A stretch of DNA of 63,866 bases from Oscillospiraceae bacterium. Lineage in GTDB: Bacteria; Bacillota; Clostridia; Oscillospirales; Acutalibacteraceae. Below the pieces are notes generated by a model. That model was not told the DNA's origin. It made no database searches and saw only the letters and a program-made list of their open reading frames with translations. Shown piece by piece: positions 1 through 63,866 of this stretch (the stretch's first letter is position 1; every line of letters begins with the position of its first letter). The position numbers and the translations under genes are program-made. The stretch spans positions 1-63,866 of the forward strand of contig SVPV01000012.1 in the NCBI GenBank assembly GCA_015065725.1. The letters are read 5' to 3'.

Positions 1-42
1 GGGATTTTCAGTCCCCTGCTCTACCGACTGAGCTACAGAGGC
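1..42 (-). tRNA. tRNA-Phe (GAA), 3' part cut by window edge
   Basis: Read on the minus strand, the sequence begins GCCTCTGTAGCTC at 42 and gives a 7-nt acceptor arm, a D arm and the anticodon stem-loop CTGAAAA, so the anticodon is GAA (Phe). The T arm and 3' end lie beyond position 1. It is the third and last gene of a tRNA run after Val and Asp. Confidence 0.93.
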
Positions 43-47
43 AAAAG

Positions 48-124
48 TGGCGACCTGGATGGGGCTCGAACCCACGACCTCTAGCGTGACAGGCTAGCGT
101 TCTAACCAACTGAACTACCAGGCC
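48..124 (-). tRNA. tRNA-Asp (GTC)
   Basis: Cloverleaf on the minus strand: acceptor GGCCTGG pairs with CCAGGTC, anticodon loop CTGTCAC gives anticodon GTC, T loop GTTCGAG is present, and CCA is encoded (positions 48-50). Length is 77 nt. It sits 5 nt from the neighbouring tRNAs, so the three are one transcript. Confidence 0.97.
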
Positions 125-129
125 ACACT

Positions 130-205
130 TGGTGGGAACAACAGGGCTCGAACCTGTGACCCTCTGCTTGTAAGGCAGATGCTCTCCCAGCTGAGCTATG
201 CTCCC
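130..205 (-). tRNA. tRNA-Val (TAC)
   Basis: Minus-strand cloverleaf starting GGGAGCATAGCTC at 205. The acceptor pairs GGGAGCA with TGTTCCC, the anticodon loop CTTACAA gives TAC, and CCA is encoded at 130-132. Length is 76 nt. It is the first gene after the promoter at 254-282. Confidence 0.97.
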
Positions 206-253
206 ACGTGTGACACCCGGCTCGCTTGTGTGCACTCACCGGCGACAAGCATT

Positions 254-282
254 ATATTACCACAATAGTTTTTGTTTGTCAA
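254..282 (-). promoter_or_regulatory. Promoter of the Val-Asp-Phe tRNA operon
   Basis: On the minus strand there is a -35 box TTGACA (282-277), a 17-nt spacer and a -10 box TAATAT (259-254). The predicted start is about 247, some 40 nt ahead of tRNA-Val. Near-consensus sigma-A architecture. Confidence 0.75.
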
Positions 283-319
283 GCATTTTTTTGCATTTTT
301 TTAAAAAATTTTTAAAGCA

Positions 320-1198
320 CTATTTTCCGGCTAAAACACGCAGTTCTTCGTTAGAAAAAACATAGGATTTATTGCAGAATTGACAATCCACCTTTGCTTC
401 TTCCATTTCCGCAGCCATACTGCTTAGTTCTTGCTTACCCATGCTTTTAAGTGCACGTTCAACCCTTTGTTTTGAGCAGGTACATTTATATTCAACCTCT
501 TGCTCATAAAGAGTTTCTACGTCCCAACCGTTTAAAGCTTTATTTACGATATCTTCAATGCTCATTCCGCCTTCTAGCATATTTGTTACGGGCGGAATAT
601 GCCTAATATTATCCTCAAGCTTTGATATAATATTATCGTCGTTGCCAACAGCAGGTAAAAGCTGAATTATATATCCGCCTGCTTTTTTGACCGTTAAATC
701 AGGATTAACAAGCACACCTAATGCACAAACGGTAGGAATTTGCTCACTTATAGCATAATATGCAGTAATATCCTCAGCGATTTCTCCTGTAGCTAACGGC
801 ACAAATCCATTGTATGGCTCTTTGAGGCCTAAATCTTTGATAACGTAAAGCGTTCCGTCAGTACCTACTGCACCCGAAACATCAAGCTTGCCATTTGGTT
901 TTAAGGGTATCTCTACACAAGGATTAACTGCATATCCTCTAACATTACCTTTGGCATCAGCAACAGCAACAAGCGAGCCTACAGGACCGTTTCCCGCAAT
1001 CTTTATTGTAATAGTGTTTTTTTCACCTTTTAACATATTACCCATAAGCGAGGTTGCAGTCAAAAGTCTGCCAAGTGCTGCAGTAACTACCGCAGAGGTT
1101 TTATGAAGTTGCTCAGCTTTTGCTACAATATCTGTACTTTCTATAGCGGACGCCATTATTAGACCGTCACTTGTAATGCATCTAATTAATTTTCCCAT
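320..1198 (-). CDS. hslO: Hsp33 redox-regulated chaperone
   Basis: Cytoplasmic holdase chaperone activated by oxidative unfolding. The 292-residue product has the family length, and the C-terminal redox zinc centre is visible as CTC at 239-241 and CQFC at 272-275 (CxC-x30-CxxC). Its ATG overlaps the stop of the upstream methyltransferase gene by one base (TAATG), so the two are translationally coupled. It is the last gene of a yerC-methyltransferase-hslO operon; no strong hairpin terminator is seen between it and the tRNA promoter. The assignment is firm because the Cys pattern and overall sequence match Hsp33. Confidence 0.96.
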   Translation of the reverse strand: MGKLIRCITSDGLIMASAIESTDIVAKAEQLHKTSAVVTAALGRLLTATSLMGNMLKGEKNTITIKIAGNGPVGSLVAVADAKGNVRGYAVNPCVEIPLKPNGKLDVSGAVGTDGTLYVIKDLGLKEPYNGFVPLATGEIAEDITAYYAISEQIPTVCALGVLVNPDLTVKKAGGYIIQLLPAVGNDDNIISKLEDNIRHIPPVTNMLEGGMSIEDIVNKALNGWDVETLYEQEVEYKCTCSKQRVERALKSMGKQELSSMAAEMEEAKVDCQFCNKSYVFSNEELRVLAGK

Positions 1199-1935
1199 TA
1201 TTTTACCTTTCTTGCGACATAAAATGCTCGTTCCGTATCAGGTTTAATTGGACTTTCATCCATTTCGGCATATACTGCCAAGATTTCAAATCCTGCATTT
1301 TTAAGTGCTGATTCTAATTCTTCGTCAGTGTAGGCACGTTCTTCAATATAATCTTCTGTACGGATATAATTTTCACCGTCGAGTGTTCTAAAAAAGTCCA
1401 GATTAATAGCCGTAATTTTATTATCGGAATCGTAAGTGTTATCCCAAACGCAGTAAATATCATCTTCATCAATAACAAAGGTGTTATTACCTAGCACTTG
1501 CTCGTGTTTATAGAGTGTATTAACATCAAAAATAAACAGCCTATCCTTTTCAAGAAAAAGCGATACCTTTTTAAATGTTTCACACAACTCATTATAATCA
1601 GTTATGTGATTTATACTGTCCATGCAACAAATTACGCCGTCAACAGTACCGTATAAATCAAGCTCGGCGGCATTTTGGCAAAGATATAATATATCACGCC
1701 CATTAATACTTTCACGTGCTACTGACAGCATTTCAGGACTGATATCTACACCAATAACCGAAACACCCTTATTAGCAAAGCAATTTGAAAACCCACCTGT
1801 ACCGCACGCCAAATCAAGAAGCAAGGTGGGCATTCTATCAAATTTTTTAAACAGAGCAGAAATGTATTCTGTTCTGGCGTTGTAATTAACATCTCCCATA
1901 AGGGAATTATAAACCCAAGAAAATGACGAATACAT
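1198..1935 (-). CDS. Class I SAM-dependent methyltransferase, substrate unknown
   Basis: The 245-residue product has a Rossmann-type SAM-binding motif I (LLDLACGTGG, residues about 38-48), an acidic residue closing strand 2 (VIGVDIS) and a motif-IV-like ICCMDSINHI stretch. This is the Ubie/methyltransferase-11/25 type that modifies small molecules. It overlaps hslO by 1 nt downstream and the yerC-like gene by 1 nt upstream. The substrate cannot be read from sequence; operon position does not suggest one. Confidence 0.85.
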   Translation of the reverse strand: MYSSFSWVYNSLMGDVNYNARTEYISALFKKFDRMPTLLLDLACGTGGFSNCFANKGVSVIGVDISPEMLSVARESINGRDILYLCQNAAELDLYGTVDGVICCMDSINHITDYNELCETFKKVSLFLEKDRLFIFDVNTLYKHEQVLGNNTFVIDEDDIYCVWDNTYDSDNKITAINLDFFRTLDGENYIRTEDYIEERAYTDEELESALKNAGFEILAVYAEMDESPIKPDTERAFYVARKVK

Positions 1936-2213
1936 TATTTTTCAACCCGCTCAAAAGCTAAATTGAAGCCTTTATTTATAGCACGGCTAACACGGCTTAT
2001 TGTAGCGGTGCTAGCACCTGTTGCCTCTACTATCTCAAGATACGGCTTTTTATCGTTAAGCATTTTAGCCACAACAAAGCGTTGAGCCACGTTTTGAATT
2101 TCTTTTGGGGTACAAGCATCACTGAAAAACTCATAACATTCCTCAATGTTTTCAAGCGTTAAAATAGCTTCAAACAATTGGTCAAGTGTTTCATTTCTTT
2201 CCATTTTAATCAC
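1935..2213 (-). CDS. YerC/YecD family TrpR-like DNA-binding protein
   Basis: Small cytoplasmic protein of the TrpR/YerC superfamily. It carries the family's helix-turn-helix stretch (GASTATISRVSRA) and the LDQLFEAIL N-terminal helix. I prefer the GTG at 2213, which follows AAAGGA; the ATG at 2204, preceded by GGTGATT, is equally possible. Longer starts at 2216 or 2234 have no ribosome binding site at the right distance. First gene of the operon with the methyltransferase and hslO. The regulatory target of this family is generally not known. Confidence 0.85.
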   Translation of the reverse strand: MIKMERNETLDQLFEAILTLENIEECYEFFSDACTPKEIQNVAQRFVVAKMLNDKKPYLEIVEATGASTATISRVSRAINKGFNLAFERVEK

Positions 2214-2309
2214 CATATCCTTTCTCGGACACAAAGATTTTTACTTAGCCACAGCACAAAATCCTTATCCCAAAATCTGATTCTAGTTTGAATGCTTTGG
2301 CTATAATAG

Positions 2310-2338
2310 ATTTTAACACATTAAAACACTAAAGTCAA
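2310..2338 (-). promoter_or_regulatory. Promoter of yerC-methyltransferase-hslO operon
   Basis: Minus strand -35 TTGACT (2338-2333), 17-nt spacer, -10 TAAAAT (2315-2310). It lies at the very end of the upstream flavin reductase-like gene, leaving a leader of roughly 90 nt before yerC. Confidence 0.65.
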
Positions 2339-2835
2339 TTTTCTTTAACAAGCACCTTTTCGATTTTTCCAAAAACCATATAATGATAATCTTCATTTGG
2401 ATACCATTTTTGGTCAGGCAGAGTATCAACAAAGCAATTCTTTTCCATTTTTTGAACATACTGCTTTTTACAAACAATTACCGTATTTGCCTCATTAAAA
2501 TACGGTGCTTTATCAAACACAGGGGTTAAGCCCGTAAGCTCTGTTTTATTAACATCTCTGCCAGATTTTGAGCCGCATACAGAATGTATTGATTTGTTAT
2601 CGCCGTAAAAGCTTAGGGAGAAATACTCTTCCTTTTCTACAAACTCCATTGTATAGCGTTGAGGACGAATAACTGCTATAACAGTATTCTTGCCCCACAT
2701 TTCGCCCATAAATCCCCAAGAAGCCGTCATCATATTATAAGCATTTTCGTTTCCTGCGGTTATTAGCATCCATTCTTGGCTGATTTTTTTAATTATATTT
2801 TCACCTAGCTCACACGCATTAATTTCTTTAAACAT
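2335..2835 (-). CDS. Flavin reductase-like domain protein (FMN-binding split barrel)
   Basis: The 166-residue product resembles the flavin reductase-like/DIM6 family: an N-terminal stretch with NAYNMMTASWGFMGEMWGKN, followed by IRPQRYTMEFV and YFSLSFYG, as in proteins that bind FMN and reduce flavins or act on small substrates. The start at 2835 is chosen because GGAGGTGCTTT precedes the ATG; an upstream in-frame extension to 2892 lacks such a site. It is monocistronic by appearance. The physiological substrate cannot be inferred. Confidence 0.8.
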   Translation of the reverse strand: MFKEINACELGENIIKKISQEWMLITAGNENAYNMMTASWGFMGEMWGKNTVIAVIRPQRYTMEFVEKEEYFSLSFYGDNKSIHSVCGSKSGRDVNKTELTGLTPVFDKAPYFNEANTVIVCKKQYVQKMEKNCFVDTLPDQKWYPNEDYHYMVFGKIEKVLVKEN

Positions 2836-2913
2836 AAAGCACCTCCGTATTTTTACTAATATTATATTACTATCTTTTAAAATAAAATACAATAATTATT
2901 TTGTAAAAAGTGC

Positions 2914-2942
2914 TTGAAAGAAACTTTACTATATTGTATAAT
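2914..2942 (+). promoter_or_regulatory. Promoter for DUF1846-holA-rnmV-WYL transcript
   Basis: -35 TTGAAA (2914-2919), 17-nt spacer, -10 TATAAT (2937-2942). Predicted transcription start is about 2949, some 55 nt before the first start codon. Confidence 0.7.
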
Positions 2943-3003
2943 AAAATATCGTATTATGTTTAAATGAATTTTTCTTTAGAAAAAGTAAAAAGGAAGGTCA
3001 AAA

Positions 3004-4488
3004 ATGGGGAAAATTGGCTTTAACAATGCGGAATATATTCGTTTACAGTCAGAAAACATAAGGAAACGTATTTCAATGTTTGGCGGAAAACTTTATCTTG
3101 AGTTTGGCGGAAAGTTGTTTGACGATTTTCACGCCGCTAGAGTTTTGCCTGGGTTTGAACCCGATTCAAAGGTAAAACTTTTGATGGAGATGAAAGATGA
3201 AGCTGAAATAGTAATAGTTATAAATGCTGACGCTATTGAAAAGAACAAACGCAGAGGTGACCTTGGTATCACCTACGATTTGGACACTCTTCGTTTGATT
3301 GACGCATTTCGCGGTGTTGGTTTATATGTAGGAAGTGTAGTAATCACACAGTACACAGGTCAGCATCTTGCAAAAGCCTTTGAAAAGCGTCTTACGGCAC
3401 TAGGTGTTAAGGTTTACCGCCACTATTCTATAGAAGATTATCCATCTAATATATCACTGATAGTTAGTGATGACGGTTTTGGTAAAAACGAATACATTGA
3501 AACCGAGCGTCAGCTTGTTGTTATTACTGCCCCCGGCCCTGGAAGCGGTAAAATGGCAACCTGTCTTTCTCAGCTTTACCACGAACACAAGCGTGGTATT
3601 AAGGCAGGCTATGCAAAATTTGAAACCTTCCCTATTTGGAATATTCCGCTAAAGCATCCTGTGAACTTGGCTTATGAGGCCGCCACTGCAGACCTTAACG
3701 ATGTGAATATGATCGACCCGTTCCACTTAGAAGCTTACGGCGAAACAGCCGTTAACTATAACCGCGATATTGAAACCTTCCCCGTTCTTTCGGCAATGCT
3801 TAAAAAAATTCTTGGTGAATCACCATATAAGAGCCCTACAGATATGGGTGTTAATATGGCGGGTTATGCTATTTCTGATGACAACGCAGTATGTGATGCC
3901 GCAAAGCAGGAAATTATACGCAGATATTATAATGCACTCTGTACACTTCGTCAGGGTATGGGTTCACAGTCAGAGGTTGCAAAAATAGAGTTGCTGATGA
4001 ACCAACTCAATATTTCTGTTGATGACCGTCCTGTTGTTAAAGCGGCACTTCAAAAATCGGAGCTTACAGGTGCACCTGCAACCGCAATTCAAATGAATGA
4101 CGGAAAGATTATCACAGGTAAAACATCTTCCCTTTTGGGTTCCTCATCATCTATGCTGTTAAATGTATTAAAGGAACTTGCAGGCATACCCGATGAGATA
4201 CAACTTTTATCACCAAAAATTATTGAGCCAATACAAAAAATGAAAACAGGTGTGCTTGGCAACCACAATCCGCGACTTCACATTGATGAAGTGCTAATTG
4301 CCCTTTCAATTTGTGCTGCCACAGACGATTATGCTAAAAAGGCACTAGAGCAAGTTCCTAAGCTTAAAGGTCTTGAAGCACACTCAAGTGTAATTTTAGC
4401 TCGTATTGATGAACAAACCTTTAAAAAGCTTGGCATCAATATGACACTGGAGCCAAAATATCAAACCAAAAAGCTTTATCACAACTAA
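3004..4488 (+). CDS. DUF1846 family protein (UPF0371)
   Basis: The 494-residue protein matches the DUF1846/UPF0371 family along its whole length (about 500 residues is usual), starting MGKIGFNNAEYIRLQSENI. It contains a P-loop-like APGPGSGKMAT stretch near residue 180. Function is unknown; structures of relatives are known to be multi-domain, but no activity is established as far as I can say. RBS AAGGAAGG precedes the ATG. It is followed 28 nt later by holA, so it probably shares that transcript. Confidence 0.88.
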   Translation: MGKIGFNNAEYIRLQSENIRKRISMFGGKLYLEFGGKLFDDFHAARVLPGFEPDSKVKLLMEMKDEAEIVIVINADAIEKNKRRGDLGITYDLDTLRLIDAFRGVGLYVGSVVITQYTGQHLAKAFEKRLTALGVKVYRHYSIEDYPSNISLIVSDDGFGKNEYIETERQLVVITAPGPGSGKMATCLSQLYHEHKRGIKAGYAKFETFPIWNIPLKHPVNLAYEAATADLNDVNMIDPFHLEAYGETAVNYNRDIETFPVLSAMLKKILGESPYKSPTDMGVNMAGYAISDDNAVCDAAKQEIIRRYYNALCTLRQGMGSQSEVAKIELLMNQLNISVDDRPVVKAALQKSELTGAPATAIQMNDGKIITGKTSSLLGSSSSMLLNVLKELAGIPDEIQLLSPKIIEPIQKMKTGVLGNHNPRLHIDEVLIALSICAATDDYAKKALEQVPKLKGLEAHSSVILARIDEQTFKKLGINMTLEPKYQTKKLYHN

Positions 4489-4516
4489 CATATTAAATTG
4501 ACTGGAGGATAGGTCT

Positions 4517-5575
4517 ATGGCAATATTGTTTGAAGATGCTTTGAAAAAAGATATATCATCAAAAAAACTGTCAAAGACCTATCTTATTTTTGGTGACGAT
4601 TCTTTTTTAAAGAAAAGTTATGCCGATAAGCTATCTGCTATTGCTTACGACGGTGATGAATTTTTTAATCTTCAAAAATTTGAAGGTAATTCAAATCTAC
4701 AAGACGTATACAATGCTGTAGAGCAATTACCTATGATGGCTGACAGTAAATGCGTTTGTCTTACCGACTTTGATTTTGAAAAGGCTTCTAAAGAGGATTT
4801 TGACCGTCTCTGCACATTACTTGAAAGCAGTCATGATGAATGTGTGTTTATTTTACGTTTTGATAATGTAGAATGCGATGCTCAGCATAGTACAAAGTTC
4901 AAAAGCTTAATTGCTGCTACCGAAAAGTCGGACGGCAAAGTTATAAGACTTGACCACAAAAAGCCTGTAGAGCTTATAAAGGTGCTTACCGACGGTGCCG
5001 TAAAACGCGGTGCAAAAATGGATAGCAACACCGCAAGATATATGGTGGAAATTTGCGGTAGTGACCTTAACACATTAAAAAACGAACTAGATAAGCTTTG
5101 TTTTTATAAAAAAGGCGAAGTTATAGACAAAAAGACGGTTGACAGCGTTGCAGTAAAGTCGGTTGAAGAATCGGTTTTTGAACTTACAAAGGAAATTTTC
5201 AACTGTAACCCAACCGCTGCACTAAGTTTGCTTGATTCTCTTTTCTTTATGCGTATTGAGGCCATTATAATACTTCATACAATTTCAAGCTCGTATGTTG
5301 ATTTGTACCGTTTAAAAACGGCTAAAAAAATTGGAAAAGGCATATCTTATGTTAGTGAACAGTTTAACTACGGAAAACGCGAATTTGTTTTAAAGCGTGC
5401 TTTGAGTGTTATTGATAAATTTGATGATAATCGTTTAGAACTTAGTATTAAGGCACTAAAAGACGCTGATACTGCACTAAAAACCGCAGGTGCCGACGAA
5501 CGTATTGTTATGGAGCAGTTGGTAATTAAGCTTATTTATATAATTGTAAAGGGTGAAGCGGTTGATAAAAATTAA
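4517..5575 (+). CDS. holA: DNA polymerase III delta subunit
   Basis: Clamp-loader subunit that opens the beta clamp during replication. The 352-residue length and the N-terminal signature KTYLIFGDDSFLKKSYADKL, followed by the AAA+-like fold and a helical C-terminal collar domain, fit Firmicutes HolA (YqeN type). RBS TGGAGGAT precedes the ATG. The next gene, rnmV, starts inside its 3' end, which implies cotranscription. The sequence is divergent as usual for this family, but the N-terminal motif and length are convincing. Confidence 0.92.
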   Translation: MAILFEDALKKDISSKKLSKTYLIFGDDSFLKKSYADKLSAIAYDGDEFFNLQKFEGNSNLQDVYNAVEQLPMMADSKCVCLTDFDFEKASKEDFDRLCTLLESSHDECVFILRFDNVECDAQHSTKFKSLIAATEKSDGKVIRLDHKKPVELIKVLTDGAVKRGAKMDSNTARYMVEICGSDLNTLKNELDKLCFYKKGEVIDKKTVDSVAVKSVEESVFELTKEIFNCNPTAALSLLDSLFFMRIEAIIILHTISSSYVDLYRLKTAKKIGKGISYVSEQFNYGKREFVLKRALSVIDKFDDNRLELSIKALKDADTALKTAGADERIVMEQLVIKLIYIIVKGEAVDKN

Positions 5576-6164
5576 GCAAGCCGTCATAGTTGAGGGCAAG
5601 TATGATAAAATCACTCTTGACAATATAATTGATACTCTAATAATTACTACTAACGGTTTTAGTGTTTTTAAAGATACCGAAAAGAGAAACTTAATAAGAA
5701 CATTAGCTTTACGTGACGGAATTGTAGTTATTACCGACAGTGATTCTGCAGGTAATATGATTCGTTCACATATAAAACAAATTTGTCCCGAGGGTAAAAT
5801 TATAAATGTTTATATTCCTAAAATTAAGGGCAAAGAAAAACGCAAGGAAAAGCCTAGCAAAGAAGGCTTTTTAGGGCTTGAGGGTATGTCGCAGGACATC
5901 ATTCTAAAAGCCCTTGAAAGAAGTGGCGTAACAGCTGAAAACCGTGAAGAAAAGACAGAAAAAATCACAAAAACCGACCTGTTTTTACTAGGTCTTTCGG
6001 GTTGTGAAAACAGCTCTGATTTAAGAAAAAGACTTTCAAGGCATTTAGATATTCCTGACGGATTTTCAGCTAATGCTTTTTTAGATTTAATTAATACTCT
6101 TTATAAACGCGATGACTTTTTAAAGAAGGTGGAATTATGGCTGCAAGAAGCGGACAAAAGCTAA
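5553..6164 (+). CDS. rnmV: Ribonuclease M5 (5S rRNA maturase), Toprim domain
   Basis: RNase M5 cleaves precursor 5S rRNA. The 203-residue product begins IKQAVIVEGKYDKITL, the Toprim catalytic Glu motif, and has the DSDSAG Asp motif (VVITDSDSAGN) some 50 residues later; the C-terminal region matches M5-specific sequence. The start is either GTG 5553 or TTG 5562 (AAAGGGTGAAGCGG lies just upstream of the latter); both overlap holA. The next gene starts 28 nt before its stop, so holA-rnmV-WYL form a tight operon. Confidence 0.92.
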   Translation: MKRLIKIKQAVIVEGKYDKITLDNIIDTLIITTNGFSVFKDTEKRNLIRTLALRDGIVVITDSDSAGNMIRSHIKQICPEGKIINVYIPKIKGKEKRKEKPSKEGFLGLEGMSQDIILKALERSGVTAENREEKTEKITKTDLFLLGLSGCENSSDLRKRLSRHLDIPDGFSANAFLDLINTLYKRDDFLKKVELWLQEADKS

Positions 6165-7135
6165 AACTGTTATATATAGCCGATATATTAAAAAAATATA
6201 CCGATGAGGATAATCCGATTTCTGCTACCGAAATTTGCGAAAAGCTTATAAAGCTCGGTGTTACCGCAGAGCGAAAGGCAATCTATAACGATATAGATAA
6301 CCTATGCTTTTACGGATACGATATTGTACATACTAGAACGCCAAAAAACGGATACTTTTTAGCCTCGCGTGAGTTTGAGTTGCCAGAAATTTATCTTCTT
6401 TGCGATGCCATTCGTTCAGCACCCTTTATAAGTGCTAAAAAGTCGCGTGAGTTAATTTCAAAGCTTGATGCAATGTTAAGTGTTAATCAGGTTAAAAAAC
6501 GTGAAAAAGGCATTTATATTAACGAGAAATCAAAGACAGCTAATGAGGAAATATATTATAACATTGACTCTATAAGCCAAGCTATTGAGCAAAAGAAGAA
6601 AATCACATTCAAATACGGTACTCGCCATCTTGAAGAAGGTAAGAAAATCGTTACGGTATATAAAGAAATGACCGTTAGTCCCTATGCACTTGTTTGGCAA
6701 GACGATTATTATTATCTGATAGGTAACTATAGCAAATACGATAATTTAATTCACCTACGCGTTGACCGTATTCGTAAGGTTAATATAACCGACGAGCCTA
6801 TGCGTCATTATAGCGAGGTAAGCGATTATACCGACTTCTTTGATATTGGTGACTACACTAGCAGACTGTTCGGTATGTTTGGCGGTGATTTGGAAACTGT
6901 TGAGCTTACCTGCAAAAAAGAGATGCTTGAACAGGTTGCCGACCGTTTTGGTGACGGCGTTTTTATTAAAAATGTTACAGATACTACATTTGATTTATCG
7001 GTTGAAGTTGTAATAAGTGAAGCTCTTGTAACCTGGATTTCAAATTATGGGGATAAAATTAAAGTCAACTCCCCTATTTCGCTTCAAAATATGCTCTGTG
7101 ACCGTGCAAACAGAATTCTTAAAATGTACAAATAA
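6137..7135 (+). CDS. WYL-domain transcriptional regulator (HTH-WYL)
   Basis: The 332-residue protein has an N-terminal winged helix (KLKLLYIADIL..., residues about 8-70), then the WYL ligand-sensing domain with YALVWQDDYYYLIGNY near residues 187-203 and the LRVDRI stretch that follows it. WYL regulators respond to small molecules or nucleic acids. It overlaps rnmV by 28 nt and ends at a strong terminator at 7141. Located at the end of a replication/RNA-processing operon, its targets cannot be deduced. Confidence 0.88.
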   Translation: MAARSGQKLKLLYIADILKKYTDEDNPISATEICEKLIKLGVTAERKAIYNDIDNLCFYGYDIVHTRTPKNGYFLASREFELPEIYLLCDAIRSAPFISAKKSRELISKLDAMLSVNQVKKREKGIYINEKSKTANEEIYYNIDSISQAIEQKKKITFKYGTRHLEEGKKIVTVYKEMTVSPYALVWQDDYYYLIGNYSKYDNLIHLRVDRIRKVNITDEPMRHYSEVSDYTDFFDIGDYTSRLFGMFGGDLETVELTCKKEMLEQVADRFGDGVFIKNVTDTTFDLSVEVVISEALVTWISNYGDKIKVNSPISLQNMLCDRANRILKMYK

Positions 7136-7140
7136 GCATT

Positions 7141-7176
7141 ATCAGCACCCTAGATTTTTGGGGTGCTGATTTTTTA
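7141..7176 (+). terminator. Rho-independent terminator after WYL gene
   Basis: Perfect 10-bp stem ATCAGCACCC/GGGTGCTGAT with a 10-nt loop followed by a T7 run. It isolates the holA operon from the zinc operon promoter 8 nt further on. Confidence 0.92.
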
Positions 7177-7183
7177 TAACTGA

Positions 7184-7212
7184 TTGACAAAGAGTATATA
7201 GTATGATATACT
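7184..7212 (+). promoter_or_regulatory. Promoter of the zur-znuACB-azlCD operon
   Basis: Consensus -35 TTGACA (7184-7189), exactly 17-nt spacer, -10 TATACT (7207-7212). The predicted start (about 7219) lies inside the palindrome at 7213-7235, so a bound repressor would block initiation. Confidence 0.85.
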
Positions 7213-7235
7213 AATTTGCGAATAATTCGCAAATT
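7213..7235 (+). promoter_or_regulatory. Zur/Fur-type operator, perfect 23-bp palindrome
   Basis: Two perfect 11-nt half-sites, AATTTGCGAAT and ATTCGCAAATT, flank a single central A. This odd-centred N-1-N layout is what Fur-family repressors use, and the arrangement is similar to but not identical with the B. subtilis Zur box. It abuts the -10 box and overlaps the predicted transcription start of the regulator's own operon, implying autoregulation plus zinc control of znuACB. Confidence 0.85.
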
Positions 7236-7247
7236 GGAGGTGTGCTT

Positions 7248-7640
7248 TTGGCAGGCTATATAACAGCACAAAGAAAGATGCTATTAGAGTTTTTGGAAAA
7301 AAATCATGATAAAAGACTTTCGGCTTCGCAAATTGCAAATTCACTCAAAAATGACGGTATAAGCGTTAGTGCGGTATATAGAAATTTAGCATCACTCGAA
7401 GCACAAGGTGTAATTAACCGTTCCGCTAAAGAAGGCACGCGTGAAATATTTTACCAATACACCAACAGTAATGAGTGTAAAAACTGTATTCATTTAACCT
7501 GTACAAAATGTGGCAGAGTAACACATATGGATAATACCACAGCTAAAAAAATGAGTGATGCACTTAAAAAGACCTCAGGCTTTAATATTAATAAAAACAA
7601 AACCGTTGTTTTCGGCGTTTGCGATAATTGCAGTAGGTGA
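7248..7640 (+). CDS. zur: Fur-family metalloregulator, probably zinc uptake regulator Zur
   Basis: About 130 residues with an N-terminal winged helix (SASQIANSL...SVSAVYRNLASLE) and a C-terminal metal-binding dimerisation domain with two CxxC pairs (CTKC and CDNC) for structural zinc. TTG at 7248 is preferred because GGAGG ends 7 nt before it; a GTG at 7242 is too close to that site. The gene lies first in an operon with zinc ABC transporter genes and a palindromic operator, so Zur is the best call; PerR or another Fur paralogue is the alternative. Confidence 0.87.
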   Translation: MAGYITAQRKMLLEFLEKNHDKRLSASQIANSLKNDGISVSAVYRNLASLEAQGVINRSAKEGTREIFYQYTNSNECKNCIHLTCTKCGRVTHMDNTTAKKMSDALKKTSGFNINKNKTVVFGVCDNCSR

Positions 7641-7643
7641 AAA

Positions 7644-8612
7644 ATGAAAATCAAAGCTATTATTTTAACATTAATAATTATGTGTTGTACTCTGTTTTGC
7701 GGTTGTAGTAACACAAATAATAAAGAAAGCTCAAAAATTAAAATCGTTACTACCAGTTTTTCGGCATACGATTGGACAAGAAATATTTTGGGCGATGAAT
7801 TAAATGATACCGAATTAACACTTTTGTCGGACAACGGCGTTGATATGCACAGTTATCAGCCAACTGCCGATGATATTATAAACATACAAAGCAGTGACCT
7901 TATAATAGTAGTTGGCGGTAGTTCGGACGAGTGGGTTTTAAAATCGGTTAAAAATGCTAAAAAAAATATTAAAATTATTAATATGCTCGATTTATTAGGT
8001 GAAAATGTACTTTATAATAACGAAAGCAACCACGAGCATAACAGTCATGCTGACCACAATCACAAAAACGATGATTTACCCGACGAACATGTTTGGTTAT
8101 CCTTGAAAAACTCGATTTTATTTTCAAACGAAATTTTCAAGGCACTTTCAGAGATAAATTCAAATTCTGCCACAGTTTATCAAGAAAACTTTAACGCTTA
8201 TAAGGACAGGCTTTCTTCACTTGATAGCAAATATAGAAATTATTTTGACAGCACTAATAATAAAAGCATCATAATTGCCGACCGCTTCCCTTTCAGATAT
8301 TTAATTGCCGATTACTCTCTACATTATTTAGCTCTTTTTGAGGGCTGTTCAGCCGAAAGTGATGCCACAATTGATTCTATACTAAATCTATCAAAACAAA
8401 TCGACAGTAATGGTTTAAATTATGTTTTTATAATTGAAGGCTCTAATGAAAAAACTGCTAAGGCTGTGATTGAGCATACTAAATCAAAAACGCAAGAAAT
8501 TTTAGTTCTTAATTCTCTTCAGTCCGTAACAAAAAAGGATATAAAGAACGGATTATCATACTATTCGGTTATGGAAGAGAATTTATCATTAATATATAAA
8601 TCATTAAAATAA
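7644..8612 (+). CDS. znuA: Zinc ABC transporter substrate-binding lipoprotein
   Basis: Cluster A-I solute-binding protein (SBP_bac_9, ZnuA/AdcA). There is a signal peptide with Cys21 as the likely lipidated residue (LFCGC, a slightly non-canonical lipobox), and a His-rich loop at residues 130-140 next to DEHVW, the usual zinc-recruiting loop. Likely ligands are His69 (MHSYQPT) and His149. The position of the usual third His is replaced by ADRFPFRYL, with Arg/Phe, so the coordination shell may differ. It begins 3 nt after zur and is followed by znuC and znuB. Confidence 0.92.
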   Translation: MKIKAIILTLIIMCCTLFCGCSNTNNKESSKIKIVTTSFSAYDWTRNILGDELNDTELTLLSDNGVDMHSYQPTADDIINIQSSDLIIVVGGSSDEWVLKSVKNAKKNIKIINMLDLLGENVLYNNESNHEHNSHADHNHKNDDLPDEHVWLSLKNSILFSNEIFKALSEINSNSATVYQENFNAYKDRLSSLDSKYRNYFDSTNNKSIIIADRFPFRYLIADYSLHYLALFEGCSAESDATIDSILNLSKQIDSNGLNYVFIIEGSNEKTAKAVIEHTKSKTQEILVLNSLQSVTKKDIKNGLSYYSVMEENLSLIYKSLK

Positions 8613-8627
8613 TACTAGGAGAAATTT

Positions 8628-9341
8628 ATGTCACAATTAAGTTGCCGTAACCTGTCAATCGGATATGATGGCAAAACCATAGTAAGCGGAATTGATTTTT
8701 CGGTTGAACACGGTGATTATTTATGTATTATAGGTGAAAACGGTTCAGGAAAAACCACACTTATGAAAACCATTTTAGGACTTAATCCGCAGCTAGAGGG
8801 TGAAATCACCTTTGGTGACCGATTTGATAAAAGTAAAATCGGTTATCTACCTCAACAAACACATATACAAAAAGATTTTCCTGCAAGCGTTTTTGAAATT
8901 GTGCTTTCGGGATGCTTAACCGGCCTTAAAAAGAGATTGTTTTACAGTAAATCAGACAAACAAAAAGCTTTAAATGCACTTGAAAAACTACAAATTACAG
9001 AACTTAAAAACAAATCCTACCGCGAGCTTTCTGGCGGTCAACAGCAACGCGTATTACTTGCCCGTGCAATTTGTGCTGCAAATGAAATGCTTTTACTTGA
9101 CGAGCCTGTTGCTGCCCTTGACCCTAAGGCTACAATGGAATTTTATAAATTACTATCCGAACTTAATAAATGCGAAAAAATAACAGTTGTTATGATTTCA
9201 CACAACATTGATTCAGCAATCAAATATGCGTCACATATATTGCATATTGGCTCAAAACAGTTGTTTTTCGGTGATGTAAAAAGCTATATTAAAAGCGACG
9301 CGGAAGAGTGCTTCTGCCCTAAATGCAGGGAGGGAAAATAA
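8628..9341 (+). CDS. znuC: Zinc ABC transporter ATP-binding protein
   Basis: The 237-residue ABC ATPase has Walker A GENGSGKT (about residues 36-43), signature LSGGQQQR, Walker B MLLLDEP and a D-loop ALDP. The C-terminus ends in a CFCPKC stretch, which could bind metal. Stop and the next start overlap as TAATG at 9341, coupling it to znuB. Partner of ZnuA and ZnuB in ATP-driven zinc import at the membrane. Confidence 0.94.
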   Translation: MSQLSCRNLSIGYDGKTIVSGIDFSVEHGDYLCIIGENGSGKTTLMKTILGLNPQLEGEITFGDRFDKSKIGYLPQQTHIQKDFPASVFEIVLSGCLTGLKKRLFYSKSDKQKALNALEKLQITELKNKSYRELSGGQQQRVLLARAICAANEMLLLDEPVAALDPKATMEFYKLLSELNKCEKITVVMISHNIDSAIKYASHILHIGSKQLFFGDVKSYIKSDAEECFCPKCREGK

Positions 9342-10171
9342 TGTTTAATACCTTAAGTATGTATTTTAGCTACCCTTTCGTAAGATATGCACTTATAGTA
9401 GGCATACTTGTAGCTATTTGCTCATCGGTTTTTGGCGTAATTCTTGTACTGAAACGCTTTTCTTTCATTGGCGACGGACTCTCTCACGTAGCATTTGGTG
9501 CCATTTCAATCGCCGCCGTGCTTAATATTTCCAACAATTTACTGTTAGTATTACCCGTTACCGTTGTGTCTGCTGTTTTGCTTTTAAGAACAGGACAAAG
9601 CACCAAAATTCGCGGTGATTCTATGATAGCTATGGTATCGGTTGGTGCATTGGCTATTGGATATTTGTTACTTAATCTATTTTCCACCTCGTCAAATATC
9701 GCCGGTGATGTTTGCTCAAGTCTATTTGGCTCTTCTTCAATTATAACGCTTAATTTGACCGATGTAATTATCTGTTCTGTACTTTGTGTTGCCGTTATGG
9801 TAATTTATGTGTTATTATATAATCGTTTATTTGCAGTTACATTTGATGAGAATTTTGCCAAAGCATCAGGTATAAACACAAACGGATACAATACTCTTTT
9901 AGCAATAGTAATTGCAATTATAATTGTGCTCGCTATGAATCTTGTTGGGTCATTATTAATTTCAGCACTTATAATCTTCCCTGCTCTCTCTTCAATGCGA
10001 GTTTTCAAAAACTTTAAAGCAGTTGTTATATGCTCGGCAATTATATCAGTAGTGTGTACGGTTTTTGGAATAATTATTGCACTGTTAGCCTCAACACCGA
10101 TAGGTCCTACCATAGTTACAACAAATATTATTGTATTTTTATTATTCTTAATTTTTAGTAAAACAAGGTGA
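9341..10171 (+). CDS. znuB: Zinc ABC transporter permease
   Basis: The 276-residue membrane protein of the ABC-3 (ZnuB/AdcB/TroC) family has about eight hydrophobic segments and the typical FSFIGDGLSHVAFGAISIA stretch early in the protein. The start at 9341 follows AGGGAGGGAAAATA and overlaps the znuC stop. An upstream in-frame start at 9323 is inside znuC and lacks support. The 3' end overlaps the downstream azlC start region. Confidence 0.93.
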   Translation: MFNTLSMYFSYPFVRYALIVGILVAICSSVFGVILVLKRFSFIGDGLSHVAFGAISIAAVLNISNNLLLVLPVTVVSAVLLLRTGQSTKIRGDSMIAMVSVGALAIGYLLLNLFSTSSNIAGDVCSSLFGSSSIITLNLTDVIICSVLCVAVMVIYVLLYNRLFAVTFDENFAKASGINTNGYNTLLAIVIAIIIVLAMNLVGSLLISALIIFPALSSMRVFKNFKAVVICSAIISVVCTVFGIIIALLASTPIGPTIVTTNIIVFLLFLIFSKTR

Positions 10172-10176
10172 CAAAC

Positions 10177-10899
10177 GTGAGCAAAAGAAAACAATATATA
10201 AAGGGATTTTTAAACGGATTACCCATAGGCGTTGGTTATCTTTCGGTTTCATTCGCATTTGGTATTTTTGCTATAGCTAACGGACTAACCTCTATGGAAG
10301 CAGTGCTTATTTCTATGAGCAATCTAACTTCCGCAGGTCAGTTGGCAGCGGTGCCTATTATTGCCGGCGGAGGTGCATTTGTTGAAATAATAATTTCACA
10401 GCTTATAATTAATCTGCGATATGCACTTATGTCGATTTCGCTATCTCAAAAACTCCACAAAAGTGTAAAATTGTTTGAACGTTTTTTAATTGCTTTCGGC
10501 AATACGGATGAAATTTTTGCAGTAGCTATCTCAAATCCGAGCGACGTAACCTCATTTTATATGTACGGACTTATAACCACTCCCTTTTTGGGTTGGAGTC
10601 TTGGAACGCTTTTGGGTGCAGTTGCAGGAAATATCTTACCAAAAATTATTACTTCGGCTTTGGGTGTTGCAATTTACGGAATGTTTGTAGCAATAGTAGT
10701 ACCCGTAATAAAACGAGAAAAAAACACCGCACTTTGTGTAGCATCAGCCATCGTTTTAAGTTGTGCTTTTAAATATATAAAGCCATTAAGCAATATACCG
10801 AGCGGATTTGTAGTAATTATATGTGCCGTAGTGGCAAGTATGGTTTTTGCATTAATAGCACCTATTAAAACCGAAACGGAGGTGCAATATAATGCTTAA
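10177..10899 (+). CDS. azlC: AzlC family branched-chain amino acid exporter, large subunit
   Basis: The 240-residue polytopic protein shows AzlC hallmarks (GFLNGLPIGVGYLSVSFAFGI, SAGQLAA, LRYALMSISLSQKL). AzlC with the small AzlD exports branched-chain amino acids or analogues. GTG at 10177 is chosen because AAGGTGA ends 6 nt upstream; GTG 10168 is possible. It follows znuB immediately, so it lies in the zinc operon, an unusual context. Whether it has anything to do with zinc is unknown. Confidence 0.9.
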   Translation: MSKRKQYIKGFLNGLPIGVGYLSVSFAFGIFAIANGLTSMEAVLISMSNLTSAGQLAAVPIIAGGGAFVEIIISQLIINLRYALMSISLSQKLHKSVKLFERFLIAFGNTDEIFAVAISNPSDVTSFYMYGLITTPFLGWSLGTLLGAVAGNILPKIITSALGVAIYGMFVAIVVPVIKREKNTALCVASAIVLSCAFKYIKPLSNIPSGFVVIICAVVASMVFALIAPIKTETEVQYNA

Positions 10900-11212
10900 A
10901 ACAGATAATTTTTTAATATATTTACTACTTATGGCAGGCGTTACATATCTTGTAAGAATGATACCGTTAGTGCTTATAAAAAAGAAAATAGAAAATAAGT
11001 TTATACTGTCATTTTTACACTATATCCCCTATACTGTTTTAAGTGTTATGACAGTCCCTGCGATTTTTTACGCTTCCTCAAGCCCCATATCTGCAGCATT
11101 AGGATTTATAGTAGCGGTAATAATTGCTTTATTTGAACGCAGTCTTTTAGAAGTTGCTGCCTCCGCTTGCGGTGCCGTGTTAATTGCTGAATTATTAATT
11201 AAATATATATAA
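10892..11212 (+). CDS. azlD: AzlD family small subunit of amino acid exporter
   Basis: The 106-residue protein has four hydrophobic segments and matches the AzlD family (YLVRMIPLVLIKKKIENKFILSFLHYIPYTVLSVMTVPAIFY). It overlaps azlC by 8 nt and its RBS GGAGGTGC sits within azlC. It is the last gene of the zur-znu-azl transcript, ended by the hairpin at 11214. Confidence 0.92.
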   Translation: MLKTDNFLIYLLLMAGVTYLVRMIPLVLIKKKIENKFILSFLHYIPYTVLSVMTVPAIFYASSSPISAALGFIVAVIIALFERSLLEVAASACGAVLIAELLIKYI

Positions 11213-11213
11213 T

Positions 11214-11245
11214 AAAAGGTCCGCTTCGTTCGAAGCGGACCTTTT
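11214..11245. terminator. Bidirectional terminator between azlD and gtrA-like gene
   Basis: A 15-bp stem AAAAGGTCCGCTTCG/CGAAGCGGACCTTTT with a TT loop, with T runs on both strands. It serves the converging azlD and gtrA transcripts. Confidence 0.93.
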
Positions 11246-11260
11246 GATGAAATATACTTT

Positions 11261-11734
11261 TTATCTGTATTTTTCTGCCTTATTGACGAATTTTTTGAAA
11301 ACAAATAATCTTGCCAGAATATAATTTATAGTAATAACAACAAGGGTTATAAGAATTTTGGAAGCCATACCTTCAATACCAAACAATGATTGATTGATAC
11401 CTATTTTCATAAGAAACGGAAGTGAAACCATTTCTATAATTCCGGTAGTAAATCTTGAAAAAAAGAACTTAATAAATTCGGGCAACAAGACCTTTTTATT
11501 AAAACTTTTACTTTTGAATACCCATAATTTATTGGTGACGAAAGCAAATATAACTACGCAAACCCAAGAAATTATATTTGCAACGGTTGCGGCTGTTATT
11601 GAACTTTCTATATATATTGTTAGAATTATTGAAAATAAGCTGAAGCTTACCCAACTAACAACAGTAGTAAGAGTTCCCCAAAGTACATAATCAATAAACA
11701 GCTTGTGTTTTGAAATGAATTTTTTAAAATTCAA
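11261..11734 (-). CDS. GtrA family membrane protein
   Basis: The 157-residue protein has four predicted membrane helices and GtrA/DPMS signature features (FIDYVLWGTLTTVVSWVSF..., FVTNKLWVFKSK). Family members help flip undecaprenyl- or polyprenyl-linked sugars across the membrane. The start is a TTG at 11734, 8 nt after AGAGGTG; longer reading frames have no RBS. It follows yitT by 60 nt on the same strand. No partner glycosyltransferase is adjacent, so the sugar is unknown. Confidence 0.85.
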   Translation of the reverse strand: MNFKKFISKHKLFIDYVLWGTLTTVVSWVSFSLFSIILTIYIESSITAATVANIISWVCVVIFAFVTNKLWVFKSKSFNKKVLLPEFIKFFFSRFTTGIIEMVSLPFLMKIGINQSLFGIEGMASKILITLVVITINYILARLFVFKKFVNKAEKYR

Positions 11735-11793
11735 TACCTTCTCACCTCTTGCAATATTAATTTGCAAAAACAACATTATTGTTGCTATATAAA

Positions 11794-12675
11794 TTAATCG
11801 TTACTCTTAAATACATCGGCAACTTCGCTGATTGTCATAAATGCTTTATCATCTATTTTATGTATGATATTACGCATATTTGAAATCTGAAAACGGTTAA
11901 CAACAAAATATATTATTGACTTTTCGCTTTTTGAATACCCGCCCCATGCAGAAATTAAAGTTGTGCCACATCCAAACCGTTCGATTAACGCTTCGCTTAT
12001 CTCCTTCGGTTTATCTGTGATTATCATTACCTCTTTTGAACGATCAAAACCTTCTACAACATAATCTACAGTTTTAAGTCCTGCTATATAGGTAACTATT
12101 GAATATAAAGGCAATATCCAACTTTCCATTACAAAGCCGCATACGATATACAAGGCTACGTTATATATCATAACAAACGTACCAACGGTTATATTAAGTC
12201 TTTTCGCAAATATTACTGCCATGACCTCAACACCGTCAATAGCACCGCCGTATCTAATAGTAAGACCGCTACCCACACCGGAAATTATGCCGCCAAACAA
12301 GGCACATAACAATAAATCCTCACCGGCAAGCGGAGATGCCATACTAACATCAATAGGTAATACGTCGGTTATAAGCCAAGAGCCTAACGAATAAATAAGC
12401 ACTGTAAAAATCGAATAAACCGTAAAAGCAGCACCCTGTTTTCTGTAGCCAAAAATAAAAATAGGAATATTTAATATTAGCAAAAATACAGATAGTGTCA
12501 TATATTCCGGTGTTATTTGTGACAATAAAATAGACGTACCTGAAATACCGCTATCATATAAATTGACAGGTGCCAAAAAAACTGTTACACCAAAGGCATT
12601 TACGAAACCTGCAACAAGCAGAAACACAAAGTTTTGCCATCTTAATGTTTTCAAATCATTTGTGATTTTTTTCAT
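11794..12675 (-). CDS. YitT family membrane protein (DUF161 + DUF2179)
   Basis: The 293-residue protein has five to six hydrophobic segments (YitT domain) followed by a cytoplasmic DUF2179 ferredoxin-like domain (about residues 215-290, EVMIITDKPKEISEALIERFGCGTT). Function is unknown. It starts 13 nt after pyruvate kinase and is probably cotranscribed with it. A diverged paralogue lies at 57267-58181. Confidence 0.9.
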   Translation of the reverse strand: MKKITNDLKTLRWQNFVFLLVAGFVNAFGVTVFLAPVNLYDSGISGTSILLSQITPEYMTLSVFLLILNIPIFIFGYRKQGAAFTVYSIFTVLIYSLGSWLITDVLPIDVSMASPLAGEDLLLCALFGGIISGVGSGLTIRYGGAIDGVEVMAVIFAKRLNITVGTFVMIYNVALYIVCGFVMESWILPLYSIVTYIAGLKTVDYVVEGFDRSKEVMIITDKPKEISEALIERFGCGTTLISAWGGYSKSEKSIIYFVVNRFQISNMRNIIHKIDDKAFMTISEVADVFKSND

Positions 12676-12688
12676 AATATCCCCTAAA

Positions 12689-14116
12689 TCAAATTATAGT
12701 TTCAACCTTTATAAGATTTGTATTACCTGACAATCCGTTTGTAATACCGCCTGTTATAACAATCTTATCGCCTTTTTCAAGACCTAAAGCTTTTTCGGTC
12801 TTACGCATAGCGGTATAAAACAGCACCTCTGTAGACGGTAACGGTTCACACATAACAGGAGTTACACCCCAAGAAAGTGATAACTGACGCCATGTTTTTT
12901 CGTTGGTTGTAAGACCAAGTATATCAACAGGCGGTCTAAAGCGTGAAACCATACGTACTGTTGAACCCGAAAGCGAGCATACCGCAATAGCACTGGCATC
13001 AATATCGATAGCCATACCGCAAGTAGCGTGCGAAATCGCATCGACAATATTTTTAATAATGAATGTATTGTTTCTAAAACGTTTTGCATAGTGAATGTTT
13101 TGTTCGGTCTGTACAGCGATTCTGGACATGGTTTCAACCGCTAATACAGGATATTTACCTGCAGCAGTTTCACCCGAAAGCATAATGGCACTAGTCCCAT
13201 CATAAACGGCATTAGCTACGTCGGAAATTTCGGCTCTTGTAGGGCGAGAATTGTGTATCATAGATTCAAGCATCTCAGTAGCAGTAATTACACGCTTGCC
13301 CATAAGACGACATTTGGTTATAAGCTTTTTTTGTATTGCCGGCAGTTCCTCAAAGGGTATTTCTACACCCATATCGCCTCTGCCAATCATTATACCGTCA
13401 CATTCGTTGCAAATTTCCTCAATGTTGTCAACGCCCGAACGGTTTTCAATTTTAGCAATTAAGTTAATTCCCTTAATACCGTTTTCATCTAAAAAATTCT
13501 TTACATCTTTTAAGTCCTGAGCACACGATACAAATGAGCAAGCGATAAAATCGATATCATTTTTAACACCAAAAAGAATATCTTCCTTATCTTGCTCACT
13601 TAAATAAATCTGTTTTAAAACCTTATTTGGAAAGCTCATACTTTTTCTATTAGAAAGCTTACCGCCAATATCTACACGGCAAACGGCATCATTACCTTTG
13701 AGTTCACATACGGTAAATTTCATTAGACCGTTATTAAGAAGAATAACATCACCTACAATAAGGTCGTCAATAAGGCCAGAATAACTAACCGATACCCTCT
13801 CATTGTTTCCTATAATATCATCAGTAGTGAAGGTAAAGGTATCACCCTCCTTTAACTCTACATAAGAATTCAGAAAGGTTTTTATACGGTATTCCGGTCC
13901 TTTTGTATCAAGCATAATTGCAATTGGTAAAGAAAGCTCATTCCTTACCTCTTTAATCAAATTTATATTTTCCAAATGTTCATCATAAGTACCGTGTGAA
14001 AAATTAAGGCGTGCGACATTCATACCCGCCTTACACATATCTATTAAAATTTGTTTATCACGACAAGCGGGACCTATAGTACAAACTATTTTTGTTTTTC
14101 TGATTTTTTGTTTCAT
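12689..14116 (-). CDS. pyk: Pyruvate kinase
   Basis: Converts PEP and ADP to pyruvate and ATP in glycolysis. The 475-residue protein has the N-terminal RKTKIVCTIGPA motif, LDTKGPEYR, KIENRSGVDNIEEI, the GRGDMGVE active site loop and the TATEMLESMI...SRPTRAE signature. It lacks the extra C-terminal PEP-utiliser domain found in Bacillus enzymes. RBS AGGAGTATCCT precedes the ATG. First gene of a pyk-yitT-gtrA run on the minus strand. Confidence 0.96.
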   Translation of the reverse strand: MKQKIRKTKIVCTIGPACRDKQILIDMCKAGMNVARLNFSHGTYDEHLENINLIKEVRNELSLPIAIMLDTKGPEYRIKTFLNSYVELKEGDTFTFTTDDIIGNNERVSVSYSGLIDDLIVGDVILLNNGLMKFTVCELKGNDAVCRVDIGGKLSNRKSMSFPNKVLKQIYLSEQDKEDILFGVKNDIDFIACSFVSCAQDLKDVKNFLDENGIKGINLIAKIENRSGVDNIEEICNECDGIMIGRGDMGVEIPFEELPAIQKKLITKCRLMGKRVITATEMLESMIHNSRPTRAEISDVANAVYDGTSAIMLSGETAAGKYPVLAVETMSRIAVQTEQNIHYAKRFRNNTFIIKNIVDAISHATCGMAIDIDASAIAVCSLSGSTVRMVSRFRPPVDILGLTTNEKTWRQLSLSWGVTPVMCEPLPSTEVLFYTAMRKTEKALGLEKGDKIVITGGITNGLSGNTNLIKVETII

Positions 14117-14323
14117 AGGATACTCCTAAAAAAGTTAATATAACATATTATCTCCATAAAAAGATTATATATCATATCTAATTAAGCAGTCACACACAAT
14201 TTGTTAACAGTTTATTAACAAATCTGCACTGTTATTTGTTGTAATATAATTATAATGATATTATAATATTATTTAAAAATACTTTCAAGACTATTTTTAG
14301 ATTTTACGGGGGATATTTATAAA

Positions 14324-15436
14324 ATGACAGATAAATGGCGTGAGCGTTTAATTACCGTTGTATTTACGTTAGGTTTGTTTTTCTTATTTACCAGCTTTGA
14401 CTCAAGTGCTTTTATATTTAAAAAGATATTCAGTATATTTTCTCCTGTGTTTTATGGAGGGCTTGTAGCTTTAGTTTTAAGTGTCTTTATTTCATGTACT
14501 AATAATTTTTTCAAGAAAATCGATAAAAAGAATAAAATCAATCCCACTTTTAGAAATATATTAAGCATAATTATTACTGTTTTAATAATTGTCTTTGTGA
14601 TTTATCTATTGATTATAATCGTAGTTCCGCGTTTTTCCGAAGGAATTCAAAGTATAATTAATACCATAGAGAAAAATTGGGATAGAATTGTTGAATTCTG
14701 TAATAATTTAGGAATTGATGCTTCGCGAATTCAGTCCATTATTAAACAATTAGATACTGCAAGTGTCATAGGTTTTGCAGGTGAAAATGTTAAAAACATT
14801 CTAAAAACTGTAATTTCAACGGCATCATCAATATACGGCGTTGTTTTCACCGCTATTATTTCTATTGTTTGCTGTGTTTATATTCTTTATGGTCAAGATA
14901 AGTTAGCTTCACAGTGCGGACGTGTAATTAAAGCGTATTTTCCTAAAAAAACTGCTGATAAAATTATAAGTACAGCAATACTGTTTTGGATGACTTTTAA
15001 AAACTTCTTGTGCAGACAATGTTTAGAAGCTTTGATTTTAGGCTTTTTATTAACTATAGGAATGTTGATTTTTGGAATACCTTACGCTCTTATAATTGGT
15101 TGTATTACCGCAATATTAGCTCTTATTCCCTATGTCGGTGCATTTATCTCTTGTGCAGTAGCAATATTCTTAATTCTGCTTGTCGAACCTTCAAAACTGC
15201 TCGTTTTTGTAATACTTTTCCTTGTAATTCAGCAAATCGAAGGTAATTTAATATATCCGCACATTGTAGGAAAATCTGTTGGTCTGCCTGCAATTTGGAC
15301 ACTTATGGCAGTATATGTAGGCGGTCAGTTGTTTGGCATACTGGGTATGTTACTGTTTGTACCAATAGTGTCGGTTATATACACGCTTATTAAGGAAGAT
15401 GTCACTAAACGAACTAAAGAAAAAGCAAACCAATAA
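14324..15436 (+). CDS. AI-2E family transporter (PerM/YtvI type)
   Basis: The 370-residue polytopic membrane protein has the AI-2E/PerM fold: N-terminal helices, a soluble region about residues 105-155, and a conserved C-terminal block (GIPYALIIGCITAILALIPYVGAFI, VIQQIEGNLIYPHIVGKSVGLPAIWTL). RBS GGGGGATATTTATAAA. The name covers varied activities, including Na+/H+ antiport in some relatives, so the substrate is open. It is transcribed divergently from pyk and ends at a convergent terminator. Confidence 0.9.
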   Translation: MTDKWRERLITVVFTLGLFFLFTSFDSSAFIFKKIFSIFSPVFYGGLVALVLSVFISCTNNFFKKIDKKNKINPTFRNILSIIITVLIIVFVIYLLIIIVVPRFSEGIQSIINTIEKNWDRIVEFCNNLGIDASRIQSIIKQLDTASVIGFAGENVKNILKTVISTASSIYGVVFTAIISIVCCVYILYGQDKLASQCGRVIKAYFPKKTADKIISTAILFWMTFKNFLCRQCLEALILGFLLTIGMLIFGIPYALIIGCITAILALIPYVGAFISCAVAIFLILLVEPSKLLVFVILFLVIQQIEGNLIYPHIVGKSVGLPAIWTLMAVYVGGQLFGILGMLLFVPIVSVIYTLIKEDVTKRTKEKANQ

Positions 15437-15456
15437 TTACTTAAATTTGTATTAAT

Positions 15457-15510
15457 AAAAAAATCCTCCAAAGATAGAATTTAAAAACTATCATTGGAGG
15501 ATTTTTAAAA
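15457..15510. terminator. Convergent terminator between AI-2E permease and oadG-like genes
   Basis: Stem CCTCCAAAGATAG/CTATCATTGGAGG with one mismatch and a 10-nt loop, flanked by A6 and T5 runs so that it works in both directions. Confidence 0.88.
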
Positions 15511-15516
15511 TCAATA

Positions 15517-15705
15517 TTACTTTTTATTAGAAAAAATCTTGTTTATAAATGCAGTTGCCAGAATTATTACACCAATAATAACAAATATAACAAGCATTCC
15601 CTTGCCCATATAACCTAGCATATCAACAAATTTTCCAGGCTCAAACTTAATATCAAGACCGTTTTGTGCTTTAGAAGCCATAAAAAACAAATTTAAAAAA
15701 TTCAT
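15517..15705 (-). CDS. OadG-like gamma subunit of sodium-pumping decarboxylase
   Basis: The 62-residue protein has a single central membrane helix (MGKGMLVIFVIIGVIILATAFI) and the general form of oxaloacetate/methylmalonyl-CoA decarboxylase gamma subunits. ATG 15705 follows GGAGGAAAAACT. It lies directly downstream of oadB (22 nt). On its own the protein would be hard to place; the neighbour makes the call. No alpha or biotin-carrier gene is nearby. Confidence 0.7.
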   Translation of the reverse strand: MNFLNLFFMASKAQNGLDIKFEPGKFVDMLGYMGKGMLVIFVIIGVIILATAFINKIFSNKK

Positions 15706-15726
15706 AGTTTTTCCTCCGTCCATTAA

Positions 15727-16818
15727 TTAAGAAAAGAAGTTGAGGATTATACCGCCGGCAATAACCGAGGCAATCTGACCTGAAACATTAACACCAATTG
15801 AGTGCATTAGTAGGAAGTTTTGCGGGTCTTCCTTAAGTCCCATTTTGTGAACAATTCTGCCAGACATCGGGAATGCAGAAATACCTGCCGCACCAATCAT
15901 TGGGTTAAGCTTTGTTTTTGAGAATAGGTTTAAGAACTTTGCAAAAAGTACACCGCCTGCGGTATCAACAATAAATGCAATTAGACCCAATCCCAAAATT
16001 AAAAGTGTATCAAGCTTTAAGAACTGCTCGGCTGTCATATTGAAAGCAACCGAAATTCCAAGGAATATTGTTACAAGATTTGCAAGTACCTTTTGTGCAG
16101 TTTCTGAAAGTGACTCAAGCACACCGCATTCTCTGATAAGGTTACCAAACATCAAAAAGCCGATAAGTGCAGTTGCCTGCGGAATAACAGCAGAAACAAC
16201 AATTGTAATAATTATGGGGAACATAATTCTTGTAAGCTTGGAAATTGATTTTTGCTCATAAGGCATACGGATTTTGCGTTCCTTACTTGTTGTAAGAAGC
16301 TTAATTACAGGCGGTTGAATAATGGGTACTAATGCCATATAAGAATAAGCCGCAACAGTTATAGGTCCTACATATTTGGAACCTAAAGTATTTGCAACTG
16401 CAATTGACGTAGGTCCGTCTGCAGCACCAATAATTGCGATTGAAGCTGCATCAATTTCGGGGAAGAACATACGTGCCATTGCAAGTGTAAAGAATATACC
16501 AAACTGTGCTGCCGCACCGAAAAGCATAAGCTTAGGATTGGTAAGCAAGGGTCCAAAATCAATCATTGCACCTATACCGATAAATAATAATAATGGGAAC
16601 AATTCATTGGCGATACCTGCCTCATAAAGTTCCTTTATAGGTCCAGCAAGTGCATCTGAAAAAGGTATATTTACTAAAATTGTACCGAAGCCCATGGGCA
16701 ACAGTAAGGTTGGCTCCATCTCTTTTTTTATAGCAAGATAAATAAGCAAACAACCTATTAAAATCATTACTATTTGTTGCCAAGAAAACTCTAATAAGTT
16801 AGCATACAAAATATTCAT
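15727..16818 (-). CDS. Sodium-translocating decarboxylase beta subunit (OadB/MmdB/GcdB)
   Basis: The 363-residue membrane subunit couples decarboxylation of a carboxybiotin intermediate to Na+ export. Family motifs are visible: the IIGAADGPTSIAVANTL stretch with the sodium-binding Asp, and GAAGISAFPMSGRIVHK near the C-terminus. ATG 16818 is preferred because GGAGGAAG lies 7 nt upstream; an in-frame start at 16863 has no RBS. The alpha (carboxyltransferase) and biotin carrier subunits are not in this window, so the substrate (oxaloacetate, methylmalonyl-CoA or glutaconyl-CoA) is undetermined. Confidence 0.93.
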   Translation of the reverse strand: MNILYANLLEFSWQQIVMILIGCLLIYLAIKKEMEPTLLLPMGFGTILVNIPFSDALAGPIKELYEAGIANELFPLLLFIGIGAMIDFGPLLTNPKLMLFGAAAQFGIFFTLAMARMFFPEIDAASIAIIGAADGPTSIAVANTLGSKYVGPITVAAYSYMALVPIIQPPVIKLLTTSKERKIRMPYEQKSISKLTRIMFPIIITIVVSAVIPQATALIGFLMFGNLIRECGVLESLSETAQKVLANLVTIFLGISVAFNMTAEQFLKLDTLLILGLGLIAFIVDTAGGVLFAKFLNLFSKTKLNPMIGAAGISAFPMSGRIVHKMGLKEDPQNFLLMHSIGVNVSGQIASVIAGGIILNFFS

Positions 16819-16942
16819 TTTATGCTCTTCCTCCATTTTTAAATGTTTAACATACGCTATCAATTCTAAAACAAAAGCAATAAAAAGTCAATAGTTAAAA
16901 TTCTTTAATAATTACGGGAAATAACGATTTTTATGTTATTAT

Positions 16943-16985
16943 AAAAAGCCATTATCGGTTTATTAAAACCGATAATGGCTTTTTC
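16943..16985 (-). terminator. Terminator downstream of the PIG-L gene
   Basis: Stem AAAAAGCCATTATCGGTT/AACCGATAATGGCTTTTT with a short loop and T-run on the minus strand. It closes the 24874-17016 gene run and separates it from oadB. Confidence 0.92.
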
Positions 16986-17015
16986 TCTTAAAAATAAAAC
17001 AAGCAGCTTTATATA

Positions 17016-17723
17016 TTACGGAAGCATACGCTTTGTAATAGGTCTTTGGTCGGTATTTAAAACCCTAAAACCTTCGGCATACTTAACTCTGCACTGAATA
17101 CCGCGTAATTGAGCGAAAATTCTAGTACTTTCAAGAATATCGTTATTATCGTGTTGCAAGAGCCAATCTACCTGACTTTCGTGACAAGCTAACATCTGAA
17201 GTTTTGTTTCAAGCTCGTCAGTAATATCAACATATTCAGTAGGAACGCTATCTATTAAGGAAGCATTGTCCATATAATAGATAGGAGTTACCTTACAAGC
17301 AGGACCAAGCTGTGGCTCATAATGAGGGCAAGATGCCGCAAAAGAAGCCTTAAACACAAGCTTTGAAACTTCTACGTGGTCACCCATATAGTCATTTTCA
17401 GCGTGAGTGATAATAAAGTCGGGGTCAGCCTCACGAATAATCTTAACAAGTTTATCATGTTGCTCTTTATCAGCAGAGTTGACGAGAAGGTCGCCAATAT
17501 CACAGGTAACAGTTTTAAAGCCTACCATATCCCCTGCTTTTTTAGCCTCAGCAATTCTAATACGGCGAAGCTCCTCTGCCTCAATTACAACATGTCCCAT
17601 ATTGCCGTTGGCAACGTGGCAAACTGTTACGTTATCGCCTCTTTTTTTACAACGAAGCAGTGTACCACCGCAAGAAATTTCCATATCATCAGGATGACAA
17701 GAAATTGCTAATACATTATACAT
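17016..17723 (-). CDS. PIG-L/LmbE family deacetylase
   Basis: The 235-residue protein has the zinc site motif CHPDDME (His10, Asp13) and a later GDHVEVS His, as in LmbE-like N-acetylglucosaminyl deacetylases. No signal peptide is seen, so it acts inside the cell, probably removing N-acetyl from a sugar derivative. It is 29 nt downstream of an SGNH esterase gene and terminates the locus at 16943. Together with two acyl-esterase-like neighbours this suggests processing of acetylated sugars; the exact substrate is inference. Confidence 0.88.
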   Translation of the reverse strand: MYNVLAISCHPDDMEISCGGTLLRCKKRGDNVTVCHVANGNMGHVVIEAEELRRIRIAEAKKAGDMVGFKTVTCDIGDLLVNSADKEQHDKLVKIIREADPDFIITHAENDYMGDHVEVSKLVFKASFAASCPHYEPQLGPACKVTPIYYMDNASLIDSVPTEYVDITDELETKLQMLACHESQVDWLLQHDNNDILESTRIFAQLRGIQCRVKYAEGFRVLNTDQRPITKRMLP

Positions 17724-17752
17724 AATTTTTCCTCCAAAAATAATTATTGATT

Positions 17753-19036
17753 TTAATTTACTGTAAGTATGGCCTTTATATCAAAAGCTTTGCAATTTAC
17801 ATCTATAGCCTTATCACCGACACCGCCAGCACGCAAGCGTACAGAATGTTCAGTGTTTTCAAGACCAGTCACGATAGCTCTGGGATCAGGACGGCCTACC
17901 TTTAAAGGCTTCCATTCCCCACCGTCGATAGAAATTTGATAAAGCGACTTTGTATCATCATAAGGTACCATGCTGCAAGACAGATACAAGGCTTCACCTT
18001 TAAATTTAATTACAAGTTCGTTATCGGGATTATTTGTGGTAAGATATTTACCTATTTTAAGTGCACCTAGATTTCCGTTATCAACAACATTCCAACCCTT
18101 TGAATCAGATAAATCAATCATTCCTGCCGGTATGAACTTAACGTCAAGCATAAGTTCTTTATTAATCTGTTTTGGAAGTGTTACCTTTTTAGATTCTACA
18201 GCACCGTTCTTTTCTGCTAAATCAAAGGCTGATTTCAACAAATATGCTATAGTATCTGCATATTCTTTATAACCTTTATCTGTTGGATGAACCTCGTCAG
18301 CAAAGAAATATTGCCATTTAGTAGTGTATTCATCACCAGTTTTTGCTTTAAACAGTCCATTTTCTTTACGAAGCTTTCTACCAACATTTGCAGAAGGTAA
18401 GCCGTAATGTACTGCAATATCATTTTGAGGTTTTGCTTCTGTAAAATATTCATCGGTAATCGAAACAAAATCATTAGTAATATAAATTGGAACTATATCA
18501 CAGTAAGGATTTGCAGTTAAAATTCTTCTGACTATGCTTTCATAATAAATCGAAATTTCCTCTTGTGAATGTTTCATTAAATAATCATTAACAGCAGTTT
18601 CTATAAATACCAAGTCGGGTTTTTCTGCAATTACATAATCATCAAGATAAAACACAGGCAAAAGTGTGCCTACAGCACCTATACTTGTATTAACTTCAAT
18701 AATTTCGCAATCGGGGAACTCTGCCTTAAGCCAAGCAGTTGTAAGTGGTCGCCAAGCCGTTTTTTCAGGCTCAGACGCTCCGGAACCGGCAGTTACAGAA
18801 CCGCCGATATAAGCAACTGTTAGTCTTTTATCGTTTTTAAGCTTTAAGTATGTATTATTTAATCCGTTACGAATTTTAACATAATCTGTATCAAATTCTG
18901 TTTTAGTTTCTTCAATCTTGTCTTCTGCGTTTGAGGAATCGATATCGCTAGCGTCTTTATCTGTGCTAGAATTATTACACCCTACAAGAGAGAAAATCAT
19001 TAAAACAGTTAACAGTAAGGCTAAAATTTTCTTCAT
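17753..19036 (-). CDS. SGNH/GDSL hydrolase lipoprotein (acetylesterase-like)
   Basis: The 427-residue secreted lipoprotein has a signal peptide ending LVGC (Cys20). The SGNH domain shows block I YIGGSVTAG (Ser80), block III AVNDY and block V DEVHPT (Asp-x-x-His). A C-terminal beta-sandwich-like region of about 150 residues follows (KGEALYLSCSMVPYD..., SIDGGEW). Such enzymes remove acyl, usually acetyl, groups from polysaccharides at the cell surface. It is paralogous to the next gene and to 39560-41545. RBS AAGGTG precedes the start. Confidence 0.88.
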   Translation of the reverse strand: MKKILALLLTVLMIFSLVGCNNSSTDKDASDIDSSNAEDKIEETKTEFDTDYVKIRNGLNNTYLKLKNDKRLTVAYIGGSVTAGSGASEPEKTAWRPLTTAWLKAEFPDCEIIEVNTSIGAVGTLLPVFYLDDYVIAEKPDLVFIETAVNDYLMKHSQEEISIYYESIVRRILTANPYCDIVPIYITNDFVSITDEYFTEAKPQNDIAVHYGLPSANVGRKLRKENGLFKAKTGDEYTTKWQYFFADEVHPTDKGYKEYADTIAYLLKSAFDLAEKNGAVESKKVTLPKQINKELMLDVKFIPAGMIDLSDSKGWNVVDNGNLGALKIGKYLTTNNPDNELVIKFKGEALYLSCSMVPYDDTKSLYQISIDGGEWKPLKVGRPDPRAIVTGLENTEHSVRLRAGGVGDKAIDVNCKAFDIKAILTVN

Positions 19037-19047
19037 TTTTTCACCTT

Positions 19048-20241
19048 CTAATTAACTAAAAGTGCGGCTATTAACATACTTGCACCCTTAATGCGAATGG
19101 TATGTTCACCCTTCTTGAGTCCCTGAACTAGCGGTTGTGGATGTGTGTTAAAGGTATAACTAGTCCATTCGCCACCGTCAACAGAAAAAGAATACTCCGT
19201 ATTAACAGGGCCAATTATACCAAACGACGTTCCTTCAAAAGTATAGACAAATTCGCTATCAGTACTATCGGTGCTAATATATCCATCAAAATGAAACCAC
19301 GGTGTTGTGCTTTTTTGCCAACCGCTTATATTATCGAGCGAAATGGTACTTGTTTTAATTAACTTTGCATCCATCAAAAGTTCATCATTGAGTTGCTTTG
19401 GCATGGCTTTATTTGTCTTAATATTATCTTTTGCTGCCTTAAAACCTGCCTCTAAACATTCGTTAATAATGTCAGCATAAACCTTATTACCGTTATCTGC
19501 AGTATGACACGCATCGGTAAAGAACTGTTTCCAGCGACCTTCATCTGCAGGAGTGCTGGTTCCCTTAATTAAACCTTTGCTTTTACGAAGTCCGTAGCCA
19601 ATATTAATTGTCGTAACACCATAGTGTTCAGCTACCTTTTCATGAACTTCAGCTTGCTCAAATAATGGAGTATTAACTGAAACCCACGAGTCTGTAGTAT
19701 AAAGAAAAGCAATATCACAATCGGGTTTTATAGTACGAATCTTACGCACAATAGTTTCCATATGTACAGAAAAATCATCGTTGTTATATTTTGAACTTGC
19801 ATATTTATCATTTATAGCATACTCAATAAATATTATGTCGGGATTTTTTGGCAAAACGTCGGTATCAACACAATATGCTCCGTGTGCAGAAGCGGCACTT
19901 GGAATTGCAGCATTTATACCTGTAACATTTACTTTATAGTTTTCTTCTATCCAATTTTCAACTAAAACGCGGAAAGAACGGCTTAAATCGCTAGTTCCGA
20001 TGCCATAAGTGATAGAGCCACCCAAAAAAGCAATAGTTATATCCTTACCATCTTTAAGTTTATTGTATGCATTACTAAAGCCATTACGAAGTGTAAAATA
20101 ATCTCCGTCAAAATCGGTATTATAAACAAAATTATTTTCTACTGGCTTTTTTGAAGCATCAGACTCTGTATTACCCTTGTCACAACCAACAAAAGTAAAA
20201 ATTAACGCAACTACACAAAAAACTGCAAATAATCTTTTCAT
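19048..20241 (-). CDS. SGNH/GDSL hydrolase lipoprotein (acetylesterase-like), paralogue
   Basis: The 397-residue lipoprotein has a signal peptide with lipobox TFVGC (Cys20), block I FLGGSITYG (Ser76), block III AINDK, and a block V with D-A-C-H (TDACHTADNG). A beta-sandwich C-terminal domain follows (YTFEGTSFGIIGP, SVDGGEW). It has the same architecture as the downstream gene (11 nt apart), so the two arose by duplication and have diverged. Likely deacetylates a glycan at the surface; substrate unknown. Confidence 0.88.
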   Translation of the reverse strand: MKRLFAVFCVVALIFTFVGCDKGNTESDASKKPVENNFVYNTDFDGDYFTLRNGFSNAYNKLKDGKDITIAFLGGSITYGIGTSDLSRSFRVLVENWIEENYKVNVTGINAAIPSAASAHGAYCVDTDVLPKNPDIIFIEYAINDKYASSKYNNDDFSVHMETIVRKIRTIKPDCDIAFLYTTDSWVSVNTPLFEQAEVHEKVAEHYGVTTINIGYGLRKSKGLIKGTSTPADEGRWKQFFTDACHTADNGNKVYADIINECLEAGFKAAKDNIKTNKAMPKQLNDELLMDAKLIKTSTISLDNISGWQKSTTPWFHFDGYISTDSTDSEFVYTFEGTSFGIIGPVNTEYSFSVDGGEWTSYTFNTHPQPLVQGLKKGEHTIRIKGASMLIAALLVN

Positions 20242-20262
20242 AACAACACCAACATTTAAGGA

Positions 20263-21804
20263 TTATTTTTCTAAGTAAATATAAACCTGACCTTCATTTT
20301 TGTTCGTTTTATTCATAATTTCGGGGGCGTTTTCATCATAAGGGTACGGATTTTTGTCGTCATAAAAATAACCAAAAATAGCATTTTCAAACTGAATATT
20401 AAGGTTATCCTTAAAATAAATTTTCTTATCTCCCTCTAAACGAGTTCTATAGATACCACCGGTAGCCCTATCGAAAATATTTTTTTCACAAAGACCGTTA
20501 AGAGTGTTTGCACTACCAAAACAGGCATATAGTGTAGCCATTTCTTCTCTACAGAAAGGAATATCAGCCCAACACTCACCGCCACGTCTTATAACGTTAT
20601 AAGAATGATCGTAATTTTGCATTAAACGTTCAGAACCATCATTAGCGGGAGGATTATTAAACTCTATACCCCAATGGCAATGTTCCATTACATTTCCTCT
20701 AAAAGTAATGTTTTTCTGTATGCAGTCATTTTCATAGTGCCACATCTGGTGTGTAACGGCTGTATCGCAAAGCTCATACATCCAACAGCTTTCTACGTGG
20801 AAACCATCGCAATTACCATAAATTTCTATAGCATTTCCACACGGAACAATGCCGAAAGCGTAGCAACCGCCAAGATATGAGAAAATACAGTTTTTAACAT
20901 TCATAGAAGGACCGCCGGTAATACCATAACCCGCAAATCTAAAGTCAAAATTTTCGATGATAGTAGCACCATGGTTACGTATTAACTGTATTCTTCCGCT
21001 GATTTCCATATCGTCATATCTATCGCCCGGATTGCCCTCTTTAGAGCAATAATACATTTTTTCTGTTTCAGGGTCAAAATAATAACTTTCATCGTTTTTA
21101 AGGTCTGAAAGTCCGTTAAAATCGCGAAGACCAATAAGTTCCTTAACGGCAACCTTTTCATCATAATAGCCGATTTTACCTGTAGGATTTAAAACTATAC
21201 CGCCGGGATTCCAAAACTTTTCTTTGCAAACATAAATATTTTCCATATCGGTTTTTTCCCAAAGCTTCGGGTCTGCATAGTTGATTTCAGAACCGTTAAG
21301 TATAGGTTTAGGTCCAACGCCGTAAGCACCGTAGCTTACATCCTTTTTAGCGACAAATAAAGACATTTCATCCCATTCGGTGTTTTTTTGTTGCAAGGTC
21401 CACTCGCTAGTTTTACGCCATTCGCTGCCACGTTCAAAAAGCACAGCATCGCCGCCGTTAAGGTTATCAAACTCTGCCATAAGCTTTTGTGTAGTAGCCC
21501 AAGCAGTCTCGGGTGATAAACCGTCGGCATTGTCATCGCCGTTATTCGAAATATAATAAGTTTTTCCCGTTGCCCTAATAGTACTTTCCGAATTAATTAT
21601 ATCGTTTATCATCCTTTCGGCAACTAAATCGGCACCTTTTGTCACTTCAATAGGAGAAATAGTCTTTGCGGCATCATAAAGTGCATCAATATAATCCTTA
21701 TAGCCTCTCGCATCTTTAGGAATTTCGAAAGACTTATCGGTTTTACCAACATAAACTTTCTGTTTGTTTTGGTCAAGTGTGTACGCTTTTTTAAAATTAC
21801 TCAT
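20263..21804 (-). CDS. Right-handed parallel beta-helix protein, tandem copy 2
   Basis: The 513-residue protein has, near residue 80, the YYISNNGDDNADGLSPETAW stretch typical of polysaccharide lyase/pectate-lyase-like beta-helix proteins, then repeated short strands (NATI/ENFDFRFAGYGITGGPSMNVKNCIFSYLGG). No signal peptide is visible at the N-terminus (MSNFKKAYTLDQNKQK), which is unusual for a glycan lyase and points to a cytoplasmic enzyme or a missing export signal. ATG 21804 follows AAAAAGGTG. Very similar throughout to the neighbouring copy. Activity not provable from sequence. Confidence 0.82.
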   Translation of the reverse strand: MSNFKKAYTLDQNKQKVYVGKTDKSFEIPKDARGYKDYIDALYDAAKTISPIEVTKGADLVAERMINDIINSESTIRATGKTYYISNNGDDNADGLSPETAWATTQKLMAEFDNLNGGDAVLFERGSEWRKTSEWTLQQKNTEWDEMSLFVAKKDVSYGAYGVGPKPILNGSEINYADPKLWEKTDMENIYVCKEKFWNPGGIVLNPTGKIGYYDEKVAVKELIGLRDFNGLSDLKNDESYYFDPETEKMYYCSKEGNPGDRYDDMEISGRIQLIRNHGATIIENFDFRFAGYGITGGPSMNVKNCIFSYLGGCYAFGIVPCGNAIEIYGNCDGFHVESCWMYELCDTAVTHQMWHYENDCIQKNITFRGNVMEHCHWGIEFNNPPANDGSERLMQNYDHSYNVIRRGGECWADIPFCREEMATLYACFGSANTLNGLCEKNIFDRATGGIYRTRLEGDKKIYFKDNLNIQFENAIFGYFYDDKNPYPYDENAPEIMNKTNKNEGQVYIYLEK

Positions 21805-21839
21805 AAAAATCACCTTTTTTAGAATTTAAAACATTATAA

Positions 21840-23381
21840 TTATTTTTCTAAATAAACATAAATTTGTCCGTCGGTATTGTTCGTTCTACTTAAAACTTCA
21901 GGTGCATTTTCATTATAGGGGTATGGATTATTATCATCATACAAATAACCAAAAATCTCATTTTCAAACTGAATATTAATGTTATCCTTAAAATAAATCT
22001 TCTTATCGCCCTCTAGACGAACTTTATATATTGCACCTTTAGACCTATCAAAAATATTCTTTTCGCAAAGGCCGTTAACGTTTTTATCAGTACCAAAGCA
22101 ATTATATAATGTAGCAGTTCTTTCTCTGCAGAAAGGAATATCAGCCCAACACTCACCGCCACGTCTTACAACATTATAAGAGTGGTCGTAATTTTGCATT
22201 AAACGTTCAGAGCCGTCCTTAGCAGGAGGATTATTAAACTCTATACCCCAATGACAATACTCGATTACGTTTCCTTTAAAAGTAATATTTTTCTGTGTAC
22301 AATCATTTTCGCTAAGCCACAATTGATGTGTAAGACCTGTATCACAAAGTTGATACATCCAACAACTCTCTACATGGAAACCGTCACAATTGCCGTAAAT
22401 TTCAATAGCGTTTCCACAAGGTGCAGGACCGCTGGCATGACAGCCGCCAAGATATGAGAAAATACAGTTTTTAACATTCATAGAAGGTCCACCGGTAATA
22501 CCGTAACCCGCAAATCTGAAATCGAAGTTTTCAATAATAGCGGCACCTTTGTTACGTATTAAGCTTATTCTTCCGCTGATTTCCATATCATCATATCTAT
22601 CACCAGGATTGCCCTCTTTAGAATAATAGTACATTTTATGTGTTTCCGGGTCAAGGAAATAGCTTTCATCGTTCTTTAGGTCCGAAAGTCCGGTAAAATC
22701 TCGAAGACTGATTTGTTCTTTAACAGCAACCTTTTCTCCGTAGTAACCGATTTTTCCTGTGGGATTTAAGACTATACCGCCGGGATTCCAAAATTCTTCA
22801 GTGCAAACATAGATGTTTTCCATATCGGCTTTTTCCCAAAGTTTCGGGTCTGCATAGTTGATTTCAGAACCATTAAATATAGGTTTAGGCCCAACACCGT
22901 AAGCACCATAGCTAACATCTTTTTTAGCGATAAATAAAGACATTTCATCCCAAGTTGCATTTTTTTGTTGCAGTGTCCACTCATTAATTTTACGCCATTC
23001 ACCGCCACGTTCAAAAAGCACAGCATCACCGCCGTTAAGGTTATCAAACTCTGCCATAAGTTTTTGCGTAGTAGCCCAAGCAGTCTCGGGTGATAAACCG
23101 TCGGCATTGTCGTCGCCGTTATTTGAAATATAATAAGTTTTTCCCGTTGCCCTAATAGTACTTTCCGAATTAATTATATCGTTAATCATTCTATCGGCGA
23201 CTAAATCGGCACCTTTTGTCAATTCAATAGGAGAAATAGTTTTTGCGGCATCATAAAGTGCATCAATATAATCCTTATAGCCTCTCGCATCTTTAGGAAT
23301 TTCGAAAGACTTATCGGTTTTGCCAACATAAACTTTCTGTTTGTTCTGGTCAAATGTGTACGCTTTTTTAAAATTACTCAT
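21840..23381 (-). CDS. Right-handed parallel beta-helix protein, tandem copy 1
   Basis: The 513-residue protein aligns without gaps to the downstream copy. The first 110 residues are almost identical and differences concentrate after residue 200, in the helix loops around the presumed active face. It starts at 23381 (GGGGTAATATT ahead of ATG). No signal peptide. It sits between the solute-binding lipoprotein gene and its own duplicate, so the pair probably handle related oligosaccharides after uptake. Polysaccharide lyase or glycosidase activity is an inference from fold only. Confidence 0.82.
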   Translation of the reverse strand: MSNFKKAYTFDQNKQKVYVGKTDKSFEIPKDARGYKDYIDALYDAAKTISPIELTKGADLVADRMINDIINSESTIRATGKTYYISNNGDDNADGLSPETAWATTQKLMAEFDNLNGGDAVLFERGGEWRKINEWTLQQKNATWDEMSLFIAKKDVSYGAYGVGPKPIFNGSEINYADPKLWEKADMENIYVCTEEFWNPGGIVLNPTGKIGYYGEKVAVKEQISLRDFTGLSDLKNDESYFLDPETHKMYYYSKEGNPGDRYDDMEISGRISLIRNKGAAIIENFDFRFAGYGITGGPSMNVKNCIFSYLGGCHASGPAPCGNAIEIYGNCDGFHVESCWMYQLCDTGLTHQLWLSENDCTQKNITFKGNVIEYCHWGIEFNNPPAKDGSERLMQNYDHSYNVVRRGGECWADIPFCRERTATLYNCFGTDKNVNGLCEKNIFDRSKGAIYKVRLEGDKKIYFKDNINIQFENEIFGYLYDDNNPYPYNENAPEVLSRTNNTDGQIYVYLEK

Positions 23382-23450
23382 AATATTACCCCGCATTTTC
23401 TCATTAATTTTGGAATTTCACTAGCAGTATTTCAATCTTATAAACGCAGA

Positions 23451-23484
23451 TTAATGCACCGAAACTATCTTTTCGGTGCATTAA
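23451..23484 (-). other. Intercistronic hairpin downstream of the solute-binding protein gene
   Basis: Perfect 14-bp stem TTAATGCACCGAAA/TTTCGGTGCATTAA with a 6-nt loop, lacking a T-run on the minus strand. Placed between the SBP gene and the beta-helix genes, it looks like a stabilising or partial-termination hairpin that would raise SBP mRNA relative to the enzymes. Function inferred from position only. Confidence 0.7.
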
Positions 23485-23503
23485 AAGTTTTATAGTTTAT
23501 AGT

Positions 23504-24874
23504 TTACTGTTGAGACATCATTACGTCAATACAATTTTGAATTTGTGCATCGTAAGTAGCAACTAACTGAGCGATGTCGCCACCTTCTTGAACATCGTGT
23601 TTGAATTGATTGAGCAAATCAGAAACGCTGTTAGAACCGTCAGAAAACTCATGAGAAAGACCGGTTTTCTTTTCTTTTTGAAGTTCAAGTAAAAGTTTTG
23701 TATCAGCTTCATTATATTTATAGTCGCCGTCTCTAGCAACTGTAGAGAAGGTGGAAGAATGCTTTGCAAACGCCATAGCAATCTTGGGGTCAGATGTTCC
23801 ACTACCTGCAGCGATACCGTACATACATGATGTAATTGGACGAACGCCCTCTTTATTGTCAGGACCTAAAAGACAAGGAACTATACCCAGATTATCAAGA
23901 CTTCTATTAAATGCATTTGAAGCTTCAACGCCTGCACCAATGCGGTAGTTGTCATAAAGTTCAAAAACAGCACAAGGGAACATTGCAATTTTACCTTCAA
24001 AGAAGGTTGCAGGTGTATGGTCACCGTCTATAATAACAATCGGGTCGTTACCGGAAAGTGTTTTTTGTAAGAAAGTATATTTATTAATATTTTCAGGAGC
24101 ACTAAGATTTGATTTTGGATTATCGGGGTCAGAAAAATCATAAGTATCTGCACCGTTGTATCCCAAAACAGTGTCAATATGTCGATAGCCAGTTATATGT
24201 GAGTCGGTATTATCTCTGATTTTTTTGCCTGCTTCTTCAAAGGCATCCCAATTCCATTTGCCTTTTTCATAAAGCTCGCGTGGGTCCTCAGCACCGGCAG
24301 CCTCGAAAATCTTTTTGTTATAAGCGAGATATCCTACCTTTGAAGAAAATTCACCCTGCGAGCAAACAACTGCATAAAGATGTTTTCCCCATACAAATTT
24401 CATTGTTTCGTCCTTAACAAATCCGCCCTTTGTATAGTCATCACCTGCCCAGTCAGCAGTGGTAATAACATCTTCTAAAGGTTCAACAAAATTAGAAATA
24501 GCAATTGAAGGGAAACGAATTCCTTCAAGCTGAATAATATCATAAACCTTACCGCCAGCCATACGAGAAGCTAAAATTTGAACATAATCTAAGAAACCTA
24601 AAAGGTCGGTTTCAACCTTACAGTTGTATTTCTTTTCAAAAGAAATTAACTGTCTTTGCATGGTACTGCTTAACGGTAATCCAATTGCATATGTAACGGT
24701 TTTTCCGCCGAAGTCGAGTCCTTCTTCGACAGGTGCAGTTCCCTCTTTAACCATATCATTAACAGATACTTTGTCATTACCTTTGCTATCATCACCTTTT
24801 CCGCCAGAGCAACCGCAAATTGTTAACAACATTACTGTCACAAGTAATAAGCTTAATATACCTTTAATCTTCAT
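23504..24874 (-). CDS. Extracellular solute-binding lipoprotein, carbohydrate ABC type
   Basis: The 456-residue family 1 binding protein has a signal peptide with lipobox TICGC (Cys22) and the usual two-lobe pattern (SKVGYLAYNKKIFEAAG..., NWDAFEEAGKKI, ALSFAKHSS-like C-terminal region). It presumably delivers oligosaccharide to an ABC permease, but no permease or ATPase gene is adjacent, so partners must be encoded elsewhere. RBS GGAGGTATTTT. First gene of the 24.9-17.0 kb locus; its promoter is at 24945-24973. Confidence 0.88.
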   Translation of the reverse strand: MKIKGILSLLLVTVMLLTICGCSGGKGDDSKGNDKVSVNDMVKEGTAPVEEGLDFGGKTVTYAIGLPLSSTMQRQLISFEKKYNCKVETDLLGFLDYVQILASRMAGGKVYDIIQLEGIRFPSIAISNFVEPLEDVITTADWAGDDYTKGGFVKDETMKFVWGKHLYAVVCSQGEFSSKVGYLAYNKKIFEAAGAEDPRELYEKGKWNWDAFEEAGKKIRDNTDSHITGYRHIDTVLGYNGADTYDFSDPDNPKSNLSAPENINKYTFLQKTLSGNDPIVIIDGDHTPATFFEGKIAMFPCAVFELYDNYRIGAGVEASNAFNRSLDNLGIVPCLLGPDNKEGVRPITSCMYGIAAGSGTSDPKIAMAFAKHSSTFSTVARDGDYKYNEADTKLLLELQKEKKTGLSHEFSDGSNSVSDLLNQFKHDVQEGGDIAQLVATYDAQIQNCIDVMMSQQ

Positions 24875-24944
24875 AAAATACCTCCAAAAATTAAAAAAAC
24901 TGTTTTGAATAACAAATATAAAACTGCACCAAAACCACTTGTAT

Positions 24945-24973
24945 AATATATCATATTTTAGTTAAATTGTAAA
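24945..24973 (-). promoter_or_regulatory. Promoter of the glycan locus
   Basis: Minus strand -35 TTTACA (24973-24968), 17-nt spacer, -10 TATATT (24950-24945). The leader to the SBP start is about 65 nt. I saw no clear cre (CcpA) site around it. Confidence 0.6.
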
Positions 24974-25023
24974 TACCATTTTTATATTAAAAATTTATCA
25001 TTTTTTGATATTTAAAGTAAATA

Positions 25024-25146
25024 ATGAAGAAATATATGCTAAACGCTTATTTACACACAATTCCTGCTAAACCAAACGTTAATAGTATATTAAAACAGCA
25101 AGATACAAGCTTAAATATATATGTAACCAAAAGGGATTGTTGCTAA
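25024..25146 (+). CDS. Possible 40-residue small protein
   Basis: ATG at 25024 opens a 40-codon frame (MKKYMLNAYLHTIP... ending KRDCC) on the plus strand, where all flanking genes are on the minus strand. Its stop lies in the loop of a hairpin whose stronger T-run (T6) is on the plus strand. That is the layout of a small stand-alone transcript. The ribosome binding site is weak (AAAGTAAATA) and no confident promoter is seen, so chance is a real alternative. No family recognised. Confidence 0.25.
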   Translation: MKKYMLNAYLHTIPAKPNVNSILKQQDTSLNIYVTKRDCC

Positions 25147-25163
25147 TCACAACAATCCCTTTT
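25129..25163. terminator. Bidirectional terminator after the ECF S-component gene
   Basis: Stem AAAAGGGATTGTTG/CAACAATCCCTTTT (14 bp) with a 7-nt loop. The T-run is six long on the plus strand and four on the minus strand. It serves the 26134-25168 genes and any plus-strand transcript from 25024. Confidence 0.9.
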
Positions 25164-25167
25164 TTAA

Positions 25168-25692
25168 TTATTTCTTTGCAAGTGTAAGTGCCTTAATCAT
25201 AGGAACAATTAATAATCCACAAACAAAATTACTAATACCATGAGTTAAATCAAAAGGAATACCTGCAATTATCCAAGCAATCATACCTTTAAAATCAAGG
25301 CCAAAAATCAAAGCTTGCATAGGTGCATATAAAATTCCGTATAAAAAACCATGAAGTGCAGACACCGACATATATATTATGGGTGCAATTTTTTTTGGCA
25401 GTTTTTTGGGTAAAAGCATCGTAAAAAGCCAAAGCACCGTCCATATATACAGATACGGAATCCACCAAGTAGCAAAACCTGCAAAAAGGCCAGTTAAAAG
25501 AACAAAAGTGTAAATAGGAAAGAGTGCCTTTGCTCTAAAAACCACCGTCATAGAAACGATAAACACACCAAGTAGATGTATGTTCGGCAAAAACTCCATT
25601 ACAATTTTTGAAGCATACATAGCTGCCGAAAGCATACCTAAAACAGCAATTTCCTTGATGTTGAGTTTTATACTACTCGGCCTTAAAGGCAT
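25168..25692 (-). CDS. ECF transporter S-component, probable cobalamin/corrinoid specificity
   Basis: The 174-residue hydrophobic protein has six membrane segments and the fold features of ECF S-components (KEIAVLGMLSAAMYASKIVMEFLPNIHL near the N-terminus). S-components bind a vitamin and dock on the shared EcfA/A'/T module, which is not in this window. The start is ATG 25692 or GTG 25701; both overlap the upstream lipoprotein gene. Specificity is inferred from the cobalamin riboswitch at 26205-26370 and the DUF4430 partner, not from residues. Confidence 0.83.
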   Translation of the reverse strand: MPLRPSSIKLNIKEIAVLGMLSAAMYASKIVMEFLPNIHLLGVFIVSMTVVFRAKALFPIYTFVLLTGLFAGFATWWIPYLYIWTVLWLFTMLLPKKLPKKIAPIIYMSVSALHGFLYGILYAPMQALIFGLDFKGMIAWIIAGIPFDLTHGISNFVCGLLIVPMIKALTLAKK

Positions 25693-26134
25693 AAGTATCA
25701 CCGGCTGTTATTTCGGTACTGTCAACGCCCGACGGTGCCATTTCGTCGTTTATATAAAACGCCCAATATTTTCCGTCTTTATCGTAATCAAGCGTTAGAC
25801 CGTTTACGGTTTTTACATAAAGACCATATGGTCCTTCATCACCTGCAATTAAAGCCACTTTTACAAGTGCAGCACCGACTGTTGATTCATCGGTGAAAAC
25901 TTTAAATTTGGTAACATTACCGTCAAGGTCAACCACATTAAAGAAAAACTCGGTTTCACCCTCGCCCACTTCTTTAATTTTGGCTTCTGTTTTTCCTGAA
26001 CCAACATCTGACGACTGCGGTTCGGAACTTGTTGGATTGTTATCGTTACAACCAGTTGTTAATAGTGCTACAGCCGCAATAAGCACAATACAAAGGATGA
26101 ACGATAACACTTTTTTTAATAGTGTTATTTTCAT
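25673..26134 (-). CDS. DUF4430 (transcobalamin-like) surface lipoprotein
   Basis: The 153-residue lipoprotein has a signal peptide and lipobox (LLTTGC, Cys29), a Ser/Glu-rich linker, then a single DUF4430 domain (TEFFFNVVDLDGNVTKFKVFTDESTVGAALVK..., LDYDKDGKYWAFYIND). DUF4430 resembles the C-terminal domain of transcobalamin. With a cobalamin riboswitch upstream and an ECF S-component overlapping its 3' end, it is best read as an extracellular corrinoid-capture protein. Start 26134 follows AAAAGGAGAAAAAGT. Binding itself is inferred. Confidence 0.87.
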   Translation of the reverse strand: MKITLLKKVLSFILCIVLIAAVALLTTGCNDNNPTSSEPQSSDVGSGKTEAKIKEVGEGETEFFFNVVDLDGNVTKFKVFTDESTVGAALVKVALIAGDEGPYGLYVKTVNGLTLDYDKDGKYWAFYINDEMAPSGVDSTEITAGDTYAFKAE

Positions 26135-26204
26135 ACTTTTTCTCCTTTTGGCATTTGCCATATAATTTTTAACCTCAAAAATCGGCACTCGCGATTAAAA
26201 AGAG

Positions 26205-26370
26205 AGGGATTGTTATACGGATATTTCGACTTAGCACAAAAGCTGTTCACCTTCTCGGTTTCCCAATGGTTTTCCTCTACTTGCGGCATAGAGTAGAACA
26301 ACCTCACATATTTATATATGTCGTGCATCACGGCGACGGGCTCGTACAGGAATTACACCTGTTTCCCCAT
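26205..26370 (-). ncRNA. Cobalamin (adenosylcobalamin-type) riboswitch
   Basis: Read on the minus strand, the B12-box core is present: GGGAAACAGGTGTAATTCC followed by GAGCCCGTCGCCGTGATGC, with P-stems and the 3' part GAAACCGAGAAGG...GTCGAAATATCC. It precedes the DUF4430-ECF genes. A weak 5-bp hairpin AATCG/CGATT with a T-run (26196-26180) may be the expression platform. Rfam-type covariance search would settle boundaries. Confidence 0.9.
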
Positions 26371-26381
26371 ATAACGAAATT

Positions 26382-26410
26382 ATTATAACAGTAACCCCAC
26401 TCTTTTTCAA
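26382..26410 (-). promoter_or_regulatory. Promoter of the cobalamin riboswitch transcript
   Basis: Minus strand -35 TTGAAA (26410-26405), 17-nt spacer, -10 TATAAT (26387-26382). The start is predicted about 5 nt ahead of the aptamer. Confidence 0.8.
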
Positions 26411-26449
26411 GGGAAAATGTTAATAAATATTTAAAGAATAGACAAATTC

Positions 26450-26478
26450 TTGACAAAGCAATTTTTATCTAGTAAAAT
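26450..26478 (+). promoter_or_regulatory. Promoter of the manganese riboswitch/P-type ATPase transcript
   Basis: -35 TTGACA (26450-26455), 17-nt spacer, -10 TAAAAT (26473-26478). Transcription would begin at about 26485, right at the aptamer. Confidence 0.82.
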
Positions 26479-26485
26479 ATGGTTA

Positions 26486-26595
26486 ATGAGGGAGTAGCGA
26501 GCGACTCTATTCGTAACAAGTCAACATCATGGTTTTTAAAAAAGCCTGGCTTGTTTTAAATCGCCAGACTCATGTATATCTGAAAGGCTATGCGT
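26486..26595 (+). ncRNA. yybP-ykoY family manganese riboswitch aptamer
   Basis: The conserved opening GAGGGAGTAGC, central paired segments (ACAAGTCAACATCATGG, CCTGGCTTGT, CGCCAGAC) and closing GAAAGGCTATGC follow the yybP-ykoY layout. This class senses Mn2+ and often precedes P-type ATPases in Firmicutes. The match is by eye; peripheral helices are not verified. Confidence 0.78.
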
Positions 26596-26662
26596 GGGTT
26601 TTTGTATATGTATGTTTAAAACCCTTGGTTTAGCCAAAACTATCCTTGGGTTTTATTTTTTT
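26596..26662 (+). terminator. Riboswitch expression platform: terminator with competing antiterminator
   Basis: AAAACCC (26618-26624) can pair downstream with GGGTTTT (26648-26654), followed by T7, to form a terminator. It can instead pair upstream with GGGTTTT (26596-26602), which abuts the aptamer's last helix. The two pairings are mutually exclusive, a typical transcription-control switch. Confidence 0.75.
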
Positions 26663-26689
26663 AAATTATTTGTATGGAGGCTTTATTTG

Positions 26690-29329
26690 ATGAAATTTTA
26701 CCTACAAGACAAAGAAGCGGTTTTGGAAGAACTCCAGACCGAATCTGGTGGATTAACCTCTTCTGAGGCTGCCGCAAGACTTGAAAAATACGGCAAAAAC
26801 AAACTTGCCGCCGCAAAAGGCAAGTCGCTTATTGCCCGTTTTTTCGAACAGTTAAAGGACCCTATGATAATAATACTTCTTGTTGCTGCATTAATTAGCG
26901 GTGTACTAGCCGTTATTGAAAATGAAAGCTTTGCAGATGTTATTATTATTTTAGCAGTAGTTGTTGTTAACGCAGTATTAGGTGTTTACCAAGAAAGCAA
27001 GGCAGAAAAGGCAATTGAGGCTTTGCAGGAAATGTCTGCCGCAACCTCAAAAGTAATGCGTGACGGTAAGGTACAGATAATACACAGCGAAGATTTAGTT
27101 GTCGGTGATGTTATTTTACTTGAAGCCGGCGATGCAGTTCCTGCTGATGCACGTATACTAGAAAATGCAAGTTTAAAGGTTGAAGAAGCAGCCCTTACCG
27201 GCGAATCTGTTCCTGTTACAAAGTTTATTGATATAATAAATCTAAAGGACGGCGAAAAGGACGTTTCTTTGGGCGACCGCAAAAATATGCTATATATGGG
27301 TTCTACCGTTGTTTACGGACGCGGTACGGCAGTTGTTACCGCTACAGGCATGGATACCGAAATGGGTAAAATTGCAGGTGCATTACAGCAAGCCGAAGAT
27401 GGCGAAACTCCACTTCAAATTAAATTAAATCAGCTTTCAAAAATTCTTACTTGGTTAGTGCTTGGCATTTGTATCATAGTTTTCGGTGTACAGCTTTTAC
27501 GTGCTGGCTCTATAGATTTTGAGCTTATTATTAATTCCTTTATGGTAGCAGTATCACTTGCGGTTGCAGCCATACCCGAAGGCCTTGCCGCTGTTGTTAC
27601 TGTTGTTCTTTCAATAGGCGTTACTAATATGTCAAAACGTAATGCAATTATTCGCAGACTTACCGCAGTTGAAACACTAGGCTGTGCACAAATTATCTGC
27701 TCTGATAAAACAGGTACACTTACTCAAAACAAAATGACAGTTGTTGACTATTTCGGCGAAAATGAAGAAAAATTAAGTGTTGCTATGGCACTTTGCTCTG
27801 ACGCCGAGCTTGATGAAGACGGCAATATTACAGGGGAGCCTACCGAAGCTGCTTTGGTTGCATGGGCAAACAAGCTTGGTCTTAAAAAATATGAACTTAA
27901 GGCTAAAAATGCACGAATTGGTGAAGCACCGTTTGATTCAGGCAGAAAAATGATGTCAACCGTACACAACACCGCAAACGGTATTATTCAGTACACAAAA
28001 GGTGCACCCGATGTTATTATAGGCAAATGCACACATTATATAAAAGACGGTGCTATTGTTCCTATGACAGAGGAATACAAAAACGAAATTTTTGCCGCTA
28101 ACAAGACAATGGCTGACAAGGCACTTCGCGTGCTTGCCTGTGCCGAGCGTGTATGGACCTCTGCACCTGCTAATTTTGAGGCAGAAAATCTTGAAACTGA
28201 CCTTTGCTTTATGGGTCTTTGCGGTATGATTGACCCCGTACGTCCCGAGGTTCGAGATGCAATAATCGAATGCCGCGGTGCAGGTATCAGACCTATTATG
28301 ATTACAGGCGACCATATCGATACTGCCGTGGCAATAGCACGTGAGCTTGGTATTATTACCGAGGAAACCTATGCTATTACAGGTGCCCAGCTCAATGAAA
28401 TGAGCGATGAGGAATTCGAGACTAAATTTATGGACATAAGCGTATACGCACGTGTTCAGCCCGAGCATAAAACACGAATTGTTAACGCTTGGAGAAAAGC
28501 AGGCTATGTTACTGCTATGACCGGTGACGGCGTTAACGACGCACCCTCGATTAAGAGTGCAGATATCGGTGTTGGTATGGGAATTACAGGCACCGACGTT
28601 ACAAAGAATGTTGCCGATATGGTACTTGCTGACGACAACTTTGCAACAATTGTAGGTGCTGTTGAAGAGGGACGCCGTATTTACGACAATATTCGCAAAG
28701 CAATACAGTTCTTACTAGGTTCTAATATGAGTGAGGTTTTATCCATATTTACCGCTACTCTTATGGGCTTTACAATTCTGAAGCCTGTACACCTTTTATG
28801 GATTAATCTTGTAACCGACTGCTTCCCTGCTTTAGCTCTAGGTATGGAAAAGGCAGAGCCAAACATTATGAGAAGAAAACCGAGAAATGCTAAATCGGGA
28901 ATTTTCTCAGGCGGTATGGGCATTGATATTGCCTATCAAGGCGTACTAGTAACACTATTAACACTAGTTTCATATTTCCTAGGTCACTTTATGGAAACAG
29001 GAAATTGGGAAATTACTAACAGTTCACACGGTATGACAATGGCATTCCTTACAATGTCTATGGCAGAAATCTTCCACAGCTTTAACATGCGTTCACAACG
29101 CTCGAGCATATTCTCATTAGGTTCACAAAACAAAACGCTGGTAATTGCCGCTATCGGCTCACTAATTGCTACAACTCTTGTTTGTGAAGTACCTTTCCTT
29201 GCAAATGCCTTTGGCTTTGCACCCGTACACTTTAACGAATATATTGTTGCAATAGGTCTTGGCATTGTTGTTATTCCGATTGTAGAATTAGTAAAATACA
29301 TTCAAAGAAAAGCACAAAAACCCGAATAA
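26690..29329 (+). CDS. P2-type cation-transporting ATPase, Ca2+/Mn2+ efflux
   Basis: The 879-residue P-type ATPase has an N-terminal cation ATPase domain, the TGES actuator motif (ALTGESVPV), DKTGTLTQNKM phosphorylation site, MTGDGVNDAP hinge and the PEGL stretch in TM4 (VAAIPEGLAAVVT) typical of P2A Ca2+ pumps. ATG 26690 follows TGGAGGCTTTATTTG; earlier in-frame codons lie in the riboswitch platform. The manganese riboswitch upstream suggests Mn2+ export as a main or shared role. Monocistronic, ended by the hairpin at 29343. Confidence 0.93.
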   Translation: MKFYLQDKEAVLEELQTESGGLTSSEAAARLEKYGKNKLAAAKGKSLIARFFEQLKDPMIIILLVAALISGVLAVIENESFADVIIILAVVVVNAVLGVYQESKAEKAIEALQEMSAATSKVMRDGKVQIIHSEDLVVGDVILLEAGDAVPADARILENASLKVEEAALTGESVPVTKFIDIINLKDGEKDVSLGDRKNMLYMGSTVVYGRGTAVVTATGMDTEMGKIAGALQQAEDGETPLQIKLNQLSKILTWLVLGICIIVFGVQLLRAGSIDFELIINSFMVAVSLAVAAIPEGLAAVVTVVLSIGVTNMSKRNAIIRRLTAVETLGCAQIICSDKTGTLTQNKMTVVDYFGENEEKLSVAMALCSDAELDEDGNITGEPTEAALVAWANKLGLKKYELKAKNARIGEAPFDSGRKMMSTVHNTANGIIQYTKGAPDVIIGKCTHYIKDGAIVPMTEEYKNEIFAANKTMADKALRVLACAERVWTSAPANFEAENLETDLCFMGLCGMIDPVRPEVRDAIIECRGAGIRPIMITGDHIDTAVAIARELGIITEETYAITGAQLNEMSDEEFETKFMDISVYARVQPEHKTRIVNAWRKAGYVTAMTGDGVNDAPSIKSADIGVGMGITGTDVTKNVADMVLADDNFATIVGAVEEGRRIYDNIRKAIQFLLGSNMSEVLSIFTATLMGFTILKPVHLLWINLVTDCFPALALGMEKAEPNIMRRKPRNAKSGIFSGGMGIDIAYQGVLVTLLTLVSYFLGHFMETGNWEITNSSHGMTMAFLTMSMAEIFHSFNMRSQRSSIFSLGSQNKTLVIAAIGSLIATTLVCEVPFLANAFGFAPVHFNEYIVAIGLGIVVIPIVELVKYIQRKAQKPE

Positions 29330-29342
29330 TAAAACTTATATT

Positions 29343-29378
29343 AAAAAGCTCAAATTCCTATAGGAATTTGAGCTTTTT
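29343..29378. terminator. Convergent terminator between the ATPase and AraC-type genes
   Basis: Perfect 16-bp stem AAAAAGCTCAAATTCC/GGAATTTGAGCTTTTT with a 4-nt loop; T5 on both strands. Confidence 0.93.
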
Positions 29379-29396
29379 GTCTATTCTCTTATATTT

Positions 29397-30260
29397 CTAT
29401 TTTTCCTTATACTTTTTAGGAGATACACCGAAACGTTTTTTGAAAGCCTTACTAAAGGCGTTTTGAGTAGAGTAATTAAGCATATCGCTTATCTCTGATA
29501 TTTTAATTTTGCCCTCAAGAATTAAAAGCCTTGCAACATCAAGCTTCTTGTTAACAAAATATTCCATAAGTGTGCTACCCGTTGTATTTTTAAATATGTT
29601 AGATAAATACCCATAGCTATAATCCATTGCTGTTGCAATTTCCTTTAAATTCACAAGCGAATATATATGTGTATCTATATAATTCATTATTCGCTGGCAT
29701 AGAACCTCAGCCCTATCAAGATTATCGGGCTGTATTTTTGAAGGCTCGCCTAAAAAAGAACGTATTGTGTATATTATTATTTCTTTAAAAATCGCTAATA
29801 GGAGTTGATGTTTATATGCATTTTCAGAATTAAGCTCGCTAATAGCATTGCTAATAAACGGCGGTATTCTTTCGTCGTGAAAAATACGAAGCTCGGGTGA
29901 ATGGCATCTTTCAGAAATTTTTAAAAGCTCACTTGCAAATTCTTCGTCAGTAGTTGTGAAGGCTAAAAAATCAAACTTTAACGGATTTTCCTTGTCGGTA
30001 ATTATTTTATGTGTGTCGCACGGAAAAGTAATATGTATATCACCGCGTTCAAGCGGTACGGGTGTACCGTTTATGATAACTGTACCTTTTCCACCTGTTA
30101 CAACGGTAAGTTCATAAAGCACAGTATGCATATGCTCATCTATCACAGTATCACGATTACAATACATTCTTCCTATTTGTGCTACAAAAATATCCTCAAA
30201 TTCCAAAGGTTCGCTAAAAAAATTTTTTTCTAAATGATAATATACTGACAAAACCGACAC
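29397..30260 (-). CDS. AraC family transcriptional regulator with cupin domain
   Basis: The 287-residue protein has an N-terminal AraC-binding cupin (VIDEHMHTVLYELTVVTGGKGTVIINGTPVPLERGDIHI) and a C-terminal double HTH (SYGYLSNIFKNTTGSTLMEYF, ISDMLNYSTQNAFSKAFKKRFGVSPKKY). Such regulators typically sense a sugar and activate carbohydrate genes. It is monocistronic, between the ATPase terminator and the nfnB terminator, so its target is not obvious; the glycan loci in this window are candidates by content only. Confidence 0.9.
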   Translation of the reverse strand: MSVLSVYYHLEKNFFSEPLEFEDIFVAQIGRMYCNRDTVIDEHMHTVLYELTVVTGGKGTVIINGTPVPLERGDIHITFPCDTHKIITDKENPLKFDFLAFTTTDEEFASELLKISERCHSPELRIFHDERIPPFISNAISELNSENAYKHQLLLAIFKEIIIYTIRSFLGEPSKIQPDNLDRAEVLCQRIMNYIDTHIYSLVNLKEIATAMDYSYGYLSNIFKNTTGSTLMEYFVNKKLDVARLLILEGKIKISEISDMLNYSTQNAFSKAFKKRFGVSPKKYKEK

Positions 30261-30371
30261 CTCACAATTAGATTTATATTGTATTATGTTTTTAGTGCCT
30301 TGTCAACTAAAAACTTTAAATATGGAAATAAATTACAAGTCAAATATTAAAAATTGATATTTTTCAAAAGA

Positions 30372-30402
30372 AAAACCGTCCTCTTAAAAGAAGACGGTTT
30401 TA
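30372..30402 (-). terminator. Terminator after nfnB
   Basis: Stem AAAACCGTC/GACGGTTTT extended by CTCTT/AAGA pairing, T-run on the minus strand. It ends the metK-nfnA-nfnB transcript. Confidence 0.85.
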
Positions 30403-30404
30403 AA

Positions 30405-31787
30405 CTATTTACTCAATTTTTCATCAATAGCATTTGCTGCCTTTTTACCGGCACCCATTGCTAAAATAACCGTTGCGGCACCTGTTACGGCATCGCCACC
30501 GGCATAAACATTATCCTTAGTGGTTTGCATTGTTTCGTCAACAACCAAGCAACCGCGTTTATTAGCCTCTATTCCGGTAGTAGTAGTACGTATTAAAGGA
30601 TTAGGTGAAGTACCAAGAGCCATTATTACAGCATCAACGTCTATAACAAAGTTAGAGCCTTCAATTTCTTTAGGTCTTCTTCTACCTGATGCATCAGGCT
30701 CGCCTAATTCCATCTTAACACATTCTATACCTATTACGCGACTATTTTCATCAGCAATAATGCGTACAGGATTGCAGAGCAATTTAAAATCAATCTGTTC
30801 CTCTTTGGCGTGGTGTACCTCCTCTTTACGAGCAGGCATCTCCTCCTCACCTCTGCGGTATATAATATACACATTTTCAGCACCAAGACGCTTTGCACTG
30901 CGTGCCGCATCCATAGCAACATTACCGCCGCCGACAACTGCAACAGAATTTGAACGCTTAATAGGTGTATCGTATTCATCCATATACGCTTTCATAAGAT
31001 TAATACGTGTTAAGAATTCGTTAGCAGAGTAAACACCTACACTGCCCTCACCCTCAATACCCATAAACATAGGAAGACCAGCACCTGAGCCGATAAACAC
31101 AGCGTCAAAGCCCATTAGGAAGATTTCATCAACCGACAAAACCTTACCTATTACCATATCGGTCATAATCTTAACGCCTAAAGCCTCAAGACCCTCAATT
31201 TCCTTTTTAACGATTGCTTTTGGGAGTCGGAATTCGGGTATACCGTATACAAGCACACCGCCCGCAGTATGAAAAGCTTCAAAAATTGTCACATCATAGC
31301 CTTTACGGGCAAGCTCACCCGCACAGGTAAGTCCCGAAGGACCACCGCCCACCACAGCAACTTTTTTGCCGTTTTTCTTTATAACGGGTATTTCCTTTTC
31401 AAAATTTTGCATATAATAGTCAGCCGCAAAACGCTCTAACCTACCAATTGCTACGCTTTCACCCTTAATTCCTCTTACACATTTGCCCTCGCATTGCATT
31501 TCCTGTGGGCAAACTCTACCGCAAACGGCAGGAAGTGCATTATTTTCGGTAATTTTTTGATATGCACCCTTAAAATCACCCTCTGCAATTTTTGAAATAA
31601 AATCTGGTATTTGCACATTCACAGGGCAACCGCTAACACAGGGCTTGTTTTTACAATTTAAACATCTATTGGCTTCCGCCATTGCCATTTCGGGTGTGTA
31701 GCCTGTAGAAACTTCTTTGAAATTTTTGTTTCTGACAAGCGGGGGTTGTTCGGGCATAGGTGTCTTTTTAGGAGACATATCAGCCAT
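30405..31787 (-). CDS. nfnB: NADPH-side flavoprotein of Nfn-type transhydrogenase (NfnB/SudA/GltA-like)
   Basis: The 460-residue protein has an N-terminal Fer4_20 iron-sulfur region (CLNCKNKPCVSGCPVNVQIP, later CGRVCPQEMQCEGKC) and two Rossmann folds (VVGGGPSGL for FAD, VVGGGNVAMDAA for NADPH). Alone it could be a glutamate synthase small subunit, but it overlaps by 8 nt a gene for the NfnA/SudB partner and no large glutamate synthase subunit is near. The NfnAB complex balances NADH, ferredoxin and NADPH by electron bifurcation in anaerobes. Confidence 0.9.
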   Translation of the reverse strand: MADMSPKKTPMPEQPPLVRNKNFKEVSTGYTPEMAMAEANRCLNCKNKPCVSGCPVNVQIPDFISKIAEGDFKGAYQKITENNALPAVCGRVCPQEMQCEGKCVRGIKGESVAIGRLERFAADYYMQNFEKEIPVIKKNGKKVAVVGGGPSGLTCAGELARKGYDVTIFEAFHTAGGVLVYGIPEFRLPKAIVKKEIEGLEALGVKIMTDMVIGKVLSVDEIFLMGFDAVFIGSGAGLPMFMGIEGEGSVGVYSANEFLTRINLMKAYMDEYDTPIKRSNSVAVVGGGNVAMDAARSAKRLGAENVYIIYRRGEEEMPARKEEVHHAKEEQIDFKLLCNPVRIIADENSRVIGIECVKMELGEPDASGRRRPKEIEGSNFVIDVDAVIMALGTSPNPLIRTTTTGIEANKRGCLVVDETMQTTKDNVYAGGDAVTGAATVILAMGAGKKAANAIDEKLSK

Positions 31788-32607
31788 TATTAATACCCCC
31801 TAATCTACAAGCGTGTGCCTCTTCTTCACGGTAAAAGGCATTGCGGCGTGAAAGCTCATCAAAATCTACCAAATGACCGTCGAAATCGGGACCGTCAACA
31901 CAAGCGAACTTTGTTTCACCGCCAACACTGACACGGCATCCGCCACACATACCTGTACCGTCAATCATAATAGGATTAAGACTTACAATAGTCTTTATAC
32001 CGTACGGCTCGGTAGTTTTAGCAACAAATTTCATCATAGGCAAAGGACCTATTGCTATTACAAGGTCATATTTATCATTATCAATAAGACGCTTTAAGAC
32101 CTCGGTAACCAGTCCTTTTTCACCGTAAGAGCCGTCGTCTGTGGTGAGATAAAAACCATCAGAGACCTCACGCATTTCGTCTTCAAGAATAACTATATCA
32201 CGACTTCTAAAACCTGCAATAACATCGGTTTTAACACCCATATTTTTAAGTGCTTTTGCTTGCGGATATGCAATTGCACAGCCTACACCACCGCCAACAA
32301 CTATTGCTTTTTTAGGCTCGCCAAATTCAGTAGGCAAGCCTAGCGGTCCAACAACGGTAGCAATGCTATCCCCTACGTTCAATTTTGCTAAACGTTTAGT
32401 GGTGTATCCTACCGCTTGGAAAATTATTGTAAGCGTGCCTTTATTTGCATCAAAATCGGCAACGGTAAGCGGAATACGCTCACCAGCATCGTCAATACGA
32501 ATTATTACGAATTGCCCTGCCTTTACCTTACGTGCCACAAATGGTGCATCTAATACAAACAGAGTAACTTGTTCGTTAAGCTGTCTTTTTACTAAAATTT
32601 TATACAT
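31780..32607 (-). CDS. nfnA: Ferredoxin-NAD side subunit of Nfn-type transhydrogenase (NfnA/SudB)
   Basis: The 275-residue protein resembles dihydroorotate dehydrogenase PyrK/SudB: an FAD-binding reductase domain (AGQFVIIRID...ERIPLTVAD), an NAD-binding domain (AIVVGGGVGCAIAYPQAKAL) and a C-terminal 2Fe-2S cluster region (TGMCGGCRVSVG...FACVDGPDFDGH). It starts 19 nt after the metK stop with AGGAAATCAGG upstream, and no terminator intervenes, so it is expected on the metK transcript. Confidence 0.9.
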   Translation of the reverse strand: MYKILVKRQLNEQVTLFVLDAPFVARKVKAGQFVIIRIDDAGERIPLTVADFDANKGTLTIIFQAVGYTTKRLAKLNVGDSIATVVGPLGLPTEFGEPKKAIVVGGGVGCAIAYPQAKALKNMGVKTDVIAGFRSRDIVILEDEMREVSDGFYLTTDDGSYGEKGLVTEVLKRLIDNDKYDLVIAIGPLPMMKFVAKTTEPYGIKTIVSLNPIMIDGTGMCGGCRVSVGGETKFACVDGPDFDGHLVDFDELSRRNAFYREEEAHACRLGGINNG

Positions 32608-32626
32608 TAAAAAACGCCTGATTTCC

Positions 32627-33808
32627 TTACTTTAAAATTGCTTTTAATTCTTCTGCCTTGTCGGTTTTCTCCCATAAAAATTCCTCTAATTCTCTACCAA
32701 AATGACCGTAGTTAGAGGTCTTTCTATAAATCGGACGACGAAGCTTCAAAGTATCTATAATAGCTGCAGGACGAAGGTCAAACACCTTCATTACTGCTGC
32801 AGATATTTCCTCATCAGAGTGTGTACCTGTGCCGTATGTATCTATCATAAGAGAAACAGGACTTGCAACACCGATAGCGTATGCTAGCTGTACCTCACAC
32901 TTTTTAGCTATACCTGCTGCTACGATATTCTTTGCAACATAGCGTGCGGCATAAGCGGCACTTCTATCAACTTTTGTTGGGTCCTTACCCGAAAATGCAC
33001 CGCCGCCGTGACGTGCAACACCGCCGTAGGTATCAACAATAATCTTTCTGCCTGTAAGACCTGTATCGCCTTGAGGACCTCCTACTACAAACCTACCTGT
33101 AGGATTAATATAATACTTGGTATTAGAGTCCAAAAGATTTGCAGGAACAGTAGCTTTAATAACCTTTTCTAAAATATCTGCACGAAGCGTTTCTAAAGAA
33201 ACACTGTCACTGTGCTGACTAGATACTACAACTGCCTCAATTCGTGCAGGTACGCCGTCAACATACTCAACTGTTACCTGTGTTTTACCGTCAGGGCGAA
33301 GATACGAAAGCTCGCCTGACTTTCTAACTTCGGTAAGCTTTAGTGCCATTTTATGTGCAAGCGATGTAGACAAAGGCATCAATTCCTCTGTTTCGTCACA
33401 GGCATAACCGAACATCATACCTTGGTCGCCCGCACCGTGCTGATTATATATATCAGCATTGTCGGCTTTAAATTCCATAGAATTATCAACACCCAAAGCA
33501 ATATCAGGTGACTGCTTATCAATAGCAGTCATAACAGCACACGTATTGCCGTCAAATCCCATATCGGCAGAATTGTAACCGATATCACAAACAACGTTAC
33601 GAACTATTTGCGGAATATCAATGTGTGCAGTTGTGGTAATTTCACCCATAACTGTTACAACGCCTGTTGTACAAAAGGTTTCGCAAGCAACGCGTCCCTT
33701 TGTGTCCTGTTCATAAATCGCATCAAGCACCGCATCAGAAATTTGGTCGCACACCTTATCGGGATGACCCTCTGTTACGGACTCTGAAGTAAATAACCAT
33801 TTTGCCAT
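32627..33808 (-). CDS. metK: S-adenosylmethionine synthetase
   Basis: Makes SAM from methionine and ATP. The 393-residue protein has the family motifs [21 protein letters not shown] at the N-terminus, [12 protein letters not shown], and [19 protein letters not shown]. The start at 33808 is preceded by AAAAGGGGAAATATAT; an upstream in-frame codon at 33838 lies near the riboswitch terminator and is not supported. Controlled by the SAM-I riboswitch at 33879-33970. Confidence 0.97.
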
Positions 33809-33840
33809 ATATATTTCCCCTTTTCTTGTTCCTTTCATTT

Positions 33841-33869
33841 AAAAAGCCGTTTCCAAAAAAGAAACGGCT
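33841..33869 (-). terminator. Terminator of the SAM riboswitch
   Basis: Stem AGCCGTTTC/GAAACGGCT with an 8-nt loop and T-run on the minus strand, between aptamer and metK: the OFF structure of the SAM-I switch. Confidence 0.92.
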
Positions 33870-33878
33870 CCAAAAACC

Positions 33879-33970
33879 TCATCTTTTCGGAATATTCCGC
33901 AGGATTTAGCACCTTGTTTTTACAGGTTGCCGGGCATCATAGGGCCTGTCCCTCCGCCACTCTTGATAAG
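33879..33970 (-). ncRNA. SAM-I (S-box) riboswitch
   Basis: Minus-strand sequence shows CTTATCAAGAGTGGCGGAGG, GGCCCTATGATGCCCGGCAACC, GGTGCTAAATCCTGC and GATGAG in order, the S-box consensus. A 17-nt spaced promoter lies upstream (34010-34038), and a terminator follows. Confidence 0.97.
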
Positions 33971-34009
33971 GAACATATTAAATTATTATGTAGACTTGCT
34001 ACTCAAGAC

Positions 34010-34038
34010 AGTATAACATTTAACATCGTATTTGTCAA
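34010..34038 (-). promoter_or_regulatory. Promoter of the metK-nfnAB transcript
   Basis: Minus strand -35 TTGACA (34038-34033), 17-nt spacer, -10 TATACT (34015-34010). The only promoter seen for metK, nfnA and nfnB. Confidence 0.85.
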
Positions 34039-34044
34039 GCCATT

Positions 34045-34710
34045 TTAAGCTATAATTTCGAATCCGCCTTTTAGAACAAAAACAATAAACATTATTGTAA
34101 TAATCATAATTATTATCGATACTAAATACAAAGCTATTGTTTTCTTGGTGAAACCACTGTAATTCTCATTATTTTTAACTAGTTTTACTCTTCGTAAAGT
34201 ATTAACAACGGGCTTATAAATAATAAGGGTTGTGGCAGAATTCATAACCGTTTTTGCAAGGTTAAAGGGCAATAAAACAGTAGGTATCATTGCTGCTACC
34301 TCTGACGCGGAAACGCCCATATAAAACGGCGTAATAAAATAGTTTGCGACCATCATAACAGTAGTAACTCCTAAAGAAGAAACAACTGTCGCTAAAATAG
34401 CACCCGAAAAGGTTCTCTTATACTTATAGATGCTACCTATAATCACTGCAAAAGATGCACTTGAAATGAAATTCATTATAAGACCATACGGACCTGTATC
34501 ACTAATAGAAAGAAATTCCAAAAAGGTTACTATACCCACACTTGTCAGACCATAAAGCGGTCCTAAAACCAGAGAGACAATAGAAATTACAGCATCCTTA
34601 AAATCAAAGGTTAAAAACATAACCTTAAATTTAAAAACAAATGTTATTAAGAATGCAATAGCAGAAAATGCGGCGGTAATAATAAGTTTTTTTAAGTTAT
34701 CGTTTTTCAT
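34045..34710 (-). CDS. ribU: ECF transporter S-component for riboflavin
   Basis: The 221-residue membrane protein has six helices and RibU features (FDFKDAVISIVSLVLGPLYGLTSVGIVTFLEF, GPYGLIMNFISS). It imports riboflavin with the shared Ecf module, which is not in this window. ATG 34710 follows GAGGTGTATT. Control by the FMN riboswitch just upstream confirms the substrate. Confidence 0.94.
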   Translation of the reverse strand: MKNDNLKKLIITAAFSAIAFLITFVFKFKVMFLTFDFKDAVISIVSLVLGPLYGLTSVGIVTFLEFLSISDTGPYGLIMNFISSASFAVIIGSIYKYKRTFSGAILATVVSSLGVTTVMMVANYFITPFYMGVSASEVAAMIPTVLLPFNLAKTVMNSATTLIIYKPVVNTLRRVKLVKNNENYSGFTKKTIALYLVSIIIMIITIMFIVFVLKGGFEIIA

Positions 34711-34725
34711 AATACACCTCAAAAC

Positions 34726-34753
34726 TAAAAAAGCCCGCAGTAAAACTGCGGGC
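34726..34753 (-). terminator. Terminator of the FMN riboswitch
   Basis: Stem GCCCGCAG/CTGCGGGC with a 5-nt loop and a T6 run on the minus strand, 16 nt before the ribU start. Confidence 0.92.
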
Positions 34754-34781
34754 GAAAAATACGCAAATATTGCATAATTTC

Positions 34782-34884
34782 TCCTTCCATCCGGACTATA
34801 CCGTCGGCTTCGGAATTACACCGAATCAACCATAATAGGCTCGCAGGCTTTACTGCCGGTGAGGAATTACACCTCGCCCTGAAG
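34782..34884 (-). ncRNA. FMN riboswitch (RFN element)
   Basis: Minus-strand motifs in order: CTTCAGGGCGAGGTGTAATT, CACCGGCAGTAAAGCC, GCGAGCC, TTGATTCGGTGTAATTCCGA and GCCGACGGTATAGTCCGGAT, ending GGAAGGAG. This is the RFN consensus, located upstream of ribU with a terminator. Confidence 0.97.
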
Positions 34885-34897
34885 AATTTACAATATT

Positions 34898-34926
34898 ATT
34901 TTATTCCTATATTGCTATTTTGTCAA
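34898..34926 (-). promoter_or_regulatory. Promoter of the FMN riboswitch-ribU transcript
   Basis: Minus strand -35 TTGACA (34926-34921), 17-nt spacer, -10 TAAAAT (34903-34898). It lies within the last codons of the DUF1294 gene. Confidence 0.8.
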
Positions 34927-35200
34927 TACCAAATGCAAAAACAAATAAAATAATTATTTGTATAACTATAATTAACGGAATTCCTATCATAAATCTTTTA
35001 TGCAAGGTTTTGTGACTTATTAATCTCATTGTTATATACATAGCAACAGAACCACCTAGTGCCGACAATATAATAAGTGATTTTTCACTAACACGCCAAT
35101 ATCCATTTTTAGCATTATGTTTATCGACAATACAAACAAAACAAGAGAATAAGTTTATAACTATCAAATATATAATTAAAAGCTTTGTGTAAAAATCCAA
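34907..35200 (-). CDS. DUF1294 family small membrane protein
   Basis: The 97-residue protein has three hydrophobic segments and DUF1294 features (CIVDKHNAKNGYWRVSEKSLIILSALGGSVAMYITMRLISHKTLHKRFMIGIP). TTG 35200 is preferred because AGGGGTGG lies upstream; the in-frame alternative at 35230 lacks an RBS. It follows sigE by about 30 nt. Function unknown. Confidence 0.85.
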   Translation of the reverse strand: MDFYTKLLIIYLIVINLFSCFVCIVDKHNAKNGYWRVSEKSLIILSALGGSVAMYITMRLISHKTLHKRFMIGIPLIIVIQIIILFVFAFGIDKIAI

Positions 35201-35229
35201 GTTACCACCCCTACTAACGAATAATATCA

Positions 35230-35925
35230 TTAATAGGCAAATTTTTCAATCTGTTTTTTTAGTTTTAATATTATACGCTTTTCAAGTCTTGAAATATACG
35301 ACTGCGAAATACCAAGTGAATCTGCCACCTCTTTTTGAGTGTATTCTTCATATCCACCCATACCGAACCGCATTTGCATTATCTGTTTTTCACGTGGCGG
35401 AAGTTCGTCTACTAGCTTTAGCAGTTCTGTCTTTTCATCCTCCTGCTCAATACCTCTGCCAACCTCATCGCCGTCACTGCCTAAAACATCAGAAAGCAAA
35501 AGCTCATTACCGTCCCAATCAACATTTAAAGGTTCGTCTATTGAAATTTCATTTCTATGCGAAGAAGCTTTTCTTATATACATTAAAATTTCGTTCTCAA
35601 TACAGCGTGAAGCGTATGTAGCAAGCTTTATATTTTTGTCAACACAAAATGTATTTACCGCCTTAATTAATCCTATTGTGCCTATAGAAATCAAATCCTC
35701 AATACCAGCACCGTTTATCTCGAATTTTCTTGCTATATAAACTACAAGCCGCAAATTATGTACTATAAGCTTTTCTCTAGAGGCTGTATCTGCCGCCTCT
35801 AACAGTTTCCGCTCCTCCTCTAGAGTTAAAGGCGGCGGCAAGGTTTCGGGGCCGTTTATGTAAAAAATCGGTTTAATTATACCGAGTTTTACTAAAATCT
35901 TATTAAAAAAACTTTTTATGTGCAT
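35230..35925 (-). CDS. sigE: Sporulation sigma factor SigE
   Basis: Mother-cell sigma factor. The 231-residue protein begins with the pro-sequence region typical of SigE ([22 protein letters not shown], where SpoIIGA cleaves upstream of the sigma core), then region 2 ([16 protein letters not shown]...[14 protein letters not shown]) and region 4 ([14 protein letters not shown]...[23 protein letters not shown]). It starts 12 nt after spoIIGA. Confidence 0.96.
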
Positions 35926-35937
35926 AGTATATCCTAC

Positions 35938-36762
35938 CTATTCTAAAATTTTGGGATTAATTATTGCATTATAACCGTCTTTAATTTCTGCTTTTGAAAC
36001 TGCTAAAATCGGACCTTTTAAAACCTTTCTTTTTTTACCGCAATTAACATATGCTTTATCGCATCGATATCCGTCAAGAAGTGTAGTTCCGCTAACTGTT
36101 GATATCGGTAATGCCCTATACCGTCTTTTAAGCTTTTCGTTGGTTGGATAACCGTCAAATAGGCTATACGCCACACTTTCGTCAACAACAATTATTTCTG
36201 AAGTTCTAAAAACGTCTTCAACAGAGTTTCCTGTATCAACAATAGCATTTAGCTGTGTGCTGACATTGTCTGCTACAACCTCAATATTGCATTTTTCACA
36301 AAACACACAATTGTTTTCGGTAATAACACGCACTACTGCCGTTATAAGATAAGCAACCGCAGAAAACATAATTAAAAACACGGGCGAAACATTAAAATAA
36401 ACGACAGAATTATTAATTATCATACCGTTTGGTTTGAATATATACCAAACTGCCATCATTCCGCCGCCATATCCCATAGTAACGGCACTTAAAACTGCAA
36501 AACATTTTAAATAATATTTTAGGTTCTGAAATCCAAATGTAATTAAACACATTACAGCCGATACACCTAATTTTATCATAAATTCAAGCAGTATTGACGT
36601 TTTTGGTAAAAATATGTAGAGCGAGGAAGCGGCACCCACAGATGAGCCTAAAATCATTCGCAATAAAGAAATCTTATTTTTTAAAAGTCTCCCTGTTAGA
36701 CTTAATAAAAAATAGTCTACAATTAAATTAATAAGTAATAAAACATCCGCATAAACCGTCAT
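35938..36762 (-). CDS. spoIIGA: Sigma-E processing peptidase SpoIIGA
   Basis: Membrane-anchored aspartic protease that activates pro-SigE. The 274-residue protein has five N-terminal membrane helices and a C-terminal protease domain with the active-site motif AIVDTGNSVED. Directly upstream of sigE on the same strand, the classical arrangement. Strong evidence that the organism sporulates. Confidence 0.95.
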   Translation of the reverse strand: MTVYADVLLLINLIVDYFLLSLTGRLLKNKISLLRMILGSSVGAASSLYIFLPKTSILLEFMIKLGVSAVMCLITFGFQNLKYYLKCFAVLSAVTMGYGGGMMAVWYIFKPNGMIINNSVVYFNVSPVFLIMFSAVAYLITAVVRVITENNCVFCEKCNIEVVADNVSTQLNAIVDTGNSVEDVFRTSEIIVVDESVAYSLFDGYPTNEKLKRRYRALPISTVSGTTLLDGYRCDKAYVNCGKKRKVLKGPILAVSKAEIKDGYNAIINPKILE

Positions 36763-36876
36763 ATCTATCCCCCACTTTTAATGCGGTAAAGCTATGCATT
36801 ACTAATATAAAACTATTATACTAAAGGCTTAGAGTAAAATTTGTCATATTATAGATAAAATATTGGTCGAAAAAGG

Positions 36877-36908
36877 AAAAACGCACAGTAATAAATACTG
36901 TGCGTTTT
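36877..36908 (-). terminator. Terminator after glnA
   Basis: 13-bp stem AAAACGCACAGTA/TACTGTGCGTTTT with a 5-nt loop and T-run on the minus strand. Confidence 0.92.
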
Positions 36909-36923
36909 AAGTTTAAATATATA

Positions 36924-38348
36924 TTATAGATTATAATATTTATCAAATTCTGCAGGATGCGGAATTTTAGATAGCTCGCGACATTCCTCACGCTTGGTTT
37001 TAATGAAGTTTGCAAGCAACTCTTCAGGGAATACGCCGCCCTCGGTTAAATAATCGTGGTCCTTTTCGAGTGCATCAAGTGCCTCGTCAAGAGAGGTCGG
37101 TAGCTGATGAAGCTTTGCTTTTTCCTCATCACTTAATTTGTAAAGATTAAAGTCATAGGGGCCCCAACCATTTTCGTGCGGGTCGATCTTATTTTTAATG
37201 CCGTCAAGACCTGCCATAAGAATTGCCGCATAGCAGAAATATGGATTACAGGTGGCATCGGGGTTACGAAGCTCAAAACGACGCTTTGTAGGTGCCTTTG
37301 CATATGCAGGAATACGAATTACTGCACTGCGGTTAGAGGTAGCATAACCTACTGTTACAGGTGCCTCAAAACCAGGTACTAAACGTTTGAATGAGTTGGT
37401 GCTTGGATTTGTAATAGCACAAAGCGAAGCAATGTGCTTTAAAAGTCCGCCCATAAAATAGTGAGCTTCACGACTTAAATTGGCATAACCGCCGTCGTCA
37501 GAGAATACAGGCTCACCGTCCTTTAATAAAAGCATATGCACGTGCATACCGCTGCCTGCTTCACCGTAAATAGGCTTCGGCATAAATGTAGCAGTTTTAC
37601 CGTGTTTAATGGCTGTGTTGTGAATGATATATTTAATCATCATAGTAGCGTCAGCCATTTTAGACATTTGACCTAACTGTGGCTCAATCTCAAATTGACC
37701 AGAAGCTGCAACCTCAGGATGATGATAATTTATTTCAATACCTGCGTCTTTCATATGCAGACACATTTCACTGCGGCACTCATAACCTTGGTCAAAAGGC
37801 TTTGCAATGTGATAAGCCTTTTGCTTTTGAACAACGCATCCCTTGCCTTCAAATGCACTGTTCCAATAGGACTGCTGTGTATCTACCGTAAAGCCTACAC
37901 TATTGGGTGCTACTTCCCAACCCACTTGATCGAAAAGATAAAACTCAAACTCAGGCAAAATCATCATAGTATCAGCAATGCCCAAATCCTTCATATACTT
38001 TTCGGCAGCTAAAACTATATTACGCGGATACTGAGCTAACGGACGATTTTCGGGACTTGCGATAATCATAGCATTACCCGTCATTGAAAGTGTTTTTATA
38101 TCACAAAACGGGTCGATAACAGCTGTATCGGGGTCGGGGATAAATACCATATCGCTCTTTTCAACCACCGCATAACCGTAGTTAGAGGCGTCAAAACCAA
38201 TACCGCTTTTCATAGTGTCCTCCGAAAAATTCTCGGCAGGAATTGTAACATGACGATACTGACCGTTAATGTCAACCATCTTAAAATCAACCATTTGAAT
38301 GTCGTTATCCTTAATCATCTTAAGAATATCTTTAATGCTTTTTGCCAT
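36924..38348 (-). CDS. glnA: Type I glutamine synthetase
   Basis: Makes glutamine from glutamate and ammonia. The 474-residue protein has beta-Grasp N-terminal and catalytic domains with PEFEFYLFD, NYHHPEVAASGQFEIEPQ, the FMPKPIYGEAGSGMHVH ATP-binding stretch, NRSAVIRIPAY and RRFELRNPD. A Tyr in FNLYKLSDEE occupies the place of the adenylylation site region, though the surrounding sequence is not the enterobacterial one. RBS AAGGAGTG; own promoter at 38381-38409 and own terminator, so it is monocistronic. Confidence 0.96.
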   Translation of the reverse strand: MAKSIKDILKMIKDNDIQMVDFKMVDINGQYRHVTIPAENFSEDTMKSGIGFDASNYGYAVVEKSDMVFIPDPDTAVIDPFCDIKTLSMTGNAMIIASPENRPLAQYPRNIVLAAEKYMKDLGIADTMMILPEFEFYLFDQVGWEVAPNSVGFTVDTQQSYWNSAFEGKGCVVQKQKAYHIAKPFDQGYECRSEMCLHMKDAGIEINYHHPEVAASGQFEIEPQLGQMSKMADATMMIKYIIHNTAIKHGKTATFMPKPIYGEAGSGMHVHMLLLKDGEPVFSDDGGYANLSREAHYFMGGLLKHIASLCAITNPSTNSFKRLVPGFEAPVTVGYATSNRSAVIRIPAYAKAPTKRRFELRNPDATCNPYFCYAAILMAGLDGIKNKIDPHENGWGPYDFNLYKLSDEEKAKLHQLPTSLDEALDALEKDHDYLTEGGVFPEELLANFIKTKREECRELSKIPHPAEFDKYYNL

Positions 38349-38380
38349 AAGAACACTCCTTATGTATTTTTTACCACATT

Positions 38381-38409
38381 ATTATACCAATTTTTTATAT
38401 ACTAGTCAA
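38381..38409 (-). promoter_or_regulatory. Promoter of glnA
   Basis: Minus strand -35 TTGACT (38409-38404), 17-nt spacer, -10 TATAAT (38386-38381); leader about 25 nt. Confidence 0.78.
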
Positions 38410-38437
38410 TTAAAATTTTAAGCCTATTTAATGCTTG

Positions 38438-39220
38438 TCATTCATCAACCCAAGTATTAATTTCATCAGCTAATATCTTTACAAACTCTAAACGCCAAAT
38501 GTTAGAATTAAGCTTTTTTGCATCATCTTTATTAGTTGCATATCCCATTTCAATGAGTAATGATGGAAAATCGCAATATCTGGTAACAGTATAAGCATCT
38601 GCGTCGTTGCTTGCAGTTGTTTTTGTATAGTTATCAAAATTAACTGATAACGAATTACAAAGCTGAGCTACTCTATCGGCAAAAGGATTGTTCTCATAAT
38701 AATACAGTTCATACTGACTCAGTTCAGGATGGTTTATAATGCTATTAATATGTAACGAAACAAGCAAATCAATTTGATTTGTTTTATTGACACCGCAAGC
38801 ATAAATCGCCCTTTCGTATGCAGAAAAAACATTGTTTTCAATAAGCCTTGTATTATCATATTCAATATTATATTTGTTTGCAGTACTAATTATTTGCTTA
38901 CAGGTTGGAAATTTTTCGCCGTCGTGGGTGAGGATAACCATTATATTGCGTTTTTCAAGTTCTGTCTTTAGTAGCTTTGCTATCTTAATTGTAACTTCTG
39001 CTTCCACACCTGAAAGGAATTCGCTTTCACAGCCTATATCACCAAAACCGTGACCGGCATCAATGCAAACAACAGCCTTTGGATTTTCTATCACAGAAGA
39101 CACCTTGCTGCTTTCGTGAAGTATATCATCGATATTCAAATTAAAATCATAATCACTGATATAAACACAAGCAACCACGACGACTATAGCTACTAATACA
39201 AATGCAAAAATTTTTTTCAT
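38438..39220 (-). CDS. N-acetylmuramoyl-L-alanine amidase (Amidase_3)
   Basis: The 260-residue protein has an N-terminal membrane anchor or signal (residues 5-20) and an Amidase_3 zinc domain with CIDAGHGFGD (His57), GVEAEV (Glu ligand), LVSLHINS and the catalytic-type Glu in LLIEMGYATN. It cleaves the MurNAc-L-Ala bond in peptidoglycan. ATG 39220 follows CGGAGGAAG. Expression may depend on the structured leader at 39237-39445. It resembles CwlD-type sporulation amidases in size, but that is not proven. Confidence 0.92.
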   Translation of the reverse strand: MKKIFAFVLVAIVVVVACVYISDYDFNLNIDDILHESSKVSSVIENPKAVVCIDAGHGFGDIGCESEFLSGVEAEVTIKIAKLLKTELEKRNIMVILTHDGEKFPTCKQIISTANKYNIEYDNTRLIENNVFSAYERAIYACGVNKTNQIDLLVSLHINSIINHPELSQYELYYYENNPFADRVAQLCNSLSVNFDNYTKTTASNDADAYTVTRYCDFPSLLIEMGYATNKDDAKKLNSNIWRLEFVKILADEINTWVDE

Positions 39221-39236
39221 TTTAACTTCCTCCGAA

Positions 39237-39266
39237 TAAAAAGTGCGACAACCGAAGCCGCCGCAC
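39237..39266 (-). terminator. UUCG-capped terminator in the amidase leader
   Basis: Minus-strand 10-bp stem GTGCGGCGGC/GTTGTCGCAC (three G-U pairs) with a TTCG loop, followed by T5, ending 16 nt before the amidase start. Its 3' half TTGTCGC is complementary to GCGACAA at 39291-39285, the edge of the upstream long hairpin, so an alternative pairing exists. Confidence 0.78.
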
Positions 39267-39289
39267 AAAAAACGCAAACTCCAATTGTC

Positions 39290-39445
39290 GCCAAACAAAT
39301 TAAATAGAACTAAGGTATCACTACCATAACTACCTAACGGAATTTGCATTTTTATCAAACCCTAAAGTAATTATGGCAAAAAACAACAATAATATCCTTA
39401 AAATAAAAAAGATACCATTAGTTCTAAATATAAAATTTGTTTGGC
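39290..39445 (-). ncRNA. Candidate structured RNA: 156-nt long-hairpin leader or stand-alone ncRNA
   Basis: Minus strand. 5' segments GCCAAACAAATT, TAGAACTAA and GGTATC pair with 3' segments GATACC, TTAGTTCTA and AATTTGTTTGGC (12 + 9 + 6 bp with one bulge and one internal loop). Inside, CCATAATTACT pairs with GGTAGTTATGG. A consensus promoter predicts a start within a base or two of 39445, exactly the 5' end of the outer stem. No known riboswitch consensus was recognised; 6S-like RNA or a new attenuator are the options. Confidence 0.6.
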
Positions 39446-39451
39446 AAACTT

Positions 39452-39480
39452 ATTATACTACTAAAGTTTGCTTTTATCAA
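39452..39480 (-). promoter_or_regulatory. Promoter of the structured RNA/amidase transcript
   Basis: Minus strand -35 TTGATA (39480-39475), 17-nt spacer, -10 TATAAT (39457-39452). Confidence 0.78.
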
Positions 39481-39559
39481 CATTTTTATAAAAAGTTAAA
39501 GAGAGAATCTTTAAAATTCTCTCTTTTTAAAGTAAAAAATTAAAATTTCAAAACACATT

Positions 39560-41545
39560 TTAAGAGATATTTTCTATAATATCACTTATTTCAAGATAGT
39601 TATGTTTTACCACATTATTAGAATATAATGTTATCACTTTTCCGTCTGCAGAGCTATATATCGCATATGCATAAGCGTAATAATCGTCATCTAAAAACTC
39701 GCTGTCCACTGAACCGTAATTTATATGACAAGCATACTCATAATATTCATCTGTGCGGTCATACAGTTGTGTGGCTTTTACATTTTTACCGCCGGACAAT
39801 TGCTTATGTGAAAGGGCAATGTCGGCTTGGGCTTCTTTAAATAAAAGTGTACCGCATGTCTTCAAAGTATATTCGATACCATCTTCTATATAAGTACGAT
39901 ATGCACGTGAACGAAAACGCATTTTATAAGCTTCAGTATTTACACTTGTACCTACTACCGCAATATTTGCTGTTCCGCAGTCAACAAACTCAACATTTAC
40001 AACTATACCGTCAATATCATTTTGCAGTTTGAATTCAAACGTGGTATATTGTGATTCACCATTAGAATTAAAGCTACCGTCAGCATTAATAGCACCTGTA
40101 CGTACAATAATAGGATAGGTATTACCGTCATAGGTGTACGTAAGACCGTTTGCTTTAAGTACTTTTCCTTCGTCAGCAGTAGCAGTTACTATAAAGGTGT
40201 TGTAGTCGCCGTATAGTTCTCTTTTAATAAAAACTGTACCGTTTGTAATTGTGCTATCGATAGTGATATCATCGTAATTATTAGTTAGCAATCCGCCAAT
40301 ATTAGTATCTATAAGCGTAGTATCATTAACAGCCGAGCAAGAAATTTCAACGGTATGCTTCCCCTCCGATAACTGATGCTCCAACATAAATACTTGTGCG
40401 TGAGAATATGCCTGCCAACCTAAATTTCCGCCTTTTTCAACCTCAAAGGTTTTAGCCTTACCGCCGTCAATTTTATACGATATATTAAAGCCTTTATCGG
40501 TCATTTTAAATAGCACACCAAGCGACGTACCGTAAAATTCAGCAGTAATTGTACCCGTTTGTGTAGTATTTAAATAATTATTAGTAATAGGTACAGTCTC
40601 AATAGTATAATCCGTTCCATACATATTAGCATTAACAGAACTGTTTACTAGAGTAAATTCGTCACTAAATGTAATATCCTCTGCTGTGATAATATTGGGT
40701 TTTAAAATTAAACAATCATTTTTTGCACGGGGCAAATTATTTGCATAGTTATAAAGCGATGTATCTTCAATTGTTGTATCTGTTAAATAAGTTGTGAGTA
40801 AATTGTTTTTTATTTCATTGAAATAAATTTCATATCCACGCCAAGACGGATGGAGATTATCTACGGTATAATAGTAATTATCAGCAGTTTCATTGGTAGT
40901 TCCAATTCTTTCCGTAATTGCCGTTTGTACAGGTATACCCATATCAATAAACGGTATATTATAGTGGTCCGATATTGCTTTATACGCTACTCTCGAAACA
41001 GAGGTTTCTGAGCGTGCAGTTATAACCATAACAACCTCTGCATAAGGATTATACTTTAAAATATTTAAATATAGCGACTCTGCTTGACGCTGCAAATCCT
41101 CAGTAGTTTGTGTTGGATAGGTAATGTCATTAGAAGTAAACTCTATAAACACAAGGTCGGGCATATCATGACCGTTTTCGTTCATTAAAGTTTTTTCTAG
41201 ACGGAAAAGTCCAAAGTTTGTTGCGGTATCCGAAAGACCTGCATTAACCGTTTCAATAGTGGCTTCAGGATAATTCTCTTTAAACCAATTGCTAGTACGG
41301 TTAACCCAAGACAAATCAATGCTACCATCGAATTGTGTTGCAGAACCACCGTAGGTTATAGAACCGCCTATATAACCTATTGTAAGCTTCTTTTCTGCAG
41401 TTAAAAGATTATAAGTATTTGATAACGGATGTTTTAATGTTACAGTACTTGTACGGCTTTCTGCCGATACACTAAAAACTAAGCACGAGCAAAACAATGA
41501 CAAACCTAGCATAATAGATAAGATTTTTTTGACTTTCTTACACAT
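39560..41545 (-). CDS. Secreted multidomain SGNH/GDSL hydrolase
   Basis: The 661-residue protein has a signal peptide (cleavage near VSA-ES, residues 28-29). The SGNH domain has block I YIGGSITYGG (Ser62), a FIEFTSNDIT block III and block V DNLHPSWRGYE. A beta-sandwich region follows (residues about 270-400, TITAEFYGTSLGVLF, YKIDGGKAKTFEV) and a C-terminal domain of about 250 residues that I do not recognise. No lipobox or LPxTG is seen, so it is secreted free. It is last in the run of GH2-GH3-GH1 genes, consistent with removing acetyl groups from their substrate. RBS GGAGGTTGTT. Confidence 0.85.
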   Translation of the reverse strand: MCKKVKKILSIMLGLSLFCSCLVFSVSAESRTSTVTLKHPLSNTYNLLTAEKKLTIGYIGGSITYGGSATQFDGSIDLSWVNRTSNWFKENYPEATIETVNAGLSDTATNFGLFRLEKTLMNENGHDMPDLVFIEFTSNDITYPTQTTEDLQRQAESLYLNILKYNPYAEVVMVITARSETSVSRVAYKAISDHYNIPFIDMGIPVQTAITERIGTTNETADNYYYTVDNLHPSWRGYEIYFNEIKNNLLTTYLTDTTIEDTSLYNYANNLPRAKNDCLILKPNIITAEDITFSDEFTLVNSSVNANMYGTDYTIETVPITNNYLNTTQTGTITAEFYGTSLGVLFKMTDKGFNISYKIDGGKAKTFEVEKGGNLGWQAYSHAQVFMLEHQLSEGKHTVEISCSAVNDTTLIDTNIGGLLTNNYDDITIDSTITNGTVFIKRELYGDYNTFIVTATADEGKVLKANGLTYTYDGNTYPIIVRTGAINADGSFNSNGESQYTTFEFKLQNDIDGIVVNVEFVDCGTANIAVVGTSVNTEAYKMRFRSRAYRTYIEDGIEYTLKTCGTLLFKEAQADIALSHKQLSGGKNVKATQLYDRTDEYYEYACHINYGSVDSEFLDDDYYAYAYAIYSSADGKVITLYSNNVVKHNYLEISDIIENIS

Positions 41546-41595
41546 AACAACCTCCAAAATACTAAAAAATTCACATATTGTGTAGCAGTATATTA

Positions 41596-42960
41596 CTATT
41601 TAAAAGACTCCGATAAATTTCTACCATTATTCTTAATTAAGTTTTGATACCAATAGAACGAATCCTTTGGAATACGCTCCATAGTTTCATAATTTACATA
41701 TACAAGACCAAACCGCTTAGAATAACCGTATGCCCATTCAAAATTATCCATAAACGACCAGTACATATAACCTGCAACATCTATTCCTTCATCAATCGCC
41801 GTTTCTAATTCATTTAAGTGAAGCCCTATAAAATCACTTCTGCTTTGGTCATGCACCTTTCCGTCTAATGCAATAAAATCATTACAAGCAATACCGTTTT
41901 CAGAAATAATAATAGGTTTTTTATAACGCTCATATAAAAACTTGGGTCCCCAATATAAATTCTTTGGTGTAATAGCCCAACCTATTGCAGTATATGGCAT
42001 ATCAACAGAATGTTTCACGTACTCGTATCCGTCACCTGCTGCACGTACACGGGAACCTGTATAAATATTCTGGCAATAAAAATCTATCGGCTCTGATATT
42101 ATTTTCAAATCTTCCTTATAAGATTTTGGTAGGTATTTACCATACAAACGGAAGGCTTCGGTATCTTCGGGATATGTTCCAAGCATTATGGGGTCACTCC
42201 ACCATGCCACATTACCGGTAAGATTATTTGCAGTAACATCAAAATACCGTTTTCTTGCTGCTTCTATATCCTCTTTTGAATCGGTCAAAGGCATTGCCAC
42301 ATCACCACACGGTGCATAGCCTATTTTTCCGTCGGGAACTAGTTTTCTAAATGCTTTTACCGTCAAGCCGTGTGCCAACATAACATTATGCATTTTTAAA
42401 ACCAAATCACGCTTTAAACATTTAAGTCCTGGTGCATGTTCACCCTTGTCATACGCCAATCCTATAAAGCATTGCGGCTCATTAAAAGTAATAAAGTGTT
42501 TTACCCTATCAGCAAATTCTTTAAATACTACCTCGGCATATTCTAAAAACCACTTCGGACTATCGGGATTACTCCAATTTCCTTTCTTTTCCAACTCATA
42601 AGGATAGTCCCAATGAAATAGGGTTATGTACGGCTCAATACCGTTTTCAAGCAGGCAATCAATGAGTTCGTTATAAAAATCTATACCTTTTTGATTTACC
42701 TTTCCTACACCGTCTGGAAGAATTCTTGGCCAAGACAGCGAAAAGCGATATGCTTTTACGCCTAATTCTTTCATAAGTTTAATATCTTCTTTAAAACGGT
42801 GATAATGGTCACAAGCAACCTCTCCTGTATGTCTACCAAAGCATTTGCCCTCTTCAGTAAAAACATCCCATACAGACAAACCTTTTCCATCTTCGTCAAA
42901 CGCACCTTCAATTTGATATGACGAGGTAGCTACGCCCCATGCAAAATCATCTTTAAACAT
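41596..42960 (-). CDS. Glycoside hydrolase family 1 beta-glycosidase
   Basis: The 454-residue cytoplasmic enzyme has the GH1 N-terminal signature FAWGVATSSYQIEGA, the acid/base Glu161 in TFNEP and the nucleophile Glu354 in ISENG. It hydrolyses beta-glucosides, beta-galactosides or related disaccharides. No signal peptide. Lacks the phospho-sugar-specific SxxK-type C-terminal loop as far as I can tell, and there is no PTS gene near, so a non-phosphorylated substrate is likely. Confidence 0.94.
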   Translation of the reverse strand: MFKDDFAWGVATSSYQIEGAFDEDGKGLSVWDVFTEEGKCFGRHTGEVACDHYHRFKEDIKLMKELGVKAYRFSLSWPRILPDGVGKVNQKGIDFYNELIDCLLENGIEPYITLFHWDYPYELEKKGNWSNPDSPKWFLEYAEVVFKEFADRVKHFITFNEPQCFIGLAYDKGEHAPGLKCLKRDLVLKMHNVMLAHGLTVKAFRKLVPDGKIGYAPCGDVAMPLTDSKEDIEAARKRYFDVTANNLTGNVAWWSDPIMLGTYPEDTEAFRLYGKYLPKSYKEDLKIISEPIDFYCQNIYTGSRVRAAGDGYEYVKHSVDMPYTAIGWAITPKNLYWGPKFLYERYKKPIIISENGIACNDFIALDGKVHDQSRSDFIGLHLNELETAIDEGIDVAGYMYWSFMDNFEWAYGYSKRFGLVYVNYETMERIPKDSFYWYQNLIKNNGRNLSESFK

Positions 42961-43047
42961 ACTTTAAACCTCTTTCTTATTTATCAAAAATATTCTCGCC
43001 AATGTTTAGCGGTGTTCTTTTTACCATTCCATGACCGCATTTTCTCA

Positions 43048-45240
43048 TCATAATTCAACAATAATATTTTTTGTGTGACGACTATTTGAACCAATAAAAA
43101 ACTCTACCTTACTAGGTAATTCGTTTGTCAAACAATCTCTTAAAGAATCAATAGGTACTAAAAGCGATACCTTTTTACTTTCACCCTTTTTAAGCATAAA
43201 CTTTTCAAATCCGCAAAGTTCTTTATATCTTGGCTCAATGGTTTTGAGAAACCTATGCATAAATAAAAGTGTTACCTCTTTACCGTCAGGTCCGTTTGAA
43301 TTAGTTACATCTATCGAAATGTTTATGTTTTTGTTATCTTTAGTTACTTTTAAGTTGTCATAAACAAATTCGCTATACGAAACACCGTAACCGAATTCGT
43401 AAAGATAAGGATTTGTACAATCGGTATATTTATGTATAAATCTGTTATCAAGACACAACGGCATAACACCTGTGGAAGACGGAATTGTTATAGGTGCTCT
43501 ACCGCTTGGATTAACCTTACCACACAGAATATCAGATACAGCACGTCCACCCTCTTGACCCGGATACCAAGCAATTAAAACTGCGTCGGCAAGTTCTGCA
43601 ACCTCACTAATTGCATAAGCACGTCCCATAATACCGATTGCAACGATAGGTTTATTTAATTTTTTTAGTTCTTTAATGAGAGCAATTTGAGATTTGTTTA
43701 AACTGATATCCGCAACGTCGCAACCCTCACCGCAATCCATAAATGTTGTACTTGAAATTGCAGCACCGGTTTCTAAATATTCGACGCCAAAATCACGTAC
43801 ACTAGAGCCGCCAAAGCAGAAACATATAACATCGGATTTTTTGGCGATTTCTATAGCCTCGGTAAAGTCAAGTTCCGCGTTAAAATCCCAACCTCTAACA
43901 TAGTTGACATTTTTAAAGTTTTCGAGCAATCCTTTTTTAATTGTAAAACCTTTACCCGCCCTTTGTTCAGAGGTATAGTCACCCAATAGATAGTAAATAT
44001 TGTCGGCGTTCTGACCTATAAGGCATATTTTCTTATCGTTAGAAAGCGGTAAAATATTGTTATCGTTTTTAACAAGGGTTATTGACTCTGCAGCAATATT
44101 ATAAGCAGTTTTTGTTTGTATGCCGCTATCAACATACTGCTTTGCTTTTCCAACCTCTACAAACGGATTATCGAAAAGGTCAATTTCGAATTTTTTGGTT
44201 AATACACGAATACAAGCCTCATCAATTCTTGCTAAAATCTCATAATTACCCGTTGCAGTGTGCTCAAGTGTAGTAAAGTGTTCGGTGTCCTGAAGGCTTA
44301 AATCAACGCCCGCCATTAAAGCGATAATAGCGGCTTCTTCGGAAGATATTTGGCAACGCTCGGCAGAGTGCATAACTCCGCATCCGTCTGATAAAGCAAT
44401 TCCCTCAAAGCCTAGTTCATCGCGCAATACTTCAGTCAAATAATGCTTTGAAAAGTGCATTGGCTCACCGTTTAGACTGTTGTAAGCTACCATAAACATA
44501 TCTGTTCCTGCATCTATTGCAGCTTTTACAGGTGGGAAATGCACCTCTTTTTCTTCTCTTGTACCAAAAGTACAAGATGCGGCATTAACACCGCCAGAGC
44601 AAGCACCTGCACCAAAATAGTGTTTTGTACAAGAAACTGCACCGCCCGCTTTTAAACCTTTAACGGCACTTTCGGTCATTACAGACGCCAAAAAGGGATT
44701 TTCACCGTAACTTTCTTCAACTCTGCCCCAACGGGTGTCACGTGCGATATCAAGCATAGTCACAAAGGCTATGTGGTTGCCGCTTAAACGTACTTCCTTA
44801 CCGATTTCAGACATCATCTGCCTATAAATTTCGGGATTAAAGGTAGCTGCACAACCAAGTCCAGTAGGATATGTAACACTACCCAAGGACTGCAAACCGT
44901 GACTTGCTTCAATATCAATAAAGGCAGGTATTCCGAGTCTTGTATTTTCGATTAAATATTTTTGCAGTTTATTAACGGCAATTTCTCTTTCGTGCAAATC
45001 AATTCCGTTTTTATAGGAACGCTCTGTCCAAGGGTCTGCACGAAGATAGGCACTTATAGCGCCTAGTCCGTCAAAACGCTTTACGGCATTTTTAAACAAA
45101 TCATTCAGTACAATTTCATTATTAATTTTATCATAGATTTTAAAGCCGGGTACTTGATGAGTAATTTGTCCAATCTTTTCCTTAAAAGTCATTTTAGAAC
45201 AAAGTTCTATTGCCTTTTGCTTTGCTAGACTTTTATCCAT
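43048..45240 (-). CDS. Glycoside hydrolase family 3 beta-glycosidase
   Basis: The 730-residue protein has a GH3 TIM barrel with ASHGLQSLGSVTYPTGLGCAAT-type loop, KHYFGAG and nucleophile Asp285 (GIALSDGCGV), the GH3 C-terminal alpha/beta domain, and a fibronectin III-like end (VTNSNGPDGKEVTLLFM). No signal peptide, so cytoplasmic. Start 45240 follows GGAGAGTGG. Beta-glucosidase or beta-xylosidase are the usual activities. Lies between lacZ-like and GH1 genes, 23 nt from the former. Confidence 0.93.
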   Translation of the reverse strand: MDKSLAKQKAIELCSKMTFKEKIGQITHQVPGFKIYDKINNEIVLNDLFKNAVKRFDGLGAISAYLRADPWTERSYKNGIDLHEREIAVNKLQKYLIENTRLGIPAFIDIEASHGLQSLGSVTYPTGLGCAATFNPEIYRQMMSEIGKEVRLSGNHIAFVTMLDIARDTRWGRVEESYGENPFLASVMTESAVKGLKAGGAVSCTKHYFGAGACSGGVNAASCTFGTREEKEVHFPPVKAAIDAGTDMFMVAYNSLNGEPMHFSKHYLTEVLRDELGFEGIALSDGCGVMHSAERCQISSEEAAIIALMAGVDLSLQDTEHFTTLEHTATGNYEILARIDEACIRVLTKKFEIDLFDNPFVEVGKAKQYVDSGIQTKTAYNIAAESITLVKNDNNILPLSNDKKICLIGQNADNIYYLLGDYTSEQRAGKGFTIKKGLLENFKNVNYVRGWDFNAELDFTEAIEIAKKSDVICFCFGGSSVRDFGVEYLETGAAISSTTFMDCGEGCDVADISLNKSQIALIKELKKLNKPIVAIGIMGRAYAISEVAELADAVLIAWYPGQEGGRAVSDILCGKVNPSGRAPITIPSSTGVMPLCLDNRFIHKYTDCTNPYLYEFGYGVSYSEFVYDNLKVTKDNKNINISIDVTNSNGPDGKEVTLLFMHRFLKTIEPRYKELCGFEKFMLKKGESKKVSLLVPIDSLRDCLTNELPSKVEFFIGSNSRHTKNIIVEL

Positions 45241-45263
45241 AAAACCACTCTCCACAACATAAA

Positions 45264-49050
<3,787 letters not shown>

Positions 49051-51471
49051 TTATTCCTCACCGGCCTCGCGTTCCATAAGCTGATCCATTGTGATAAGCA
49101 CCTTTCTTGGTTTAGAACCTTCGTAGCCACCTACTATTCCTCTGCTTTCCATTTCGTCAATTATTCTTGCAGCTCTGGCATAGCCGAGTTTTAAGCGACG
49201 CTGTAAAAGCGAGGTTGATGCTTGACCGTTTTCAACAACTACACGAATTGCATCGTTTAGCATTGGGTCATCATTTGGTCCGTCTTCTTCAAGACCGGTC
49301 TTTTTCTGTTTTTCAACCGCAGCCTGACGCTCGATTTCATACATAATATTATCGTCATAATCTGCCTTGCCGCCGTGCTTTATGTATTCAACAACAGACT
49401 CAACCTCTTCATCGCTTACAAAACAGCCTTGAAGACGGTTAGGCTTTGCAGAATCAGCAGAACTAAAGAGCATATCGCCTCTACCTAGCAGTTTTTCAGC
49501 ACCCGCAATATCAAGTATGGTACGGCTATCCACCTGTGAAGACACCGCAAAGGCGATACGGGAGGGAATTTTTGCCTTAATAACGCCTGTAACAACGTCA
49601 ACAGACGGTCTTTGTGTGGCAATTAAAAGATGCATACCTGCCGCTCTTGCCTTTGCTGCAATACGATTTATGGAATCCTCAACCTCTTTAGGTGCGGTCA
49701 TCATAAGGTCGGCAAGCTCATCAATAATTATAACAATATGCGGAAGCTTTTGAACCTCAGGCTCGTCTTCAAGGTGTTCTACAACCTCATTATAGCCCTT
49801 AAGATTTCTAACACCCCTATCGGCAAACATTTGATAACGCTTTTCCATTTCACTTACTGCCCAACCGAGTGCACCTGCAGCTTTTCTAGGGTCGGTAACT
49901 ACAGGCACCAAAAGATGCGGTATACCGTTATAAACGCCAAGCTCTACAACCTTTGGGTCAATCATCAAAAGCTTAACTTCATCGGGATTTGCCTTATAAA
50001 GAATACTCATAATAATCGAGTTAATACAAACCGATTTACCCGAACCCGTAGCACCTGCTATAAGACCGTGAGGCATTTTGCCGATATCGGTAACCAAAAC
50101 ATTACCGCCGATATCCTTACCTAGAGCTACCGTAAGCTTTGATTTAGAATTAGTAAATTCTGGCGATTCGATAATTTCACGAACGCCCACTACCGCACTG
50201 GTTTTATTAGGCACCTCAATGCCGACAGCCGCCTTATTTGGAATAGGAGCTTCAATTCTAACGCCCGCAGCGGCAAGATTTAATGCTATATCATCAGCAA
50301 GATTTGTAATTTTACTGATTTTAACGCCTGCACAAGGTTGCAGCTCATATCTAGTAACTGTAGGTCCGCGGCTTATATCGACTATACGTGTTTCAACGCC
50401 AAAACTACGTAGTGTTTGAACAAGATGCTCAGCCGTGCTATCAAGCTCGGAGGCTGTTGCACGTGCCTTTGAAAAATCGGGTGCTTTTAAGAGGGATAAC
50501 GGTGGGAATTTGTACCCTTCGTCAGTTTCCATGGAAATTCCACTTGAAATTTCCTTTTCTACTTTTGAGGTTTCAGCTTCAAAATCAATTTGAATTTTTT
50601 CCTTTTCCTGAACCTTAGCTTCCTCATCAGCAGCCGCTAAAGCACGGTTAAGCTTTTTCTTTGACTTACTTTCGTCGGTACTAGCACCGTCATTATCATC
50701 ATTATTTTCATTTTCGTAATATGTATTTATAACCTTACGCTGCTTATCGTCTAAGGTTTCGTTATCAACTTTTCGCTCCTCGGGTATATCGTCAACAGGG
50801 ATATCAACATTAAATCCCTTTAATACTTTAATTTTCTTCTTGCGGTCAGCCGTAGTTTCTTCACTATTTTCTGCTTTTTCAAGATGCTCGTGATAAACGC
50901 TTTCAGCCTGCTCGGAAATAGCCTTTACAGGCTTTGAAAGGTTTTTGTACAGTGCTATAAGTGTAGTTCCGCTTATAATCATTAAGAACACAAATATTAA
51001 AAGTATAATCGTGATTGCGGCACCTGTTTTTCCAAAAGCTAAAGTTATAGGCTCACCGATAAGTGCACCAAAAAATCCACCGCTTTTAAGGCTTACACCG
51101 TTTTTATAAGCTACCGACAAACATTCGGTAAAGGATAATTTCTCATTACTTGTAAAAATATCAACAGCGGCACCGACTAAAAGCACTAAAACGCCCGAGG
51201 AAACAATCTTTTTACCGACAGTTTCCTTTAGTTTATTCATAGCATATAGTACAGCAATTGCCGCTAGATAAAAGGGATAGAAAAATGCCGTAACACCGAA
51301 AACACCAAACATAAAATTATGTAAATGAGTCCAAAGATTCTGACCTTCGATAAAAACAACACAAATAAGGAAAACTGCAACTGCAAACCATATTACAGAT
51401 TTAAGTTGTCTGTTAGCCGAATTTTTAGTCACCTTGTTTTGTGTACTTTTTCTTTTTTTAGTAGCCGCCAT
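49051..51471 (-). CDS. ftsK: DNA translocase FtsK/SpoIIIE
   Basis: ATP-driven double-strand DNA pump for chromosome segregation at division or sporulation septa. The 806-residue protein has four N-terminal membrane helices, an acidic/coiled linker (residues about 190-330), an alpha domain, the RecA-like motor with Walker A GATGSGKSVC and Walker B VIIIDELADLM, and the C-terminal gamma winged helix (STSLLQRRLKLGYARAARIIDEME). Located after tepA as in many Firmicutes. Confidence 0.96.
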   Translation of the reverse strand: MAATKKRKSTQNKVTKNSANRQLKSVIWFAVAVFLICVVFIEGQNLWTHLHNFMFGVFGVTAFFYPFYLAAIAVLYAMNKLKETVGKKIVSSGVLVLLVGAAVDIFTSNEKLSFTECLSVAYKNGVSLKSGGFFGALIGEPITLAFGKTGAAITIILLIFVFLMIISGTTLIALYKNLSKPVKAISEQAESVYHEHLEKAENSEETTADRKKKIKVLKGFNVDIPVDDIPEERKVDNETLDDKQRKVINTYYENENNDDNDGASTDESKSKKKLNRALAAADEEAKVQEKEKIQIDFEAETSKVEKEISSGISMETDEGYKFPPLSLLKAPDFSKARATASELDSTAEHLVQTLRSFGVETRIVDISRGPTVTRYELQPCAGVKISKITNLADDIALNLAAAGVRIEAPIPNKAAVGIEVPNKTSAVVGVREIIESPEFTNSKSKLTVALGKDIGGNVLVTDIGKMPHGLIAGATGSGKSVCINSIIMSILYKANPDEVKLLMIDPKVVELGVYNGIPHLLVPVVTDPRKAAGALGWAVSEMEKRYQMFADRGVRNLKGYNEVVEHLEDEPEVQKLPHIVIIIDELADLMMTAPKEVEDSINRIAAKARAAGMHLLIATQRPSVDVVTGVIKAKIPSRIAFAVSSQVDSRTILDIAGAEKLLGRGDMLFSSADSAKPNRLQGCFVSDEEVESVVEYIKHGGKADYDDNIMYEIERQAAVEKQKKTGLEEDGPNDDPMLNDAIRVVVENGQASTSLLQRRLKLGYARAARIIDEMESRGIVGGYEGSKPRKVLITMDQLMEREAGEE

Positions 51472-51499
51472 TAAATTAACACTCCTATGTAAATCCCGA

Positions 51500-52180
51500 T
51501 TATTCGGGATTGTTTTCTATCATATCATAAAGGCAAGACAATACGTCGCCTAAATTACCTAATTTATCAATTAGCCCTTCCCTTACAGCCGCTTCACCGT
51601 TTAGCACCGAGCCGACATCAGTAACCATTTCGCCCGTATTCATCATAAGTTCACTAAAGCGTTCAGCGGTTATTCCGGAATTTCTTACAACAAAGTCGGT
51701 TATCCTTTCCTGCATACGTTCAAAATGATTCATCATCTGCGGAACACCAAGCACTAATCCGTTCATTCTTACGGGATGAATGGTCATAGTAGCAGACGGT
51801 GCTATAAAGGAGGTTTTACCCGAAACCGCCAACGGCACACCTATAGAATGTCCGCCGCCCAAAACAAAGGTTACGGTTGGTTTAGTGATGCCCGAAATCA
51901 GTTCAGAAATTGCAAGACCTGCCTCAACATCGCCACCGACTGTATTAAGGATTACTAATAAACCCTCAATATCACAGCTTTCCTCTACCGCTACAAGTTG
52001 TGGAATAATATGCTCATATTTAGTAGTTTTACTCTGTTCAGGTAAAACAGTATGTCCCTCTATCTCGCCTACTATTGTAAGGCAGTGGATTTTATGCTTA
52101 CCCTCATAGGTAGTAATAGAACCCGATTCCTTAATATGCTCATACATTCCGCTATTATCATTGTTTTGATTTTCTGACAT
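51500..52180 (-). CDS. tepA: ClpP-like serine protease TepA
   Basis: The 226-residue protein of the ClpP/crotonase superfamily, TepA (YmfB) type. The nucleophile Ser is in VLGGGHSIGVPLA and the His in TIHPV; TVGGDVEAGLAISELI matches the oxyanion region. In Bacillus tepA sits just before spoIIIE, the same order as here. RBS TAGGAGGACGG. Likely cytoplasmic; substrates poorly known. Confidence 0.92.
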   Translation of the reverse strand: MSENQNNDNSGMYEHIKESGSITTYEGKHKIHCLTIVGEIEGHTVLPEQSKTTKYEHIIPQLVAVEESCDIEGLLVILNTVGGDVEAGLAISELISGITKPTVTFVLGGGHSIGVPLAVSGKTSFIAPSATMTIHPVRMNGLVLGVPQMMNHFERMQERITDFVVRNSGITAERFSELMMNTGEMVTDVGSVLNGEAAVREGLIDKLGNLGDVLSCLYDMIENNPE

Positions 52181-52250
52181 TTTACCGTCCTCCTAACACT
52201 AACTGTTATCTCAATTAGTATTAGAAAAAAACGCATAAAAATACAAATAT

Positions 52251-52279
52251 ATTATACTATTAATTATATATTATTTCAA
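52251..52279 (-). promoter_or_regulatory. Promoter of the tepA-ftsK-(glycosidase) gene run
   Basis: Minus strand -35 TTGAAA (52279-52274), 17-nt spacer, -10 TATAAT (52256-52251). No other equally good promoter was found ahead of lacZ, GH3 or GH1. Confidence 0.72.
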
Positions 52280-52310
52280 GTCGAATTTAGTATAAAAAAA
52301 TCAAATAATA

Positions 52311-52344
52311 AAAAACACTCTCAATATTTAAATTTGAGAGTGTT
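52311..52344 (-). terminator. Terminator after the hisK-type gene
   Basis: 11-bp stem AACACTCTCAA/TTGAGAGTGTT with a 9-nt loop and T-run on the minus strand. Confidence 0.9.
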
Positions 52345-52349
52345 AAATA

Positions 52350-53120
52350 TTACAATTTTTTAAGTTTAATAGTTTTTAAAACAGTTATACCGTTTTTATC
52401 AGCAATACCCTGTGCTATTGCTTCAATATCGGGTTGAAAGGTTTTATCGGGCTTGTGTGCATCGCAACCGAAAATTGCTTTGCATCCAACCTCACCTGCG
52501 ACTTCCCAAAAAACAGGATTAGGATAATGTCTATTTTCGCCGATTCCCAAAAAATTAATTTCAAGCGGAATATTATATTTTTTAGATGCTAGACAAATTC
52601 TCTTCATTTCCTTGCGATATATCTGCTCGTCGCCTTTAAAGTTAAAAATATCGGGGTGGGCTACATAAGAAAACTTCTTGGTTTTTATTGCAGCAACAAC
52701 GCAATCAACATACTCTTTAAGATCCTGATTAGTAGTTTCACTGTATGAAGAAGGCTTTCCGTTAGGACGTTCGTTACCAATAAAATGCTGACCTAATATC
52801 AGATATTCTGCACCAAGAGATTTTACAAAGGAAAGCATATCATTAAAGTAAAGCGGATAATATTCCATCTCAAAACCGATATGGATTTCTATTTGGTCCT
52901 TATATTTCTTGCGAAGCTCTGATATTACCTCAAAATAATTTTCTGCCTCGTCTGTAGGTACGCGATAACCCGACTCGCTACCGTCAGGAAATTTAAAGGG
53001 TGCATGGTCCGAAAATCCCAATATCTTTATTCCGTTATTAATGCTATTAAGCACATATTCTTCTTCACTACCCGATGCATGTCTACAACGATAGGTGTGA
53101 GTATGATAATTAGCTATCAA
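52350..53120 (-). CDS. PHP-family histidinol-phosphatase (HisK/HisJ type)
   Basis: The 256-residue protein has the PHP metal motif YHTHTYRCRHASG at the N-terminus, GFSDHAPF, GFEMEYYP, LGQHFIGNE and GCDAHKP. This is the monofunctional histidinol-phosphatase type, which removes phosphate from L-histidinol phosphate in histidine synthesis. It follows the ABC ATPase gene by 19 nt and is probably in that operon, away from other his genes. Another PHP phosphoesterase activity is possible. Confidence 0.85.
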   Translation of the reverse strand: MIANYHTHTYRCRHASGSEEEYVLNSINNGIKILGFSDHAPFKFPDGSESGYRVPTDEAENYFEVISELRKKYKDQIEIHIGFEMEYYPLYFNDMLSFVKSLGAEYLILGQHFIGNERPNGKPSSYSETTNQDLKEYVDCVVAAIKTKKFSYVAHPDIFNFKGDEQIYRKEMKRICLASKKYNIPLEINFLGIGENRHYPNPVFWEVAGEVGCKAIFGCDAHKPDKTFQPDIEAIAQGIADKNGITVLKTIKLKKL

Positions 53121-53139
53121 TCAAAAAACCTTCTTATTT

Positions 53140-53880
53140 TTATAGTACCTTGCTTAAAAAGTCGCGAAGACGCGGACTTTTTGGATTATTGAAGATTTCA
53201 TCGGGAGTACCCTCTTCCATAATAACACCGTCTTCAATAAAGAGAATTCTGTCGGCAACTTCCTTTGCAAATCCCATTTCGTGTGTTACAACTGCCATTG
53301 TCATACCCGACTTTGCCAAATCCTTAATAACCGCCAACACTTCACCAACCATTTCGGGATCAAGTGCACTAGTAGGCTCGTCAAAAAGCATAACTTCAGG
53401 CTCCATACAAAGTGCTCTAACTATTGCTACACGCTGTTTTTGTCCTCCCGAAAGCTGTGACGGATAAGCATTAGCTCTATCAGCCAAACCAACCTTTTTA
53501 AGTAACTCCATAGCCTTTTCTTCGGCTTTAGCCTTTTGAACACCCAAAAGCTTTATTGGTGCTATCGTCATATTTTTAAGAATTGTCATATGAGGAAAAA
53601 GGTTGAACTGTTGGAAAACCATTCCCATTTTTCTTCTATGAAGATTAACATTTACCGACGGTGCGGTAATGTCGGTATCTTCAAAGAATATTTGACCGCT
53701 TGTTGGCTCCTCCAAAAGATTCAAAGTACGTAAAAATGTGGATTTACCCGAGCCTGAAGCACCTATGATTACTACAACCTCACCCTTTTGAATTTCGGTT
53801 GAAATTCCCTTTAATACCTCAATCTCTCCGAAGGCTTTGCACAGATTTTCAGTTTTTATTATAGGTTTATTAGTGGTCAC
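53140..53880 (-). CDS. Polar amino acid ABC transporter ATP-binding protein
   Basis: The 246-residue ATPase has Walker [10 protein letters not shown], signature LSGGQKQR, Walker [14 protein letters not shown] and the GlnQ/HisP-type [15 protein letters not shown] stretch. GTG 53880 is chosen because AAAGGAGGCTT precedes it; it overlaps the permease gene by 11 nt. Works with the permease at 53870 and the binding protein at 54695. Confidence 0.93.
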
Positions 53881-54625
53881 TGTTTCTAAGCCTCCTTTCA
53901 AGCTTGCCAACAAGGGTGGTTAACACCATTACTATAAGCAGATAAATGGCAGCAACCGTGAGCAAAGGCACAAAATACGAGTATGTACGGCCCGCAATAG
54001 AATTTCCCGCTTTTGTAAGGTCCATAACACCTACGTAACCTGCAACAGAGGTTTCTTTTAAAAGTGCTATAAACTCATTACAAAGGGTCGGCAAAACATT
54101 TTTAAATGCTTGAGGAATTATTATATAAACCATTGTTTGAAAGTAGTTAAGTCCTAAACTTCTACCTGCCTCAAACTGTCCTTTGTCAATAGACATAATT
54201 CCGCCACGGAATATTTCGGCAACATAAGCACCCGAATTTATACCGAAAGCAAAGATACCTATCGGAACACCGTCTTTAATTGATACGAAAATTACAAAAT
54301 ACGCGATCATAAGCTGAACTACTACAGGAGTTCCTCTTATAACGGTAAGATAAATTTTACATACATAATTCAAAAACGCAAGCAACCAGTATCCAATACC
54401 GCCGCGACGCTTCATAGCAGTAGCGTTTTTATCAAAGGTAGAGCGTATTGCAGCCACAACTATACCGATTATAACACCAATACCCAATGCACCTGCAGTA
54501 ATTTTAAGGGTATTAAAAAAACCCTTTATCATCTGATTATAACGTTCGCCCTCAATAAACACAAATTCAAATTCGTGAATTATATCAGAGAAAACGTTTA
54601 AAGCAAAAGTAGAAAAATTTTGCAT
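53870..54625 (-). CDS. Polar amino acid ABC transporter permease
   Basis: The 251-residue HisM/GlnP-type permease has five hydrophobic segments and the EAA loop ([46 protein letters not shown]). The single permease probably works as a homodimer. The initial 30 residues are less typical, but RBS AAGGAGATTTATA supports the start at 54625. Confidence 0.93.
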
Positions 54626-54653
54626 TATAAATCTCCTTATTTACAGCAAAACG

Positions 54654-54676
54654 GGGGCGGTTAAAAAACCGCCCCT
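54654..54676 (-). other. GC-rich intercistronic hairpin between binding protein and permease genes
   Basis: GGGGCGGTT pairs with AACCGCCCC around a short loop, with only four T residues after it on the minus strand. It probably acts as a partial terminator or mRNA 3' stabiliser so that the binding protein is made in excess. Confidence 0.75.
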
Positions 54677-54694
54677 AAAACACCTAGTAATAAA

Positions 54695-55465
54695 TTAGTC
54701 TGCTTTGATGTACTTGTCAACAACCTTTTGAAGTGAACCGTCAGCAATTAACTCTTTAAGTGCATCATTAACCTTCTTTTGAAGCTCATCGTTCTTCTTT
54801 GAGAAGCAGATAGCATAATCTTCGTTTGCGTATTCGGTATCAAGAATTGTAAGACCCTCATTAGCAGCTACATAAGCTTTAGCAGGCTCGTTATCAATAA
54901 TAACGCAATCAACCTTACCGTTCTTAAGACCCTCAACAGCTAATGCACCATTCTCATACTTTGTAACATTCTCTTCGCCGTAACCGCCGTTTTCAACAGT
55001 ATCAGAAGCATAGATGTCACCGGTTGTTCCCTGTTGAACGCCAACCTTCTTGCCGTTTACATCATCAAGAGTTTTGATATCGCTATCAGCCTTAACAATT
55101 ACAACCTGAACGCCCTTTGCATAACTGTCAGAGAAGTTAACCTTTTCTTTTCTCTCATCAGTAACGGTCATACCTGCCATACCCATATCATATTTACCCT
55201 GCTGAACACCAGGAATGATAGAGTCAAAAGCAACGTCAACGATTTCAAGCTCAAGGTCTAACTTTTCAGCAATAAGTGCTGCAACCTCAGCATCAATACC
55301 GATTACCTTATCACCCTCATAATATTCATAGGGTGGGAATTCGGCATTGGTAGCCATAGTAAGTTTACCCTCGGTAACAGTTAATGAATTATCTTCCTTG
55401 CCACCGCAAGCTGCAAGTGTAAATACAAGTGCTAATGTCAAAAGTAATGCTAAAATCTTTTTCAT
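54695..55465 (-). CDS. Polar amino acid ABC transporter substrate-binding lipoprotein
   Basis: The 256-residue SBP_bac_3 protein has a signal peptide and lipobox LAAC (Cys20), then GKLTMATNAEFPPYEYYEGDKVIGIDAEVAA and MAGMTVTDERKEKVNFSDSY, as in His/Gln/Arg/cystine binding proteins. The ligand cannot be fixed; the hisK-type gene in the operon hints at histidine. RBS AAGGAGAATATTT. Confidence 0.93.
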   Translation of the reverse strand: MKKILALLLTLALVFTLAACGGKEDNSLTVTEGKLTMATNAEFPPYEYYEGDKVIGIDAEVAALIAEKLDLELEIVDVAFDSIIPGVQQGKYDMGMAGMTVTDERKEKVNFSDSYAKGVQVVIVKADSDIKTLDDVNGKKVGVQQGTTGDIYASDTVENGGYGEENVTKYENGALAVEGLKNGKVDCVIIDNEPAKAYVAANEGLTILDTEYANEDYAICFSKKNDELQKKVNDALKELIADGSLQKVVDKYIKAD

Positions 55466-55517
55466 AAATATTCTCCTTAAAAGTTTTTTTGAAGCTTATT
55501 GCTTCTTTGTTGATTAT

Positions 55518-55545
55518 ATTATAGCACTACTTTAAAATATGTCAA
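55518..55545 (-). promoter_or_regulatory. Promoter of the amino acid ABC transporter operon
   Basis: Minus strand -35 TTGACA (55545-55540), 16-nt spacer, -10 TATAAT (55523-55518). Confidence 0.8.
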
Positions 55546-55590
55546 GCACTTTCGCATAAATATGAACGCCCTTGCATATTTATAAATCTA

Positions 55591-55971
55591 TTAAAAAAAG
55601 CTTTCAGCATGTATGCGTTGTTCCTCTGTAATTCTACTTATTAAAGCAGAAATTTCACCGCATTTGACAAGCGAAATGTTTTTATCATTTACCTCAATAG
55701 CCAATGTAAGCTCGCTTAAGGCAATTGTTATATTATCAAGCGGTGAATGGTTTGAGAAAATCGACATTACAGTTTTTCGGCTTTCCCACAAGTCGTTTAT
55801 ATTTTTAATTTTTTGGTTTGCCTCCTCTGTTTTATCAGAAAATATATCGCTTTTAAGTTCGTTTATATCTTTTTTCAAACCGTCACACTGATTGTTTATA
55901 ACAATATTTCCTACAATTAATACCGACACAACAAATATGCACAAAATTATTGCGGCAATTATTCTTTTCAC
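55591..55971 (-). CDS. DUF4363 family protein
   Basis: The 126-residue protein has one N-terminal membrane helix (residues 4-26) and a helical extracytoplasmic region (DINELKSDIFSDKTEEANQKIKNINDLWESRK), as in DUF4363. It overlaps the upstream DUF421 gene by 4 nt; this pair is common in sporulating Clostridia and Bacilli. Function unknown. Confidence 0.88.
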   Translation of the reverse strand: MKRIIAAIILCIFVVSVLIVGNIVINNQCDGLKKDINELKSDIFSDKTEEANQKIKNINDLWESRKTVMSIFSNHSPLDNITIALSELTLAIEVNDKNISLVKCGEISALISRITEEQRIHAESFF

Positions 55972-56639
55972 ACTTTTCCCTCTTTTTTAATAACATTATG
56001 ATTTTTATAGCGGTCCATTGTCATAAGGAATATATCTTCTATATCGTTGTTTTCAAGATATTTTTTTATATCTTTTTTATGAAGTTTCAAAGAAACAAGC
56101 GATTTTTCTAAAAGCTTTCCATCACAGATTACAGGAATTTGCATACCGTTAGGTTTTGGTTTAATATCTAAATCTTTATTTACCACCGTACGTTCACTAG
56201 ACTTCAAAAGTACACTTAAATTGCCGTTGACTTCTAGCACGGCATATTCTACCGTACCGATATCAAATACATTTTGTCCGCGAAGCAGTTCGATTAAATC
56301 AAGCACCGTAATTCTTACCTTTTTCATAGCTTTTTGGTCGACCGTACCGTTTTTAATTACTACAACAGATTTTCCGCTTAAAGCTTTTCTAATAAAAATG
56401 AATTTCATTGATAAAACAGAAATAATAATTTCCAAAATAACTAATATAAATATAGCAATTACACCGTATACGATAGGTTGCGAAGCATCTTGCAAAGGTA
56501 TTGCAGCAATTTCGGATATAAGCAGTGTTACTACAAGCTCATTAGGTTGCAAATCGCCTATTTGTCGCTTACCCATCAGCCTTATACCGAGTGTGACCAC
56601 AAAATAAAGAACCAGAGTTCTCATAATAGTAGAAAACAT
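55968..56639 (-). CDS. DUF421 (YetF/YrbG-like) membrane protein
   Basis: The 223-residue protein has three N-terminal membrane helices (with GIRLMGKRQIGDLQPNELVVTLLISEIAAIPLQ, characteristic) and a C-terminal YetF-type soluble domain (VVIKNGTVDQKAMKKVRITVLDLIELLRGQNVFDIG). RBS AAGGTGATAGA. Relatives are linked to sporulation or germination; specific role unknown. Confidence 0.9.
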   Translation of the reverse strand: MFSTIMRTLVLYFVVTLGIRLMGKRQIGDLQPNELVVTLLISEIAAIPLQDASQPIVYGVIAIFILVILEIIISVLSMKFIFIRKALSGKSVVVIKNGTVDQKAMKKVRITVLDLIELLRGQNVFDIGTVEYAVLEVNGNLSVLLKSSERTVVNKDLDIKPKPNGMQIPVICDGKLLEKSLVSLKLHKKDIKKYLENNDIEDIFLMTMDRYKNHNVIKKEGKV

Positions 56640-56714
56640 TCTATCACCTTACACCTTTTTAGAATAATATTTGCAAAAAATAAATATTAATTCTTTATAT
56701 TTTTATAAAAAGGC

Positions 56715-56743
56715 TTGATTTTAAGAAAATAGTGTTGTATAAT
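56715..56743 (+). promoter_or_regulatory. Promoter ahead of the tRNA-Leu region
   Basis: -35 TTGATT (56715-56720), 17-nt spacer, -10 TATAAT (56738-56743). It is correctly spaced for the truncated tRNA copy at 56764, not for the intact gene 190 nt further on. Confidence 0.75.
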
Positions 56744-56763
56744 ACGATTTGTTGAAAAGATTT

Positions 56764-56785
56764 GCCGGTGTGATGGAATTGGCAG
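56764..56785 (+). pseudogene. Truncated 5' fragment of tRNA-Leu
   Basis: 22 nt identical to the first 22 nt of the intact tRNA-Leu at 56955 (GCCGGTGTGATGGAATTGGC plus AG). The sequence then diverges (CTTTTTCGTCGAG). It keeps the promoter-proximal position, so it is a broken duplicate or an insertion scar. Confidence 0.85.
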
Positions 56786-56912
56786 CTTTTTCGTCGAGTG
56801 CCTCCTGCGGAGGATGAAACGAAGACGGAAAAGGCGTAGCGGTCGACAAGTGAGGCACGGCAGTGCCGAGTCGTCGGGCACCGCAAGAGTCACGTAACGG
56901 CGTTCTTTTTAA
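56786..56912 (+). repeat. GC-rich hairpin-bearing segment between tRNA-Leu copies
   Basis: About 125 nt much richer in GC than its surroundings, with small palindromes (CCTCCTGCGGAGG, GGCACGGCAGTGCC) and GTGCCTC...GAGGCAC ends 50 nt apart. It shares the 12-mer GTCGAGTGCCTC (56793-56804) with the sequence right after the intact tRNA (57042-57053). Ends with a T5 run. Reading frames across it are not credible genes. Confidence 0.5.
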
Positions 56913-56954
56913 TTTAATATTTGTTTATTACACAAAATTGGTGTAATAATATAT

Positions 56955-57041
56955 GCCGGTGTGATGGAATTGGCAGACGTAGTGGACTCAAAATCCACCG
57001 CTGGCGACAGCGTGCCGGTTCGAGTCCGGCCACCGGCACCA
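56955..57041 (+). tRNA. tRNA-Leu (CAA)
   Basis: 87-nt class II tRNA: acceptor GCCGGTG/CACCGGC, anticodon loop CTCAAAA giving CAA, variable arm TGGCGACAGCG, T loop GTTCGAG and encoded CCA. Preceded by a 9-bp hairpin TTATTACAC/GTGTAATAA (56925-56949). Confidence 0.97.
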
Positions 57042-57046
57042 GTCGA

Positions 57047-57089
57047 GTGCCTCGACACGCATTTCGCGTAGTTGAGGTACTTCTTTTTT
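57047..57089 (+). terminator. Terminator of tRNA-Leu, repeat copy 1
   Basis: Imperfect stem GTGCCTCGA...TTGAGGTAC with inner ACGC/GCGT pairing, followed by a C-interrupted T-run. It shares most of its sequence with the hairpin at 57144-57181. Confidence 0.8.
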
Positions 57090-57143
57090 ACGGCATTTTA
57101 CCTCGCGTTTAAAGTTTTTTACGAACACATACACCTGCCAAGA

Positions 57144-57181
57144 GCCTCGACACGCAATTCGCGTACTCGAGGCACTTTTTT
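57144..57181 (+). terminator. Second terminator-like hairpin, repeat copy 2
   Basis: Stem GCCTCGA/TCGAGGC with inner ACGC/GCGT and T6. It is 60-90 nt past the first terminator and has no gene of its own, so it looks like a duplicated terminator. Confidence 0.8.
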
Positions 57182-57266
57182 ATTTTCTTCCTATCTCTCT
57201 TTGCATATAACCAGCTTTTTTGTAAAAATTATTATAAATATAATTTTTACCTTTTGGGGTGGGTTT

Positions 57267-58181
57267 ATGAAATCTAAAATTAATAAAAGCGATTTTTACA
57301 AAAGCACTAAAAACATTATGCTTACAATACTTGGTACATTAATATTAGCATTTTCTTCTGCTATGTTTATTATACCCTTTGACCTTGTAGCCGGAGGAAT
57401 AACTAGTATTTCAATAATAATTGAAAAAATCATTGCTTCGCCATATATTACCGTAGATTTAATTATAACCGTTTTAGCGTGGTCATTGTTCCTTATAGGA
57501 TTTTTTGTGCTTGGTAAAGACTTTGCTTTTAAAACTTTAATATCCACAATTATATATCCGTTGGGAGTTTCATTTTTTAGCCGACTTGTAAATTCAGGTG
57601 TCTTTGGCGGATTTTTTGATTTAAAAGCTTCAAGGTACTCTAACATAGCAATAATCATGGCGTGTCTTTTTGGCGGTTTATTAATAGGAATGGGTTGTGC
57701 AGTAACCTTTTTGGGCGGAGGTTCTACGGGCGGAGTTGATGTGCTAGCATTTATAATTTGCAAGCATTTTAAAAAGCTACGCTCTTCAAAGGTTATTTTT
57801 TATATTGATTCTGTTGTAATTGCTATCGGCGTTTTTGTGATCCGCGACCTTATTATTACTCTGCTTGGAATTATTACCGCATTTGTTGGTGCATTGGTTA
57901 TCGATAGAATATTTTTAGGCAGTGAAAAAGCGTTTAACGCACAGATAATATCCGATAGGTACGAAGAAATCAACAGTGCAATAATTGAAGTTTTGGGGCG
58001 TACAACCACTCTTATTAAAATCAGGGGCGGTTATTCTAAAAACGATAAGGTTATGCTCACCGTCAGTTTTAAATTACGGCAATATGCCGAACTTATAGGA
58101 ATTGTAAATCAAATAGATAAATCCGCCTTTGTAACCATAACCGACGTTCACGAAATAAGCGGTAACGGTTGGACAAGATAA
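57267..58181 (+). CDS. YitT family membrane protein, second paralogue
   Basis: The 304-residue protein has five to six membrane helices (LGTLILAFSSAMFIIPFDLVAGGITSISIIIE, GCAVTFLGGGSTGGVDVLAFI) and a C-terminal DUF2179 domain (FNAQIISDRYEEINSAIIEVLGRTTTLI). It is clearly homologous to 11794-12675 but diverged. ATG 57267 follows TGGGGTGGGTTT; upstream in-frame codons run through the terminator repeats and are not credible. Monocistronic. Function unknown. Confidence 0.9.
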   Translation: MKSKINKSDFYKSTKNIMLTILGTLILAFSSAMFIIPFDLVAGGITSISIIIEKIIASPYITVDLIITVLAWSLFLIGFFVLGKDFAFKTLISTIIYPLGVSFFSRLVNSGVFGGFFDLKASRYSNIAIIMACLFGGLLIGMGCAVTFLGGGSTGGVDVLAFIICKHFKKLRSSKVIFYIDSVVIAIGVFVIRDLIITLLGIITAFVGALVIDRIFLGSEKAFNAQIISDRYEEINSAIIEVLGRTTTLIKIRGGYSKNDKVMLTVSFKLRQYAELIGIVNQIDKSAFVTITDVHEISGNGWTR

Positions 58182-58200
58182 GAATTTAATTTACAAATAC

Positions 58201-58230
58201 AAAAGGCAGGTCGTTACACCTGCCTTTTTT
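58201..58230. terminator. Convergent terminator between yitT and the LCP gene
   Basis: Stem AAAAGGCAGGT/ACCTGCCTTTT with a 6-nt loop and T-runs in both directions. Confidence 0.92.
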
Positions 58231-58242
58231 ACATATTTAGAT

Positions 58243-59691
58243 TTACGGTTGCGGAACTTGACCGTCTTTAACCTGCTCAATGAGCATTTTTGCATGTTCT
58301 ACAGTTATTTCATCAGGTATCATAACGTACGCTCGCATACTCATAGAATACGGTTTCATAGATGCTCCCGTGCCGTCAACCGAATAAGAAGCAACATTCC
58401 ATTTAGTACCGTCTTTTAACTGCTTTTTAACAAGGTCCGCTATTGTTTCATAAGGTACATTTGTTTCGAAACTGCCTTTTATACTATTTAAAAGTTCATT
58501 GTAATTCTTAAGCAAAGCGGGACTCATAGCCTTATTCAGAACGCCTTGTATAACCGCCATTTGATTTTTTCCGCGTTGTCTATCTCCGCCGGCAAAGCTA
58601 TAACGCTCTCTAGAAAAGGCAAGTGCCTGTGTTCCGTTAAGTGTATTTTCACCCTTGACAAATTTTGTACCGCCTGCAGAAAAGGCGTATTGCGACTGTA
58701 CAGTAACGCCTCCTAAAGCGTCGATTATACCTTTAAAGCCATCAAAATTAACTCTAAAATAATAATCAATATCTGTTTCGTAAAGCATAGCAAGAGTATC
58801 TTTACTTACATTAATACCGTATATGCCTGCATGGGTTAATTTATCAGGCACACCGTTTGAAATCGAAAGCGGTACGAAATAATCTCTTGGGGTTGAAAGC
58901 AAAAGTACCTGTCCTGTTTTAGTGTTAACGGTAGCGATAATATTAACATCACTTCGGCTTCTTCTAGACACACTTCCGTGACAGTCAATTCCGCTTATAT
59001 ATACCGAAAATGTATCTTGGTCAGGCGGCGGTGCTTGTACGCCTGTAGAGCTATTGTTTTTAATTTTTACAGAATAAATCTCACGTATTTTTTCTAAATC
59101 GTCCCTATGCTCTTCTGTTTCAGAAAGCAATTCTAAAAAGCTTTTATTTACAATCACAGCACCAACGGATTTATCGGTTATAAGTGCATTCATCTGCTCG
59201 GTTATTCCTGAAAAATTGGCAGTTGCAATCTTTACACCAAGCTCACCGTTAAGTTTTTTTACTGCAAGATTTGTAGCATCACGGTCAAGCGTTTCAAGTA
59301 CGCCAAAGGTATATTCTTTAATATCGTCTATTACCTTTGCCTTATCATTCTTACGTACATATATACCAATTTCAGCATATTCTATATTCGGTGTTGTTAT
59401 CTTATTAAGAGTTGAAGCTCCCGTTCCAACGTAATATGCACCAAACAACTCTAAAAGCACTAAAATTATAGCAAGCACACAGCCTATAACAAACCGTACT
59501 TTACGTTTTATATTCTTTGTTAGCAAGAAAATTCCTATTAACCAAATCAAAAGAACGGCTACAGCAATCCAAATAAGGTTGGCAGTGAGCATTTTTGTAC
59601 CTTCAACAATAAGAACAAACACAATGCTTACTACAAAACAAATAGCCGTAATAATTATACCTGGAAGCAGTGATTTAAATGTTTTTTTCAT
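58243..59691 (-). CDS. LytR-CpsA-Psr (LCP) family cell-wall glycopolymer ligase
   Basis: The 482-residue protein has four N-terminal membrane helices (residues about 8-105), an accessory domain (ATNLAVKKLNGELGVKIA...) and the LCP catalytic domain with SRRSRSDVNIIATVN, LSTPRDYFV, INFDGFKGIIDALGG-type pocket and NGTQALAFSRERYSFAGGDRQR. LCP enzymes attach teichoic acid or other polymers to peptidoglycan at the membrane outer face. Four rather than one anchor helix is seen in many clostridial members. Confidence 0.93.
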   Translation of the reverse strand: MKKTFKSLLPGIIITAICFVVSIVFVLIVEGTKMLTANLIWIAVAVLLIWLIGIFLLTKNIKRKVRFVIGCVLAIILVLLELFGAYYVGTGASTLNKITTPNIEYAEIGIYVRKNDKAKVIDDIKEYTFGVLETLDRDATNLAVKKLNGELGVKIATANFSGITEQMNALITDKSVGAVIVNKSFLELLSETEEHRDDLEKIREIYSVKIKNNSSTGVQAPPPDQDTFSVYISGIDCHGSVSRRSRSDVNIIATVNTKTGQVLLLSTPRDYFVPLSISNGVPDKLTHAGIYGINVSKDTLAMLYETDIDYYFRVNFDGFKGIIDALGGVTVQSQYAFSAGGTKFVKGENTLNGTQALAFSRERYSFAGGDRQRGKNQMAVIQGVLNKAMSPALLKNYNELLNSIKGSFETNVPYETIADLVKKQLKDGTKWNVASYSVDGTGASMKPYSMSMRAYVMIPDEITVEHAKMLIEQVKDGQVPQP

Positions 59692-59861
59692 ATAATAACC
59701 TCATAAGCTAAATTAAATTAGAGATAAATTAACACATCGATATTATAAATCAAACACCTAAAAAGGTCAACTATGATAACATGTAAAAATATTTTTTTAT
59801 AGACTTTAATTATTCATAATTATGTGTTAAAATATAGAAAATTCGGAGGTGTAATTATAAA

Positions 59862-60632
59862 TTGAGAAAAGATTACCGTATTTTTAAATTTCTAAAGGCT
59901 ATACTCAAATTCTTCTACCCAAAAACAGAAATTTGCGGTTTAGAAAATTTACCAGACGAGCCTTGCTTTATTGTAGGAAACCACACCCAGATGCACGGAC
60001 CTATTGTATCTGAAATTTATATGCCTGAGAACTGCTACACTTGGTGTGCAGGTCAAATGATGGAATTTAAAAGTGTAGCAAACTACGCATACAAGGATTT
60101 TTGGTCACAAAAACCGACTGTTTTACGTCCTTTTTTTAAGGTTTTATCATTTTTAATAACACCGATTTCGGTTTGTATTTTTAATAATGCAAGAACTATT
60201 GCCGTACATCACGACACCCGAATATTATCGACCTTTAAAAACACTATTAAAAAATTATCTGAGGGTAAGAATATTATAATTTTTCCCGAACACGACAAAA
60301 AACATAACAACATTATATATGATTTTCAAAATAAATTTATTGACGTGGCAAGACCGTACTATAAAAAAACCGGTAAAGAGCTTTATTTTACACCTTTATA
60401 TATAGCACCATCACTTAAAAAAGCATATTTAGGCAAACCAATTAAGTTTAATGCTTCTGCACCTGCCGACCAAGAAAGAGATAGAATTTGCAACTATCTA
60501 ATGAACGAAATTACCGAAATCGCAACCTCCCTACCACTACATACCGTAACCCCCTACAGAAATATACCAAAAAGAAATTACAAAAAAAACATTCCTATCG
60601 AGGTGTACAACTATGAAGAAACCGACAGTTGA
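59862..60632 (+). CDS. PlsC-like acyltransferase-family protein with atypical active site
   Basis: The 256-residue protein looks like 1-acyl-glycerol-3-phosphate acyltransferases: a short hydrophobic N-terminus, then FIVGNHTQMHGP (His41). The catalytic H-x4-D motif would need Asp at 46 but has Gly, and the FPEGTRS-like motif reads FPEHDKK (141-147). It may act on a different lipid or be catalytically altered. TTG 59862 follows CGGAGGTG. It overlaps the PAP2 gene by 20 nt, so the two probably work on the same lipid. Confidence 0.75.
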   Translation: MRKDYRIFKFLKAILKFFYPKTEICGLENLPDEPCFIVGNHTQMHGPIVSEIYMPENCYTWCAGQMMEFKSVANYAYKDFWSQKPTVLRPFFKVLSFLITPISVCIFNNARTIAVHHDTRILSTFKNTIKKLSEGKNIIIFPEHDKKHNNIIYDFQNKFIDVARPYYKKTGKELYFTPLYIAPSLKKAYLGKPIKFNASAPADQERDRICNYLMNEITEIATSLPLHTVTPYRNIPKRNYKKNIPIEVYNYEETDS

Positions 60633-61296
60633 CTACCGAAATTTTAGATTTTCAAAGCTTACCACACCTGAATTTTCACACTTATTACTGCTTCTTGGGT
60701 GGGTTGGATATTTTTTACTGTATTTTTTAACAGAAAATCTTATACCGTACGAAAAATGCCAGCCAATACACAGTCGACTTGATGATATGATTCCTTTTTG
60801 CGAATTCTTTGTAGTTCCCTATGTAGGTTGGTATTTGCTTATTGTGGTAACACTTGTTTATTTTGCATTATATAATGTTAAAGGTTTTAGAAGCTTCCAA
60901 ATTTTTATATTAGTCACTCAGGTTGCAGCAATGGCTATATATATAATTTTCCCCAACCGTCAAGATTTAAGACCTGATTTGAACGAGCTTGGACGAAGCA
61001 ATGTTTTTACAGAGCTTGTTTCTTTACTTTATACTGCAGACACAAGTACAAACGTTTGTCCCTCCCTACATGTTGCTTATTCCATAGGTATAGCATCTGC
61101 TTGGTTAAAAGAAAAGAATGTATCACCTTACTTTAAAGCGTTTATAGTTATTTTTTGTGTTTTAGTTTGCCTTTCAACCGCTTTTATAAAGCAACACTCG
61201 GTATTAGACGGATTTGCCGCCATTGCAGTATGTGTGCTTGCTGAATGTATTGCATATAAAGCTTATTGGAAAAAAGTAATCAAAAAGCCTATATAA
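60613..61296 (+). CDS. PAP2-superfamily membrane phosphatase/phosphotransferase
   Basis: The 227-residue protein has six membrane helices and PAP2 active-site motifs CPSLHVA and KQHSVLDG with an upstream FPNRQDLRPD region, resembling the sub-branch that includes inositolphosphotransferase-like proteins. It acts on a lipid phosphate or transfers a head group. Translationally coupled to the acyltransferase-like gene; ended by the hairpin at 61303. Confidence 0.85.
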   Translation: MKKPTVDYRNFRFSKLTTPEFSHLLLLLGWVGYFLLYFLTENLIPYEKCQPIHSRLDDMIPFCEFFVVPYVGWYLLIVVTLVYFALYNVKGFRSFQIFILVTQVAAMAIYIIFPNRQDLRPDLNELGRSNVFTELVSLLYTADTSTNVCPSLHVAYSIGIASAWLKEKNVSPYFKAFIVIFCVLVCLSTAFIKQHSVLDGFAAIAVCVLAECIAYKAYWKKVIKKPI

Positions 61297-61302
61297 TTAA
61301 GT

Positions 61303-61331
61303 AACCCCATACACCAAGGTGTATGGGGTTT
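61303..61331. terminator. Convergent terminator between PAP2 and DUF4364 genes
   Basis: 13-bp stem AACCCCATACACC/GGTGTATGGGGTT with a 2-nt loop; T-rich flank on each strand is short. Confidence 0.88.
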
Positions 61332-61338
61332 AAAATTG

Positions 61339-61887
61339 TTATTTTGTGAGCAAATCAATAATTCCCGAAAAAATTGCCGAGGAATCATTCAAAAAGCGTT
61401 CTTTAATACAAACCGCCTGACCCTCATCAGCCACCAAAAGCTTGACGCTCATAAAAGCCTGCTTACCGTCAAGAGCCGAACAGGTTATATAAGTTTTATC
61501 GTTTTCTTTAGAAATATTAATTTCAGTATCCTTAGCATTTTTAAAACGAGAAACCATTTTTAGTGCGGCAAGATAACCCTTTTCCTTAACCGTAAACGGT
61601 AATGAGGTCTTTAAGGTTTCAGCCACATCCCTACCGCTTTGGGTTATAAGATAGGTATCATCATTTAAATCAGCTACAGTGAGATGACCGCTTTTAACCA
61701 AGGAAGCAATAGCCTCATTAACTTCAAAACAGTTAGCAATCCCCTCATAATGTAAAACATTGGCAAGCATTTGACCGGGGACAGCATCCTCGATATTTGA
61801 AAGTATATAACATACTAAAATCTTTATTTCAGCCGAATTAAAAAGTCCGCCCGGTGATACACCGGCAGATGCAGCATCATGTTCCAA
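61339..61887 (-). CDS. DUF4364 family protein (winged-helix-like)
   Basis: The 182-residue protein matches DUF4364: an N-terminal winged-helix region (FNSAEIKILVCYILSNIEDAVPGQMLANVLHYEGIANCFEVNEAIASLVKSGHL) and a C-terminal domain with alternating strands. Widespread in Clostridia with unknown function, perhaps regulatory. RBS TGGAGGTTGTAC precedes the ATG. Confidence 0.88.
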   Translation of the reverse strand: MEHDAASAGVSPGGLFNSAEIKILVCYILSNIEDAVPGQMLANVLHYEGIANCFEVNEAIASLVKSGHLTVADLNDDTYLITQSGRDVAETLKTSLPFTVKEKGYLAALKMVSRFKNAKDTEINISKENDKTYITCSALDGKQAFMSVKLLVADEGQAVCIKERFLNDSSAIFSGIIDLLTK

Positions 61888-62037
61888 ATGTACAACCTCC
61901 AGAATTTCAAACTTAGTGTATTATATCATTAAAACCATTAAAAGTAAATCCCTATTTAACTATTTTTTCACATTTACTGCCTTTTCCCATATTATGTAAT
62001 GAAGTTTTGACTTCACTACTAATTAGGAGGAACATGT

Positions 62038-62202
62038 ATGTCAAATATTAAAGCAAATTGCCCCGGGGATGATGTATGCTTTAAAGAAGCGGTTTGTATA
62101 GACGCCGGCAGAGTTTACGATTCCTGCTGCGAACAACATAAAACACTTTGTATATACATGAAGAAAGGGAGTCGTTGCACTCCCTTTCTTTTGCTATCCT
62201 AA
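62038..62202 (+). pseudogene. Truncated small gene with conserved N-terminus (CIDAGRVYDSC)
   Basis: A 54-codon frame with an excellent RBS (TTAGGAGG, 7 nt upstream). Residues 14-31 (CFKEAVCIDAGRVYDSCC) resemble the conserved start of a roughly 250-300-residue clostridial family that I recall as EAVCIDAGRVYDSC(C)DKDCLEDL; here the sequence departs right after CC and reads EQHKTLCIYMKKGSRC, running through a terminator hairpin. I read this as a gene cut at about 62128-62131, next to the phage module. A genuine small protein is the alternative. Confidence 0.6.
62161..62192 (+). terminator. Terminator overlapping the end of the truncated gene
   Basis: Perfect 12-bp stem AAGAAAGGGAGT/ACTCCCTTTCTT with a 6-nt loop and T4 on the plus strand. 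It lies inside the reading frame of 62038-62202, which supports a non-original 3' end. Confidence 0.88.
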
Positions 62203-62312
62203 AAATTCCTCAATAGCTCGTTTTATAATTTGAGCTTGTGGAACTCTCTTAGTAGCACATTCTGCTAGCAGTATGTCAAGCTTTTTTTGGAAATTTATTG
62301 AAATTTTTTATA

Positions 62313-62354
62313 AAATAACCGTCTTACTTATTAAAGCAAGACGGTTATTTTCTC
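62313..62354 (-). terminator. Terminator after the holin gene
   Basis: Stem AAAATAACCGTCTT/AAGACGGTTATTTT with a 12-nt loop and T-run on the minus strand, the end of the phage lysis transcript. Confidence 0.9.
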
Positions 62355-62356
62355 TT

Positions 62357-62620
62357 TTATTCTTTTTTCTTTTCAATTATTTGTTTAAACGCTTGGTGCA
62401 TACCTGTGGATGCAAGACCCGACACCATACCGCCGAGCAGTATTTCGGGCGTTAGATTAAAATTGTTAACCCACAGATTTACAACTACGCCTATTACCGC
62501 CATTATAAGCGGGATAAAGCGGTTAATTTTCTTTGTCGGAATAAGATTTTTAAGTATATATCCTACGCAAAGACAAACCGCTAAAACGATAAGCACTATG
62601 TAATCGTTTATAAAATCCAT
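62357..62620 (-). CDS. Phage holin (A118/Hol118-like)
   Basis: The 87-residue protein has two to three hydrophobic segments (DYIVLIVLAVCLCVGYILKNLIP, FIPLIMAVIGVVVNLWV, ILLGGMVSGLASTGMHQAFKQI) and a charged tail, like class holins of A118 type. It forms membrane pores that release endolysin. ATG 62620 follows GGAGGTGTAAAT. Last gene of the lysis module. Confidence 0.88.
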   Translation of the reverse strand: MDFINDYIVLIVLAVCLCVGYILKNLIPTKKINRFIPLIMAVIGVVVNLWVNNFNLTPEILLGGMVSGLASTGMHQAFKQIIEKKKE

Positions 62621-62622
62621 AT

Positions 62623-62889
62623 TTACACCTCCAATGCAAAGTTTTTCCACTTCTTGTAAGCATCAAAATACATTTCATTTTTATCACCATTAAATGTGAT
62701 TTCATAGTACATTCCGTCGCTTACGGTAGTACTTAAGAGTGCCTTGTTGTTTTGTAACGTTTTACATAACCAAACAACAAAAACATTATCTTCGGTTATT
62801 TTTCCGTTTTTATCGGTAGAGTCTGCTTGTGAATTAAAATAATCCACAACAGCCTTTTTAGCTTTTTTCACGAAAACTGCATTTTCCAT
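62623..62889 (-). CDS. DUF6275 family phage protein
   Basis: The 88-residue protein matches a small phage-associated family (KKAVVDYFNSQ...ITEDNVFVVWLCKTLQNNKALLSTTVSDGMYYEITFNGDK...YFDAYKKWKN). Function unknown. RBS GGGAGGTGTAGG. Sits between endolysin and holin genes. Confidence 0.82.
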   Translation of the reverse strand: MENAVFVKKAKKAVVDYFNSQADSTDKNGKITEDNVFVVWLCKTLQNNKALLSTTVSDGMYYEITFNGDKNEMYFDAYKKWKNFALEV

Positions 62890-62901
62890 ACCTACACCTC
62901 C

Positions 62902-63738
62902 CTACTTAATTTCAATCTGTACTTTATCGATGGTCTTTCCGAACAGTCCTGCATAACCGTCAAGACCACCGCCTACTTGATTGTCTCGCTGCCAATCAAA
63001 ATAATTCTTTCCTACAGGCGATACACGGTAATATGCAGTCTTGTCGCCCTCATAAATCACCTCAATAGCATCTATCGGCTTACCGTTGCCGGCATAACCG
63101 TTGTTGCCATCGTAAATATTAAAACCTGTAACATAGGGCAACCAACAGCCGCCTTTGATATGTACACGGTATTTTACGGTGCCGCTCGTCACCTTGATAG
63201 CAATGTCGGTTATAGCTCTGCCATTTATTCCTGCATAATCCTCAAGATTTGTAACACTCGGAAGCCATTTTCCATTTGTACGAACACGATAAATAACATT
63301 GGGTTTAACGTTCTTTCCTAAATCACTTTCATATGTGCCTATAGCATTAGGTATTCCGCTAATGGCACAAATATCCCTTATTTGTGACCTTGAGCCGTTA
63401 CCACGTACACAGTAATGACAGTGTGAGCCTGTAGAACGTCCTGTGCTGCCCTCAACACCCAAAAGCGTTCCAACCGATACCTTGTCCCCTGCCTTTACGC
63501 AGATTTTAGATAAATGGCCGAAGTAATACTTGTCCACACTGCCGTTTTGCTTTATACGAACATAAAGACCAAAGCCTTGTTTGTGGTTTAAGGCGTTCTC
63601 CCAACCTGCCTTTTCTACAACACCGTCAACGGTGCTATATACGTTCTTGCTGTCTACACCTACAATATCAAGGCCGTCATGGGCCGTACCTTTATATTGC
63701 TGTGATACTCTGAATTTATTTTTATATGGTGCTAACAT
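62902..63738 (-). CDS. M23 metallopeptidase endolysin with C-terminal wall-binding-type repeats
   Basis: The 278-residue protein has an N-terminal LytM/M23 domain with zinc ligands His20 and Asp24 (HDGLD) and His108 in the H-x-H pair 106-108, plus His75 (FGHLS). Residues about 145-278 hold two YRVR/YRVH...WLPxVT...YAG repeat units and a final YYRVSP unit, as in cell-wall-binding tails of clostridial phage lysins. No signal peptide, so release depends on the holin. RBS TAGGAGGAAAAATT. Confidence 0.9.
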   Translation of the reverse strand: MLAPYKNKFRVSQQYKGTAHDGLDIVGVDSKNVYSTVDGVVEKAGWENALNHKQGFGLYVRIKQNGSVDKYYFGHLSKICVKAGDKVSVGTLLGVEGSTGRSTGSHCHYCVRGNGSRSQIRDICAISGIPNAIGTYESDLGKNVKPNVIYRVRTNGKWLPSVTNLEDYAGINGRAITDIAIKVTSGTVKYRVHIKGGCWLPYVTGFNIYDGNNGYAGNGKPIDAIEVIYEGDKTAYYRVSPVGKNYFDWQRDNQVGGGLDGYAGLFGKTIDKVQIEIK

Positions 63739-63749
63739 AATTTTTCCTC

Positions 63750-63866
63750 CTAATTTGGTTTATGAAAATTTTCAAGGTCGCTTATTCTGTGATTCACAAC
63801 CCTTATCTGCTCCTCAATTACAGGGATTTTTTCTGCAAAATTGTTGTGAAGTCTAACCTCTCTTGT
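63750..63866 (-). CDS. XhlA-like phage protein, 3' end only
   Basis: The last 38 codons of a minus-strand gene, ending at a TAG at 63750. The visible peptide (EEQIRVVNHRISDLENFHK) is a coiled-coil typical of small XhlA/haemolysin-type proteins that precede endolysin genes in phage lysis cassettes. Its C-terminal membrane helix is not present in the visible part, so the call is tentative. Confidence 0.5.
   Translation of the reverse strand, partial: TREVRLHNNFAEKIPVIEEQIRVVNHRISDLENFHKPN

Follow-up and report, generated by a model that had tools for sequence, protein, structure and literature searches.

The segment from 39445 to 39238 on the minus strand of the window (the whole stretch of 63,866 nucleotides analysed here) is probably a cis-acting transcription attenuator and one copy of a new leader-RNA family. 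It is nearly certain that the family and its structure are real, widespread and not in Rfam 15. Transcription attenuation is the likely mode of action, and a switch between two alternative pairings, designated X:Y and the antiterminator, is probable. The features of the window copy and of its surroundings are listed below.

39452 to 39480, minus strand: promoter, -35 box TTGATA at 39480-39475 and -10 box TATAAT at 39457-39452, from a scan and family-wide spacing.
39290 to 39445, minus strand: outer hairpin of 156 nt, 5′ arm 39445-39434 and 3′ arm 39301-39290.
39356 to 39361, minus strand: W, the 5′ side of a local apical hairpin with X, from pairing and covariation counts.
39339 to 39353, minus strand: X, apical segment AAAAATGCAAATTCC, the partner of Y, from duplex energy, shuffles and covariation.
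39268 to 39282, minus strand: Y, GGAGTTTGCGTTTTT, whose partner is X or, for its 5′ part, the terminator.
39277 to 39291, minus strand: predicted 5′ strand of the antiterminator, partner 39259-39245, from folds and a coupled column.
39287-39279, minus strand: J, core of the antiterminator 5′ strand, CAATTGGAG, from the coupled column and a nearest-neighbour test.
39243 to 39266, minus strand: intrinsic terminator hairpin, UUCG-capped, from a scan; its stem covaries.
39242-39238, minus strand: U-tract of the terminator, five T.
39229 to 39233, minus strand: GGAGG, the likely ribosome binding site for the amidase gene, read off the sequence.
38438 to 39220, minus strand: N-acetylmuramoyl-L-alanine amidase gene (Amidase_3, 92.3 bits).

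In the proposed mechanism, transcription would start at 39445 from the dedicated promoter, and the RNA would fold into a long hairpin whose apical segment X is able to pair with Y beyond the hairpin. In the off state, X would hold Y, leaving the UUCG terminator free to form, and an RNA of roughly 205 nt would end before the gene. In the on state, X would be kept in the local hairpin W:X while Y and J pair with the terminator sequence, letting RNA polymerase enter the gene. A ligand, a protein or another signal would select the partner of X. The comparison of copies supports, at the level of sequence, the outer stem, X:Y, the terminator, the fixed promoter and the position before genes, and from these we infer both the alternation of X:Y and the antiterminator in time and the assignment of the off and on states.

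Regarding the transcription start, the promoter scan revealed TTGATA-17 nt-TATAAT at 39480-39452 on the minus strand, matching the consensus at 11 of 12 positions and making 39445, where the hairpin begins, the predicted +1. Matches of this kind number six in the stretch against 5.7 expected, and are thus not rare by chance. The first-pass annotation had already proposed a consensus promoter whose start coincides with the 5′ edge of the hairpin, and the family bears this out: in the promoter alignment (262 of 266 copies), the -10 and -35 boxes stand at the same distance from the 5′ arm as in the window copy, the most conserved columns being -35 (T in 252 of the 262), -15 (T, 221), -14 (G, 219), -11 (A, 241) and -7 (T, 235). 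As these promoter columns are fixed relative to the arm, the transcript should start at the 5′ arm.

The near-continuous 156-nt hairpin described in the same annotation is supported by the thermodynamic fold. The 226-nt leader folds at -75.7 kcal/mol against -42.9 ± 3.7 for 200 shuffles, none of which reached its energy (z -8.97), and the 12-nt arms 39445-39434 and 39301-39290 are perfectly complementary. The UUCG-capped terminator was likewise recovered by a scan, at 39266-39243 followed by five T, and the amidase ATG (39220) lies 16 nt past the end of the 3′ model match. Upstream of this ATG, the amidase frame continues without a stop codon across the terminator and into the apical loop (TTG at 39358; window 38438-39358, minus strand), which is probably chance. 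Across the family, a leader peptide beginning at an AUG in X was rejected because the start codon is not kept: the A-run is followed by TG in 160, by CG in 75 and by neither in 31 of 266 copies.

In searches against Rfam 15 at the gathering score, seven matches were found in the window and none of them is the leader RNA; on the same strand, the window carries an FMN riboswitch (34775-34890), a SAM riboswitch (33876-33972) and a borderline cobalamin riboswitch (26199-26408). With relaxed filters, the leader stretch gave five rows, all far below gathering and at chance level, and neither setting returned a T-box row at the leader. Paralogous copies at 20 loci had no match at gathering, and two relaxed searches, of one copy each, gave nothing above chance level. 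The earlier view that no known riboswitch class is recognisable here thus holds for Rfam 15. Nothing recognised as the leader RNA was found in the literature searched, which took in parts of surveys of 26 and 50 genomes but not a 2017 list of 224 candidate RNAs, and three diagnostic sequence strings had no occurrence in the texts searched. The novelty of the family therefore rests mainly on Rfam 15.

Copies of the RNA were collected in three ways. A blastn search with a 281-base query gave strong matches (E no higher than 1e-9) in the own genome and in 15 of 39 other genomes, with several copies in some genomes and some at contig ends. Plasmid matches, in two Campylobacter records and covering 42 query bases, were dropped. 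A degenerate 22-base pattern derived from the 3′ part and searched exactly in genome contigs gave at least 117 stretches. Among the 80 pattern matches listed, 79 are from uncultured assemblies, many of them from ruminant gut, labelled Clostridia, Clostridiales, Oscillospiraceae, Ruminococcaceae, Ruminococcus, Bacillota or Christensenella. The remaining one, in Clostridium ljungdahlii, was judged by eye to be a chance match in coding sequence; it was not removed by name, and only by passing the profile search could it figure in later counts. The third source was a covariance model, R1, built from the 60-position 3′ end only. In the order of the host, R1 found copies in 101 of 295 genomes and 63 of 148 genera, with up to 11 copies per genome. 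Among 398 genomes of the phylum it found the own genome (five copies) and one weak match (27.1 bits), which sits behind a c-di-AMP riboswitch aptamer (101.8 bits) and was rejected as a chance match to the terminator of that riboswitch. The RNA family is therefore essentially limited, in the searches made, to one order of gut Clostridia, which we infer to be Oscillospirales.

The 310 matches were reduced to 278 distinct ones by duplicate removal (5 of 118 pattern matches were removed as duplicates), and the 278 are a sample, giving at least that many copies; stretches taken in all numbered 140. The outer-stem test used 272 of the 278, six being too short, and the X:Y test used 266 of the 272, six having failed the arm criterion. 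To these 266, blast contributed 40, the pattern 106 and R1 by itself 120, and selection on the whole element applies to the blast-derived group only. Among the four alignments, A1 has 32 rows, one entered twice, and A2 holds 131 of 140 cluster representatives, nine short or doubtful ones having been left out. The short class is represented by A3 (53 of 53) and the long class by A4 (79 of 90 picked sequences, 11 being left out without a criterion). Measured between the 5′ arm and the first position of the 3′ model, most copies are of one of two sizes, about 90-120 or 125-170 nt. Five loci (L049, L080, L168, L261 and L281) carry two copies each, 215-324 nt apart, and L049 has at least the start of a third; between the paired copies there is sometimes a tiny frame or no evident gene.

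To test the outer stem, the upstream segment pairing best with the 3′ arm was taken as the 5′ arm, and a copy passed with all seven outer pairs and at least nine of 12. In total, 266 of 272 copies passed, 230 with 12/12 pairing, compared with 81 (four at 12/12) when the upstream sequence was shuffled and 59 (none at 12/12) when a neighbouring 12-mer served as the arm. The arms are compensated among copies, as in GCCAAAC/GTTTGGC, GCGACAC/GTGTCGC, GTCACAC/GTGTGAC and GCTACAC/GTGTAGC. Beside this stem, AATA occurs at nt 11-24 (window about 39435-39422) in 200 of 266 copies, compared with 10.6% for shuffled sequence, and the motif is conserved and probably unpaired. In the long class, for example at L325:379-397, GGGATATTATACCC-TTTTT in the bulge of the 5′ side has the form of a small hairpin followed by a U-run; a loose pattern for it matches 127 of 186 long-class copies, a raw count without shuffle control, and the value for the small hairpin, 8.4 against 6.8 in shuffles, is no more than suggestive.

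The long-range pairing X:Y was absent from the first-pass annotation. In the window copy it joins 39353-39339 to 39282-39268 with 15 of 15 pairs, counting G-U. Over the family, the mean duplex energy is -17.7 kcal/mol against -9.3 for shuffled interiors, and X:Y beats all 20 dinucleotide shuffles in 241 of 266 copies, including 98 of the 120 copies known from R1 alone. For the 100 copies with an unusual Y, 13.6% of 103 foreign Y segments match or beat the median copy. Taking the outer stem, X:Y and the terminator together, double changes occur at 24 of 34 pairs in A3 (12.5 shuffled) and at 18 of 35 in A4 (8.2 shuffled), and none of 500 shuffles was as high in either alignment. Sliding the partners out of register lowers the paired cells from 92-98% to 34-49% in A3 and A4. 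The alignments start at the arm from the outer-stem search, which favours the outer stem, and the shuffles answer this only partly. For X:Y alone, double changes are seen at 9 of 15 pairs in the short class and 4 of 15 in the long class. The pairing, as predicted from sequence, crosses the outer stem. The compensatory changes sought in relatives were thus found as strong covariation, which, with the lack of an Rfam match, the fixed promoter and the frame that directly follows the terminator in 214 of the 258 copies examined, upholds the earlier proposal of a structured RNA linked to the terminator in the manner of a riboswitch or attenuator.

The local hairpin that would compete for X is documented to a different degree in the two classes. 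In the short class, W:X has 84.0% and W:Z 78.1% of cells paired, and both have covariation scores above shuffles; their double-changed pairs are not above shuffles, 109 and 193 of 500 being as high. In the long class (A4), 88.2% of W:X cells are paired, with no covariation beyond controls.

Regarding the antiterminator, folds were confined to the sequence following the outer stem, up to and including the terminator, leaving X and the outer stem out. Among 272 copies, 21 had no parsable terminator or GGAG, and 245 of the remaining 251 were folded; the optimum was the antiterminator in 197, the terminator in 47 and another structure in one. In the window copy, the antiterminator pairs 39291-39277 with 39259-39245 at -25.3 kcal/mol, compared with -17.4 for the terminator state. 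Since 39282-39277 is shared with Y, X:Y and the predicted antiterminator cannot coexist. The complementarity of GCGACAA (39291-39285) to TTGTCGC (39251-39245), noticed earlier, is confirmed as part of this longer pairing. It had been read as a link between the closed outer stem and the terminator, and that link stands in part: the two segments form the foot of the predicted antiterminator, but GCGACAA shares only its first two bases, 39291-39290, with the outer stem, and the main competitor is X. Paired cells amount to 90.0% in the short and 91.2% in the long class against 30-43% when slid. Double-changed pairs are few (six against 4.8 shuffled in A3, three against 2.3 in A4), and the 9-pair register has a column that is unpaired in 33 of the 53 short-class copies. 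The clearest column pair (n = 79) has A-U in 45, U-A in 19, U-G in 13 and another combination in two. When nearest relatives differ at that column base, the partner differs too in 19 of 22 pairs; when they have the same base, the partner differs in 50 of 173. Forbidding the inner pairs makes the antiterminator less stable than the terminator in 78% of the 245 copies, and the bare 9-pair form is much weaker (median -6.2 versus -16.6 kcal/mol).

Downstream genes were counted for the 258 copies that are followed by 300 nt or more of sequence, using a simple script instead of a gene finder to call frames. In 214, a same-strand frame of 60 residues or longer starts less than 150 nt after the terminator (median 21 nt); in the others it starts within 150-400 nt (31), the frame is opposite (7) or there is none (6), which leaves 13 without such a same-strand frame within 400 nt. 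Clustering of the 214 proteins gave 140 clusters; the largest has 34 members, and its representative carries a BspA-type leucine-rich repeat (LRR_5). Simple patterns detect a hydrophobic N-terminus in 132 of the 214 and a lipobox-like motif in 57. The commonest Pfam family occurs in 8 of 131 cluster representatives, and no shared pathway was seen among the families listed for these representatives in Pfam, NCBIfam, PADLOC and PHROGs (the first 25 families of each, which for PADLOC are all). One further copy in the own genome (L222, on G000:C4) precedes a protein with a signal-peptide-like start and no Pfam match in its first 330 residues. Another copy, with its promoter, precedes an EcoRI-type adenine methyltransferase gene (PF13651, 396.6 bits) on a phage-labelled scaffold marked UNVERIFIED (L325:338-531; MT835503.1), and the cassette may therefore also travel on mobile DNA. 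A virus-borne element was rejected, with no exact matches in IMG/VR, though that one phage-labelled scaffold has a copy. Because a dedicated promoter and a strong terminator stand with the gene about 20 nt on, read-through would be the simplest route of expression, and the RNA probably decides whether each downstream gene is read.

A conserved structured leader with covariation is thus found before genes, as is expected of a riboswitch. It is conceivable, at somewhat less than even chances, that the family is a new riboswitch-like class whose long hairpin uses its apical loop as a mobile strand, pairing either in its own hairpin or with a strand beyond the stem. One signal would then act, through a self-contained cassette of promoter, switch and terminator, on numerous unrelated accessory genes, often for exported products, throughout an order of gut Clostridia. 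To our knowledge, such a cassette before unrelated genes would be unusual for leader RNAs. With its strong covariation and its presence in 101 of 295 sampled genomes, the RNA would define a regulon invisible to protein annotation, and it would be a ready assay for the signal controlling surface proteins, lipoproteins and cell-wall enzymes of the host bacteria. Regarding the signal, a small molecule, a novel protein or another RNA may act as such; c-di-GMP made by GGDEF enzymes is disfavoured as the general one, since GGDEF has no match in the own genome and none in 57 of the 101 RNA-bearing genomes. GGDEF is present in 44 of these 101 compared with 118 of 194 other genomes (Fisher p 0.0065); put the other way, the RNA is rarer among genomes with GGDEF (44/162) than without it (57/133) in the 295 genomes. 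Both comparisons are uncorrected for relatedness.

The attenuator may instead respond to a dedicated RNA-binding protein, not a small molecule, that stabilises one of its states, a possibility we hold to be unlikely on balance though the strongest of the rivals. The spread of the 214 downstream proteins over 140 clusters with no evident common pathway would suit it, and the few conserved bases lying outside helices (J, and AATA in 200 of 266 copies) look as a protein site might; against it, the own genome has a single NusG-family protein (one PF02357 match, no paralogue besides NusG) and no CAT_RBD protein (no PF03123 match), which disfavours control by known LoaP- or BglG-type antitermination. 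We think it improbable that the units are free-standing genes of a trans-acting small RNA, for which termination would be the point and the neighbouring gene incidental. Their own promoter and terminator and the five loci with two units would agree with this, but a frame within 150 nt in 214 of 258 copies, at a median of 21 nt, is needless for a free-standing gene. A palindromic mobile repeat (MITE-like or a recombination site), folded as RNA by chance, is very unlikely. It would account for the 12-nt terminal inverted repeat, the several copies per genome, some at contig ends, and the copy on a phage-labelled scaffold; yet orientation and spacing to the downstream frame are fixed, the conserved promoter lies outside the repeat, and the compensatory changes in X:Y and the terminator reach past the repeat, so that covariation contradicts this explanation. 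An invertible promoter was rejected, as the inverted repeat does not include the promoter and X precedes Y throughout the aligned copies. The alternative of 6S RNA or a 6S paralogue, which the long hairpin, paired ends and about right length would suit, can practically be dismissed, since RF00013 has no match here and the one 6S locus of the genome (55.3 bits) is elsewhere, at G000:C5:3696-3892.

Several known systems resemble the proposed attenuator. In T-box leaders, an antiterminator competes with a terminator and a trans-acting factor sets the outcome; both features would be common to the two, whereas the Rfam matches of the leader include no T-box row. LoaP, a NusG paralogue, and BglG/LicT-type proteins act by antitermination on a leader RNA with terminator read-through, and the read-through would be alike, but the own genome has the protein complement given above. 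6S RNA (RF00013) shares the long hairpin with paired ends, and differs in the missing match of its model at the leader. The guanidine-IV riboswitch and its variant Gd4v consist of a pair of hairpins linked through a pseudoknot, and their terminator stem belongs to the proposed ligand-binding structure; these motifs occur in several phyla, and Gd4v is gut-enriched with a ligand that is not known (PMC7736828, PMC9788692). Among the systems compared, they are the closest relatives in the way they would work. Like them, the present RNA combines a hairpin, a pseudoknot and an intrinsic terminator in a leader of genes of several unrelated kinds, and it has the gut enrichment in common with Gd4v. It differs in being found in one order instead of several phyla, and in its hairpin of roughly 100-170 nt, the apical loop of which would pair with a strand between hairpin and terminator.
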